Shown here: piece after piece, positions 1-40,657 of the stretch | Position numbering within the stretch: position 1 is the first letter of the stretch | Layout of the letters: every line of letters begins with the position of its first letter | IMG/VR virus record: IMGVR_UViG_3300046787_000188 | Location: 1 to 40,657 of that record | DNA: 40,657 bases | Strand: one strand, 5' to 3' | From: a virus | Program-made: the position numbers and the translations under genes | Notes under the pieces: model-generated | What the model saw: the letters and a program-made list of their open reading frames with translations, nothing else | What the model was told of the DNA's origin: nothing | The model's database searches: none

Positions 1-628
1 GCGGGTAGATTTTCGGACTGACTACGCCGCCATTAGCGTGGTGCGTGCCGCGCCGCTTGTGTTTTCAACCAACAACGCCGAGCGCATGCGTATCGACTCC
101 AGCGGTAACTTGCTGGTGGGGAAAACAACCTCATCAACGTCCACTGGCGCTGGTCTTGTCTTGTACGGGCAGTCAACAATTTCGGGATATGGCCGAATTG
201 ATTATGTAAAGACAAACAGCGGTACGAATACGGCCAATGAGTTCTCTTACAACGGAACACCCGTTGGAACCATCACATACTCTAATACTGCCACGGCGTA
301 CAACACCTCCTCCGACTACCGCCTGAAGAACACCATTGCCCCTATGACGGGCGCATTGGCTAAGGTCGCTGCACTCAAACCTTGCACTTACAAGTGGAAC
401 GCTGATGACTCTGATGGTGAAGGCTTTATTGCCCATGAGTTGCAGGAAGTCGTGCCGCAGTGTGTGACAGGTGAGAAAGACGCAGTAGACGCTGAAGGCA
501 ACCCTCAGTACCAAGGCATCGACACCAGCTTTTTGACCGCAACAATTACCGCAGCTTTGCAAGAGTTGCATCAAATTGTTCAGGCTCAAGCGGCAGAGAT
601 TGCGGAATTGAAAGCTAAGTTGCCATGA
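1..628 (+). CDS. Tail fibre, C-terminal part with S74 chaperone domain (5' partial)
   Basis: Open from the left edge in the frame that starts at base 2 (208 residues, TGA stop). It begins with the same ERMRIDSSGN module that repeats near the right edge of the window, so it is the downstream end of the fibre gene that starts at 37165. The S74 intramolecular chaperone is recognised by the SSDYRLK motif. Its Ser-Asp pair (Ser codon 311-313) is where this family normally cleaves itself off after trimerisation. The motif is followed by GFIAHELQEVVPQ and a C-terminal coiled coil (IVQAQAAEIAELKAKL). Such domains fold trimeric fibres that bind the host surface. The stop overlaps the start of the HNH gene by ATGA, and the true C-terminus may have been cut by that insertion. 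Confidence 0.9.
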   Translation, partial: RVDFRTDYAAISVVRAAPLVFSTNNAERMRIDSSGNLLVGKTTSSTSTGAGLVLYGQSTISGYGRIDYVKTNSGTNTANEFSYNGTPVGTITYSNTATAYNTSSDYRLKNTIAPMTGALAKVAALKPCTYKWNADDSDGEGFIAHELQEVVPQCVTGEKDAVDAEGNPQYQGIDTSFLTATITAALQELHQIVQAQAAEIAELKAKLP

Positions 629-1164
629 AACAATGTGCTTGCTGTAAAGAGGTGAAGCCGTTTACTGAGTTTTGCAAAAATGCAAAGCGAAAAGGCGGCT
701 ACCACTACTATTGCAAAACTTGTCATTCTGCTTCTAATAAAAAATGGCGGGATGCTAATCGTGAAGCTGCGTTGGCAACATCGGCTGCTTATCGTGAAGC
801 AAACAGGGAAAAGTGTCACGCCGCAAGCAAGGCATGGGAAAAAGCAAATCCTGAAAAAATTAAGGCTTGGCGCAAACGATACAGCCAAGAAAAATCTGCA
901 TATTTGCAAGACAAATGCGTTCGATATCGTGCCAACAAAGCAAACAGAACTCCGGCTTGGCTTACTGAGTCAGACTGGCTCCAAATACAATGCAAGTATC
1001 AAGTTGCAGCAATGTATAACCGTGAAGGTTTGGATAGATGGGATGTTGACCACATCATTCCACTCCATGGGAAAAGAGTCTCAGGCCTTCATGTTCCAAG
1101 CAATTTGAGAGTCATTAAGTCTGAAGAAAATAAACGAAAGGCCAACAAGTATGTTGTTGAGTAA
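625..1164 (+). CDS. HNH homing-type endonuclease
   Basis: A 179-residue protein. The N-terminus has paired Cys motifs (CACC, then a CKTC pair about 25 residues later), suggesting a zinc-binding region. The middle is very Lys/Arg-rich and helical (repeated ANREK/ANPEK units). The C-terminus carries the HNH signature DVDHIIPLHG ... NLRVI ... ENKRKAN. Such free-standing HNH genes are mobile and usually cut alleles lacking them. It is placed exactly at the 3' end of the fibre gene with an ATGA overlap and looks more AT-rich than its flanks. Just after its stop is an out-of-frame stretch that reads like a lost fibre C-terminus, so the gene probably inserted there. Family call is firm; mobility is inferred. 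Confidence 0.88.
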   Translation: MKQCACCKEVKPFTEFCKNAKRKGGYHYYCKTCHSASNKKWRDANREAALATSAAYREANREKCHAASKAWEKANPEKIKAWRKRYSQEKSAYLQDKCVRYRANKANRTPAWLTESDWLQIQCKYQVAAMYNREGLDRWDVDHIIPLHGKRVSGLHVPSNLRVIKSEENKRKANKYVVE

Positions 1165-1213
1165 CTTAATCACCGCTTTGACCGCCCGAGTTGCGGCACT
1201 CGAATCTAACTAA
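1151..1213 (+). pseudogene. Probable remnant of the fibre C-terminal coiled coil
   Basis: In the frame ending with TAA at 1211-1213 the bases read SNLITALTARVAALESN. This is a heptad-like end typical of the last residues of S74-containing fibres. The stretch overlaps the last codons of the HNH gene and then stops just before the Shine-Dalgarno of the next gene. It could be read as a 20-residue ORF from the ATG at 1151, but no ribosome site supports that. I infer it is the original 3' end of the fibre gene, disconnected when the HNH gene was inserted. Confidence 0.45.
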
Positions 1214-1224
1214 AGGAAACTGAA

Positions 1225-1533
1225 ATGACAAACTGGACAATCTCCACCCTTGACCGCAACACCGCTGATGGTTTTGTGACAACTGTTCACTGGAACGCAT
1301 CACAAGTTGACGGTGACTTCACTGCCTCGACTTACTCCACTGTCAGCTTCACAAAAGAAGATGGTATCAACTACGTGCCTTATGCCGACCTGACAGAAGC
1401 TGCTGTGGTTGAGTGGGTAAAAGGCTCTTTAGGCGCTGAAGGTGTTGCCGCTGTTGATGCTGCTTTAGCTGCAAACATTGCTTCTCAGAAGGCTCCTGTT
1501 CAGGCTTCTGGCTTGCCTTGGGTTGCGGCATAA
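1225..1533 (+). CDS. Small virion-associated protein (DUF7936-like)
   Basis: A 102-residue protein beginning MTNWTISTLDRNTADGFV, preceded by TAAAGGAAAC, a good ribosome site. A predicted beta-rich first half (VTTVHWNASQVDG ... TYSTVSFT) is followed by a helical, Ala-rich second half (EAAVVEWVKGSLG ... AANIASQKAP). The pattern W-T-I-x-x-L-D-R and V-x-x-V-H-W resembles the small proteins found beside tail fibre genes in many podophages (DUF7936 as I recall it). Function is unknown; a role at the tail or as a fibre partner is suggested only by position. Confidence 0.6.
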   Translation: MTNWTISTLDRNTADGFVTTVHWNASQVDGDFTASTYSTVSFTKEDGINYVPYADLTEAAVVEWVKGSLGAEGVAAVDAALAANIASQKAPVQASGLPWVAA

Positions 1534-1572
1534 TTAACCCGAGCAATTCGCTCTATAACTAAAGGAATTGAA

Positions 1573-1719
1573 ATGGAATTGAAACTTGACGCAAATGAGA
1601 TTAACTTTATTTTGCAAGTATTGGGAGAACTGCCAAGTAAAACTGGTTGCTTCCCTTTGATTGTCAAAATTAAAGAGCAAGCTGACTCTCAAATCCCCAA
1701 AGAAGAACCTGTGCAATAA
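1573..1719 (+). CDS. Small conserved-type phage protein, 48 aa
   Basis: Starts MELKLDANEINFILQVLGEL and ends KIKEQADSQIPKEEPVQ. It is preceded by AAAGGAATTGAA, a clear ribosome site, and followed after eight bases by the nozzle gene. The short amphipathic-helix pattern (L-x-L-D-A-N-E-I-N-x-I-L-x-x-L) with a GCFPL-type turn is one I have seen in small phage ORFs in structural regions. Function is unknown. Composition and spacing make it a believable gene. Confidence 0.65.
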   Translation: MELKLDANEINFILQVLGELPSKTGCFPLIVKIKEQADSQIPKEEPVQ

Positions 1720-1727
1720 GGTACACC

Positions 1728-3329
1728 ATGAGCGATTACAGCCGTCTTAGGACTCCATTTACATCAATGAGTTTTACTCCTGATGTGCCTAGTAACGCTC
1801 TTAGTACAACCGAATATAGCAACGGTCTGAATGTTGAAGCCGATGTTCGTGGCATCAAAAAGGTTGGTGGAGAAGAAGAAATTCTCTCCACCATTCCCGG
1901 TAATGTTGTATTTATAGAAGGTGGCTTTCGATCTGAAGCCAACTGGGTCTACATTGCTGCTACCCGTGAAGGTAAGTGGTACATGCTTACCTCTAGTGGC
2001 ATTACCAACATTACTCCCGGTGTTGGCGCCAACCCAAACGTTTCTCTGTCTGGTTATTCTGATAATGTGAATATTACTGCTTCTTGTGTAGGCAGTGTGT
2101 TTTTTATCAATGATACATTGCGTAATCCAATGTATTTCTTGCCAACAGCAACTGAAATTGCTTTGACATCGGATGCTCAGTGGAATTACACCCCCGGTGT
2201 TAATGCAACTCGTGCTGGTTTTGTGCGTAACTTTTGCTCTCCAAACGTTGGCAACATTTTGGTAGCAGGTAACTTAACGCAAGACCTTGCTGCTGGTACA
2301 ACTGTTAACTACCCAACAACCATTCGTTGGTCGCAAGCTTTTGCAAGTACTGGCATTCCTCAGACTTGGGTTCCAACTTTGACCAACGTGGCTAACGAAC
2401 AAGAAGTCCCTGTTCGTGGTCCATTGATTGATGGCTTTTTTCTTGGAGCTAACTTTTACTTGTGTTCTTATTGGGACACGGTGGTTATGTCTCCTATTGC
2501 CTATCAAAACAGCACAGCACCAGTATTTGGTGTTCGCTTGTTTAACCAAGGCCGTGGGTTGATCAACAATAATTGCTGGTCAAACACCGATTCAAATGTT
2601 TATGGTGTTGATAGCCGAGACATTTGGGTATTTAACGGCTCTGAGTTTGCTTCTCTTGGCAACCAGAAAGTGCGTGACTATTTCTATAGAAATCTGTCAA
2701 CAACCTATTCAGACCGTATTTTTATGGTCAACAATACCCAAAAGAACCAGATTGAGATCTATTACCCTGATCTGACATCTACTGGTTGGTGCAACAAGAT
2801 GCTGTCTTGGCGCTATGACTTGCAAGTCTGGAATGCTCCTAGAGATGTTGCTAACGCTTGCATGGGCACAGAAGGGCCTGTATTCGTGTCAGGAGCCTTC
2901 AAATACGCATCACGCACTGTTGTGTATGCCCAAGGGTCTACAGCCTCTTCTAAGGTCATTCAAACCAATCGGACAAATGGTTTCCGTGGTGCTGCTATTC
3001 CTACCTTGTTTGAGCGTACAAACCTGACTTTGCAGTCAGATAATGGACCTGTTCCTTATTCGTCCAAAGTGTATGTCCACCGCATCTTGCCTGAGATTGC
3101 AGGATCTGGTTCTGTTGACATTACTGTTGGTGGTGCTAACTCTACTCAGCAAACCCCTGTTTACGGTGCTTCTGGCACTGTTAAGATTGACACCAACAAT
3201 CCGTGGGTTACGACACAACAAAATGCTGTTCGTACAGTATCGGTAAAAGTAGAGTCAAATGACGCTACAGATGCTTGGAACATGACCGCATTGAACTGGC
3301 AAGCAACTATTGTTGAGGATGCTTTCTAA
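1728..3329 (+). CDS. Tail nozzle / DNA-stabilisation protein (P22 gp10-like)
   Basis: A 533-residue protein rich in Trp, Tyr, Asn and Gly in a repeating beta-propeller-like pattern, with stretches such as VRGPLIDGFFLG, CSYWDTVVMSP and YGVDSRDIWVFNGSEF. This matches the stabilisation or nozzle proteins (P22 gp10, functionally like T7 gp12) that close the short tail and hold the packaged DNA. It follows the fibre region and is coupled to the next tail gene by a TAATG overlap. Some Cys residues are present without a zinc motif. The family call rests on composition, length and recognised motifs, so gp10-like is likely but not proven. Confidence 0.72.
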   Translation: MSDYSRLRTPFTSMSFTPDVPSNALSTTEYSNGLNVEADVRGIKKVGGEEEILSTIPGNVVFIEGGFRSEANWVYIAATREGKWYMLTSSGITNITPGVGANPNVSLSGYSDNVNITASCVGSVFFINDTLRNPMYFLPTATEIALTSDAQWNYTPGVNATRAGFVRNFCSPNVGNILVAGNLTQDLAAGTTVNYPTTIRWSQAFASTGIPQTWVPTLTNVANEQEVPVRGPLIDGFFLGANFYLCSYWDTVVMSPIAYQNSTAPVFGVRLFNQGRGLINNNCWSNTDSNVYGVDSRDIWVFNGSEFASLGNQKVRDYFYRNLSTTYSDRIFMVNNTQKNQIEIYYPDLTSTGWCNKMLSWRYDLQVWNAPRDVANACMGTEGPVFVSGAFKYASRTVVYAQGSTASSKVIQTNRTNGFRGAAIPTLFERTNLTLQSDNGPVPYSSKVYVHRILPEIAGSGSVDITVGGANSTQQTPVYGASGTVKIDTNNPWVTTQQNAVRTVSVKVESNDATDAWNMTALNWQATIVEDAF

Positions 3330-5272
3330 TGCCTTTTCTTCTTGACGGAAATCCAACAGCATCCGAAATATCGGAAGCAGTCAATTATTTGCTTGCAAAC
3401 TTTGACAGCAGTGTTTCGTCTGATCCAAACACAGGTCAAGTTACAGGGCCAACTGGTGAAGTTATTGGTTATGTATACAAATACATGGCTGTTAAATATG
3501 CCGATAGTTTTGATGGGTCGGTAAACTTCAGCAATAGCCCAACCAATAAGTCTTACTACGGGATCAGAAACAATAATGATCCTACTGAATCATCCAATTA
3601 TGCTGACTATATTTGGTATGAGGTAACTGGTGGTTTTGGTGTTACTAAATCACTTTGGTATATCTCTACTGGTGGACGGCAAATTCAATTTGCAGTTTCT
3701 GTTTCTGCTCCTGATGCTGGCTGGTTAGTTGATCCGGGATCTTCTATTGACTTGGATGTTGTCACTTCTGGCAATATCCCAGTTATTGCTGAAGCTTTTA
3801 TCCCTTACTTCACGCCAAACACATTGCAAGTGCCAAGGACAGGCAACCCACTTGCTCCAGTATTTACCAACATCATCCCGGTGATGTATGCCACTGATGC
3901 TGGCGCTGTTGTGCCTTTTACAGATGCTCAAACAGATACTGCGGTTAACTTTGTAAACAACACTTGGCGTATTGGCAACAGTTCAACAACTGGTTATGCC
4001 GATATATCTAAAACCAACATCACAATTGGCGACCCAACTGATGCTGGTGATTATGCTCAGTGGCCTAATCCAACAGCAATGTCGGCAAGCCCTGCTTACA
4101 TTACTGTCCCTGTACGGTACAAAAACAGCTTGGGTGTTGTTGCTCAAGCTGGTGTTGCTACTGTTCAACTGGTTTTTACCGATCCCGGTCAAACTGGTCA
4201 GCAAGGCCCAACACTTGATATAAACGGCTATACAGCGTTTGTTCAGAATGCAGGGGGAGCATTTACCCCATCTACTGCAACACTGTCTGCTGTAACCACA
4301 AATATCACGGCTCCAACATATAGCTGGACCATCTCAGGAGCTACTCCAACCAGTGCAACTACTGCATCTGTTGTGGTTACTCCTACAAGTTCATCTACTG
4401 GTGTTTCTGTGTCTTTGACGGTCAACGGCAGTAACTTGCTTGCACCTGTCACAAAGACAATGCAGATGCCTGTTGTTTATGATGGGGCTGCTGGTGAAGC
4501 AGGGGCTAACGGCGTAATGTCGGCTTTCCCGTCCATTTACATTTGGACCGGATCGTCTGTGCCTCCTACAAGGCCATCAACCACTTCTACCTACACTTGG
4601 TCCACTGGAGCCTATACAGCGCCTTCTGGGTGGTCTACAACGGCTCCTAGCAATACTGTTGCTGGCAACTACCTGTGGATCATTACTGTTCCGCTAAATG
4701 CAAGTGCAACAACTGTAACTTCAACCTTGGATTGGACCAATGTCACATATCCAATCCGTGCTATTGCTTACAACGGAGCAAACGGTGCTAACGGCACTAA
4801 CGGCATAAACGGAACAAATGGCTCAAACGGCTCTGCTACTTTTGTAGTTACCCGGACAGCTAACGACAGTTCTGCTCCAAGTAATGCTGAAGTGACTGCT
4901 GTAATTGGCAGAAACCCTGTTGCTGGTGATATTGTCACTGTGTCATATAACTTGGGTAACAACGCTGTTGTATATAGATATACGACAAACTGGGTTACTC
5001 AAGCAACTTACATTACTGGTAGCTTGATTGTCAGTAACACGATTACTTCTGACAAATTAAGTGTCAATCAGTTGTCTGCAATATCGGCTGATTTGGGTAC
5101 TGTTACTGCTGGCAGTTTGAATATTAATAGCAAATTTATTGTTGACTCTTCAGGCAATACAACCATTCAAAGTGGAACAACTGGAGCAAGACTTTATATT
5201 GCCAACAATGTGATTAAAGTTTTTGATGCTGCTGGTGTTGTCAGGGTCAAGATTGGGGACTTGTCAGCATGA
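3329..5272 (+). CDS. Tail protein with collagen-like segment
   Basis: A 647-residue protein coupled to the previous gene by TAATG. The N-terminus (PFLLDGNPTASEISEAVNYL) is helical. The middle is Ser/Thr-rich with Ig-like strands (PTYSWTISGATPTSATTASV). Near bases 4768-4840 a run of GAN/GTN/GSN triplets forms a short collagen-like G-x-N repeat. The C-terminus (GSLIVSNTITSDKLSV ... FIVDSSGNTTIQSG ... VVRVKIGDLSA) resembles the end domains of central tail-tip proteins and fibre-attachment proteins. A role as tail tip or secondary fibre is likely. Exact homology was not recognised. Confidence 0.65.
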   Translation: MPFLLDGNPTASEISEAVNYLLANFDSSVSSDPNTGQVTGPTGEVIGYVYKYMAVKYADSFDGSVNFSNSPTNKSYYGIRNNNDPTESSNYADYIWYEVTGGFGVTKSLWYISTGGRQIQFAVSVSAPDAGWLVDPGSSIDLDVVTSGNIPVIAEAFIPYFTPNTLQVPRTGNPLAPVFTNIIPVMYATDAGAVVPFTDAQTDTAVNFVNNTWRIGNSSTTGYADISKTNITIGDPTDAGDYAQWPNPTAMSASPAYITVPVRYKNSLGVVAQAGVATVQLVFTDPGQTGQQGPTLDINGYTAFVQNAGGAFTPSTATLSAVTTNITAPTYSWTISGATPTSATTASVVVTPTSSSTGVSVSLTVNGSNLLAPVTKTMQMPVVYDGAAGEAGANGVMSAFPSIYIWTGSSVPPTRPSTTSTYTWSTGAYTAPSGWSTTAPSNTVAGNYLWIITVPLNASATTVTSTLDWTNVTYPIRAIAYNGANGANGTNGINGTNGSNGSATFVVTRTANDSSAPSNAEVTAVIGRNPVAGDIVTVSYNLGNNAVVYRYTTNWVTQATYITGSLIVSNTITSDKLSVNQLSAISADLGTVTAGSLNINSKFIVDSSGNTTIQSGTTGARLYIANNVIKVFDAAGVVRVKIGDLSA

Positions 5273-6750
5273 GTCAGGGAATTGCTACTTATTCGTCAAA
5301 CGGAATTCAGTTGTTGGATATTAATACATCCACTCTGCCGTTAATGACGAATTTGTCTACCAATTACACAGGCACATCATCTATTCCATTTAATTCATTT
5401 AATGGAATATATGGAGTAACCCTTGGGAACTCTCCATTACAAGTATCCAAAACCAATAATGGATATGATTGGAATGTATCTACATATGGTATTGTTTCCT
5501 CGGATGGATCGAGTTATATACAGCCATCGGTAGATGATTCAACTCACTACACATCAAACAATAAACCATATGTTTTGGCAAACCCTTTGACATTTAGGGT
5601 CCACCATCACAGGGGCGCTATTACCCCAATATCTTCAAATGTGCTTTCATTTGGATATAAGACAACTGCCAGTGCAACTTACGGCATGTCTTTTGCCAAC
5701 CTGTCAAATCAATTCATTGTTGATTCAGAAACAAAGACATATTATTTGCACCCTGATGCAAGTGGCAATCCAATTAGAACTGGTTATGCTGGTGTTTTGC
5801 CTTTCAGTAATACAAACGCTATTGCAAGTGTTGATTACACATTTACAAGCACAACACCAACAACAATTACTTTTGAAAAAGCTTTTGTTGAACAGCCATT
5901 GATTTTTATTGTCAGCACTACAGAAGGCTCATATCAAGCTCCTGTTGCTGCATGCGATCCTAGTGCTGTATATGGAGCATTAACAACTTCAGATGGCTAC
6001 TATCTTGGTGGAGCATCTTTGCATGCTTGGATTAAGGACGGTAGCGGAAGGTATATTGGGGCATCCATTCTTGCTTCTGGCAGCACATCGGCAACCATTA
6101 ATTCTTTAAGTGTTAGCTGTGGATGGGGGCAATGGGGTAATGACAGCGGAACTACTTGGGCATTTCGTTATTTTGTTGTAAGCCCAGAAGAGCCAACATA
6201 CGCTCTTTATGGTGATACTACAAACTTTGGGGTTCAAGTCATGAACTCTAGTGGAGTCAAAACATTTGATTCTAGATATAAAGTTTGCTGCAACTTCCAA
6301 GTATTTAATGTTGGAATACCTTATAAATATTTTGTATGCAATAAGACCACAAGCACGGCAACAAGTTTTGCAAGTCCTTTATATGGCGTAATTACAAACC
6401 AAACATCATCAATTACATTAAACAATCAAGTTGTTTCTGGTGTGTTGATTAATAACCAGACATCAGTAACTGGTCACAATATATACAATTGGACAATATC
6501 TTCTGGATTCCCTCTTGGGCCAAGAACATATTACGGCAGGTACTTGCATATCACAGAAACTAATGCAGGTGGTGGGTTGAAGAATTATTCAATCACCATT
6601 AGCCCTGACTACACAACATCCTTAAGGGATGCTGGCACTGCTGGTTTGAACTCTACTGACAGGTTTTACGCTTCTTGGGATTATCACTGGGCAACCACAA
6701 ATGGAACAATGTCGGTTGTTGTTTGCAATTTAAACTTGGAAAACATCTAA
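5269..6750 (+). CDS. Putative tail/receptor-associated beta-rich protein
   Basis: A 493-residue protein, coupled by ATGA to the preceding tail gene. It is rich in Ser, Thr, Asn, Gly and aromatic residues, with few charges, as in extracellular beta-structured virion proteins. Segments such as FRVHHHRGAITPISSN, GASLHAWIKDGSGRYIGAS and SVSCGWGQWGNDSGTTWAFRY suggest a beta-sandwich or glycan-binding fold. No family was recognised. Position between the tail-tip protein and small virion proteins supports a tail role. Confidence 0.6.
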   Translation: MSQGIATYSSNGIQLLDINTSTLPLMTNLSTNYTGTSSIPFNSFNGIYGVTLGNSPLQVSKTNNGYDWNVSTYGIVSSDGSSYIQPSVDDSTHYTSNNKPYVLANPLTFRVHHHRGAITPISSNVLSFGYKTTASATYGMSFANLSNQFIVDSETKTYYLHPDASGNPIRTGYAGVLPFSNTNAIASVDYTFTSTTPTTITFEKAFVEQPLIFIVSTTEGSYQAPVAACDPSAVYGALTTSDGYYLGGASLHAWIKDGSGRYIGASILASGSTSATINSLSVSCGWGQWGNDSGTTWAFRYFVVSPEEPTYALYGDTTNFGVQVMNSSGVKTFDSRYKVCCNFQVFNVGIPYKYFVCNKTTSTATSFASPLYGVITNQTSSITLNNQVVSGVLINNQTSVTGHNIYNWTISSGFPLGPRTYYGRYLHITETNAGGGLKNYSITISPDYTTSLRDAGTAGLNSTDRFYASWDYHWATTNGTMSVVVCNLNLENI

Positions 6751-6751
6751 T

Positions 6752-7168
6752 ATGGGATCTCAAATCGCTCAAGTATCGCCATCCACTCAGCCGCAAGGCA
6801 AAGCAGGAGCGGCTGCTATTTCCCAATACTCTCCTGTTCAACAGGCAAATCTTCTTCAGCAAACTGATATGCGTTATCGGGGCGGTGAAGTAGCTCAAAA
6901 ACCAATGGATTTTAATCCTGCTGGAGAGTTAAGGCCAAGTCCTCCAATCGGTGGTATTACGCCTGATTACATGACAATGTATCCTGCTGGTCAGTCTACA
7001 AACCAACCACAGCAAGGTTTAGGCAAAGGTGGCCGAGTAACTACTCCGGGTCAGGGTGGACAGCCAAGGATGGGTGTTCCAAATAATTATTCCAATACTG
7101 TTGGACAGTGGGATAATGCGTCTATTCAACCTCGCCAGACACAATCTGGGAAAGGAAAAGGGTATTAA
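6752..7168 (+). CDS. Small disordered virion-region protein
   Basis: A 138-residue protein rich in Gln, Pro and Gly (for example SPSTQPQGKAGAAAISQYS and QGLGKGGRVTTPGQGGQPR), apparently largely disordered. It starts two bases after the previous stop and ends just before the next gene. A motif YRGGEVAQKPMDFNP stands out. No family was recognised. In phages of this layout such genes often precede the ejection proteins, so a minor virion or assembly role is possible. Confidence 0.6.
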   Translation: MGSQIAQVSPSTQPQGKAGAAAISQYSPVQQANLLQQTDMRYRGGEVAQKPMDFNPAGELRPSPPIGGITPDYMTMYPAGQSTNQPQQGLGKGGRVTTPGQGGQPRMGVPNNYSNTVGQWDNASIQPRQTQSGKGKGY

Positions 7169-7170
7169 TC

Positions 7171-7875
7171 ATGGGTGGTGGAAAAGGCTCAAGCACTAGT
7201 ACAGTGCAAATGACACCGGAACAGAAAAGAGTTCTCGGTATTCAAGCAGATGCCCTTGAGGGCACATTCATGCCAGCGTATAAGAAAACGATTGGCAAAG
7301 CTGAAGATGCTCTTAACCAAACAAGTCCTGCTGCAATTGAAGCTGCCAATAGGGCAATGGGTGTATCAGGTCGTGCAAGTGCTTTGCAAGAGGCAACTGG
7401 TGCTGCTGGTTTGACCACTGGTATGTCTGGTCTGGCTTCTTTGTTTGACCCTCAATACGAACAACAGCAAGTTGATGCTGCTTTGCAAGCTGGTCGTGAA
7501 ACTGGTCGTGAAGAGATGAATCAGCAAGTTGCTGGTTATGGTGCTGCTGGTGGTCTTGGATCTGCTCGTCAAGCCTTGGCTTCTCAGAACTTGGCATCCT
7601 TGCAAGAACAGCGTCAAGCCACTGCTGCTGCTGGTGCTCGTGCTGGTGTACAGGCCAACAAAGCTGCTGCTTCTAAAGCGCTTATGGAAGCTGGTCAAGG
7701 GCAACTTACTGCTGCTCAACAAGCTGCTGCTGGTCGTGTTAACTTGGCTCAGACACCTCAAGACATCTTGGCTAAGTATGCTTCTGTTGTGTACGGTACA
7801 CCTCAGGGTTCTACTACGCCTAACTTTGCTGGCACACAAGGTCAGAAGACATCTAGCAAGGGCTTTGGCTTCTAA
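7171..7875 (+). CDS. Putative internal virion / DNA-ejection protein
   Basis: A 234-residue Ala/Gln/Gly-rich helical protein beginning MGGGKGSSTSTVQMTPEQK. It contains long amphipathic stretches (EQQQVDAALQAGRETGREEM, SLQEQRQATAAAGARAG) and an alanine-rich hinge (QVAGYGAAGGLGSARQAL). This composition is typical of small proteins ejected with the DNA, such as P22 gp7. The three following genes show similar bias, together forming an ejection-protein cassette. The call is from composition and gene order, not from a recognised domain. Confidence 0.6.
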   Translation: MGGGKGSSTSTVQMTPEQKRVLGIQADALEGTFMPAYKKTIGKAEDALNQTSPAAIEAANRAMGVSGRASALQEATGAAGLTTGMSGLASLFDPQYEQQQVDAALQAGRETGREEMNQQVAGYGAAGGLGSARQALASQNLASLQEQRQATAAAGARAGVQANKAAASKALMEAGQGQLTAAQQAAAGRVNLAQTPQDILAKYASVVYGTPQGSTTPNFAGTQGQKTSSKGFGF

Positions 7876-7884
7876 GGAACAATC

Positions 7885-8451
7885 ATGGCAGATACACCTT
7901 TTGGTCTTAGCTTTGGCAACCCCAGTAAGTACATGGGGCAAAGTCCTCTTGCTGAAATTGGCAAGGCTGCAAAGACTGGTTTGATGATCTATGGCTTGCA
8001 GAAGTCAGGGATTATTGATGCTTTGAACAAGGCTGGAATTAATCAAAACAAGCAAGGTGGATTTGGGTTTGAGATGCCTAAGACAGCACCTGAAGGCGCT
8101 ATAGCTCCCGGAATGCAAGGAACCAGTCCTGCTATGGGTGGTGGCTTTGGTCCTGCTGTGCCTCCTCAAGCCGCTAATGCTCCGCTGGTTCCTCCTGCAA
8201 CCAGTGTTGTTCCTCCAGAAGTTGCTCCACAACCAAAGATTGATCTTGGACCACCACCTGATGTTGGCGACCAAATCTTGGATGACAAATGGCATGTACC
8301 AGTTTCTGATTTGTCCAACAAGACAGACTTCAACCCTGTTGCTCAACAAACTGGCTACAACCAGATGTTGAATACTGGTAATGAATATCAAAAAGCTCCC
8401 GGCTATGGGAAGCTTGCAAAAACAGTCCAAACAATGTTTGGCATGGGATAA
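7885..8451 (+). CDS. Hypothetical virion-region protein, Pro-rich
   Basis: A 188-residue protein preceded by AAGGAACAATC before ATG. The N-terminal part (FGLSFGNPSKYMGQSPLAEIGKAAKTGL) has a helical segment. The centre is Pro/Gly/Val-rich (VPPATSVVPPEVAPQPK), and the C-terminus has a short conserved-looking block (DILDDKWHVPVSD-type pattern at about residues 130-145). It sits inside the putative ejection cassette, between two Ala-rich proteins, with the same spacing and start context. No known family. Confidence 0.6.
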   Translation: MADTPFGLSFGNPSKYMGQSPLAEIGKAAKTGLMIYGLQKSGIIDALNKAGINQNKQGGFGFEMPKTAPEGAIAPGMQGTSPAMGGGFGPAVPPQAANAPLVPPATSVVPPEVAPQPKIDLGPPPDVGDQILDDKWHVPVSDLSNKTDFNPVAQQTGYNQMLNTGNEYQKAPGYGKLAKTVQTMFGMG

Positions 8452-8460
8452 GGAACCATC

Positions 8461-9990
8461 ATGGCAGACCCAACAATGACAGAAGGCTTGGCACAAAATC
8501 CCAATCAAGTAGCTGATACAGCGATTGCTAATCGTGATGTTGGTGCTTTGACTCAGATTGCCAAAGACAACATTGGCACACCAGCATCTGATGTTGCTTT
8601 GCGTCTTGCCAAGACCATTGAAGAAAACAGTTCCAAGTTCAATCAGATGGTTGCTCCTATTGAGAAAGCAGGTGGTACTGCTACTCCTGATGGACGCATG
8701 CAGATTGCCAGCACATTTGAAAGTGTTGCCGACAAACCTCAATGGGGTACAGCCCTGTTGAAGTATGTGATGGGCGACAAGATGGGTGCTGTCAAGCAGA
8801 TTACTGGTGGTGACATTACCAAGAAAGTCACTTACGACAACAATGGTAATCAGATCCTCGAAACCCACAATGCTTTGGGTGAGCCTCTTTCCTACTTTGA
8901 TCGCAAGTTAAACCGTCCTATCAGTCAGCAGGAATATGCTGAACGGGTTGGTGGTATTTCTTCTTGGGAAAACACTCTTAAAGGACAAACTGAGAAGAAG
9001 GTTCGTGAAGAGAGTGCTGGTTTGATGGTAAAAGAAGAGCAACAGGCCAATAGCTGGTATCAGTTGCTTAACTCTCACAAGCCTTTGTTGCAGTCCAACT
9101 ATAACGATTTGAAGACATTCAAGTCGGACATCGATCCCAAGCTGTACAACCAGATTGTTGGTGCTGTTAGCCAGTCTATGGGGCAAGCTAACTCTAGGTC
9201 CAACAATAAGAGTGCTCTGAATCAACTGCAAGATGCCTTGACAAAAGGTGAGTCTGTTCGTGTTGACGAGCGTCTTATTTCTTCTTTGCGTCTTAACCCA
9301 AAACTTCTTGGTACAACCTTGGAAGTCAAGGGCGATACCTTGGTCAGCAAGGACAACAGCTTTAGCGTCAATGCTAACAAGCTAAAGCAACTGCAAGAGA
9401 CTGACAGCACAAGCTCAGAAGCCACCAAGAACGCTGCTAGTACTATGGCTAGTATTGCAGAAGCAGAGCGTCTTAAACAACTCAATCCTGTTCAAGCACA
9501 GCGTTTGCGCCGAGTGATTGAATCCAGTCAGCAAATGGGCCGAGAGTTGGCTGATGCCACAGAAACATTTGGCAAACCAGCTTTTATCTCTTTGCCAACA
9601 GCTTCTACATTTGTTGACAAACAAGCTCAGACACTTGCTCAGACATTGCAAAGCTTGCATAACGCAGACCAGATGGATGCGTATATCAAGTATCGTACAA
9701 ACGCTATGGATGGTCATAAACAGACCAATACTGTTCCACTGCCCGGACAGATTGGCACTGGTTTTACTATGCAACCTTTGTCCAAAGAAGTCCGCAAGTT
9801 CTATGCGGATGAAATCAACAAAGTTATGGGTGACGAGTACACAGCAAGGAACGCACAAAGGGACACCAAGATTGATGTGAGATTCCCTCAGTCTGCTCCT
9901 TCAGCCGCTACTCCTGCTGCTGCAAAACCTGTTGCTCCTCCAAAATCCAAGCCTTCATTGGCTGACCTTAGAAAACAAGCAGGAGGTTAA
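8461..9990 (+). CDS. Putative large internal virion (ejection) protein
   Basis: A 509-residue, mostly helical protein with no membrane segment. It begins MADPTMTEGLAQNPNQVAD and ends in a Pro/Ala-rich linker and SLADLRKQAGG. Strongly amphipathic helices (QLQDALTKGESVRVDERL, SEATKNAASTMASIAEAERL) suggest an extended coiled assembly, as in internal core or ejection proteins of podophages. A Shine-Dalgarno (AAGGAACCATC) precedes it. It is followed at once by another long Ala-rich protein, giving a pair of large ejection-type proteins. Function is inferred from position and composition. Confidence 0.6.
   Translation: MADPTMTEGLAQNPNQVADTAIANRDVGALTQIAKDNIGTPASDVALRLAKTIEENSSKFNQMVAPIEKAGGTATPDGRMQIASTFESVADKPQWGTALLKYVMGDKMGAVKQITGGDITKKVTYDNNGNQILETHNALGEPLSYFDRKLNRPISQQEYAERVGGISSWENTLKGQTEKKVREESAGLMVKEEQQANSWYQLLNSHKPLLQSNYNDLKTFKSDIDPKLYNQIVGAVSQSMGQANSRSNNKSALNQLQDALTKGESVRVDERLISSLRLNPKLLGTTLEVKGDTLVSKDNSFSVNANKLKQLQETDSTSSEATKNAASTMASIAEAERLKQLNPVQAQRLRRVIESSQQMGRELADATETFGKPAFISLPTASTFVDKQAQTLAQTLQSLHNADQMDAYIKYRTNAMDGHKQTNTVPLPGQIGTGFTMQPLSKEVRKFYADEINKVMGDEYTARNAQRDTKIDVRFPQSAPSAATPAAAKPVAPPKSKPSLADLRKQAGG
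9981..9986 (+). promoter_or_regulatory. Ribosome binding site that decides the next start
   Basis: A full AGGAGG lies inside the last codons of the preceding gene. Two ATGs follow directly, at 9990 and 9993. Spacing is 3 bases to the first and 6 to the second, so the second is the better start. Confidence 0.65.
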
Positions 9991-9992
9991 TG

Positions 9993-11375
9993 ATGCCGTT
10001 TGATGAAGCAAAATTCCGAGCCAGTGCAAAGGCTGCTGGCTATTCGGATGAAGACATTGATGCTGAACTGAAAGGTGCTCCTGCTGGTTCTGCTCCTGCT
10101 CCTAGCATGGACCAACAGTTTGCTGAGAAAGAGCAAAAGCTCCGTCAAGAGTATGAGAAGAAAGTCAAAGAAGCTACGACATCTCAAGTTTCTTTGGGGG
10201 ACTACAACTTTGAAGTTCCTACTTTCTTTACAAGTCCTGCTGGCATCATCACTGGTGGTGCTGCTGTAATCGGTACTGGTTCTGCTTTATATGGTGCAAG
10301 CAAGGTTGCTCCTGTTGTTTATCAAAACATCAAGAACCGCTGGATCAACAAGGTTCCTGAGATTGACCGCACCGTTGATATTCCAATGGATGCTCCTTCC
10401 GTTGCTCCCGTTCCAATTCAAGCATCTGCTGAACTTGCCGCTCCTGCTCAACCAGATCGTTTGAAGCAAGCCGCAGACCTTATTGAGGCCAATCGTCAAG
10501 CAGGTCTTGGTAAGCCCGTAAACCCTGCTGATGTACTTGGAGCACCTGTGGAGGCTGCTCCTATTTCAACTCCTTTGTCAGAAGCTCCTGTTGATGCTCC
10601 TGCACCAAAGCCAACAGCAGGACCAAACTCTGCTGTGACCGATGTTGTTACGGATGAAATCAAAAGCTTGATGAATGAGCCTGTTGCTCCTCCCGGTGAG
10701 TTGCGTACAGGCACTGGTAAACCTGCCTTGGCTGGTCAAGGTCCAGCACCAAAGATCTCTAAGCGCACTGGTCAACCCCAGTTCAAGTCCGAGTATGCAA
10801 GCATTCAGGATGTACCAACAGGTTACGCTGTGGTCCCTAATGCTCAATACATCGATGCTTTGCGTCAAGACCTTGGTCAAGCTGAATACACCAAAGCCTT
10901 TACTGGTCGTGATTTCCCCACTGACTACGAGCAAGCAGTTGCTACTGGCAAGGACATCAACCGTTCTTTAGGTCGTGCAACACGAGAAGAGGCCAAAGCT
11001 GCTGGTTTGCCTTACGGTGAGATCACTCCCGGTATTGCCCAACGAACCACTTCCGGCAAGAAGATGGTGAATGTGGGCGGTAAAGCGGGTATTGCTGGTG
11101 CTCTGGTTGCTTTGTCTGATTTGGCTAAAGCTGATACTGCTGGTCAAAGAGGTCTAGCAGGGGCTAATGTGCTTGAGGCTGTCCTACCCCCTACCATGAT
11201 GATTGGTGGCGCTGGAGAGGGTTCTAGCACCGTTCCTAGCCAAGATCCTGCACTTCTGCTGGGTAGCCCTTATGCTTTCTCAGAAGCTGGCAAGAAATTC
11301 CGTCAAGATCAAGCATATACTCGTAAGGTCGGTGCTGGTCGTGGCATTGCTCCTCCATCTGCTTACAGAAGATAA
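9993..11375 (+). CDS. Putative internal virion protein with membrane-like segment
   Basis: A 460-residue protein starting MPFDEAKFRASAKAAGYSDE; the second of two tandem ATGs is chosen from ribosome-site spacing. The N-terminal 20 residues look like a small helical domain (AAGYSDEDIDAELKG). They are followed by a charged helix and, near residues 75-100, a Gly/Ala hydrophobic stretch (SPAGIITGGAAVIGTGSALY) that could enter a membrane. The remainder is Ala/Pro-rich linker and small folded blocks (SEYASIQDVPTGYAVVPN). A membrane-active segment in an ejection-type protein would fit DNA delivery across the host envelope. Inference only. Confidence 0.6.
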   Translation: MPFDEAKFRASAKAAGYSDEDIDAELKGAPAGSAPAPSMDQQFAEKEQKLRQEYEKKVKEATTSQVSLGDYNFEVPTFFTSPAGIITGGAAVIGTGSALYGASKVAPVVYQNIKNRWINKVPEIDRTVDIPMDAPSVAPVPIQASAELAAPAQPDRLKQAADLIEANRQAGLGKPVNPADVLGAPVEAAPISTPLSEAPVDAPAPKPTAGPNSAVTDVVTDEIKSLMNEPVAPPGELRTGTGKPALAGQGPAPKISKRTGQPQFKSEYASIQDVPTGYAVVPNAQYIDALRQDLGQAEYTKAFTGRDFPTDYEQAVATGKDINRSLGRATREEAKAAGLPYGEITPGIAQRTTSGKKMVNVGGKAGIAGALVALSDLAKADTAGQRGLAGANVLEAVLPPTMMIGGAGEGSSTVPSQDPALLLGSPYAFSEAGKKFRQDQAYTRKVGAGRGIAPPSAYRR

Positions 11376-11377
11376 TC

Positions 11378-11614
11378 ATGGACAATCAACAACTTTTCAA
11401 CCTTGTAGTATCGGTTGCAGGTTTTCTGGCGATTTTTGTGTTTTATCAAACAATACAAAGATTGCAAAAGCTGGAGGACTCTTTGAGTGCTCTTGAGAAG
11501 CAACTGCCACATGACTATGTGACCAAGGATGACTACCGTGCTGACATCAAGGAAGTCAAAGACATCTTGGGCAAGATCTTTGACAAGTTAGACGGTAAGG
11601 CAGACAAATCATGA
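11378..11614 (+). CDS. Single-pass membrane protein with coiled coil (lysis region)
   Basis: A 78-residue protein. Residues 6-25 (LFNLVVSVAGFLAIFVFYQ) form one membrane helix. They are followed by a charged coiled coil (TIQRLQKLEDSLSALEKQL) and an acidic/basic tail (DIKEVKDILGKIFDKLDG). The layout, a membrane anchor then a coil, recalls small lysis accessory proteins such as XhlA-type proteins and inner spanins. No Cys lipobox is present. It begins a run of four small membrane-type genes before holin and endolysin, coupled by ATGA to the next. Exact role unknown. Confidence 0.65.
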   Translation: MDNQQLFNLVVSVAGFLAIFVFYQTIQRLQKLEDSLSALEKQLPHDYVTKDDYRADIKEVKDILGKIFDKLDGKADKS

Positions 11615-11715
11615 AAGACTGGGCAATAGCTTTCGTAGCTGCTGCCGTTGTTTCATGTTTGACCATTTGGGTTACTTTTTCAATCATGCCGATTCTTCAA
11701 TGGGTGCTTAGATGA
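11611..11715 (+). CDS. Tiny membrane protein, 34 aa
   Basis: Reads MKDWAIAFVAAAVVSCLTIW followed by VTFSIMPILQWVLR. The whole protein is a single hydrophobic helix with a charged N-terminus and a final Arg. Both ends overlap neighbours by ATGA (with 11614 upstream and the next start at 11712), which argues that it is translated by coupling. Size and composition fit a pinholin- or antiholin-like peptide in a lysis cassette, but nothing beyond position supports that. Confidence 0.6.
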   Translation: MKDWAIAFVAAAVVSCLTIWVTFSIMPILQWVLR

Positions 11716-12215
11716 TTGGCCTACTCCTTGATCCAGATGCCGCTCTTGATGCGGTAAACAATGCAGTTCGTCTGGTCAAGAAGGCCAGTGCTACTGCCCA
11801 GAGTGTTGAATCTTTAGCCCCGATGTTGGGCAAGTACTTTGATGCCAAAGCCAATGCTATTGCTTCTGCTGAAGCTGCCAAAGCCGGGACTTTCGGTGGC
11901 TCTTCTATGGGTAAAGCTCTTGAGATTGAGCTTGCGATTGATTCTCAAAAAGAGTTTGAAGAAGACCTGAAGCGATTGTTCTGGAATGCCAACAAGATGG
12001 ATGTTTGGCAGAAGATCAAGGCTAGGGCTACCGTCATGGAAGCAGAGGCCGCTAAAGCTGCTGGTAAGGCCAAGGAAGATGCTCGGCGTAAAAAGCAAAA
12101 GGATCAGGAAGAGCTGGAGACTGCTATTGCGGTCATCATTTCAGTTGTTATCTTCTGTGGCCTGATGTGGGGTGGTTGGGAGTTGTTCTCCTTCTGTCGC
12201 AAACACGGTTGTTGA
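11712..12215 (+). CDS. Helical protein with C-terminal membrane anchor
   Basis: A 167-residue protein. About 135 residues of Ala/Lys/Glu-rich helix (LAPMLGKYFDAKANAIASAEAAK ending in a strongly charged KAKEDARRKKQKDQEELE stretch) precede one membrane segment (AIAVIISVVIFCGLMWGGW) and a short Cys-containing tail. It starts by ATGA overlap with the tiny membrane protein. It recalls tail-anchored phage proteins found just upstream of lysis genes. Possible roles are spanin-like or a virion protein anchoring to the membrane. No family recognised. Confidence 0.6.
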   Translation: MIGLLLDPDAALDAVNNAVRLVKKASATAQSVESLAPMLGKYFDAKANAIASAEAAKAGTFGGSSMGKALEIELAIDSQKEFEEDLKRLFWNANKMDVWQKIKARATVMEAEAAKAAGKAKEDARRKKQKDQEELETAIAVIISVVIFCGLMWGGWELFSFCRKHGC

Positions 12216-12218
12216 GAT

Positions 12219-12404
12219 GTGTGGAAGTTACTCAAGTGGTTCGATGTTGGTACAGATTGGAAGCTTGGGTTTGATCGATTCCTCAAGTTCTGCTGTGCAG
12301 CCATCATTGTTCACCACTTGCTCGACATTCTCTATGTCTTGCCTGTGGATGATGCCAAGTCCATCATTGATTTCATAAAGTCCAATTTACCTTTCGGAGA
12401 ATGA
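12219..12404 (+). CDS. Small membrane protein with GTG start
   Basis: A 61-residue protein beginning at GTG. Residues 1-20 are Trp/Lys-rich (WKLLKWFDVGTDWKLGFDRF), a hydrophobic helix covers about 22-43 (LKFCCAAIIVHHLLDILYVL), and an acidic-amphipathic end follows. An ATG two bases upstream opens a different frame with unlikely protein content. The stop lies one base before the holin start and inside its ribosome-site context. Function unknown; a lysis accessory role is possible. Confidence 0.55.
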   Translation: MWKLLKWFDVGTDWKLGFDRFLKFCCAAIIVHHLLDILYVLPVDDAKSIIDFIKSNLPFGE

Positions 12405-12405
12405 C

Positions 12406-12933
12406 ATGCTTTCTTTAATTTCTACACTGGGTGGTCTACTGATTTCGGGTCTACCGAAATTGTTGGAGTATTTCCAAAACAAGGCTGACCAAAAGCATGA
12501 GTTGGCATTGGCTGCAATTCAAACAGAGCGTGAGTTAGCTCTTGCCAAAGAAGGTTTTGCCGCTCAAGCCAAGATTGAAGAGATTAAGGTTGAGCAAATG
12601 TCTTTGCAGACTCAGCAAGTTGAGATGCAAACTGCCGCTCAAATGCAAGGTGCGGCTCTTGATCACGACAAAGCAGTGCTCAAAAAAGCAGCAGGGTGGG
12701 CCTCCACTTATGTGGCAACTGTCCGTCCAACCATCACATACATCTTTGTTTTGGAGCTGGTGTTTATTAACGCATGGTTGGCTTGGTATGTCTGGTACAA
12801 CGACAAGATGGTCACCTCTATGGACGACCTGATTCGTTTTAGCGACATTATTTTCAGTGCCGATGAAATGTCTATGCTGGGTGGCATCATTGGTTTCTGG
12901 TTTGGTTCTCGTAACTGGGACAAGAAGAAGTGA
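12406..12933 (+). CDS. Holin, GTA-type 3TM family
   Basis: A 175-residue protein starting MLSLISTLGGLLISGLPKLL. An N-terminal hydrophobic segment is followed by a long charged coiled coil (residues about 25-95, with HELALAAIQTERELAL), then two membrane helices (about 105-130, TYIFVLELVFINAWLAWYVW, and about 150-170, MLGGIIGFWFGSRNW). This order matches the holin family named from gene-transfer-agent release (3TM holin, Pfam GTA_holin_3TM). It would make the inner-membrane lesion that lets the endolysin through. GGAG precedes the start, and the stop overlaps the endolysin start by ATGA. Confidence 0.78.
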   Translation: MLSLISTLGGLLISGLPKLLEYFQNKADQKHELALAAIQTERELALAKEGFAAQAKIEEIKVEQMSLQTQQVEMQTAAQMQGAALDHDKAVLKKAAGWASTYVATVRPTITYIFVLELVFINAWLAWYVWYNDKMVTSMDDLIRFSDIIFSADEMSMLGGIIGFWFGSRNWDKKK

Positions 12934-13448
12934 AGACATCTGACGCTGGCATTCACCTGATGCACCTTTTTGAGGGGTATCGGGATAAGCCATATCAATG
13001 CTCTGCACACATGTGGACTATTGGTTGGGGTCATGTGCTCTACCAAGACCAGATCAAGCTCCCAATGGTCCGTAAAGAGGGTTATACGGGTATTCTGAGG
13101 AACAGATATCCGTTACGCCCTGAAGACAACAGGCAATGGTCTAAAGATGAATTGGTCAAAATATTCAAAGATGACCTCGTTTATTTTGAACGTGGTGTTC
13201 TTCGATTTGCTCCCAATCTGGCTGGGCATCAGGGCAGGTTTGATGCTTGTGTCGCATTTTCCTTCAATGTAGGGCTAGGCAACTTTCAGAAGTCATCTAT
13301 CCGTCAAAGGATTCTTCGGGATGATTGGGAAGGTGCGGCTGAAGCCTTTATGCAATGGACAAAAGCTGGCGGCAAGGAACTCAAGGGACTCGTAAGGCGC
13401 AGGAGTGCTGAGAAGGATTTGTTCAACAGCAAACCTGCTGACCATTAA
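12930..13448 (+). CDS. Endolysin, GH24 lysozyme (muramidase)
   Basis: A 172-residue T4/P22-type lysozyme that cleaves the glycan of peptidoglycan. The catalytic arrangement E-8-C-5-T is visible: Glu15 in HLFEGYRDKPY, Cys24, Thr30 in MWTIGWGH. The later block (DACVAFSFNVGLGNFQKSSI) and the end (MQWTKAGGKELKGLVRRR) are standard for the family. Cys in place of Asp at the second site is common in this family. There is no signal peptide, so export relies on the holin just upstream. The gene ends tail-to-tail with the minus-strand block, the two stop codons overlapping by four bases. Confidence 0.92.
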   Translation: MKTSDAGIHLMHLFEGYRDKPYQCSAHMWTIGWGHVLYQDQIKLPMVRKEGYTGILRNRYPLRPEDNRQWSKDELVKIFKDDLVYFERGVLRFAPNLAGHQGRFDACVAFSFNVGLGNFQKSSIRQRILRDDWEGAAEAFMQWTKAGGKELKGLVRRRSAEKDLFNSKPADH

Positions 13449-13627
13449 CGCTGTTCTAGGCGGCTAATCGGCAGATAACAACAGGCTTCAGAAGCACTTG
13501 TCTCAACTAAGACGACAGGTGTTCTTGGACCCATTGTTTGTTTTGGGTGATTGATGTACAGCTTGCAGTTATGGCAATAGTGATCCGGGTGTTCTGGATC
13601 ACATCGCGTAATGTCAAACGGCATCAT
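13445..13627 (-). CDS. Small Cys/His protein, 60 aa
   Basis: Last gene of the minus-strand early block. It starts MMPFDITRCDPEHPDHYCHN and contains a Cys/His cluster (C-D-P-E-H-P-D-H-Y-C-H-N-C) that could bind one zinc, followed by SASEACC. The start lies inside the end of the DUF3310 gene (the ATGATG pair at 13622-13627). A longer upstream start in the same frame would lie wholly within that gene and is less likely. Function unknown. Confidence 0.6.
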   Translation of the reverse strand: MMPFDITRCDPEHPDHYCHNCKLYINHPKQTMGPRTPVVLVETSASEACCYLPISRLEQR

Positions 13628-13898
13628 TCTTGTATTCCAATTCAAGTAGGAGTTCCAAGTAATGGATTGCTTTCTTGATGTCAGCAGCACCATTCTTTTC
13701 TTTGTGACGGGTGATGTACTTCACTACATTACCCTCACAGAAACCCAAATTATTTGCATGGATATAGACGATTGGCTGGATGCCTTTGTCTTTGTAGTGA
13801 CTGCCTGAGACTTGTTTATCAAGGGCTGATGATTTGCTCAATCGACAACTTCCAACGTCTTGGCAGTAAAGAGGTGAATTGCAAATATCGCAAGCCAT
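13614..13898 (-). CDS. DUF3310 protein with N-terminal zinc-knuckle
   Basis: A 94-residue protein. The first 20 residues carry Cys pairs (CDICNSPLYC). The DUF3310 domain follows: GSHYKDKGIQPIVYIHANNL, then GFCEGNVVKYITRHKEKNG and KKAIHYLELLLE. DUF3310 proteins occur widely in phages and have been annotated as SaV-like or nucleotide-kinase-like without a settled function. A strong AAGGAGG lies four bases before the chosen ATG; another ATG three bases earlier is too close to it. It follows the MazG-like gene by overlap, which suggests a nucleotide-metabolism pair. Confidence 0.82.
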   Translation of the reverse strand: MACDICNSPLYCQDVGSCRLSKSSALDKQVSGSHYKDKGIQPIVYIHANNLGFCEGNVVKYITRHKEKNGAADIKKAIHYLELLLELEYKNDAV

Positions 13899-14215
13899 CA
13901 TGCCTCCTTCACAAATTGACCGTGTTCGTTCATGTAACCCTTTCTAGGCTCAATCTTTTTGTAAGCCTTGTAAAAACAAGTCCTTGCATCAAGATCAAGC
14001 AAAACAGCAGTATTGACCAAACAAACCATTACATCACCAAGCTCAAGCTCCGCTTCTGCCATGTCGCCAGCTTCGATTGCATCAATCAACTCTTGAGCCT
14101 CGGCAAGGGCTTTCTTTGCTTGACCAATAGGTGTTCCGTATTTCAGGATTCCTTTTGCTTCAGACCACTGCATGACTTGAAATTCGGTCATGCTGAATGA
14201 TTGAGTTTCTTTCAT
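13898..14215 (-). CDS. MazG-like nucleotide pyrophosphohydrolase
   Basis: A 105-residue protein starting MKETQSFSMTEFQVMQWSEA. The motif EAQELIDAIEAGD followed by EAELELGDVMVCLVN has the E-x-x-E...E-x-x-D pattern of all-alpha NTP pyrophosphatases (MazG/dUTPase-like), which bind magnesium and hydrolyse NTPs or dNTPs. It is a single-domain phage type. AAGG lies eight bases before the chosen ATG; an upstream TTG in frame is less likely because it would overlap the previous gene. In phages these enzymes may adjust nucleotide pools or alarmone levels. Confidence 0.78.
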   Translation of the reverse strand: MKETQSFSMTEFQVMQWSEAKGILKYGTPIGQAKKALAEAQELIDAIEAGDMAEAELELGDVMVCLVNTAVLLDLDARTCFYKAYKKIEPRKGYMNEHGQFVKEA

Positions 14216-14217
14216 GA

Positions 14218-14439
14218 TTAAACCTTGTTGATCAACCAAACACGCAGACCTGTCTCTTCTGTACGGGTGGAGATGACCTTATCTGGGTAGTTCTTCTTAA
14301 TCAAGTTGATCTGAGCACGGATGTAGCTGATTTTCTTTTTGTCGGTCACAGGGACCAAGAACGAATCGCCAGACTCCATCTTGTCAAATGGGTAAGCTTG
14401 TGTTGTTGCGAGGGGGATGTTTTTTTCAATTGTGAACAT
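14218..14439 (-). CDS. Small early protein, 73 aa
   Basis: Starts MFTIEKNIPLATTQAYPFDK. The pattern KMESGDSFLVPVTDKKKISYIRAQINL and a C-terminal TRTEETGLRVWLINKV suggests a compact alpha/beta fold such as the small winged or DNA-binding-like proteins often seen in phage early regions. I recall similar unnamed phage proteins but cannot assign a function. The start is preceded by AAGGAAACATC and the stop lies just before the MazG-like start. Confidence 0.65.
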   Translation of the reverse strand: MFTIEKNIPLATTQAYPFDKMESGDSFLVPVTDKKKISYIRAQINLIKKNYPDKVISTRTEETGLRVWLINKV

Positions 14440-14448
14440 GATGTTTCC

Positions 14449-14598
14449 TTAGTTAAACCAAATAAAAAAGCCGTGGAGAATCCCTATAGGGAAGAGAAGA
14501 GCACCTGCTATCAGAAAGCCCCAAAGACCGTCTGCAAAGCAAGTAAAAACGTGTGTAAGCCATGCAAAGAAGCATACAAATCCAATGAATAAACCCAT
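14449..14598 (-). CDS. Small two-helix membrane protein, 49 aa
   Basis: Starts MGLFIGFVCFFAWLTHVF and continues into a second hydrophobic stretch (WGFLIAGALLFPIGILHGFF). The ATG at 14598 is chosen because TAAGGCAATGT stands directly before it. A longer TTG-started version would add a basic, unlikely N-terminus. A 138-base gap separates it from the SSB-like gene upstream. Membrane location is clear; function is unknown. Confidence 0.6.
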   Translation of the reverse strand: MGLFIGFVCFFAWLTHVFTCFADGLWGFLIAGALLFPIGILHGFFIWFN

Positions 14599-14736
14599 AC
14601 ATTGCCTTAAAAGGTGGGGTACTCGCTGCGTCTGTCGGGTGATTCGCTCAAGATGCAAGGGGCGCTAACCTACTTGCATGTATAAGAGCCACCTTTTTGC
14701 CACCGCTTAGGAACAGCATCCGCTTTCCCCCGTTAA
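14599..14736 (-). other. Gap with a possible broken ORF and a hairpin
   Basis: On the minus strand one frame reads KADAVPKRWQKGGSYTCK, then a TAG (14670-14672), then VSAPCILSESPDRRSEYPTF and a TAA just before the membrane-protein start. The text looks protein-like on both sides of the TAG, but there is no start codon and a TAA lies just upstream. This could be a decayed gene. An inverted repeat (ATGCAAG at 14653-14659 with CTTGCAT at 14673-14679) spans the TAG. Confidence 0.35.
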
Positions 14737-14991
14737 TTAGAAGGGCATATCTCCGAAATCATCGTCCTTTGCCTTACGAGTAGGCTCAGAACTTTGACGG
14801 GGGGTCTCTTGTTTTTCACGAACAGACAGGCTTAAGAATGTCTTGCCTGTTTTCTCAGACTTCTTCTTCCAGCCAGACAGCCAGTATTCTTTTCCACCCA
14901 CATTGATGGACCCGTTATAGTCCGGATGCTTTTCTGTTTCCTTCTTATCGTTGGTAAACAGAGAACCTTTATCGGTGTTGTCGTATGCCAT
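14737..14991 (-). CDS. Small SSB-like protein with acidic C-terminal tip
   Basis: An 84-residue protein. The centre (YNGSINVGGKEYWLSGWKKK followed by GKTFLSLSVREK) looks like a short five-strand OB-type core. The tail ends KAKDDDFGDMPF, resembling the acidic Pro-Phe tip with which bacterial SSB binds partners. Single-strand binding beside a Sak-type annealing protein makes good sense, since these proteins often work together in phage recombination. It is shorter than ordinary SSB, so the role is inferred. The start is preceded by AAAGGTAATAA. Confidence 0.6.
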   Translation of the reverse strand: MAYDNTDKGSLFTNDKKETEKHPDYNGSINVGGKEYWLSGWKKKSEKTGKTFLSLSVREKQETPRQSSEPTRKAKDDDFGDMPF

Positions 14992-15001
14992 TTATTACCT
15001 T

Positions 15002-15673
15002 TCAGATTTTGGCTTTTTTAAGTGCAGAACGCACAGTGGAAGACAGTTGGTTGGACAACCAGACTTGCTGATCGGCCTCCAATGCCTGATTGCGGATCAT
15101 TGCCAAGGCATCTACTGCTTGGCCTTTGCCCACAAGTTCTTCAACTCCTGCCGCTAGATCACGCAGGAAATCTTTAATGTCTTCAGGAAGATCGTCACCA
15201 ATGCCCCCACGAGGGGTTACAACAGTGCCAGATCCCTTCTTGGGTACATCACCCTCTTCTGGCAGATCCTCACCAGCATAGATGTACAGGCCCAAGCCAT
15301 GAAGCGACAAAGCCTTGGTCATACAACGCATGATGGCAGTGTTCACCGCAAAAGAATCGCATTCAACCCTGTATTCTTTTCCGTATTTGTTTGTTGCTGT
15401 GTATCCTTTTAATGGGATTGATTTGTTAGCGCCATCCATTACAGGCAGTTGACAAGTCATGGGTTTGTTAAACAAAGTAACAGTAACCCAAACCATTGCA
15501 GTGCCATTGATTTCCATGTAGCACTTGTCGCCAAACATTTCAACCTTGTAGGAAGCCGCAGGATCGGCCTTTAAAGCCTCTGCCCAAGCCCATGCCCATG
15601 ACAGGTATGTCAGGTTGTTTTTCTTCTCTGTATGACCGTTTACGTTGGTCTGAAGGAGCTTTTCAATAGACAT
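15002..15673 (-). CDS. Single-strand annealing protein, Sak type (DUF1071)
   Basis: A 223-residue protein. The DUF1071 signature is visible: KKNNLTYLSWAWAWAEALKA near residues 17-36, an acidic beta region (EINGTAMVWVTVTLF), and SFAVNTAIMRCMTKALSLHGLG near residues 107-128, followed by an acidic linker. Proteins of this family anneal complementary DNA strands in phage recombination. The C-terminal 70 residues are helical (LPEDIKDFLRDLAAGVEEL ... KAKI). It starts with the GTAATGTATG context described among the findings and lies upstream of the SSB-like gene in the same block. Confidence 0.82.
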   Translation of the reverse strand: MSIEKLLQTNVNGHTEKKNNLTYLSWAWAWAEALKADPAASYKVEMFGDKCYMEINGTAMVWVTVTLFNKPMTCQLPVMDGANKSIPLKGYTATNKYGKEYRVECDSFAVNTAIMRCMTKALSLHGLGLYIYAGEDLPEEGDVPKKGSGTVVTPRGGIGDDLPEDIKDFLRDLAAGVEELVGKGQAVDALAMIRNQALEADQQVWLSNQLSSTVRSALKKAKI

Positions 15674-15676
15674 ACA

Positions 15677-15865
15677 TTACTTTCCAAAAGATAGATCGTA
15701 TTCGTCTTGAATGATGTCACGCTGGGTGTCGTCATCAAGGTCTTCAAAGTTGATGAAGTGGTTCTCACCACAGCATGAGCGTTTGTCGTTGCGTGGTTCG
15801 ATGCAGTAAGGGCAGTACTCAACACCCTTGAGATCTTCTTTTGCTGTTTGCAGAAAGTCTTTCAT
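15677..15865 (-). CDS. Small Cys-rich protein, 62 aa
   Basis: Starts MKDFLQTAKEDLKGVEYCPY. Cys residues are arranged as CPYC and, about 10 residues later, CC, a likely zinc site. The acidic end has DLDDDTQRDIIQDEYDLSF. The start is supported by GAGGAATGT directly before ATG; a longer in-frame TTG extension would overlap the upstream gene and has no ribosome site. It could be a small zinc-binding regulator, but no family was recognised. Confidence 0.62.
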   Translation of the reverse strand: MKDFLQTAKEDLKGVEYCPYCIEPRNDKRSCCGENHFINFEDLDDDTQRDIIQDEYDLSFGK

Positions 15866-15872
15866 ACATTCC

Positions 15873-16190
15873 TCATTCTTTTGGCAATACAAATATTCTT
15901 GCTGTTGTCTTTGTGTAATAGATAGTTGCCTTGATTTTCCAAGGCTTGTTATATCTACGCATGTAAGCTCTAACAGCTTGTGCAACTTTATCGCAATCTT
16001 CTGATTTGCAAGAGAGGGATTTCCCTATATCTAGATCTTTAAAGATTGCATCGTATTTGCAGTTTTGTACAACCCGTTTTTTGGGTTTGTCATTGGTTAC
16101 ACGCAAGGTGCTGACATCCACTTGCTTGACCTCTCTAGGCGCTTTAAATGGATTCTTGCCAACAAACTTGGTTTGAACAACATTGCTCAT
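15873..16190 (-). CDS. Early protein, 105 aa, unknown
   Basis: Starts MSNVVQTKFVGKNPFKAPRE. It overlaps the stop of the 50-residue gene upstream by ATGA, which fixes this start over a GTG ten codons earlier. The N-terminal half is basic and linker-like (DKPKKRVVQNCKYDAIFKDL). The second half looks folded, with VAQAVRAYMRRYNKPWKIKA and a beta strand pair (TIYYTKTTARIFVLP). The small basic alpha/beta form suggests a nucleic-acid contact. Function not known. Confidence 0.62.
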   Translation of the reverse strand: MSNVVQTKFVGKNPFKAPREVKQVDVSTLRVTNDKPKKRVVQNCKYDAIFKDLDIGKSLSCKSEDCDKVAQAVRAYMRRYNKPWKIKATIYYTKTTARIFVLPKE

Positions 16191-16339
16191 ACTTTGCTCA
16201 CTGGGGTTGCCAACAACCACTTGTCACCCAAGAACCGGATAGACCGGACCCATTGTTGGCAGTTGTGTCTCTGGATGTTGCGGGGAACACCATCAACGCA
16301 GAACAGTCGGCGAACTGTTTTCAATGCTTGAACATTCAT
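16187..16339 (-). CDS. First gene of the minus early block, 50 aa
   Basis: Starts MNVQALKTVRRLFCVDGVPR and ends RFLGDKWLLATPVSKV. It is preceded by AAAAAGGAGATTTAA, the best ribosome site of the block, and its TGA overlaps the next ATG. It is basic, with several Arg and Trp residues (NIQRHNCQQWVRSIRF), which suggests DNA or RNA contact. No family recognised, but the signals are convincing. Confidence 0.65.
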   Translation of the reverse strand: MNVQALKTVRRLFCVDGVPRNIQRHNCQQWVRSIRFLGDKWLLATPVSKV

Positions 16340-16449
16340 TTAAATCTCCTTTTTGTTAAGCAGGATGGTGAATGTATCAAACTTTTTATGTTTTTTCTCT
16401 AGGGGTTTTCCCTGTGTTGCTGATTTTGTTTTTGATGTAGTCTCGCAGC
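16340..16449. promoter_or_regulatory. Divergent intergenic region between the two early blocks
   Basis: About 110 bases separate the 5' ends of the minus and plus early blocks, so promoters for both should lie here. The plus strand shows TTGTTA and, 16 bases on, TATCAA (weak match). The minus strand shows TTGATA without a good partner. A short AGGG/CCCT dyad is present near 16403-16415. No strong consensus promoter was seen, so phage- or host-specific control is possible. Confidence 0.35.
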
Positions 16450-16641
16450 ATGAGACACCAAACACACGAAATCGCTTTGGCTTACGAGTTGATCGTTCAA
16501 GCCACTGACCGACTGGAACCATTGATGAATCCAGAGGATTTAGAAGCTGGTATTGTTGCTTCTTTGGCAACAGCACTAGAGATTGCAAGCCACCGTCAAC
16601 TCAAGGAGTTAAATGAAATCTACCAAACCAAGTCCATTTGA
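16450..16641 (+). CDS. Small early protein, 63 aa
   Basis: First gene of the plus early block. It starts MRHQTHEIALAYELIVQATD, is helical throughout, and includes DRLEPLMNPEDLEAGIVASL and EIASHRQLKELNEIYQ. There is no clear Shine-Dalgarno before the ATG, so it may be leaderless or weakly translated. It overlaps the next gene. No family recognised. Confidence 0.5.
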   Translation: MRHQTHEIALAYELIVQATDRLEPLMNPEDLEAGIVASLATALEIASHRQLKELNEIYQTKSI

Positions 16642-16765
16642 TTGGAAAGCAAAGAGTTCTACTCTGTTCACAGCATCTGAGAAAGCAATCATGCGGCAGT
16701 TTGCTGTGACACGAAACTTAGAACGTAAGGAAATGAAAATTTATTCAAAGGCAGGTCCAAAATGA
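16613..16765 (+). CDS. Small basic early protein, 50 aa
   Basis: Starts MKSTKPSPFDWKAKSSTLFT, preceded by CAAGGAGTTAA, a strong ribosome site. It continues SEKAIMRQFAVTRNLERKEM, a short basic helix. It overlaps the preceding gene and ends in an ATGA overlap with the following gene, all of which supports translation. Basic composition suggests nucleic-acid binding. Unknown family. Confidence 0.6.
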   Translation: MKSTKPSPFDWKAKSSTLFTASEKAIMRQFAVTRNLERKEMKIYSKAGPK

Positions 16766-16923
16766 TTTTTAACGCAGTTGAAGAGTTCCCCAAAGCTGGC
16801 TTGACACCAGATGAGCATGGTGAGTACAAGATGGGTTTGTCAGAGATGGCAAGGTTCAGTGCTTACCAACAGCAACAACAGCAAGACCGTGAATTTGAAC
16901 GATGGATGACAGACGATGAGTAA
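16762..16923 (+). CDS. Small early protein with Gln run, 53 aa
   Basis: Starts MIFNAVEEFPKAGLTPDEHG and has a run of six Gln interrupted by Asp (YQQQQQQDREFERWM). It is coupled to both neighbours by short overlaps. It is probably a short helix with a polar tail. No function assigned. Confidence 0.55.
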   Translation: MIFNAVEEFPKAGLTPDEHGEYKMGLSEMARFSAYQQQQQQDREFERWMTDDE

Positions 16924-17020
16924 AGGTTCAGCACCTCGTCCTATCCCTGATCCACAGAAGTTTCGTGACAACTGGGACCAGATCTTTGGCAAGAAAAAGC
17001 CCGAAGAGCCAAAGAAGTGA
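16916..17020 (+). CDS. Tiny early protein, 34 aa
   Basis: Reads MSKGSAPRPIPDPQKFRDNW and then DQIFGKKKPEEPKK. It overlaps the preceding stop by eight bases. The PRPIPDPQKFRDNWDQIF pattern recalls small phage peptides often seen beside replication genes, from memory only. It is Lys/Pro-rich and probably flexible. The following 107 bases have no gene. Confidence 0.5.
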   Translation: MSKGSAPRPIPDPQKFRDNWDQIFGKKKPEEPKK

Positions 17021-17127
17021 TATAGTATTTTGAAACACGGCTAGGTTGGGATTGATCCCCTGACCGAAAAGAGTTACCCCTTCTCCTGCCGCAGTTTCTT
17101 CAAAGGGGCTTAAAAAAGTGGGCAATC

Positions 17128-17898
17128 ATGCACTTCTATCCGCATCATATAGGCGACTATAGGTCTGCCACTATGCATCTCTCAAACGAGGAAGACTTGG
17201 CTTATCGCCGTCTTTTAGAGATGTATTACGACACTGAAGAGCCAATTCTGGATGATGTCCAATTGGTTTCCAGACGAATTAGGGTGTCTCCAGAGGCGCT
17301 TAATTTTGTCCTCAAAGAATTCTTTTTGTTGACCAACAAAGGTTGGAAAAGCAAACGCTGTGACCTTGTGATAAATGACTATCACGAGATGGCTGAAAAA
17401 AATCGCAGAAATGGCCAAAAAGGTGGTCGTCCAAAGAAGGCCAAAGAAGGGCAAGAAAACCCAGTGGGTTCCCAGTCGGATGCTAGTGGGATGCCAGTGG
17501 TAACCCAAGTGAAAGCTAACCATAAACCAGAAACCATAAACCAAGAAAAGAAGAAAGCAACTGAAGTTGCTGCGCCTGAAGGCGTGTCTCCAGAAATCTG
17601 GGATTCTTTTGTCAAGCAAAGAAAGTTAAAGAAGGCTCCGATCACAGAGTTGGTTATGTCTGGAATTGCTGAACAAGCAAAGCTTGCAGATTGGACCTTG
17701 GAAAATGCCTTGAAGGAAATCTGTTTCAGGGGTTGGACTTCTTTCAAAGCTGAGTGGGTTGCTAAGAAGTCTCCCTTTGTAAAACCTGTATCTGCTGCTG
17801 AACGAGCAACTAACCTTGCTCTTGGCAGACCAGCAGACTATCGAATCCCTACCCCTGAAGAACAGGCTGAACGGGAAAAGGCAAGGTTGTTCCGATGA
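17128..17898 (+). CDS. DUF1376-type replication protein
   Basis: A 256-residue protein. The N-terminal DUF1376 (YdaU-like) domain is clear: MHFYPHHIGDYRSATMHLSN, then DLAYRRLLEMYYDTE, and KSKRCDLVINDYHEM. A Lys/Arg linker follows (KNRRNGQKGGRPKKAKEG), and then a second helical domain (PEGVSPEIWDSFVKQRKLKK ... ISFRGWTSFKAEW-like pattern). This two-domain layout is common for phage replication initiators or helicase loaders placed before a DnaB-like helicase, as here. In the absence of a phage polymerase it may recruit the host replisome. The start has only a weak ribosome site. Confidence 0.75.
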   Translation: MHFYPHHIGDYRSATMHLSNEEDLAYRRLLEMYYDTEEPILDDVQLVSRRIRVSPEALNFVLKEFFLLTNKGWKSKRCDLVINDYHEMAEKNRRNGQKGGRPKKAKEGQENPVGSQSDASGMPVVTQVKANHKPETINQEKKKATEVAAPEGVSPEIWDSFVKQRKLKKAPITELVMSGIAEQAKLADWTLENALKEICFRGWTSFKAEWVAKKSPFVKPVSAAERATNLALGRPADYRIPTPEEQAEREKARLFR

Positions 17899-18170
17899 AA
17901 GGCGCTCAAGAAATCATCAATGCCCGGATGAATCGCAGATCTCCTCCTGCTGTTTACATCATTGACCACCCCGATACTTCAGAGCTTGAGTTCGGTGAAG
18001 TCAACATCTACCAACTACCGCTTGACAAACTGGATTTGCGTTTTGTTGTTGGCCTACTGGTTGGCATAACTTCCGTCACTGAAGACCGTTGCAAAGCAAT
18101 AGCTGATTTATGCAAAAAGTGTGGAGCTAGGGCAACCACCTATGGTGTTCAACGAAAATATTACGCATGA
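17895..18170 (+). CDS. Small early protein between initiator and helicase
   Basis: A 91-residue protein starting MKGAQEIINARMNRRSPPAV by ATGA overlap with the DUF1376 gene. It includes VYIIDHPDTSELEFGEVNIY and a C-terminal CKAIADLCKKCGARATTYGV with three Cys. The location between a probable replication initiator and a helicase suggests a loader or adaptor role. No domain was recognised. Confidence 0.6.
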   Translation: MKGAQEIINARMNRRSPPAVYIIDHPDTSELEFGEVNIYQLPLDKLDLRFVVGLLVGITSVTEDRCKAIADLCKKCGARATTYGVQRKYYA

Positions 18171-18177
18171 TTGAAAT

Positions 18178-19158
18178 ATGCAATTAATTAAAGACACCAT
18201 TGATTTTGCTCTTTACATGAAAGAGACAGACGCTCAGGCCAAGGTCAAGAGCGCATTCATCTACTCAGAAGTTCTGAAGGAAAAACTCAGGCTTAAAAAG
18301 ACAGTCAACCCGATTGTTTTGCCTTGGTATGGACAGAAGGACAACTTTGAATTCCGCAAGGGTGAAGTTACCTTGTGGGCAGGACAGAACAGTTCAGGTA
18401 AGTCCTTGGTTACATCTCAAATTGCTTTGTCCTTGATGGGCCAAGATCAGAAAGTTGCTATTGCGTCTTTTGAGATGAAGCCTGTAACGACCTTACAGCG
18501 AATGGCAAGGATGTGGATTGGCATGAACCCTATGTCACCCGAGTTTCAATCTGAAGAGGGATATGCCCAGATTGATGACCTGTTTGACCAGTTCAGCCAT
18601 TGGACAGACAACAAGCTTTGGTTATACGACCAAATGGGTGCTGTATCGCAAGACCTGATTATCGGGATGTGCAGGTACTGTGCAAAGGAGCTTGGCATTG
18701 GTCACATCTTCATTGACAACTTGGCAACATGTGTCATGGGTGAGGACGACATGTCTGGTCAAAAGAACTTTGTTTCCGAATTGATCAACATTGCTCGTGA
18801 TTACAACATCCATGTCCACCTGATTCACCATTTGCGTAAGCCAGCAAACGAATATGCCATGCCAAACAAGTACGACACCAAAGGATCTGGTGCAATTGTT
18901 GACTTGGTTGACAATGTTTGGATGGTCTGGCGTAACAAGGAAAAAGAAGATGAAGTCAAAGACATTGGACGAGCATCTTCAAAGTTTAACGATTCAGACC
19001 AGTTGTTGTTATGCAGAAAACAGCGTAACTATGAGGGCAGTGGAAACGGTGAGCCTACGATCAAGCTATGGTTCCTTCCAGACGCGCAGCAATATGTGGA
19101 GAGAGCAGGTGAAGAACCTATGTTCTTCCCTAACTGGCCTCACATCCGATCAGGGTAA
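18178..19158 (+). CDS. DnaB/T7 gp4-like replicative helicase, helicase domain only
   Basis: A 326-residue protein with a RecA-type ATPase core. Walker A is at residues 69-76 (GQNSSGKS). Walker B is near 177-180 (HIFIDNLAT). The DnaB-like H4 block is VHLIHHLRKP near 213-222. The segment KGSGAIVDLVDNVWMVWRN matches the conserved C-terminal helicase motif. No primase domain is present, unlike T7 gp4, so the host primase is probably used. It unwinds the fork and works with the DUF1376 protein. Preceded by no strong Shine-Dalgarno. Confidence 0.85.
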   Translation: MQLIKDTIDFALYMKETDAQAKVKSAFIYSEVLKEKLRLKKTVNPIVLPWYGQKDNFEFRKGEVTLWAGQNSSGKSLVTSQIALSLMGQDQKVAIASFEMKPVTTLQRMARMWIGMNPMSPEFQSEEGYAQIDDLFDQFSHWTDNKLWLYDQMGAVSQDLIIGMCRYCAKELGIGHIFIDNLATCVMGEDDMSGQKNFVSELINIARDYNIHVHLIHHLRKPANEYAMPNKYDTKGSGAIVDLVDNVWMVWRNKEKEDEVKDIGRASSKFNDSDQLLLCRKQRNYEGSGNGEPTIKLWFLPDAQQYVERAGEEPMFFPNWPHIRSG

Positions 19159-19164
19159 ACACGA

Positions 19165-19230
19165 ATGTACGAATACAGAAAAAAACAATCAAATCAGGGT
19201 GACCGAGTTCAAATCGAAAGCACAAAATGA
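19165..19230 (+). pseudogene. Short 5' fragment before the HNH-AP2 gene
   Basis: Reads MYEYRKKQSNQGDRVQIEST and one more Lys, ending in an ATGA overlap with the nuclease. Its KKQS core and the bases TGACCGAG recur just downstream of the nuclease in the start of the next gene. I infer that it is a duplicated or severed beginning of that gene rather than a working peptide. Confidence 0.4.
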
Positions 19231-19715
19231 CTATAAATTTTCATGATTTTCTTTCTTATGATGAAGAAACAGGATTGTTTACTTGGAAAACAAGCAGAGG
19301 TAATGTAAAAAAAGGTCAGCTTGTTGGTTCAGAAACAAGTAAAGGCTATTTGTCTGTTCGCATTAATAAAAAACAGTTGTTGCTTCATCGACTTGCTTGG
19401 TTTTTTGTGCATGGTTTTTGGCCTAGTTTTGAGATTGACCATATCAATCAAAACAAAAAAGACAATCGAATTGTTAATTTGAGAGATGTCGACAAAGCTA
19501 CAAACTTGCAAAACCAATCAAGTCCTCAATCAAATAGCAATTCAAAAAAACGTGGAGTTCATTGGGATAAAAATAAAAATAAATGGGTTGCTCAATTTTC
19601 CTTTAATGGCAGAAAGAAGCACATTGGTTATTTTGATGATGCTGATGAAGCTTACAAAAGTTATGTATCCAAAAAACAAGAATTGCCAAATGCAGTCGAA
19701 ATATCAAGTGTTTAA
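19227..19715 (+). CDS. HNH homing endonuclease with AP2 domain
   Basis: A 162-residue protein. The HNH core is HRLAWFFVHGFWPSFEIDHI followed by DNRIVNLRDV. The C-terminal AP2-like DNA-binding domain is KRGVHWDKNKNKWVAQFSF with KKHIGYFDDADEAYKSY. This HNH-AP2 pair is a well-known free-standing homing type, often carried by phages. It is clearly more AT-rich than its neighbours, which fits recent transfer. It separates two stretches that look like pieces of one gene start. It would cut related genomes that lack it; activity is inferred. Confidence 0.9.
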   Translation: MTINFHDFLSYDEETGLFTWKTSRGNVKKGQLVGSETSKGYLSVRINKKQLLLHRLAWFFVHGFWPSFEIDHINQNKKDNRIVNLRDVDKATNLQNQSSPQSNSNSKKRGVHWDKNKNKWVAQFSFNGRKKHIGYFDDADEAYKSYVSKKQELPNAVEISSV

Positions 19716-19905
19716 AAAACAAAGCTCTGACCGAGAGATGATAGAAAAAGGTGAAGCAAGAATGATATTTCGTTCTTGGGAAGTAACCAAAGACAACCAG
19801 TTTGTCCGAGGAATGCTTGAAAGAGCAGAAAAAATGTATGGCATGGGTGCAAAGGAAAGGATCAGGTCCTACCTAACCCAAATGAAAGAAGGAACATTGG
19901 AATGA
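19690..19905 (+). CDS. Small early protein, 71 aa, start possibly remade
   Basis: Starts MQSKYQVFKKQSSDREMIEK inside the end of the HNH-AP2 gene, without a ribosome site. The rest (EARMIFRSWEVTKDNQFVRG, then ERAEKMYGMGAKERIRSYL) is a helical small protein that reads well. The beginning is similar to the 21-codon fragment at 19165, so the original start may have been there before the nuclease arrived. It is coupled to the next ORF by an ATGA overlap. Function unknown. Confidence 0.6.
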   Translation: MQSKYQVFKKQSSDREMIEKGEARMIFRSWEVTKDNQFVRGMLERAEKMYGMGAKERIRSYLTQMKEGTLE

Positions 19906-20009
19906 CTTGGCCTTTCCCACCACCATCTGGACCCATCCCTTGGACACCAGAACAGATCAAGCAGTACGAGCAACAAAAGCGTGACAGCGCAGGAGAAGCT
20001 CTTGTTTAA
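19902..20009 (+). CDS. Tiny Pro-rich early protein, 35 aa
   Basis: Reads MTWPFPPPSGPIPWTPEQIK followed by a short polar end. It begins by ATGA overlap with the 71-residue gene. It is strongly Pro/Trp-rich at the front and helical at the end. Overlap with both neighbours supports translation. No family. Confidence 0.5.
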   Translation: MTWPFPPPSGPIPWTPEQIKQYEQQKRDSAGEALV

Positions 20010-20178
20010 GATTTCTTTGGCAGTTGTTGTCTGGGCTGTAACTTTTGTGCTGGTGCTGTTATTTGCTCCTAGAAGCGAAATAAAACGCATTGACTGCGAT
20101 CAGGTTGAGTATCACCCTGATTACACCGCCGAGATGAAAGAGCAGTGCCGCATGATGCGCTCGGGAAAGATGACATGA
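19981..20178 (+). CDS. Small membrane protein, GTG start
   Basis: A 65-residue protein starting at GTG within the preceding ORF. Residues 9-29 (FKISLAVVVWAVTFVLVLLF) form one membrane helix. They are followed by a Cys-containing acidic domain (DCDQVEYHPDYTAEMKEQC) that would face away from the helix start. It is coupled to the next gene by an ATGA overlap. Such single-helix early proteins are common, with unknown roles, for instance in superinfection exclusion. Confidence 0.55.
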   Translation: MTAQEKLLFKISLAVVVWAVTFVLVLLFAPRSEIKRIDCDQVEYHPDYTAEMKEQCRMMRSGKMT

Positions 20179-20369
20179 GAAATGTAAGTGGCTACCTGAC
20201 AGACGATGGCAGATTCTTTCAAGACAAGAAAGAAGCAGAAGCACATGAACGACTGCTTGGGGTGAATAAGCTGATTGAACAGTTTGTCCAAATGAAGTGG
20301 TCTAAAGGCGACAGCATTGACGAATCGCTACAGGCTTGGGAACGATACAAAGCGGAGATGGCGAAATGA
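20175..20369 (+). CDS. Small early protein, 64 aa
   Basis: Starts MRNVSGYLTDDGRFFQDKKE by ATGA overlap with the membrane protein. The N-terminal YLTDDGRFF-type strand followed by a helix (EAEAHERLLGVNKLIEQFV) recalls small phage proteins that respond to a gene-dosage or host factor, but I cannot name a family. Its end overlaps the DUF1289 gene by ATGA. Confidence 0.6.
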   Translation: MRNVSGYLTDDGRFFQDKKEAEAHERLLGVNKLIEQFVQMKWSKGDSIDESLQAWERYKAEMAK

Positions 20370-20560
20370 CAAGGCCAGATAGTCCCTGCATAGCAGTCTG
20401 CACCACTCTTTATGACGAAGTTTGCAAGGGTTGTGGACGCACCTACATGGAGGTGGCTTTGTGGAACTCTATGTCAGAGATTGAGAAAGAAGAAATCTGG
20501 CAACGAATCGACAAAGAAGCCACTTCATGGCGATACAACACATACAAGGACCGGACATGA
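20366..20560 (+). CDS. DUF1289 protein
   Basis: A 64-residue protein starting MTRPDSPCIAVCTTLYDEVC. Four Cys (PCIAVC ... VCKGCGRT) form a likely zinc or iron-sulfur site. The end MSEIEKEEIWQRI is the typical DUF1289 helix. DUF1289 proteins are widespread in Proteobacteria and their phages, with no firm function. The start at the ATGA overlap is preferred over a GTG-type start ten codons earlier. Confidence 0.82.
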   Translation: MTRPDSPCIAVCTTLYDEVCKGCGRTYMEVALWNSMSEIEKEEIWQRIDKEATSWRYNTYKDRT

Positions 20561-20991
20561 CGTTTTCTGTCATTTTTCAAGTTGAAGGCACTCCAGTACC
20601 CAAGGGTCGTCCAAGGTTTGCCAGACGAGGCAAATTTGTCTCAACTTACAGCCCAAAAACCACAGTTGATTACGAATCCAAGGTTTCTGATGCTGCCAAA
20701 CAAGCAATGGGGTCACAGAAGCCCCTAGAAGGCCCCATAGTGGCCTGTATTTACATCACCCTACCCATCCCAGCCTCATACAGCAAAAAGCGATTTAACG
20801 CCTGTTTATCGGGTGAAGAGCGTCCAACCAAAAGAACTCATGGCGATATCGACAATTTGTGCAAGGCAATCTTTGACGGCATGAATGGCGTTGTCTTTGA
20901 GGATGACAGTCAGGTGGTGTCACTTCACGCAACTAAAGTTTGGGGAACTGTTGGTTTGGTTGAAGTCATGGTGCAAGAACATCTCCTATAG
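20557..20991 (+). CDS. rusA: RusA-type Holliday-junction resolvase
   Basis: A 144-residue protein starting MTFSVIFQVEGTPVPKGRPR. The RusA signature is present: PKGRPRFAR near residue 15, then THGDIDNLCKAIFDGMNGVV and FEDDSQV, giving the acidic residues that bind magnesium. RusA cuts four-way DNA junctions and would resolve recombination intermediates before packaging, working with the Sak and SSB-like proteins. It begins by ATGA overlap with DUF1289. It ends with TAG, the only gene in the window where I noted that stop. Confidence 0.88.
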   Translation: MTFSVIFQVEGTPVPKGRPRFARRGKFVSTYSPKTTVDYESKVSDAAKQAMGSQKPLEGPIVACIYITLPIPASYSKKRFNACLSGEERPTKRTHGDIDNLCKAIFDGMNGVVFEDDSQVVSLHATKVWGTVGLVEVMVQEHLL

Positions 20992-21065
20992 GGTTTGTCC
21001 TAGTACCAATCAAGTTGATTGACCATCACAATTGGCTTGCCAATGACGGCATCAAAGGAAATGCA

Positions 21066-21347
21066 ATGAAAGTCAAAACCACCGTTCACATTTATCACTC
21101 TCAATATTCTTGGGAGACAAAAGCAAAATTTCAGGTTTTTTCTCTAAAAATGGATGACACCGAACATATGACTTATGTTGGTGAGCAAGAAATTGAGATT
21201 AATGTCCCTGAATCATATGACCCAACAGCACAGAAGATTGCTGCTCTTGAGGCACATAAAAAGCGGGTCATGGCTGACTATCAAAAAACAGTTAATGAGA
21301 TCAACGAGCGCATCAGCAAACTGCAAGCCATTGAGTACACAGCATGA
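21066..21347 (+). CDS. Early protein, 93 aa, coiled coil
   Basis: Starts MKVKTTVHIYHSQYSWETKA, preceded by AAGGAAATGCA. The first half is beta-rich (FQVFSLKMDDTEHMTYVGEQ ... EIEINVPE). The second half is one long helix (QKIAALEAHKKRVMADYQKT). Similar small phage proteins with a beta domain and a C-terminal coil exist but have no known role. An in-frame TTG further upstream lacks a ribosome site. The gene overlaps the next by ATGA. Confidence 0.65.
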   Translation: MKVKTTVHIYHSQYSWETKAKFQVFSLKMDDTEHMTYVGEQEIEINVPESYDPTAQKIAALEAHKKRVMADYQKTVNEINERISKLQAIEYTA

Positions 21348-21820
21348 GAAAGAAAAGCAAATACAAGCCCAAGGGTGTTCGTTTAGACGCTGTTAACTGG
21401 GTTATTGCTGGCATGAAAAAGGTAGGAACACTGCCTACTGCTGGTGTAGCCCTGAAGCTCAAGAACCATGAAGCTTTGGATTCCATCCTGACAGGCCAAG
21501 GAACAAAAGACCATGTTGATGTGTTGATTGCATCGATGAACATGGCAGAAGCCTTGATCCGTATTGATGATGATTTAGGTGCTGACTGGAAAACAGAGAT
21601 CCGTGCCGCTCAAGATGCCTTGTATTCAATGGCTAAACGAGGGGTTGAGAAGGGCAGTTTTGTCTTTACTGGACCTGAGATGTCTGCTGTCAAGCTGGTG
21701 ATGGATGTCCATGATGTCCAGCTAGATAACTGCACGGTCAAGGACATGGAAAAGGCTTTGTTCATTGTTGAAGAAGAGATTCGACTGAAGAAGGCACGGC
21801 CTATCGTGGAGATGGTATGA
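21344..21820 (+). CDS. Early protein, 158 aa, helical
   Basis: Starts MRKKSKYKPKGVRLDAVNWV by ATGA overlap. The N-terminus is strongly basic. The rest is helical, with AEALIRIDDDLGADWKTEIR, ALYSMAKRGVEKGSFVFTGP and MEKALFIVEEEIRLKK. The KYKPKGVR start and ALYSMAKRG block are ones I associate with unnamed proteins of freshwater and betaproteobacterial phages. Function unknown; the basic start suggests DNA contact. Confidence 0.65.
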   Translation: MRKKSKYKPKGVRLDAVNWVIAGMKKVGTLPTAGVALKLKNHEALDSILTGQGTKDHVDVLIASMNMAEALIRIDDDLGADWKTEIRAAQDALYSMAKRGVEKGSFVFTGPEMSAVKLVMDVHDVQLDNCTVKDMEKALFIVEEEIRLKKARPIVEMV

Positions 21821-22035
21821 CCAGAAAAGAGATTATTCGCATGGCACGGGAGGCTGGGTTTGAGATAGGCTCAGTCACAAATGCAATCTATGCGCCAACA
21901 TCGTGTGAAACAGAACTTGAACGCTTTGCCGTTCTTGTCGCCGCAGCAGAGCGTGATGCGATTATTGACCTTGTTGCAATGTACGGTGGCCCAGTTGATT
22001 TAGAGGCTGCCATCCGAGCAAGGGGACAAGCATGA
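21817..22035 (+). CDS. Small paralogous early protein A (IRARGQA family)
   Basis: A 72-residue protein starting MTRKEIIRMAREAGFEIGSV, containing LERFAVLVAAAERDAI and ending AAIRARGQA. It shares start and end with the next gene and, more weakly, with the one at 22605. It begins and ends in ATGA overlaps. A helical small protein of unknown function, widespread in phages as far as I recall. Confidence 0.72.
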   Translation: MTRKEIIRMAREAGFEIGSVTNAIYAPTSCETELERFAVLVAAAERDAIIDLVAMYGGPVDLEAAIRARGQA

Positions 22036-22316
22036 CACAAGATGAAATTATTGAGATGGCTAGACACATTGCAAACACGCTGGGCACACGCATGTGCGAT
22101 GAACACGGCGACACGCATGGCGAAGAACTTTATGCGATGGGCATAGATGACATTGTTGAAACCATCAAACTGGTAGCAACTAAAGAGATTGAGGCGTGTG
22201 CAAAGGTGTGCGAGGAGTTGCCAGCACCAGATATTTACAGCGACACAGACAAGTCCATGTGGGATGTCACTTGTATGGATTGCGCCTCCGCAATCCGAGC
22301 AAGGGGCCAAGCATGA
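22032..22316 (+). CDS. Small paralogous early protein B (IRARGQA family)
   Basis: A 94-residue protein starting MTQDEIIEMARHIANTLGTR. It contains Cys/His-bearing segments (CDEHGDTHGEELYAM, ACAKVCEEL, TCMDCASA) and ends AIRARGQA, nearly identical to the end of protein A down to the DNA level. The middle is different and Cys-rich, possibly metal-binding. Shared ends with exchanged middles suggest modular recombination. Coupled by ATGA on both sides. Confidence 0.7.
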   Translation: MTQDEIIEMARHIANTLGTRMCDEHGDTHGEELYAMGIDDIVETIKLVATKEIEACAKVCEELPAPDIYSDTDKSMWDVTCMDCASAIRARGQA

Positions 22317-22594
22317 AGGAGATTGATGACCCGTACGAATATATCAAGCCTTTATGGTTGGTGCTCAAAGAGCGGGAGCACAGACGGCAGTTAAGAGAGA
22401 AGCGGCTAGGTCGTCCAGTGGGAACATGGGGTGGTAAGCGTGAGGGTGCTGGTATTAAGAAAAAGATAGAAGAACCCAAATACACCAACTTAATCCCATT
22501 AACTCTAAACAGCATTCAAAAGCAAGTACTCATAGAAATGGGTAATGGTGATCTGGATGCTGGTGTACAGAACTTAATCAACCAACACATTTGA
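22313..22594 (+). CDS. Small putative DNA-binding early protein
   Basis: A 93-residue protein starting MKEIDDPYEYIKPLWLVLKE. It has a very basic helix (REHRRQLREKRLGRPVGTWG) followed by GKREGAGIKKK, a motif common in small phage DNA-binding proteins. The C-terminal block LIPLTLNSIQKQVLIEMGNG resembles a ribbon-helix-helix or other short regulator fold. The start is set by the ATGA overlap with protein B. A regulatory role is plausible. Confidence 0.62.
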   Translation: MKEIDDPYEYIKPLWLVLKEREHRRQLREKRLGRPVGTWGGKREGAGIKKKIEEPKYTNLIPLTLNSIQKQVLIEMGNGDLDAGVQNLINQHI

Positions 22595-22604
22595 AAGAAA
22601 AGCA

Positions 22605-22820
22605 ATGAATAGAGAAGAGATTATCCGTATGGCCCAATACTGCTGGCCAAGTGATAGACGGATGTGGTCAATTGACGCAGACTTGCCACGCCTTGGACGC
22701 TTTGCCGAGCTTGTCATTGAAGCAGAACGCAAGCGATTAGCCACTGAATGTGCAATGTTGCCTTTTGGAGACACTGCTGCAAGCTTTGCGGTATGGATTA
22801 AGAACGGTGGAAAGGCATAA
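22605..22820 (+). CDS. Small paralogous early protein C (IRARGQA-like family)
   Basis: A 71-residue protein starting MNREEIIRMAQYCWPSDRRM, containing LGRFAELVIEAERKRLATEC and ending VWIKNGGKA. It matches proteins A and B at the start (E-I-I-x-MA), shares the F-A-x-L-V-x-x-A-E-R block with A, and has a weaker end. It is preceded by GAAAAGCA. A third, more diverged member of the family. Confidence 0.68.
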   Translation: MNREEIIRMAQYCWPSDRRMWSIDADLPRLGRFAELVIEAERKRLATECAMLPFGDTAASFAVWIKNGGKA

Positions 22821-22864
22821 AAATGCGTGTCTACATGCAATTTAAAAGTAATTAAGGAAAAGCA

Positions 22865-23065
22865 ATGAAGTGGAAAGAAAAATTAGAAACGCCATTTGAC
22901 GGTCAAGTAAGACACCGCAAAGTGTTTGCTTGGAAAAAAACAAAGGTTGGCGAATACATCGTTTGGCTTGAGTTTTATGGAGTAGAAGAAAGATATTTCT
23001 TGGCTGCAAATGGAACTGGATGGTGGACTCGATCAAAAAAGTACACCCTTGAATATATGTATTGA
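22865..23065 (+). CDS. Small aromatic early protein, 66 aa
   Basis: Starts MKWKEKLETPFDGQVRHRKV, preceded by TTAAGGAAAAGCA. It is beta-rich and aromatic: FAWKKTKVGEYIVWLEFYGV, EERYFLAANGTGWWTR. A compact small beta protein. No family recognised. Confidence 0.62.
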   Translation: MKWKEKLETPFDGQVRHRKVFAWKKTKVGEYIVWLEFYGVEERYFLAANGTGWWTRSKKYTLEYMY

Positions 23066-23074
23066 AAGAAAAAA

Positions 23075-23401
23075 ATGGAAATCAACCCAGAAAAAGCTAT
23101 TCGTTACATCCAAGAGCATGCAGAACAGTATGCCAAAGCAAAAGGAGATGTAGCTTATACAGAGAACTACCTGAAGGTGGTCAAGTCCCAACAGATGAAC
23201 AAGAGCGAATCAAGCTCTCTTGGTCAACGAGAAGCAGATGCATATGCCACTGGTGACTATGTGCAAGCCATCTTGGCCCACAAGCAAGCGGTAGAAGAAG
23301 AAGCCCACCTAAAGTGGATGCTGACTGCTGCTCAAGCAAGGATTGAGGTCTGGAAAACACAGGAATACTCCAAGCGATCAGAAATGAGAAACTTAGGATG
23401 A
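23075..23401 (+). CDS. Helical early protein, 108 aa
   Basis: Starts MEINPEKAIRYIQEHAEQYA. It is nearly all helix, with KAKGDVAYTENYLKVVKSQQ, then QREADAYATGDYVQAILAHK and HLKWMLTAAQARIEVWKTQE. It looks like the unnamed phage helical proteins found next to nuclease genes in lambdoid and other phages. ATGA overlap with the Ref-like gene suggests they act together. Confidence 0.65.
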   Translation: MEINPEKAIRYIQEHAEQYAKAKGDVAYTENYLKVVKSQQMNKSESSSLGQREADAYATGDYVQAILAHKQAVEEEAHLKWMLTAAQARIEVWKTQEYSKRSEMRNLG

Positions 23402-23661
23402 ATAACAAACTGACAGCAAAGGAGCGGTATCACTTGGCAAATGTCAAGGAGCTACCCTGTTCCGTTTGTGATGAACCCGGACCCAGTGATGCCCACCATG
23501 TTGTTCAGGGCCTTCAATACACTTGTATAGCCTTGTGTAAGAGTTGCCACCAAGGTCCAATCCTTGGATGGCATGGACAAAAGAGAGCATGGGCTATCCG
23601 CAAGATGGACGAGATGGATGCTTTAAACATCACCATTCAAAGACTGCTTGAATTAAAATAA
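23398..23661 (+). CDS. Small HNH-type nuclease (Ref-like)
   Basis: An 87-residue protein starting MNNKLTAKERYHLANVKELP. The motif CSVCDEPGPSDAHHVVQGLQ, then CKSCHQGPILGWHG, gives two Cys pairs and the HH pair of a zinc-stabilised HNH fold. It resembles the C-terminal nuclease of phage P1 Ref and related short phage proteins. Ref is a RecA-dependent single-strand nuclease; whether this short form has that activity is unknown. Coupled by ATGA to the helical gene upstream. Confidence 0.72.
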   Translation: MNNKLTAKERYHLANVKELPCSVCDEPGPSDAHHVVQGLQYTCIALCKSCHQGPILGWHGQKRAWAIRKMDEMDALNITIQRLLELK

Positions 23662-23682
23662 CCCATCCTTGAAAGGTTTCAT

Positions 23683-24039
23683 ATGAACTACGGTGAATTT
23701 TTGTTAAGTTTGATGCACTCGTCAACAAACACACAGATCCTGCACAGACAGACAAAGAGCTTTGCAGAGCATATGGCTTTGGGTGAGTTCTATGAAGCCA
23801 TCATCCCATTGGTAGACTCTCTTACAGAGGCTATTCAGGGCTTGGAGGGTGAGATCATTGACTACCCTGTGGACTACTATGGCCCAGCATCTAGTGGCTT
23901 AGAGGAACTGTCTTCCCTCAAAGAGTATGTTTCTGAAGAACGCAAGGGTTTGCCACAGAACAGTGAAATCCAAAACGTGGTTGACGAGATTGCCGCTTTG
24001 ATTGACAGTACTTTGTACAAATTGCGTTTTCTGAAGTAA
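23683..24039 (+). CDS. Four-helix ferritin-like small protein (DUF5856-like)
   Basis: A 118-residue protein starting MNYGEFLLSLMHSSTNTQIL. The pattern HSSTNTQILHRQTKSFAEHM, LGEFYEAIIPLVDSL, and a last helix (VVDEIAALIDSTLYKLRFL) is the Dps/ferritin-like DUF5856 type known from phages. Such proteins may store metals or coat DNA. It is the last gene of the plus early block, with GAAAGGTTTCAT before the ATG and a strong terminator 18 bases after the stop. Confidence 0.72.
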   Translation: MNYGEFLLSLMHSSTNTQILHRQTKSFAEHMALGEFYEAIIPLVDSLTEAIQGLEGEIIDYPVDYYGPASSGLEELSSLKEYVSEERKGLPQNSEIQNVVDEIAALIDSTLYKLRFLK

Positions 24040-24056
24040 TCCTTGTGTTGGGACTT

Positions 24057-24087
24057 AGGGTGTGGTCAACAGCTACACCCTTTTTTT
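24057..24087 (+). terminator. Rho-independent terminator of the plus early block
   Basis: Stem AGGGTGT (24057-24063) and ACACCCT (24075-24081) with an 11-base loop, followed by a run of seven T. It stands 18 bases after the stop of the ferritin-like gene, with no gene beyond on this strand until the late region. Confidence 0.88.
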
Positions 24088-24611
24088 CGCCTAACCAAAA
24101 ACATCAAATTTTTAAAATCTCTGGCAAAAATAATTGATGGCAACCGTGTTTTTTAAGGTGGTCAAAAAAAATTGGGGAGGGGGGTCTTTTCTCCAGAAAA
24201 TCACTGCTTAAAAATTAGGCATAATCGGAGATAATACCCCTTTCGGGATTATCTACCCCATTCACAGATTATCTCGGGCATAATCCGGCGATTATCTCAG
24301 CGATTATCTGACATAATCAAGCGAATCCTCATGCATGCATCGATGCACCCAGCAAGCCCCAGCAAGGCATGAAATCAGCCGCTTAAGCCACTTTTGAGCA
24401 AAGCATAGGCAAGCATACCCAGAAGCACTTAAGCCCCTCAAAACCCCCATTTTTTAACCCTCAAAAACACCCGTTCACGCTACCGCTTGCCTTGATCAAG
24501 CAAAGCAAGCAAACCCAGCAAGCCAAAAGGCAAGCAAACTATCAGCAAGCCTTGCCCCTAGCGTCAGACACTAAAAAAAGCAAAGCAAACCCAGCAAGGC
24601 AAAGCCCAGCA
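24088..24611. other. Non-coding region between converging terminators
   Basis: No believable gene on either strand. It contains the GATTATCT/ATAATC array, a perfect 12-base palindrome TGCATCGATGCA (24336-24347), and a C/A-rich plus strand full of AGCAAG elements. The position between two terminators facing each other keeps it free of transcription, as expected for an origin or a packaging site. Confidence 0.6.
24221..24318. repeat. Iteron-like array of GATTATCT and ATAATC
   Basis: GATTATCT occurs at 24247, 24267, 24290 and 24302, and its inverse AGATAAT at 24229. ATAATC occurs at 24221, 24280 and 24313. Adjacent units pair as dyads, for example ATAATC-CGGC-GATTATCT. The first inverted pair (24229-24254) can also fold as AGATAAT-A-CCC...GGG-ATTATCT. 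Repeats of one core in both directions suggest multiple binding sites for a phage initiator or regulator. Spacing is 20, 23 and 12 bases, not strictly regular. Confidence 0.7.
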
Positions 24612-24613
24612 AG
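24348..24613. repeat. CCCAGCAAG direct repeats in an AGCAAG-rich stretch
   Basis: CCCAGCAAG occurs at 24348, 24357, 24514, 24590 and 24605, with many partial copies (AAGCAAAGCAAGC, GGCAAGC) between. The same words reappear near 25708-25745 and 26230-26310. The strand bias is strong (A and C on the plus strand). It could be primase or helicase assembly sites, a packaging signal, or a Chi-like word. Confidence 0.6.
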
Positions 24614-24640
24614 GAAAAACAAAAAAGCCCCTAAGGGCTT
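24612..24640 (-). terminator. Rho-independent terminator of the GP88 block
   Basis: On the minus strand AAGCCC-TTAG-GGGCTT is followed by TTTTGTTTTT. The stem begins exactly at the stop codon of the 26-residue ORF. It faces the terminator at 24057 across the repeat region. Confidence 0.82.
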
Positions 24641-24719
24641 AGTGTTTGAGTTTTTGTCTCATTTCTTCAGCGATCAGCAAAAGCTTTGCACGTTCAATAA
24701 GGGCTAAGAGCTTATTCAT
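24639..24719 (-). CDS. Tiny coupled peptide, 26 aa
   Basis: Reads MNKLLALIERAKLLLIAEEM followed by six residues, one amphipathic helix. The ATG overlaps the GP88 stop (ATGA), and the TAA sits on the first base of the terminator stem. The coupling and exact fit before the terminator support it as a real gene. Function unknown. Confidence 0.5.
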   Translation of the reverse strand: MNKLLALIERAKLLLIAEEMRQKLKH

Positions 24720-25363
24720 GCTGCCACCAATCGGATAACTTTGCCCATTTTCTTGCCGTGCGCTGGGTAAGCAATTAGAGGGATTGACTTATCCCAGCAA
24801 GCCCTACACCCGGAACAATTGCCACCGTTGGCATAAGCTTCGCAAAGCTTGACACCCTCTGAAGCTTGAAAGCTTTCAGGATCAGGCCCAATGACGGAAC
24901 CGTGCAAACCGGGAATATATTCACCGATAACGCTATCAGAGGAAAAGCGAACCATTACATTGGGCAAGCTTTGCATTTCACGCAAGACAAGGGCAAATTT
25001 TGGGAATTTATGCATGCGAGTTGGCAACCAATGATTGCACCACGGTGTTCGGCGCATGACCTCTAACATTTTTTCAGCAAGACCCAATGAATACATATCG
25101 CCGGAATCAAACCAACGGAAATATCGGTCTTGATCCAACTCATTAACCATATCGTCAACCCATTCCATGCGCTGCCAATCTTCCCTATTTGACAATCTAG
25201 GGGCTTTCACGTTCGGATAGTTATAGTTACCCGTGGTTGCATAGCATCCCTTGCATGCGTCAACCAATACACCGGGAGAAGATAAAGAACCGGGACAAGT
25301 ATCTAGGGCCTGAAGAGACCATGAACGTGCATTTAATTTTGAGGTGTTAGATATTTTGATCAT
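24716..25363 (-). CDS. GP88-family protein (mycobacteriophage L5 gp88-like)
   Basis: A 215-residue protein. The family start is clear: residues 22-45 carry TCPGSLSSPGVLVDACKGCY with Cys23, Cys37 and Cys40. RWFDSGDMYSLGLAEKMLEV, PWCNHWLPTRMHKFPKFALV and NVMVRFSSDSVIGEY follow in the order of a TIM-barrel-like core. The end adds a second Cys cluster (CEAYANGGNCSGCRACWD). The GP88 family is common in phages but has no known activity. Its layout recalls radical-SAM-like phage proteins such as the Gp37/Gp68 type, though the Cys spacing (12 then 2) differs from the classic 3 and 2. A metal- or iron-sulfur-binding enzyme is a fair guess. Confidence 0.8.
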   Translation of the reverse strand: MIKISNTSKLNARSWSLQALDTCPGSLSSPGVLVDACKGCYATTGNYNYPNVKAPRLSNREDWQRMEWVDDMVNELDQDRYFRWFDSGDMYSLGLAEKMLEVMRRTPWCNHWLPTRMHKFPKFALVLREMQSLPNVMVRFSSDSVIGEYIPGLHGSVIGPDPESFQASEGVKLCEAYANGGNCSGCRACWDKSIPLIAYPAHGKKMGKVIRLVAA

Positions 25364-25385
25364 TACATTACCAATGGTTAAGTGT

Positions 25386-25673
25386 TTATTTAATGTGGAT
25401 AACCTGAAAATGGTTTTTCAAGAAATCAATTGGGTTATCAAAAAGGGGATCAAGTAAGCTTTTTGGCTTTGGTTGATCAACCCAGCGAATAGAATAAATG
25501 CGAGATTTTTCCCCGGTCAATTGGGCTTTTTCGTGGAAACGATCCCACAAAAGGGCCATTGTTTTCGTGGGCTTGCTTTTATCAAGGTTGCACTGGGTTT
25601 GCGCCCCTTTATGGGTTTTGTATCCCTTAGGATTGCCAACAATATTGTTGTTGCAGTCAAATATAAAAAACAT
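25386..25673 (-). CDS. Small protein, 95 aa, GP88 block
   Basis: Starts MFFIFDCNNNIVGNPKGYKT. The front looks like a short beta-strand unit (FFIFDCNNNIVGNPKGYKTH) followed by GAQTQCNLDKSKPTKTMALL, a pattern seen in small phage proteins that modify or sense host factors, but none was named. The ribosome site TGAGGGG lies five bases before the ATG and inside the stop of the 32-residue gene upstream. A DnaA-box 9-mer lies within its last codons. Confidence 0.65.
   Translation of the reverse strand: MFFIFDCNNNIVGNPKGYKTHKGAQTQCNLDKSKPTKTMALLWDRFHEKAQLTGEKSRIYSIRWVDQPKPKSLLDPLFDNPIDFLKNHFQVIHIK
25394..25402 (+). promoter_or_regulatory. DnaA-box 9-mer (TGTGGATAA)
   Basis: Perfect inverse of TTATCCACA. 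It is inside the 3' end of a minus-strand gene and so may be fortuitous, but three more lie at 26184-26755. Confidence 0.4.
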
Positions 25674-25682
25674 AAAAACCCC

Positions 25683-25781
25683 TCATTTTGTGAAAATGTC
25701 AAAGTAAGCAAGAGCAAGGCAAAGCAAGCAAAAGGCTAAACCCAGCGCTGTCAAAATGTCCAATAGTTTTTCGTTTTTCAT
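25683..25781 (-). CDS. Tiny membrane protein, 32 aa
   Basis: Reads MKNEKLLDILTALGLAFCLL, then CLALAYFDIFTK, a single hydrophobic helix with two Cys. GGGAG seven bases before the ATG lies inside the end of the upstream gene, and its stop forms part of the ribosome site of the next. Tight packing supports translation. A membrane partner for the block is possible. Confidence 0.55.
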   Translation of the reverse strand: MKNEKLLDILTALGLAFCLLCLALAYFDIFTK

Positions 25782-25784
25782 GGT

Positions 25785-26057
25785 TTAGTCTCCCAAGCGG
25801 TGAGCGTCACGCTCTGGATTGAAATCAGAGAGTGATTCTTCTAATTCATTTCTAAGCATTTCGGGGATCATCGCGTCCAATTGATCGATGTATTCCGGGT
25901 TAATGATTCGAATCACGTCGACGCCGTCAACGTAAATCCCGGTTATTTCTTGCTTATAAATTCCCTCATGATCAGCCCATATATCAGCCGTCACATAGAC
26001 AATTTCACCGTTAACAATGTGTTCGAATTCCACTTTATGATCCGCTTTGCTTTGCAT
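25785..26057 (-). CDS. First gene of the GP88 block, 90 aa
   Basis: Starts MQSKADHKVEFEHIVNGEIV, preceded by AAAGAGGTTAAAC. The first half is beta-rich (EIVYVTADIWADHEGIYKQE) with an acidic loop. The second is a helix (EYIDQLDAMIPEMLRNELEE) and an acidic tail. The protein is very acidic overall. Small acidic phage proteins of this kind often mimic nucleic acid or inhibit host factors, but this is only suggestive. No family recognised. Confidence 0.65.
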   Translation of the reverse strand: MQSKADHKVEFEHIVNGEIVYVTADIWADHEGIYKQEITGIYVDGVDVIRIINPEYIDQLDAMIPEMLRNELEESLSDFNPERDAHRLGD

Positions 26058-26126
26058 GTTTAACCTCTTTAGGTTGTTGTTGGTGTATGTTATTTTATGC
26101 GATTGTATAGGCTTTTCTATAGGTGT

Positions 26127-26140
26127 TTACCCTAGGTTAA
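26127..26140. promoter_or_regulatory. Operator-like dyad upstream of the GP88 block
   Basis: TTACCCTAGGTTAA is a 14-base dyad around CCTAGG with one mismatch pair. It lies 70-83 bases upstream of the first ATG of the minus-strand block, a normal place for an operator. No regulator is known. Confidence 0.35.
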
Positions 26141-26183
26141 GCATCTTTTTTTGCGATCAAGTGAAATCAAGTGCAATACACAT

Positions 26184-26192
26184 TGTGGATAA
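26184..26192 (+). promoter_or_regulatory. DnaA-box 9-mer (TGTGGATAA)
   Basis: Perfect match in the divergent non-coding region, just before the possible ORF at 26194. It has the same orientation as the pair at 26725 and 26747. Confidence 0.55.
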
Positions 26193-26193
26193 C

Positions 26194-26502
26194 ATGGGGA
26201 TAAGTAAGAGGGTTTCGATCCGGTGCAAAACAGGTCAAAAGCAAGGCAAAAAAGAAAAAGAAAAGAAAACCCCGATTCGTTCTCTTCCGCTCTACATAAG
26301 GGATAGAGCAAAGCAAAGACTAGCGTCAGGGTTTCCAGCGAATGACCTGATCAGGCATTACCAATCACTACAAAAACCAAAAGAGAGCGGGGCCTTGCCC
26401 GTATCCTTTTGCATAGCCTCTACAGAGGGAGAACATCATTCAGGCTACCCTACTAGCCACCCCCTGAGATACCCCCCTAGAATCGCGTTTAAATCGATTT
26501 AG
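26194..26502 (+). CDS. Possible small basic protein (weak call)
   Basis: A 102-codon frame starting MGISKRVSIRCKTGQKQGKK. The central part (PLYIRDRAKQRLASGFPAND followed by LIRHYQSLQKP) reads like a real helical protein. The end is unconvincing, and no ribosome site precedes the ATG. It may be a gene expressed from the control region, a decayed gene, or chance. Confidence 0.3.
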   Translation: MGISKRVSIRCKTGQKQGKKEKEKKTPIRSLPLYIRDRAKQRLASGFPANDLIRHYQSLQKPKESGALPVSFCIASTEGEHHSGYPTSHPLRYPPRIAFKSI

Positions 26503-26523
26503 CCCCCATAGATGTGGAGGGGG
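26490..26523. promoter_or_regulatory. Palindrome and GC hairpin in the control region
   Basis: TAAATCGATTTA (26490-26501) is a perfect palindrome. Directly after it, CCCCC (26503-26507) and GGGGG (26519-26523) can form a stem with an 11-base loop. The ATCGAT core is shared with the palindrome at 24336 in the other non-coding region. Confidence 0.45.
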
Positions 26524-26724
26524 TAGGACTGGATCTGGAGGGAAAAGGGAGGGCCCACTCACCCATTCCCAAATTTTCTACAAAAACTTTTCCCCCCTCT
26601 GTCTCACTATGGAAACGCAAGCTAAACTGTAGTATTACTTCTATGGAAGAAAATCCCTTGAAACAGGGAAAAGTGCCAGTTTTCTCGGGTTTATACAAAG
26701 AATTGGCAAATCCAAATGTAGTAC

Positions 26725-26755
26725 TGTGGATAAGTTGCTTTGTGCATGTGGATAA
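26725..26755 (+). promoter_or_regulatory. Pair of DnaA-box 9-mers
   Basis: TGTGGATAA at 26725-26733 and 26747-26755, same direction, 22 bases apart (about two helical turns). An AT-rich stretch follows (TATAAAATTTTTT, 26774-26786), which could be a melting region. Confidence 0.65.
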
Positions 26756-26784
26756 GTTATTAGGTGATCCCTGTATAAAATTTT

Positions 26785-26813
26785 TTGCTCAAAACTTTTT
26801 GGGTTGATAGAAT
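26785..26813 (+). promoter_or_regulatory. Candidate sigma70-type late promoter
   Basis: TTGCTC (26785-26790), a 17-base spacer, and TAGAAT (26808-26813). The -10 matches five of six consensus bases and the -35 three of six. It lies 27 bases before the first gene of the late block, with no other gene between. Confidence 0.5.
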
Positions 26814-26839
26814 GAAGGCATCGTATTGAAAGGCAATGT

Positions 26840-27382
26840 ATGGATCACGAATGGACGCTTGCACATCCGTTGCATGATGTTGATGACATAGTTGATTTGG
26901 CTGACAATGTATTTGGTCAAGAAGCTGACGGCATGTTGGTTCGGGACAGGGCTGTGTTCCGCAAGAATGTGACATTGACTGCTACGCATCAATTGTTTGA
27001 CAAGGGCCGGGAGTTCTTGGCTGTTTGCCGTGGTGAGAGGTTTGTCAGTACCATGATGGGTGACAGTGCTGTTGACGCTTTATTGGGTTACTGCTGGTTT
27101 GACCGTGGTGGGTATACTACTTACTCAAACCAAGAGATCAGTAATGCAAAGTTTCACCATGTTGATTTAACTCTTCCTGTCCGCTACAGGGTTAAGTTAA
27201 TTAATGAGATGATTGATCAGCATATATTGTGGGCACATAGCTGGGGTATTCCGGTTATCTGTTCTACCAGTGTTCGTGCTGACCATACTGCTTTTATGAA
27301 GATTCATAAGAAGCGTGGATTTACTGTCAATGGTTCATATGCTTGGATTAAGACAGAAGACGGTATAAAGGGTTTGAAATGA
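26840..27382 (+). CDS. GNAT-like acyltransferase-fold protein
   Basis: A 180-residue protein starting MDHEWTLAHPLHDVDDIVDL. The end has the acetyltransferase pattern HSWGIPVICSTSVRADHTAF then KIHKKRGFTVNGSYAWIK, where the R-G-F turn and final strand are typical of GNAT proteins. A strand VDLTLPVRYRVKLINEMID precedes it. The P-loop-like acetyl-CoA motif (R/Q-x-x-G-x-G/A) is not clear, so substrate and activity are uncertain. Such genes often come first in the packaging block of podophages. AAAGGCAATGT precedes the start. Confidence 0.6.
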   Translation: MDHEWTLAHPLHDVDDIVDLADNVFGQEADGMLVRDRAVFRKNVTLTATHQLFDKGREFLAVCRGERFVSTMMGDSAVDALLGYCWFDRGGYTTYSNQEISNAKFHHVDLTLPVRYRVKLINEMIDQHILWAHSWGIPVICSTSVRADHTAFMKIHKKRGFTVNGSYAWIKTEDGIKGLK

Positions 27383-27867
27383 AAAAGCCTAAAGACGCTG
27401 ATATTCTTTTTGGTGAAATCCGGCCTGAGGGTTCTTTGGTGACTTCTCCTGAAGAGTTGGAGAGGAAGAAGCGATTCATGAAAATGAAGAGAGCCGAGAA
27501 GAAAGCTATGGCTTTGGCTACTGGAGAGCAGTTCCCCAAAGAGGAAAAGCCCAAACCTACTGGTCGGCAAAAGTCTATTGTTAACCGCGTTACGGAATAT
27601 GGCGCTTTGTTCAACAAGCTGAATGAAGAGCGGTTGGCAAAAGGTCTTCCTCCACTGAAGACTGCTATGGAAGTTCTGATTGATGCCATGCAGTCCGAGG
27701 AAATTGACATTAAGGACAAGGCTAGGATTGCTGATAAGCTGGCTCCCTTTGAATCCTCAAGAGCGCCTATTATCTCCATTGAGCATGTCAATAATGTTCA
27801 GAAAGAAGAAGAGGTGTCGGCTGACGATGCTTTGGATGATTTCTTGACGGCTTTGCGTAAAGTGTGA
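27379..27867 (+). CDS. Putative terminase small subunit
   Basis: A 162-residue protein starting MKKPKDADILFGEIRPEGSL. A basic helical N-terminal half with RKKRFMKMKRAEKKAMALAT is followed by a middle helix (ALFNKLNEERLAKGLPPLKT) and the block DIKDKARIADKLAPFESSRA, which resembles the conserved core of small terminase-like proteins (DIKDKARIADKLAPF). It has an acidic tail. Position before the large subunit and length fit a DNA-recognition subunit of the packaging motor. The call depends on these features and is not certain. Confidence 0.65.
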   Translation: MKKPKDADILFGEIRPEGSLVTSPEELERKKRFMKMKRAEKKAMALATGEQFPKEEKPKPTGRQKSIVNRVTEYGALFNKLNEERLAKGLPPLKTAMEVLIDAMQSEEIDIKDKARIADKLAPFESSRAPIISIEHVNNVQKEEEVSADDALDDFLTALRKV

Positions 27868-27896
27868 TAATCCGAATACTTTCATGAAAGGTTAGT

Positions 27897-28148
27897 ATGT
27901 CTACAAACTTCCTGTACGCCCAATCGCCTAACCGCACGGGCAATGTGTCCAAGCACACTCCCGGCTCTGGTGGTGTTACTGCTGTTACTGCCGCCAAGCA
28001 TGGCACAGCAACTCCTAAGGGTAGCCAAGGTGCTCCTAAAGCCAACGGTAATGTTTTCCCTGTTGGCAACAAAGTGTCTGTGTCTTACCCCAAAGAATCT
28101 TGTGGCTGCAACACTGGCTACATGAAAAACTCTTCTTACACCAAGTGA
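27897..28148 (+). CDS. Small Gly/Thr-rich protein, 83 aa
   Basis: Starts MSTNFLYAQSPNRTGNVSKH, preceded by GAAAGGTTAGT. It is rich in Gly, Thr, Lys and Pro (HTPGSGGVTAVTAAKHGTAT) and has CGC near the end. Probably disordered. It lies between the terminase subunits; function unknown. Confidence 0.6.
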   Translation: MSTNFLYAQSPNRTGNVSKHTPGSGGVTAVTAAKHGTATPKGSQGAPKANGNVFPVGNKVSVSYPKESCGCNTGYMKNSSYTK

Positions 28149-28155
28149 GGCAAAC

Positions 28156-28386
28156 ATGTCCTACGGCAAAGTAATCTCTGGTGGCAAGGCCATGACCAAT
28201 GGTCTGACCAAAGGCATCAACAACAAACTCAAAGGCTTTGAAGACGGTCACAAGCGAGGTCAAACCTTGGCTACTGCTGTTGGCAAAGCTTTTAACCAGA
28301 ACCCTCTTTCTGGCCCACATTTGAATGACATCAATGTGGCGGCAGCTAAGAAGTTCACTGTTCCGAAGCTTCCCAAAAACGTTTGA
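28156..28386 (+). CDS. Small basic protein, 76 aa
   Basis: Starts MSYGKVISGGKAMTNGLTKG and has short basic helices (INNKLKGFEDGHKRGQTLAT). It is preceded by GAGGCAAAC. A small basic virion or packaging accessory is possible. Unknown family. Confidence 0.6.
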   Translation: MSYGKVISGGKAMTNGLTKGINNKLKGFEDGHKRGQTLATAVGKAFNQNPLSGPHLNDINVAAAKKFTVPKLPKNV

Positions 28387-28396
28387 AAGGTAATGT

Positions 28397-29038
28397 ATGG
28401 CAACGTATGATATTGCGGCACTGAAAGAAGATCTTCCGACAGCAAAAGAGCTTGCTCAATTTGTTTACGACAAAACGAGCATTGCTCTTGACCTTGTTGG
28501 CAAACCCAAAGACGAACAATACCAAGTCGCTAAAAACGCCTTGGAAGGCAAGAAGATCCCGTCTGATTACCAGACCGATCTGAACCCTTACATTGATCGC
28601 AAAGAACTGATCCCCGTTGACGAAAAGCGTGTCTTGCCTCCCCGAGACAAAGACCTGCCTTCCGAAGACTCTCAAGTTCATTTCTTTGGTGCTACTAACA
28701 TGCCCCACCCTCTTGATCCCCAGTCGGACAAGAAGGTTCAGATCAACTTCCGCAAGTACGACAATGGCGTGATCACATACCAAGTGATGGGTCCGTTGGA
28801 GCAAGTGGCTGTTGGTGAACGCATCAACAAGTACGGTCAAAAGCAACCCGAGAAGTTCTCTTGGATTGATCCCCGTACAGAAGAGTTGATGTTGCGCCGT
28901 GCTGATGGCACATACACAGAAAAAGGCCGTGGCCTGTATGCGTATTGCGTTGGTGAAAAGGGCGGTGGTATCTGGTCATTGATTGACCGTGACATGCTCA
29001 ACATCGTCCAGAAGAACGTCACCAATCCGTGGGTCTAA
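28397..29038 (+). CDS. Packaging-region protein, 213 aa
   Basis: Starts MATYDIAALKEDLPTAKELA. The first third is helical and the rest is a beta-rich domain with FFGATNMPHPLDPQSDKK and MGPLEQVAVGERINKYGQ, ending GGGIWSLIDRDMLNIVQKN. It looks like a conserved structural-block protein, but I cannot name a family. AAAGGTAATGT precedes the start. It ends in TAATG overlap with the next gene. Confidence 0.62.
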   Translation: MATYDIAALKEDLPTAKELAQFVYDKTSIALDLVGKPKDEQYQVAKNALEGKKIPSDYQTDLNPYIDRKELIPVDEKRVLPPRDKDLPSEDSQVHFFGATNMPHPLDPQSDKKVQINFRKYDNGVITYQVMGPLEQVAVGERINKYGQKQPEKFSWIDPRTEELMLRRADGTYTEKGRGLYAYCVGEKGGGIWSLIDRDMLNIVQKNVTNPWV

Positions 29039-29226
29039 TGGACGATCACGCAACCATCTTCCGTCAGAAGCTGTCTGGACAGGCAGAGACATGCGCTAGA
29101 AAAACTCTTGAGTGGCTACAAAAGGATCTTCAAGGAGATCGTGAACTCAGCCCTCAAGATGTCTACTACCTTGCCTCTGCCGCTGATCTGTTGTTGACCA
29201 TGCGTGATATGTATGGCAAAAAGTGA
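29038..29226 (+). CDS. Small helical protein before terminase, 62 aa
   Basis: Starts MDDHATIFRQKLSGQAETCA by TAATG overlap with the previous gene; a GTG three codons earlier is less likely. It is entirely helical (RKTLEWLQKDLQGDRELSPQ, DVYYLASAADLLLTMRDMY). It overlaps the large terminase start. It might be the true small subunit partner, but no evidence separates the candidates. Confidence 0.58.
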   Translation: MDDHATIFRQKLSGQAETCARKTLEWLQKDLQGDRELSPQDVYYLASAADLLLTMRDMYGKK

Positions 29227-30805
29227 AGCAAGTGATTACATCCTGCCGATCTACAAGGATCGTGCGTTAAAGCATCTGGTTAAGTTAGCTGGTGGTAAGG
29301 CTGCTATTAAGCACCTTGATGCCGAACAACTTAAAAAGATGAAAGCTGCACGAGATGTCATAGCCAAGGACATGCAGTTCAATACTCTGAAGTGGTTCAG
29401 GCCCTTCAAGTATCAGACTGCATTCTTTGAGACTGGTGCTCACTTTACCCGTAGAGGGATGATTGCCGCTAACCGTGCTGGTAAGACAATCGCATCTACC
29501 TACGAGACTGCTTACCACCTGACAGGCAGATATCCCAAAGGCTGGAAAGGCAAAGTGTGGGACAAACCCATCATTGCCATGTGTTCTGGTGAATCTTGGG
29601 AGCAGGTCGCTAAGACATTGCAAAGCAAACTGCTTGGATGCGATGACATCAAGCAATCGTACAAACTGGGTACAGGCTCTGTTCCGCTGGAGTGTATTGA
29701 CGAGAAGTCATACCGTACAGACGGGGCTAACGTACTGTCTATTGAAATCTGGCATTCTTCTGGTGGCAAATCCAAGCTCTACTTCTCCAACTACACTCAG
29801 CAAGTGCGCCATCTGCAAGGTTTTGAACTCGACCTTGTTGTCTTGGACGAACAACCACCAGACGAGATCTTCTCGGAGCTTGTTGTCCGTACTGCACAAC
29901 GGAACGGGCAGGTACTGTGTTCATTTACCCCGCTCAAAGGCATGTCAGGACTTGTTCGCAAATTCTGGGACAAGATCGATGGCTACACCCATGTCCGAGT
30001 AACTTGGGACGACATCCCGTTTGAGAATGAATGGGGTGAGAAGTTTTTCAGCCAAGAAGAGCGAGATCAACTGTCCCGAGACTTTATGCCTTGGGAACGA
30101 GAGTGCCGGATGAAAGGCATTCCTTTGGTTGGCAAAGGCGTGGTGTTCCCATTGCTTGAATGGCCTACCTATAAGGGTATTGATTTTGATCTGAAGAGCA
30201 ACGAGAAGCTTGAGAGACTGATTTCCTTTGACTTGGGTATCAAGAACGACCCAACGGTAATCAGCTTTCTTTTTCGTGATCCAGTGGAAGAAATTATCTA
30301 CTTGCACCGCCAAATTAAGGTGGCACAAGGAGAAACTCCTGACGAATATGTTCATTACTTAATGGACAGGGATTCCAAGGGCGTTCCTATTGCTTTGCCT
30401 CACGATGCGACCCAAGCAGGTCGATATACCCTGACAGAACAGTCAGTTCGTGAAGTATTTGAGGATAACTACGGTTTAAACTGCATTCCGGGTGCTATAT
30501 TGAACCCAGTTAACGATCAGGGCAAGGTAACTAACCATAAGTCCTACGGAATCAATATAATGCGGCTAGGTATGGAGCGTGGCACATTTAAAGTAAATGA
30601 GTCATGTGTTGAATTCCTTGATGAAGCTAGGAACTATGCTATTGACGAAGCTGGACGATTTAGTGATCCTGACGATCACATTGACTCCGCTCGGATTGGC
30701 ATCTTGGCATTGATTCAAGGTCACGGAGAATCTATGGTTAGCCGAGCAAACACATTCCAATACCGTAGACCAACTGCTATTGACGGCAAGGTGCAAAGGA
30801 TTTAA
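29213..30805 (+). CDS. terL: Terminase large subunit
   Basis: A 530-residue protein from ATG 29213, starting MAKSEASDYILPIYKDRALK; a GTG three codons earlier is possible. Walker A is AANRAGKT near residues 85-92. Walker B with the catalytic Glu is LDLVVLDEQ near 206-214. The coupling motif CSFTP is at 236-240. The nuclease domain opens with LISFDLGIKNDPTVI (Asp340), continues with PIALPHDATQAG and ends with DPDDHIDSAR. It powers DNA packaging into the head and cuts the genome. The architecture fits podophage terminases of T7/P22-related groups; the packaging strategy is not deducible here. Confidence 0.92.
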   Translation: MAKSEASDYILPIYKDRALKHLVKLAGGKAAIKHLDAEQLKKMKAARDVIAKDMQFNTLKWFRPFKYQTAFFETGAHFTRRGMIAANRAGKTIASTYETAYHLTGRYPKGWKGKVWDKPIIAMCSGESWEQVAKTLQSKLLGCDDIKQSYKLGTGSVPLECIDEKSYRTDGANVLSIEIWHSSGGKSKLYFSNYTQQVRHLQGFELDLVVLDEQPPDEIFSELVVRTAQRNGQVLCSFTPLKGMSGLVRKFWDKIDGYTHVRVTWDDIPFENEWGEKFFSQEERDQLSRDFMPWERECRMKGIPLVGKGVVFPLLEWPTYKGIDFDLKSNEKLERLISFDLGIKNDPTVISFLFRDPVEEIIYLHRQIKVAQGETPDEYVHYLMDRDSKGVPIALPHDATQAGRYTLTEQSVREVFEDNYGLNCIPGAILNPVNDQGKVTNHKSYGINIMRLGMERGTFKVNESCVEFLDEARNYAIDEAGRFSDPDDHIDSARIGILALIQGHGESMVSRANTFQYRRPTAIDGKVQRI

Positions 30806-30807
30806 TC

Positions 30808-32970
30808 ATGTTGGACAAACAGAATATCATCGTTGAGTACATCGAAGCACCTGCTGGCAACAAAGGAATTGTTTTCCAAGTTGCTCATGAGGTTTATCTC
30901 AAAATGGTGGATTACTTGCGATTAACGCAAGCAAAAAACACATTTAACCGACTTTCTGATTATCACTACCTGAATATTGCTGTCAGTAACTCTACTGAAC
31001 CAATTCGTGGCATTGATTACATCCACCCTGTTGTTACTCCCGGCGTTGATTACGCTACAGCCATCATCACAAAATGCCTGATGCCTAATGGCAAGGTTAA
31101 TTTTGAGTTTGAGCGGTTCAGTGAGATGGACAGCGAACAATCGAATCAAGCAACTGAGATGGTCAAGTACATGATCAACTCTAAAAACGATTCGTATGCT
31201 GTCATCCGTGATTGGGCGCAAGATTCGTTGCTTCACAAGAACGGCATCGTGATGGTGTCGCCAGTGCGTGAACCCATTACCCAATACAAGGAAGTGGAAG
31301 GCACAAAAGACCAACTGCGTGTGTTTGAGACTATGGCTACTGAAAAGGGCCTGACAGTCAAGCGTCAAAACATGCGAAAGATCGATGTTGACCTAGAAGG
31401 TGTCATGCAGGAGATGATGGCTCCTGAAGAAGAGCAAGGCTCGATGGCAGAAGAGATGGATGAAGCTGTTAAGGCCAACACCATCTACCGTGCCAAGTAC
31501 AAGATGACTGGTTTTTCCACATCTGTGCGAATCAAGCATGTTGCCCAACACTACTTTGTGTGCAACCCCACTATCCCCGGCATTCAAGATCAAGATTTCG
31601 TTGGTTTCTACGATCCAATGACAATCCATGAGTGCAAGGCACAGTACCCCTATGTTGACCTTGAAAAACTTGCTGAACACGCTGCCTACGGTCCTGCTGG
31701 TGCTTACCAAGCAGGTGCATTGGAAAACGATCTTGCTTTGCATGCTCGTGATTCCACTCCTGTTCCCGGTCAAGGCGTAATTGCTTCTGCTGGCGCTGAT
31801 CGCTACAGCCGAGTCATCATGCTCACCACAGCATGGATTCGTAAAGATGTGGACGGTGACGGTGAAGAAGAAATCGTTGAGGTTTGCTTCTCGGGTTCCT
31901 ATGTGCTGTATGTCAAAGAGGTGGATTTCATCCCTCTGGCAGCAATGTGCCCCAAACCTATCACAGGTAACTTCTTTGGCTACTCTCTTGCTGAACGCCT
32001 TGTGCCTATGCAGGAATACGCTACATCAATTGCTCGTGCTGAGATGGCTTTTGCCATGCAAGCCTCGACACCTCGTATTGGCGTAAACCCAGAGTTCATT
32101 GATGCCGAAGAAATCCAGCGTGGCGTATCTGCCATGTTTATTTTGGATCGCAAATTCGACCCAGCCAAGCACATCTATGAGTTTGGGGCTATGCAAGGCA
32201 ACTTGGCTTATGTCCAGTCGTCTATGCAACGATTTGAGTCCGACAAGATGGCAATGATCGGCATGACAAGCCCTAACGATGTGCTAAATCCTGAAGTGAT
32301 GAAGGATGGCAACTCAGGCTTTAAGTTGCAATTGGCTATGGGTCCTAACCAGTTGATCCAAGACGAAATGGTCAAGAACTGCGCTATTGGCTTGCGGGAC
32401 ATGATCTATATTGTCTGGAAAACACTGATCCAGTACTCGGACGACTACAACATTCAGCAATTGGCTGGTGTTTGCGGTAAAGGTAAACCATTTATGGATG
32501 CGATTTCCATGAATAACTATGAGTTTATTGACCGCAAGCTGATTAATATCGATTTGGCTTTGGGTTTCTTGTCTGACGAAAATCGTTTGACTCGCCAACA
32601 GTTAATCGGTCAAGCTCAACAGCAGTTTTCTCAATTAATGATGGGCCTTGATCCAAGCGTTCCCGAGTTGTTTATGAAAGCTCGCCGTCCGTTTGAAGAT
32701 ACTTTGCGTGTACTGGGCGTTAAGGATATTGACGCTTATTTGCCAACTCTTGACGAAGCCGCTAAGATTATTGAAGCAAAATCGAAGCAAGGCCCTAGCC
32801 CAGAACAGCAAGAGATTCAATCTAAGACTGATCTGAACAAGGCTAAGACTGAAGAAACTATTGCCAATACATTGTTTACGCAGAAGAAAGCGGAAGACAT
32901 TGATACTGACAATATGTTTGAGGCTTTGGCTGCTAAACGGGGTAAACTTACTTCCGTTCAAGTTGATTAA
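30808..32970 (+). CDS. Portal protein, P22-like
   Basis: A 720-residue protein, in the size class of P22-type portals. It starts MLDKQNIIVEYIEAPAGNKG. Blocks TMIHECK-type (DPMTIHECKAQYPY), WIRKDVDGDGEEEIVEVCFSG, SLAERLVPMQEYATSIARA and IQDEMVKNCAIGLRDMIYIV follow the usual order of stem, wing and long C-terminal helices. The C-terminus is a Lys/Gln-rich coil (KSKQGPSPEQQEIQSKTDLN) that could form the barrel. The portal is the dodecameric ring at the head vertex through which DNA enters. Its neighbours are terminase upstream and scaffold downstream. Confidence 0.82.
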   Translation: MLDKQNIIVEYIEAPAGNKGIVFQVAHEVYLKMVDYLRLTQAKNTFNRLSDYHYLNIAVSNSTEPIRGIDYIHPVVTPGVDYATAIITKCLMPNGKVNFEFERFSEMDSEQSNQATEMVKYMINSKNDSYAVIRDWAQDSLLHKNGIVMVSPVREPITQYKEVEGTKDQLRVFETMATEKGLTVKRQNMRKIDVDLEGVMQEMMAPEEEQGSMAEEMDEAVKANTIYRAKYKMTGFSTSVRIKHVAQHYFVCNPTIPGIQDQDFVGFYDPMTIHECKAQYPYVDLEKLAEHAAYGPAGAYQAGALENDLALHARDSTPVPGQGVIASAGADRYSRVIMLTTAWIRKDVDGDGEEEIVEVCFSGSYVLYVKEVDFIPLAAMCPKPITGNFFGYSLAERLVPMQEYATSIARAEMAFAMQASTPRIGVNPEFIDAEEIQRGVSAMFILDRKFDPAKHIYEFGAMQGNLAYVQSSMQRFESDKMAMIGMTSPNDVLNPEVMKDGNSGFKLQLAMGPNQLIQDEMVKNCAIGLRDMIYIVWKTLIQYSDDYNIQQLAGVCGKGKPFMDAISMNNYEFIDRKLINIDLALGFLSDENRLTRQQLIGQAQQQFSQLMMGLDPSVPELFMKARRPFEDTLRVLGVKDIDAYLPTLDEAAKIIEAKSKQGPSPEQQEIQSKTDLNKAKTEETIANTLFTQKKAEDIDTDNMFEALAAKRGKLTSVQVD

Positions 32971-32979
32971 GGTATTGCA

Positions 32980-33309
32980 ATGAAAAGCTTGGTATTGAAT
33001 ATTCGTAAATATTTCAATCAACGGACTCGTGCCGTTGATGCACACAAGGAGGCCGATGTAACTCGAAAAACTCTAGTAATTGAAAATGGCGAATCTGCCA
33101 TGCGCCTCATGAAGAATGAGGATTTTGCACTGCTGTTCAACCTTTATCGGTTCAACATGCTGGAAAGGCTTGAAGATAGTAGAGCTGATCCAGAACGTAT
33201 TGAAAATGCACATTATGTTGCTGGAGTCCGAGATTTCATTGGCTTCATTGAGAAGACTGAATATCTTGGTAAATTGGCAAAAAAATCCAACTTAACCAAA
33301 GAGAGTTAA
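32980..33309 (+). CDS. Small head-region protein, 109 aa
   Basis: Starts MKSLVLNIRKYFNQRTRAVD. It is helical, with NGESAMRLMKNEDFALLFNL and YVAGVRDFIGFIEKTEYLGK. It lies between portal and scaffold with normal spacing. I recall similar unnamed proteins in podophages with SU10-type capsids. Function unknown; a head-assembly accessory is possible. Confidence 0.62.
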   Translation: MKSLVLNIRKYFNQRTRAVDAHKEADVTRKTLVIENGESAMRLMKNEDFALLFNLYRFNMLERLEDSRADPERIENAHYVAGVRDFIGFIEKTEYLGKLAKKSNLTKES

Positions 33310-33312
33310 ACT

Positions 33313-34428
33313 ATGTCAGACGTAATCACGCAAGTGACCGCCACTGAGCAAACTGGGGCTGTGAATCCCGCCGATGCTATCGCTGCAATGATTGCCGCTA
33401 ACAAGCGTAACAATCCGCAACCCGACAGCAGTTCACAAACTCCAGCAGGACAAGAAGAGGCGAAAGCCGAATCCCCTGAGGCGGCTCCTGTTGAAGGAAC
33501 CGAACCTGAAGATGGTATTGCAACTGAATCAGAAACTGTAGATTCGGAAGAGGATGCCGAGGCCACCGATGGTGTAACCGAAGCTGTTAACTTCCTAGAG
33601 TTTGCAGAGCAGAATCCCGACATGATGTGGAGGATTCCTAATAAGGACGCAGAAGGCGGCTTTATTGAGATCCCTGTATCGAAGGCTGCTGCTATTTTGG
33701 GTCAAGGCAGTGCTATCCATGAAAATGCTCGCAAGCTTAAAGCTGAACGAGCCGATTTTGAAGAGTTTGAAGCGAAGCGTAGAAGTGAACTTGATGGTTT
33801 GCAGATAGGCTTGGAGTTGACGATTGTTCCTCAGTTGCAAACTGCTGCTGATGAACTGATTCAGATCCAAGAATACAACCAGCAATGGCAGCAAATCTAT
33901 CAAAACACAGACGATCCTGCTCAAAAGAGTCAAGCTGAAGCGGCTATCCGACAGAATGCTCAATTGATTCAGGAAAAATCTGAGTTCATTAAAACGAATC
34001 GGCCTAAAGTTGAACAGTTCTATCAGCATAGGTCTGCTCTTGTCCAAGAAACCTTGGAAAAAGCACGACAGTCCTTTACTGACAAAGAGTTGAGCAACAA
34101 GGCAGTCTTTACAGAAATTCGTGAGAAGCTCAGTAAGGATTGGAAAGCGTCTAGCAGTTCGTTTGTCCCCGGTGTGCCAAATATCGATTTGGTTTCCAGT
34201 GACGAATATCTGTTGGGGTTGATTCGGGACGGTATGAAGTTCCGGGAAGGCCCTAAGGTTAAAAATGCTGGTGGATCTCTGGCTGCGGCTAGTCGTCCAG
34301 TTGCAAAAGCCAAGACTGCTCCCGAAAACGAAGTGGAAAAACTCCAGAAACAGGCTAAGTCCGGCGATAAGAATGCGGCTCGTGACCTTTTGGCAACCAT
34401 GCTTGCAGCAAACAAACGCAAGCGTTAA
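33313..34428 (+). CDS. Capsid scaffolding protein
   Basis: A 371-residue protein placed directly before the capsid gene. The front is acidic and disordered (PEAAPVEGTEPEDGIATESE). The middle is a long coiled-coil region (ARKLKAERADFEEFEAKRRS and QAEAAIRQNAQLIQEKSEF). The end is basic (LQKQAKSGDKNAARDLLATM then ANKRKR), which is how scaffolds bind the coat. The role is to guide prohead assembly and then leave. The call comes from position and layout. Confidence 0.78.
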   Translation: MSDVITQVTATEQTGAVNPADAIAAMIAANKRNNPQPDSSSQTPAGQEEAKAESPEAAPVEGTEPEDGIATESETVDSEEDAEATDGVTEAVNFLEFAEQNPDMMWRIPNKDAEGGFIEIPVSKAAAILGQGSAIHENARKLKAERADFEEFEAKRRSELDGLQIGLELTIVPQLQTAADELIQIQEYNQQWQQIYQNTDDPAQKSQAEAAIRQNAQLIQEKSEFIKTNRPKVEQFYQHRSALVQETLEKARQSFTDKELSNKAVFTEIREKLSKDWKASSSSFVPGVPNIDLVSSDEYLLGLIRDGMKFREGPKVKNAGGSLAAASRPVAKAKTAPENEVEKLQKQAKSGDKNAARDLLATMLAANKRKR

Positions 34429-34442
34429 ACAGGAGTTTTTAA

Positions 34443-35600
34443 ATGTCTACTATCACCTCTGCAAACCTCGGTAACGGCAACGGCTCGTATACCACCGACA
34501 TCGTGGTCAAAGACCTCGACATGACTGTCTCTAACTATGTTAAAGACCGTACCCCTCTGACCAACATGGCTATGTCCAAGAAGCGCAAAGTCAATTCGAC
34601 TCTGCACATCTGGCCTGTGGATTACTACCGTACTCCCGCCCTGAACGCCAAGTTGGAAGGCGCTGCTGTGACTGCCAGCCAAGCCGCTGACAACACCCGT
34701 GCTAACTGCGGTAACTACACACAGATCTTCACGACTGTGATTGGTGCTACAGGTACTGCCCGTGCTGTTGAACAAGCTGGTGGCGATCCACAAGCCTACC
34801 AAGAAGTCAAGCAATTGACTGAAATCATGTTTGACGTTGAGTTGCAAATGGTTCGTGCTGACGGCGCTTCCATCAAGTACTCTGGTCAAGCTGCTACCCA
34901 AGGTTCCTCGCCCAACAACGGTCGCCGTTTCGGTTCTTTGTACTCGTTCGCTGGTACACGTTCCGGTAACGACACTGACGGTACTTCCGTGTTGAACTTG
35001 GCTACCTCTGACGGTAACGACACCACCTCGGCTACTGCTACTAACCAGCCTTTCAACGGCTTGTTGAGCAACGCTGGTCTGGGTTACTTCACTTTCTCTA
35101 GTGGCGTGACTCTGCAACAGTTCAGCCCTTTCCTGTACAAGCAATTGGTTACCACTGCTGAACAGCGCTTCAACGCCAAGATTACTAACATGGTTGTTCC
35201 TACTTCCATGCGTACTCACATCTCGGACATGATGCCTACCAGCCGTTCGATCAACCGTTTTAACCCTGCTGACAAGGGCGACACGATTGGTACTTACGAA
35301 GGTGACTTCAACTACACCTACCAGATCGATGATTCTTGGGTTATGGACCAAACTGGCGCAGACAACACTTCTGCCCTGTTCCTGAACCCTGATGTCATCC
35401 AGTGGGGTAGCTTGCGTGAACTGGGTCCAAACAACGAAGTGTTCAGTTCTGCTGACGCTTCCTTGGACCAGTACATCATGGAAGGTACGCTGATTGTGCG
35501 TAACCCAGCAGGTGTTGCCGTGTTGGCTGCTATCAGCCCAACTGGTGCTGCTGTGACTGCTCCTCGTGCTGCTGGTCAAGTCCAGCGTTACTTGGCTTAA
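34443..35600 (+). CDS. Major capsid protein, SU10 family (DUF5309-like)
   Basis: A 385-residue HK97-fold type coat protein. It starts MSTITSANLGNGNGSYTTDI and has the DUF5309/SU10 features: VSNYVKDRTPLTNMAMSKKR, GTARAVEQAGGDPQAYQEVK, ITNMVVPTSMRTHISDMMPT and GDFNYTYQIDDSWVMDQTGA. The end PDVIQWGSLRELGPNNEVFS is also typical. AGGAGTTTTTAA precedes the start. The gene is more GC-rich in third positions than its surroundings, as expected for a highly expressed gene. Tandem hairpins follow it. Confidence 0.85.
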   Translation: MSTITSANLGNGNGSYTTDIVVKDLDMTVSNYVKDRTPLTNMAMSKKRKVNSTLHIWPVDYYRTPALNAKLEGAAVTASQAADNTRANCGNYTQIFTTVIGATGTARAVEQAGGDPQAYQEVKQLTEIMFDVELQMVRADGASIKYSGQAATQGSSPNNGRRFGSLYSFAGTRSGNDTDGTSVLNLATSDGNDTTSATATNQPFNGLLSNAGLGYFTFSSGVTLQQFSPFLYKQLVTTAEQRFNAKITNMVVPTSMRTHISDMMPTSRSINRFNPADKGDTIGTYEGDFNYTYQIDDSWVMDQTGADNTSALFLNPDVIQWGSLRELGPNNEVFSSADASLDQYIMEGTLIVRNPAGVAVLAAISPTGAAVTAPRAAGQVQRYLA

Positions 35601-35641
35601 GCTCTAGAGCTTTTCTGAAGGGACTCCGAAAGGGGTTCCTT
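35599..35641 (+). terminator. Tandem hairpins after the capsid gene (attenuator)
   Basis: First, AAGCTC-TA-GAGCTTTT (35599-35614), a palindrome followed by a short T run. Second, AAGGGACTCC-GAAA-GGGGTTCCTT (35618-35641), a 10-base stem with two wobble pairs and a GAAA loop. Neither has a long U tract, so partial termination or mRNA end protection fits better than a full stop. Later genes need less expression than capsid. Confidence 0.6.
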
Positions 35642-35662
35642 TGGTAAAGCATGGAGAAAGCA

Positions 35663-36160
35663 ATGACAGAAGACGAAGACATCAAGATTAACGAGAAATA
35701 CTATTCAGAAGGCATTCTGGAAGGCGGTATTGACGGGGTTTTCCGTCATAACGACAAGCTGTATAACGAAGTTAAATCCGGCACTTGGTCACAAACATTT
35801 AAAACCGATAACATTGACTATAAAGTCGGTGCTATCGATGGCACACGATATGTGCAATATGACCAAAAGAACGTTGAGTCAATTCGTCAAATGTGCAAAG
35901 ACCGCAGAGAGTTTTACAAAGAACACGGGACAGCAAACCCATTCTTTGCAGGAACTTTCCATGCGATGGAGTTGCCAAAATGCTTTGCCCACGAAATCAG
36001 TTCTAAATGGTTTAATAACCGTCCTTGGGAATTAATCAAACGGGATAAAGAAGACAAGATTCTGTTTTACGCAATCGTAAATGAGTATTACAGCGATTTT
36101 GTTTGTCACCCTAGCGGAAAAATCCCACTGCCCTATAATCCTGCCATACCGACCAAATAA
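35663..36160 (+). CDS. Head-region protein after the capsid, 165 aa
   Basis: Starts MTEDEDIKINEKYYSEGILE; the ATG at 35663 is chosen because GGAGAAAGCA stands before it, over an ATG four codons earlier. It contains GGIDGVFRHNDKLYNEVKSG, RQMCKDRREFYKEHGTANPF and DFVCHPSGKIPLPYN, an alpha/beta type with conserved-looking aromatic residues. Position between capsid and adaptor suggests head completion or decoration. No family recognised. Confidence 0.62.
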   Translation: MTEDEDIKINEKYYSEGILEGGIDGVFRHNDKLYNEVKSGTWSQTFKTDNIDYKVGAIDGTRYVQYDQKNVESIRQMCKDRREFYKEHGTANPFFAGTFHAMELPKCFAHEISSKWFNNRPWELIKRDKEDKILFYAIVNEYYSDFVCHPSGKIPLPYNPAIPTK

Positions 36161-36169
36161 GGATGCTAA

Positions 36170-37156
36170 ATGTCTGCCCTATTCATCCAATCAGCTAATT
36201 CCCTTGTAAGTCGAGTGGCTCAATGGGTGGGGGCAATAGCAAGCAGCATCGGAGTTAATGCCACGGCTTTTAACTCTAGCACTGGCGTTATTACAACTTC
36301 TGCTAACCCAACCTCTTTGGTTATGGTTGGTGATTTTATTGGCGCATCGGTAGTTGGACCATTTACTTTGGTTACTGCTGTTGCTTCTGGCAGCATTACT
36401 GTTGATGATCCTGATGGTGTTTGGACTTCTGCCACACTGCCAACAGCAATCATCAAACTGCCCACCCAATCTTCTGTCGAGATCCGTTCTTGCATTCAAA
36501 TGTGCGAACTCAAGATGCGTACTCTTGAGCTTCCTGCTTTGCGTACAAATCCTTACGATCCTGACAACCCCTCAATCCTGACAACTAACGAAGAAGGTAT
36601 GGCTCCTATCCCTACGGATATGGTGTTCCCTATCTTGTTCTTCCAAGAGTCTCCACCTTCTGACCAACCACCCGGAGCAACTGCTTTGGGTCCTTGGATT
36701 GTGTATGACCGAGTTGGTGACCGAGAGATCATTCGCCGCAGAATGATTGACCAGTTGTATATCCGTCCTTTTGGTGTTCCACGAGTTATCCGTGCTTCTT
36801 TCTCTGAAGTCGGTCCTAACTATGTGTTTACTCCAAACCCCGGTGACAACGTCACGATCAAGGCGTACTACCAACGCACCTTCCCCTTCCTGTTCAGCCC
36901 AACAGAAGATGAGTTGATCCCTATTGTGCAAAACAATGGTGTCTTGGCATCTTTCCCTGAGGGCTATCTGTATGGCACTTTGCAGTGCTACTACGACAAG
37001 AACAAGAATGTGGAAGAAGCTCAGAAATGGCAGGTCCGCTTTGATGATTCATATGGTTTGATCGAAGATCAGAACTACAAAGGAAAGTGGAGGGGTGGAG
37101 ATCAACACCTTACTTCTGAATTCCAACCACGCAACTACAGATACTCGTTTAAGTGA
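36170..37156 (+). CDS. Tail adaptor (head-to-tail connector, P22 gp4 / SU10 type)
   Basis: A 328-residue protein. The first 110 residues form an unusual Ser/Val-rich beta segment (SIGVNATAFNSSTGVITTSA). The rest is the adaptor: RSCIQMCELKMRTLELPAL, EEGMAPIPTDMVFPILFF, FTPNPGDNVTIKAYYQRTFP and a helical end (GYLYGTLQCYYDKNKNVEEA). This corresponds to the proteins that join the portal to the short tail in SU10- and P22-like phages. The N-terminal addition may bind the fibre or nozzle. It is followed directly by the fibre gene. Confidence 0.72.
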   Translation: MSALFIQSANSLVSRVAQWVGAIASSIGVNATAFNSSTGVITTSANPTSLVMVGDFIGASVVGPFTLVTAVASGSITVDDPDGVWTSATLPTAIIKLPTQSSVEIRSCIQMCELKMRTLELPALRTNPYDPDNPSILTTNEEGMAPIPTDMVFPILFFQESPPSDQPPGATALGPWIVYDRVGDREIIRRRMIDQLYIRPFGVPRVIRASFSEVGPNYVFTPNPGDNVTIKAYYQRTFPFLFSPTEDELIPIVQNNGVLASFPEGYLYGTLQCYYDKNKNVEEAQKWQVRFDDSYGLIEDQNYKGKWRGGDQHLTSEFQPRNYRYSFK

Positions 37157-37164
37157 GGTAAAAC

Positions 37165-40100
37165 ATGGCTACTGGTGGACTCTACGGAAGCAGCGGCACT
37201 GGTGCGCTCATTGCTCAACCTAGTTCTGAATCTTCCGGCTTGTATGGCAACAGCACAAGCTTTGGCGGTACATATTTTGAATGGTTTGTCTTCCAGACAG
37301 CAGATACACAACCTGCAACACCAACAGGCGGCACATGGAACTTTACAAATAACACCAACACACCACCAGTTGGCTGGGTTAGTGCTCCACCATCAAACCC
37401 ATTAAACACTGTTTGGGTTTCTATTGCTGTTGTCAGCAGTAAAAATACAGGGGCCTTGGTTTGGTCTGCTCCCGGTAAATTTGCTTACTCTAGCGGTCTT
37501 CCTATCCTTTCTGGATCTGGTGTTCCTAGTTCTGGTACTGGTCAATCTGACCAGATGTACATACAGCTTGACACCACTCCACAAACCATTTGGTTTAAAG
37601 AGACTGGTACTTGGACTCGTTTGACTGGCTCTTCTTTGTATGCTGATTTAACCAGCAACCAAACTATTGCTGGCACAAAGACTTTCAGCAGTCAGATCCA
37701 AGGCTCTATTTCTGGCACTGCTTCCAATGTCACTGGCACTGTTGCGATTGAAAACGGTGGCACTGGTTCTACTACTGCTGGTTCTGCTCGTACAAGCCTT
37801 GGTCTTGGTTCTGCTGCTGTATTGACTGCTGGCGCTGCTAACGGTGTTGCTACGCTTGATTCTGGTGGCACTGTTCCTTTGTCTCAGATTCCTGCAAGCA
37901 TCAAAGGCGGTGTTAGCTATCAGGGCACTTGGAATGCAACAACCAACACGCCAACTTTGACATCCAGTGTCGGCACAAAAGGCTATTACTATGTTGTAAG
38001 TGTTGCTGGCTCAACAAACCTGAACGGCATTACAAGCTGGAACATTGGCGACTGGGCTATCTACAACGGTACAGCTTGGGAGAAAATTGACAATACTGAT
38101 GCTGTTACTTCTGTCAACGGCTATACAGGCACTGTTGTTTTGACAAACACAGACATTAGTGGCTTTGGCACTATGTCTACTCAGAATGCAAATGCTGTTG
38201 CTATTACTGGTGGCGCAGAATCAGGTGTTACTCACTCCGGCGACATCATCGGAACACATCTTGATTACACATCCGTAGCCGCTCCCTCTTATGCTGAAGG
38301 CAGAACATGGTACGACAGCACTGCAAAAGCATTGGCGTATTACAACGATGTCTCAAGTGCAGTTGTCCACATCGGACACGACCTGCAACTTAGAGTAATT
38401 AACAACACAGGATCAACGATCCCCAACGGATCTCCTGTTTACATTACTAGCACATCAAGCGGTCAAACATATGCCAACGTGGCTTTGGCAAAAGCTGATG
38501 TTGCTGCTACAGCCTCTGTTATTGGCTTGACAGATGGTGCAATTGCAAACGGTGCTATTGGTTATGTGACCTCTAGTGGCGTTATTGATAATGTCAACAC
38601 TGGTTCATTTACTGTCGGACAAGTTCTATATTTAAGTCCTTATTCTGCTGGTCAATTGATGAACACATTGCCTCCAACAGGCATCACTGTTCAAGTTGGC
38701 GTGGTGACTTTTGTCAATTCTTCAACTGGCAAGATCTATGTAAAGCAAACAACACCATTAGCTGTTCCTGCTTCCATCATCACAGGTACTTTAGCTATTG
38801 CCAACGGTGGTACAGGGGCCTCAGATGCGGCTACTGCACGAACAAACTTGGCAGTGGCTGGAACAGCGGTATCAAACACTTTTTCCGCCAATCAGATTGT
38901 TTCCGTAACAGACAACACTAACGCTGCTCTGCGTATTACTCAGCTTGGGACTGGCGATGCTTTGTTGGTTGAGGATTCGACTAACCCTGATAGTTCGCCT
39001 TTTGTGATTGACGCAAGTGGGCGTTTGTTGGTTGGCACGACATCAAGCAGAACAAATAATCTGTCTAGTGGTTCGCTTTTTCAGCTTGAGGCGGTTAATT
39101 CTGCGGCAACTGGCGCACTTGTACGCAATTCAGCAGACACAAGTGGCGCTGGCCTTATTTTGGGCAAGAGCCGAGGCACGTCTGTTGGCAGCGTTACCGC
39201 TGTTGCAAGTGGTGATCGTTTGGGAACTTTGTCGTTCTCGGGTACGGACGGCACCTCAATGCTAAGTGCAGCGACTATTATTTCTGAGGTTGACGGCACT
39301 CCCGGCACAAACGACATGCCGGGTCGTCTGGTGTTCTCAACGACCGCTGACGGGGCATCGTCACCTACCGAACGCATGCGTATCGACTCCTCCGGCAACC
39401 TCGGTATTGGGACGAGTTCGCCTTCAAACAAGCTCACTGTATCTGGAACAGGAACAGTAACTCGCTTGATTTCTTCTAACACAGGCGTTTATCTGGGGCT
39501 TCAGACAAGCGATAACAGCGGGAACTATATCGGCTCTGTTTCTGGAGCAACCGTATTCCAGACTAACGACACAGAACGGATGCGTATCACCTCCAGTGGT
39601 AACGTAGGCATCGGGACGAGTTCGCCGACAGCCATCTCGGGTTACACAGCACTTGAGATTAACAACGCAACAAGTGGCGCAATTCTTGACCTCGCCCAAG
39701 CCGACACAATGCGTGGTCGTTTGGTTGCCACCACAAGCAGCTTTACGCTGGAAACAAGTGACAGCATTCCTGTAATTTTTTCTCCTGCTGGCACCGAAAA
39801 GATGCGTATCACTAGCGCTGGTAACTTGGGTATTGGGACAAGTTCGCCGGGAGGTAAGTTGGATGTAGCGGGTGGCTACGCACGCTTCCAAAGCACAACT
39901 GGTTATGTCAGCTTTGGCGACAACGGTTATCTCAGAACAGATCAGTCTGGATGGTTTGCTGTTCAACAAGGTAGTAACGGTTTTCAAATTCGTGATTCCG
40001 CCAACGCTTCTGCGCGTCTGATTCTTGACAGCAGTTACAACCTCGGCTTGGGGGTTACGCCGAGTGCTTGGGCAAGTACATGGAAGGCAATGCAAATTGC

Positions 40101-40657
40101 GGATGGCGCGTCTTTAGTTGGGCGTGTAGGGTCAATAACTCAAGTTCATCTTGGCGCAAATTGTTTCTTTGACGGTGCTTGGAAATACCTTGGTACTGGA
40201 TTGGCAACAAATTATTATCAGGATACTGGGACTCACGTTTGGCGCACAGCCGCATCAGGCACAGCAGGCGCTGCTATCAGCTTTACTCAGGCGATGACGT
40301 TGGATGCGAGTGGGAATTTGGGTATTGGAACGACTTCGCCGGGTGAAAAGCTGCGAGTCACCAGCACCGGAACGAACGAAATTCGTACGCACTCCTCAAG
40401 CTCTGGTGATGCCCGTGTTGGCTTCTGGGTTGAAGGCGCTGCCTACAACTACATTCAAGCGGTTCGCTCAAATGGAGCGCTTGGTTATTTCGCTGACCTG
40501 CAAACATTTAACAATGGCTCCGGCACCGAGCGCATGCGTATCGACTCCAGCGGTAACGTGGGTATTGGGACGAGTTCGCCAACAGCAAATATTCCATTAA
40601 CAATCCTTGCCAATTCATCTAATGCAATAGCACAAAATATTAGAGGTCGATCCGATG
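37165..40657 (+). CDS. Tail fibre, N-terminal and central part (3' partial)
   Basis: At least 1164 residues, open to the right edge. It starts MATGGLYGSSGTGALIAQPS, a likely virion-attachment head. It then has IENGGTGSTTAGSARTSLGL and IANGGTGASDAATARTNLAV modules typical of long fibres, and a beta domain (HIGHDLQLRVINNTGSTIPN). At least six copies of the pre-S74 module (ERMRIDSSGNLGIGTSSP and variants) run to the window end. Its S74 end is the ORF at 1-628; joined, the fibre would be near 1370 residues. It binds the host surface, and repeat copy number may vary. Confidence 0.88.
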   Translation, partial: MATGGLYGSSGTGALIAQPSSESSGLYGNSTSFGGTYFEWFVFQTADTQPATPTGGTWNFTNNTNTPPVGWVSAPPSNPLNTVWVSIAVVSSKNTGALVWSAPGKFAYSSGLPILSGSGVPSSGTGQSDQMYIQLDTTPQTIWFKETGTWTRLTGSSLYADLTSNQTIAGTKTFSSQIQGSISGTASNVTGTVAIENGGTGSTTAGSARTSLGLGSAAVLTAGAANGVATLDSGGTVPLSQIPASIKGGVSYQGTWNATTNTPTLTSSVGTKGYYYVVSVAGSTNLNGITSWNIGDWAIYNGTAWEKIDNTDAVTSVNGYTGTVVLTNTDISGFGTMSTQNANAVAITGGAESGVTHSGDIIGTHLDYTSVAAPSYAEGRTWYDSTAKALAYYNDVSSAVVHIGHDLQLRVINNTGSTIPNGSPVYITSTSSGQTYANVALAKADVAATASVIGLTDGAIANGAIGYVTSSGVIDNVNTGSFTVGQVLYLSPYSAGQLMNTLPPTGITVQVGVVTFVNSSTGKIYVKQTTPLAVPASIITGTLAIANGGTGASDAATARTNLAVAGTAVSNTFSANQIVSVTDNTNAALRITQLGTGDALLVEDSTNPDSSPFVIDASGRLLVGTTSSRTNNLSSGSLFQLEAVNSAATGALVRNSADTSGAGLILGKSRGTSVGSVTAVASGDRLGTLSFSGTDGTSMLSAATIISEVDGTPGTNDMPGRLVFSTTADGASSPTERMRIDSSGNLGIGTSSPSNKLTVSGTGTVTRLISSNTGVYLGLQTSDNSGNYIGSVSGATVFQTNDTERMRITSSGNVGIGTSSPTAISGYTALEINNATSGAILDLAQADTMRGRLVATTSSFTLETSDSIPVIFSPAGTEKMRITSAGNLGIGTSSPGGKLDVAGGYARFQSTTGYVSFGDNGYLRTDQSGWFAVQQGSNGFQIRDSANASARLILDSSYNLGLGVTPSAWASTWKAMQIADGASLVGRVGSITQVHLGANCFFDGAWKYLGTGLATNYYQDTGTHVWRTAASGTAGAAISFTQAMTLDASGNLGIGTTSPGEKLRVTSTGTNEIRTHSSSSGDARVGFWVEGAAYNYIQAVRSNGALGYFADLQTFNNGSGTERMRIDSSGNVGIGTSSPTANIPLTILANSSNAIAQNIRGRSD
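39007..40580 (+). repeat. Repeated S74-preceding modules within the fibre gene
   Basis: Copies of the SSGNLGIGTSSP unit start near 39007 (weaker), 39370, 39575, 39797, 40297 and 40528, with another at 80 near the left edge. The copies near 40528 and 80 share about 30 identical bases, long enough to confuse short-read assembly and permit recombination. Between units lie different beta segments. Confidence 0.75.

Follow-up and report, generated by a model that had tools for sequence, protein, structure and literature searches.

The window, by which we mean the whole stretch of 40,657 nucleotides analysed here, is a 40.7-kb virus record whose structural block runs rightward. Judged by the terminase, the nearest genome in the phage collection is the uncultured podovirus MW202484 (84% identity), which also has a GP88 protein (78%). 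The original prediction had described five open frames in one tight minus-strand unit, and all five were recovered at 24639-26057. Read from 26057 to 24639 the genes comprise 90, 32, 95, 215 (GP88) and 26 codons and are spaced by 3-22 nt or overlap (Table 1). The supposed coupling of the tiny last peptide to GP88 is also borne out, as the GP88 stop (TGA) and the start of the 26-aa frame (ATG) overlap as ATGA at 24716-24719. By a counting method the dN/dS of the whole GP88 protein, window against relatives, is 0.02-0.04. For the 95-aa gene we obtained 0.07-0.18, for the relatives of the 90-aa gene 0.06-0.18 and for the 32-aa peptide about 0.14-0.55. Because of these values we regard the genes of the unit as coding.

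Table 1. Features of the GP88 unit and of a related control element in the window.
Feature	Position	Strand	Remark
Terminator-like hairpin with T run	24625..24640	-	hairpins 3' of GP88 recur in relatives
26-aa peptide, ATGA overlap with the GP88 stop	24639..24719	-	window and L211 only
GP88 gene, 215 aa, PF17338 / phrog_1392; predicted radical-SAM-like enzyme	24716..25363	-	
C174-x8-C183-x2-C186-x2-C189 codons, predicted auxiliary cluster or Zn site	24797..24844	-	four Cys invariant in 94 sequences
D86-S-G-D89 codons, end of strand 2, GGE position	25097..25108	-	D86 invariant; model strand 81-84
C23-x13-C37-x2-C40-Y41 codons, predicted [4Fe-4S] site	25244..25297	-	conservation
95-aa protein, no family	25386..25673	-	adjoins GP88 in nearly all relatives found
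32-aa single-span membrane peptide, conserved tail YFDxxxK	25683..25781	-	
Acidic protein of 90 aa, encoded by the unit's first gene	25785..26057	-	relatives often elsewhere in the phage
ACCTAGGGTAAACACCTAT, probable promoter or operator part before the first gene	26119..26137	-	conservation in relatives
Copy related to it, core CAGGGAAAACCCCTA, ahead of the leftward operon that encodes the Sak annealing protein and MazG	16399..16417	-	

To the left of the unit a plus-strand unit ends at 24039 and is followed by a hairpin at 24057-24081; the two units thus run towards each other. On the right-hand side, about 780 nt of intergenic DNA extend up to a plus-strand gene at 26840. The unit had been credited with a terminator of its own. 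A hairpin with a T run is indeed present downstream of the last gene, and its counterparts recur, since a strict hairpin with T run lies within 1.2 kb 3' of GP88 in 33 of 77 relatives, compared with 1 of 81 for the control region upstream. On statistics alone the terminator is weak, however, because the hairpin scan of the region returned 8 sites against 3.9 +/- 2.4 expected. The noncoding stretch between the converging units (24210-24310) carries four GATTATC together with inverted forms within about 100 nt; this motif occurs 10 times in the window with 3.3 expected and resembles a repeat-type binding site. Repeats of the AGCAAGGCAAAGC type are found in and around the GP88 unit at 24340-24620, 25698-25727 and 26240-26324.

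An operator-like dyad had been noted as well. The sequence AACCTctttAGGTT (AACCTN4AGGTT) is present at 26062-26075 and is the single match in the window (0.08 expected), but it is found in only 1 of 82 relatives, and as an operator it was rejected for this lack of conservation. The sequence ACCTAGGGTAAACACCTAT recurs exactly upstream of the unit in the loci L003-L005, L079 and L080, and the GP88 protein of L079 is only 75% identical. Of 82 loci, 22 have its core upstream in sense orientation and 6 in antisense; downstream the number is 5, both strands counted. With one mismatch allowed, the core occurs twice in the window (0.01 expected), once ahead of the GP88 unit and once ahead of the Sak/MazG operon. 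Since a similar element precedes both, the GP88 unit is probably co-regulated with recombination genes, hence not self-contained, and we infer from the shared element that it is expressed early. The 19-nt elements before both leftward operons are candidates for a shared operator or promoter part. A sigma-70 scan of the region was uninformative (8 found, 6.1 expected).

Four perfect DnaA boxes (TTATCCACA) lie on the minus strand at 25394, 26184, 26725 and 26747. All perfect DnaA boxes of the window thereby fall within 1.4 kb, with 0.26 expected in the window. Taken over 82 related loci, 28 such boxes fall in the 1.6 kb upstream of GP88 and one falls downstream. It is possible, judging from these boxes, that the divergent intergenic region is a replication origin or a DnaA control site.

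We then consider whether the five genes belong together. According to the original prediction they form a self-contained cassette, for which a role in host takeover or defence was suggested. In most of the nearest relatives (L001-L007, L211) a relative of the 90-aa gene and a short membrane peptide lie upstream of GP88, the 95-aa gene is present in some only, and the gene 3' of GP88 is hardly ever the same one; in many cases it too overlaps GP88 by ATGA. A comparison of about 80 close relatives confines the 26-aa gene to the window and one contig (L211); 11 loci have the 95-aa gene, and members of the 90-aa family belong to 10 GP88 units but are located elsewhere in the phage more often. Iterated profile searches over 278 loci gave 2 instances of the 26-aa gene, 11 of the 95-aa gene, 43 of the 32-aa peptide and 46 of the 90-aa family, of which 33 lie in a different block and on the other strand. 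Distant GP88 genes have unrelated neighbours, and nearly all of the window's small genes are absent there; the commonest neighbour of distant GP88s (20 loci) is nuclease-like by eye. No matches to the 32-aa and 90-aa proteins were found in the named-phage collection, nor to the 90-aa protein in the viral scan. The PADLOC 2.0 defence models give no match for GP88 and two of its neighbours, and the 95-aa protein reaches E = 0.05 only.

A fixed five-gene cassette is thus rejected, as the neighbours are exchanged among close relatives and most of them are absent in distant ones. That the five genes act jointly, as one dedicated system for takeover or defence, could be read from the tight operon with its ATGA overlap and from the order 90-aa relative, membrane peptide, 95-aa gene and GP88, which is repeated in L003, L004 and L211. 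Yet each neighbour is exchanged among close relatives, only 2 loci have the 26-aa gene, hardly any of the neighbours is found beside distant GP88s, no PADLOC match falls below E = 0.05, and no partner is found throughout the family. We therefore regard such a system as highly improbable. GP88 is the constant part, and the remaining small genes are mostly interchangeable accessories.

The survey did, however, reveal one companion which recurs in the close clade, although no neighbour recurs across the GP88 family as a whole. In a composition-based test, 58 of 80 close loci have a one-span mini-peptide of 26-45 aa upstream of GP88 and in the same orientation; on the opposite strand, as a control, the count is 1 of 80. 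The peptide is present in 4 of 25 intermediate and in 8 of 134 distant loci. All these locus sets were picked by GP88 presence, and the counts apply to loci with GP88. The membrane peptide is therefore a frequent operon companion of GP88 in one phage clade. Peptides of 26-34 aa with one span and the tail YFD[VI]x[VIT]K form a family comprising the window's peptide, those of L008-L049 and others; they are unannotated except for 'yvrj' at the same position in MW202484. One could imagine that GP88 and the peptide are a functional pair, the peptide anchoring GP88 or being its target, and the strand bias in the close loci and the conserved YFDxxxK tail are in line with this idea. The low counts in intermediate and distant loci and the variable spacing between the two genes (about 100 to 1000 nt) argue against it; a common operon suffices as explanation, and the loci were sampled by GP88 presence. 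Thus, we consider a functional pair improbable.

GP88 itself scores 103.5 bits (E = 2e-29) against PF17338, whose gathering cut-off is 24.4 bits, and is a member of this family, which neighbours the family DUF7227 (PF23872), by score. It also belongs to PHROG 1392. Both entries are annotated as unknown function, NCBIfam gives no function either, and the radical-SAM-like reading developed below is new from this analysis. A literature search for phage GP88 returned no function, the name being swamped by progranulin. The family is large: each of two viral-contig scans yielded at least about 600 stretches, of which almost every one is a relative, and GP88 is present in archaeal viruses too. We aligned 94 relatives from viral and prokaryote contigs, down to 26% identity. 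Never varying are C37, C40, Y41, A42, R83, D86, P114, T115, N135, R139, S141, C174, C183, C186, C189 and Y199; G88 and D89 are kept in at least 90% of the sequences. The two cysteine clusters which had been pointed out are thus both real and conserved in alignments of 46 to 94 sequences. In total seven cysteines are conserved, as C-x13-C-x2-C and C-x8-C-x2-C-x2-C. The 94-sequence alignment misplaces C23 in one clade and therefore a pattern check was used for the spacing; of the 46 sequences in the first alignment 45 show C-x13-C-x2-C, and 59 of the 59 distant loci listed do so too. The C-terminal motif is as fixed as the N-terminal one, with a single x9 exception.

A model built from the 94 sequences (pLDDT 89.6, pTM 0.88) gives a confident predicted fold, a partial beta/alpha barrel. 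The barrel-like layout of the original prediction thereby reappears in a predicted radical-SAM-like fold with a plausible metal site. Among the 1000 best candidates aligned with VIA-align, ranks 1 to 15 are all radical SAM enzymes: QueE (Z 6.3), lysine aminomutase (5.8) and EpeE (5.6) lead, and NifB, viperin, BlsE, PqqE, BtrN and anSME are among the others. The first fold of another kind follows at rank 16 (Z 4.5). As Z values of at most 6.3 are within the range which common and unrelated barrels reach, we take these matches as support, short of proof. With an earlier model, 11 of the 12 top matches were radical SAM enzymes. Foldseek against the PDB gave nothing at E<=0.001, and a PDB sequence search with GP88 and with the profiles gave no match. 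In BFVD the fold neighbours include Gp37/Gp68-like proteins (probability 1.00), followed at weak scores by QueE and Radical_SAM proteins; GP88 proteins of archaeal viruses rank among the top matches.

Radical SAM enzymes typically have a canonical CX3CX2C cluster motif and a GGE motif after strand 2. In the GP88 model a strand at 12-15 is followed by C23, C37 and C40, that is, three cysteines after the first barrel strand, in the spacing C-x13-C-x2-C instead of CX3CX2C. The invariant or nearly invariant polar residues R83, D86, G88, D89, T115, N135, R139 and S141 lie at or just after predicted strands. GGE is absent after strand 2 and D-S-G-D is found there instead; going by the predicted strand order, D-S-G-D would occupy the place of GGE, and R-x-S would end the strand 136-141. 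Because neither CX3CX2C nor GGE is present, we do not file GP88 as a canonical radical SAM enzyme. As QueE and other accepted members depart from CX3CX2C too, we file it as radical-SAM-like. By its anatomy GP88 would most likely work like a radical SAM enzyme.

QueE (7-carboxy-7-deazaguanine synthase), the best structural match, shows that a known radical SAM enzyme can have an extended first loop, CX14CX2C, and a core reduced to the minimum (PMC4389238). It shares with GP88 the long first cysteine loop and, judging from the predicted fold, the small core. It differs in that no Cys4 site is reported (PMC4389238), in its conserved residues and in its profile: neither GP88 (hhalign 0.1%) nor DUF5131 could be linked to QueE by profile comparison.

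The similarity to DUF5131, the phage Gp37/Gp68 family (PF07505), is closer to hand. Run over bacterial genomes, the PF17338 model also matches DUF5131 genes (E 9e-7 to 6e-4); several of these matches exceed PF17338's own cut-off, and the same loci match DUF5131. With hhalign GP88 aligns to DUF5131 (89%, E=2e-6), CxxCYA falling on CxxCYA. The two have this motif, the strand order, the profile similarity and the association with phages in common. One DUF5131 protein in turn matches TIGR04471 (rSAM_mob_pairA, radical SAM mobile pair protein A) with 9e-26, which is under the equivalog cut-off of that model. The chain from GP88 over DUF5131 to TIGR04471 is an independent, sequence-based route to the radical SAM superfamily. 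A search of the window at E<=0.001 and hmmscan at E<=1 both gave no DUF5131 match; the relation between GP88 and DUF5131 is one of profile to profile only. DUF5131 further has C-x6-C-x2-C and no C-terminal Cys4 site, whereas GP88 has C-x13-C-x2-C and the Cys4. TcmP (TIGR04474), the usual neighbour of DUF5131, is found beside it in 8 of 8 loci tested and in 0 of 31 GP88 phage records. As score, cysteine spacing and TcmP partner all differ, we do not file GP88 as DUF5131.

The earlier hint at a metal or iron-sulfur enzyme is strengthened by the invariant cysteines, the predicted fold and this chain of profiles. The same cysteines could nevertheless serve a metal-binding protein, with zinc or a structural Fe-S cluster on a degenerate radical SAM scaffold, which binds nucleic acid or protein of host or phage without SAM chemistry. 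Clusters of the type C-x2-C-x2-C suit zinc too, the structural Z values are low, the spacing is non-canonical, SGD replaces GGE, and hmmscan finds no Pfam radical SAM match for GP88. On the other hand, the many invariant polar residues other than cysteine at strand ends fit a pocket for SAM and substrate, radical SAM enzymes occupy the top 15 structural matches, and dN/dS is near 0.03 across the entire protein. We hold the metal-binding protein for rather unlikely, and favour as probable that GP88 is a compact radical SAM-type phage enzyme with a second, Cys4 metal site, encoded in an early phage operon.

We suggest that such an enzyme would work as follows. A promoter with the conserved 19-bp element, which in similar form precedes the recombination operon, would drive early expression; the small membrane peptide would be a frequent operon companion in the clade and the other small genes interchangeable accessories. 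C23, C37 and C40 would hold a [4Fe-4S] cluster, which could bind SAM (S-adenosylmethionine) aided by the D-S-G-D and R-x-S motifs. A further Fe-S cluster, or else zinc, would be bound by C174, C183, C186 and C189. Upon reduction a 5'-deoxyadenosyl radical would be set free and modify one substrate. From the context this is most likely a nucleotide, a nucleic acid or a host protein, altered early in infection. The phages concerned infect very different hosts and share no recurring enzyme partner, and GP88 is found in archaeal viruses as well; the substrate is therefore probably universal in cells. More tentatively, GP88 might be an undescribed branch of the radical SAM enzymes with two metal clusters, spread over phages of very different bacteria and archaeal viruses and acting by a modification at the time of infection; we consider this plausible rather than likely.

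Placed among radical SAM enzymes, GP88 would have a named cofactor, seven predicted ligand residues and assays that address it directly, and a large viral protein family thereby becomes testable. DUF5131, GP88 and probably DUF7227 could then be grouped as one radical-SAM-like lineage of viruses and mobile elements. In the eight DUF5131 loci tested, which are from the set L223-L252, the DUF5131 gene directly adjoins the TcmP gene, and one TcmP of this set carries a GMT-like winged-helix domain.
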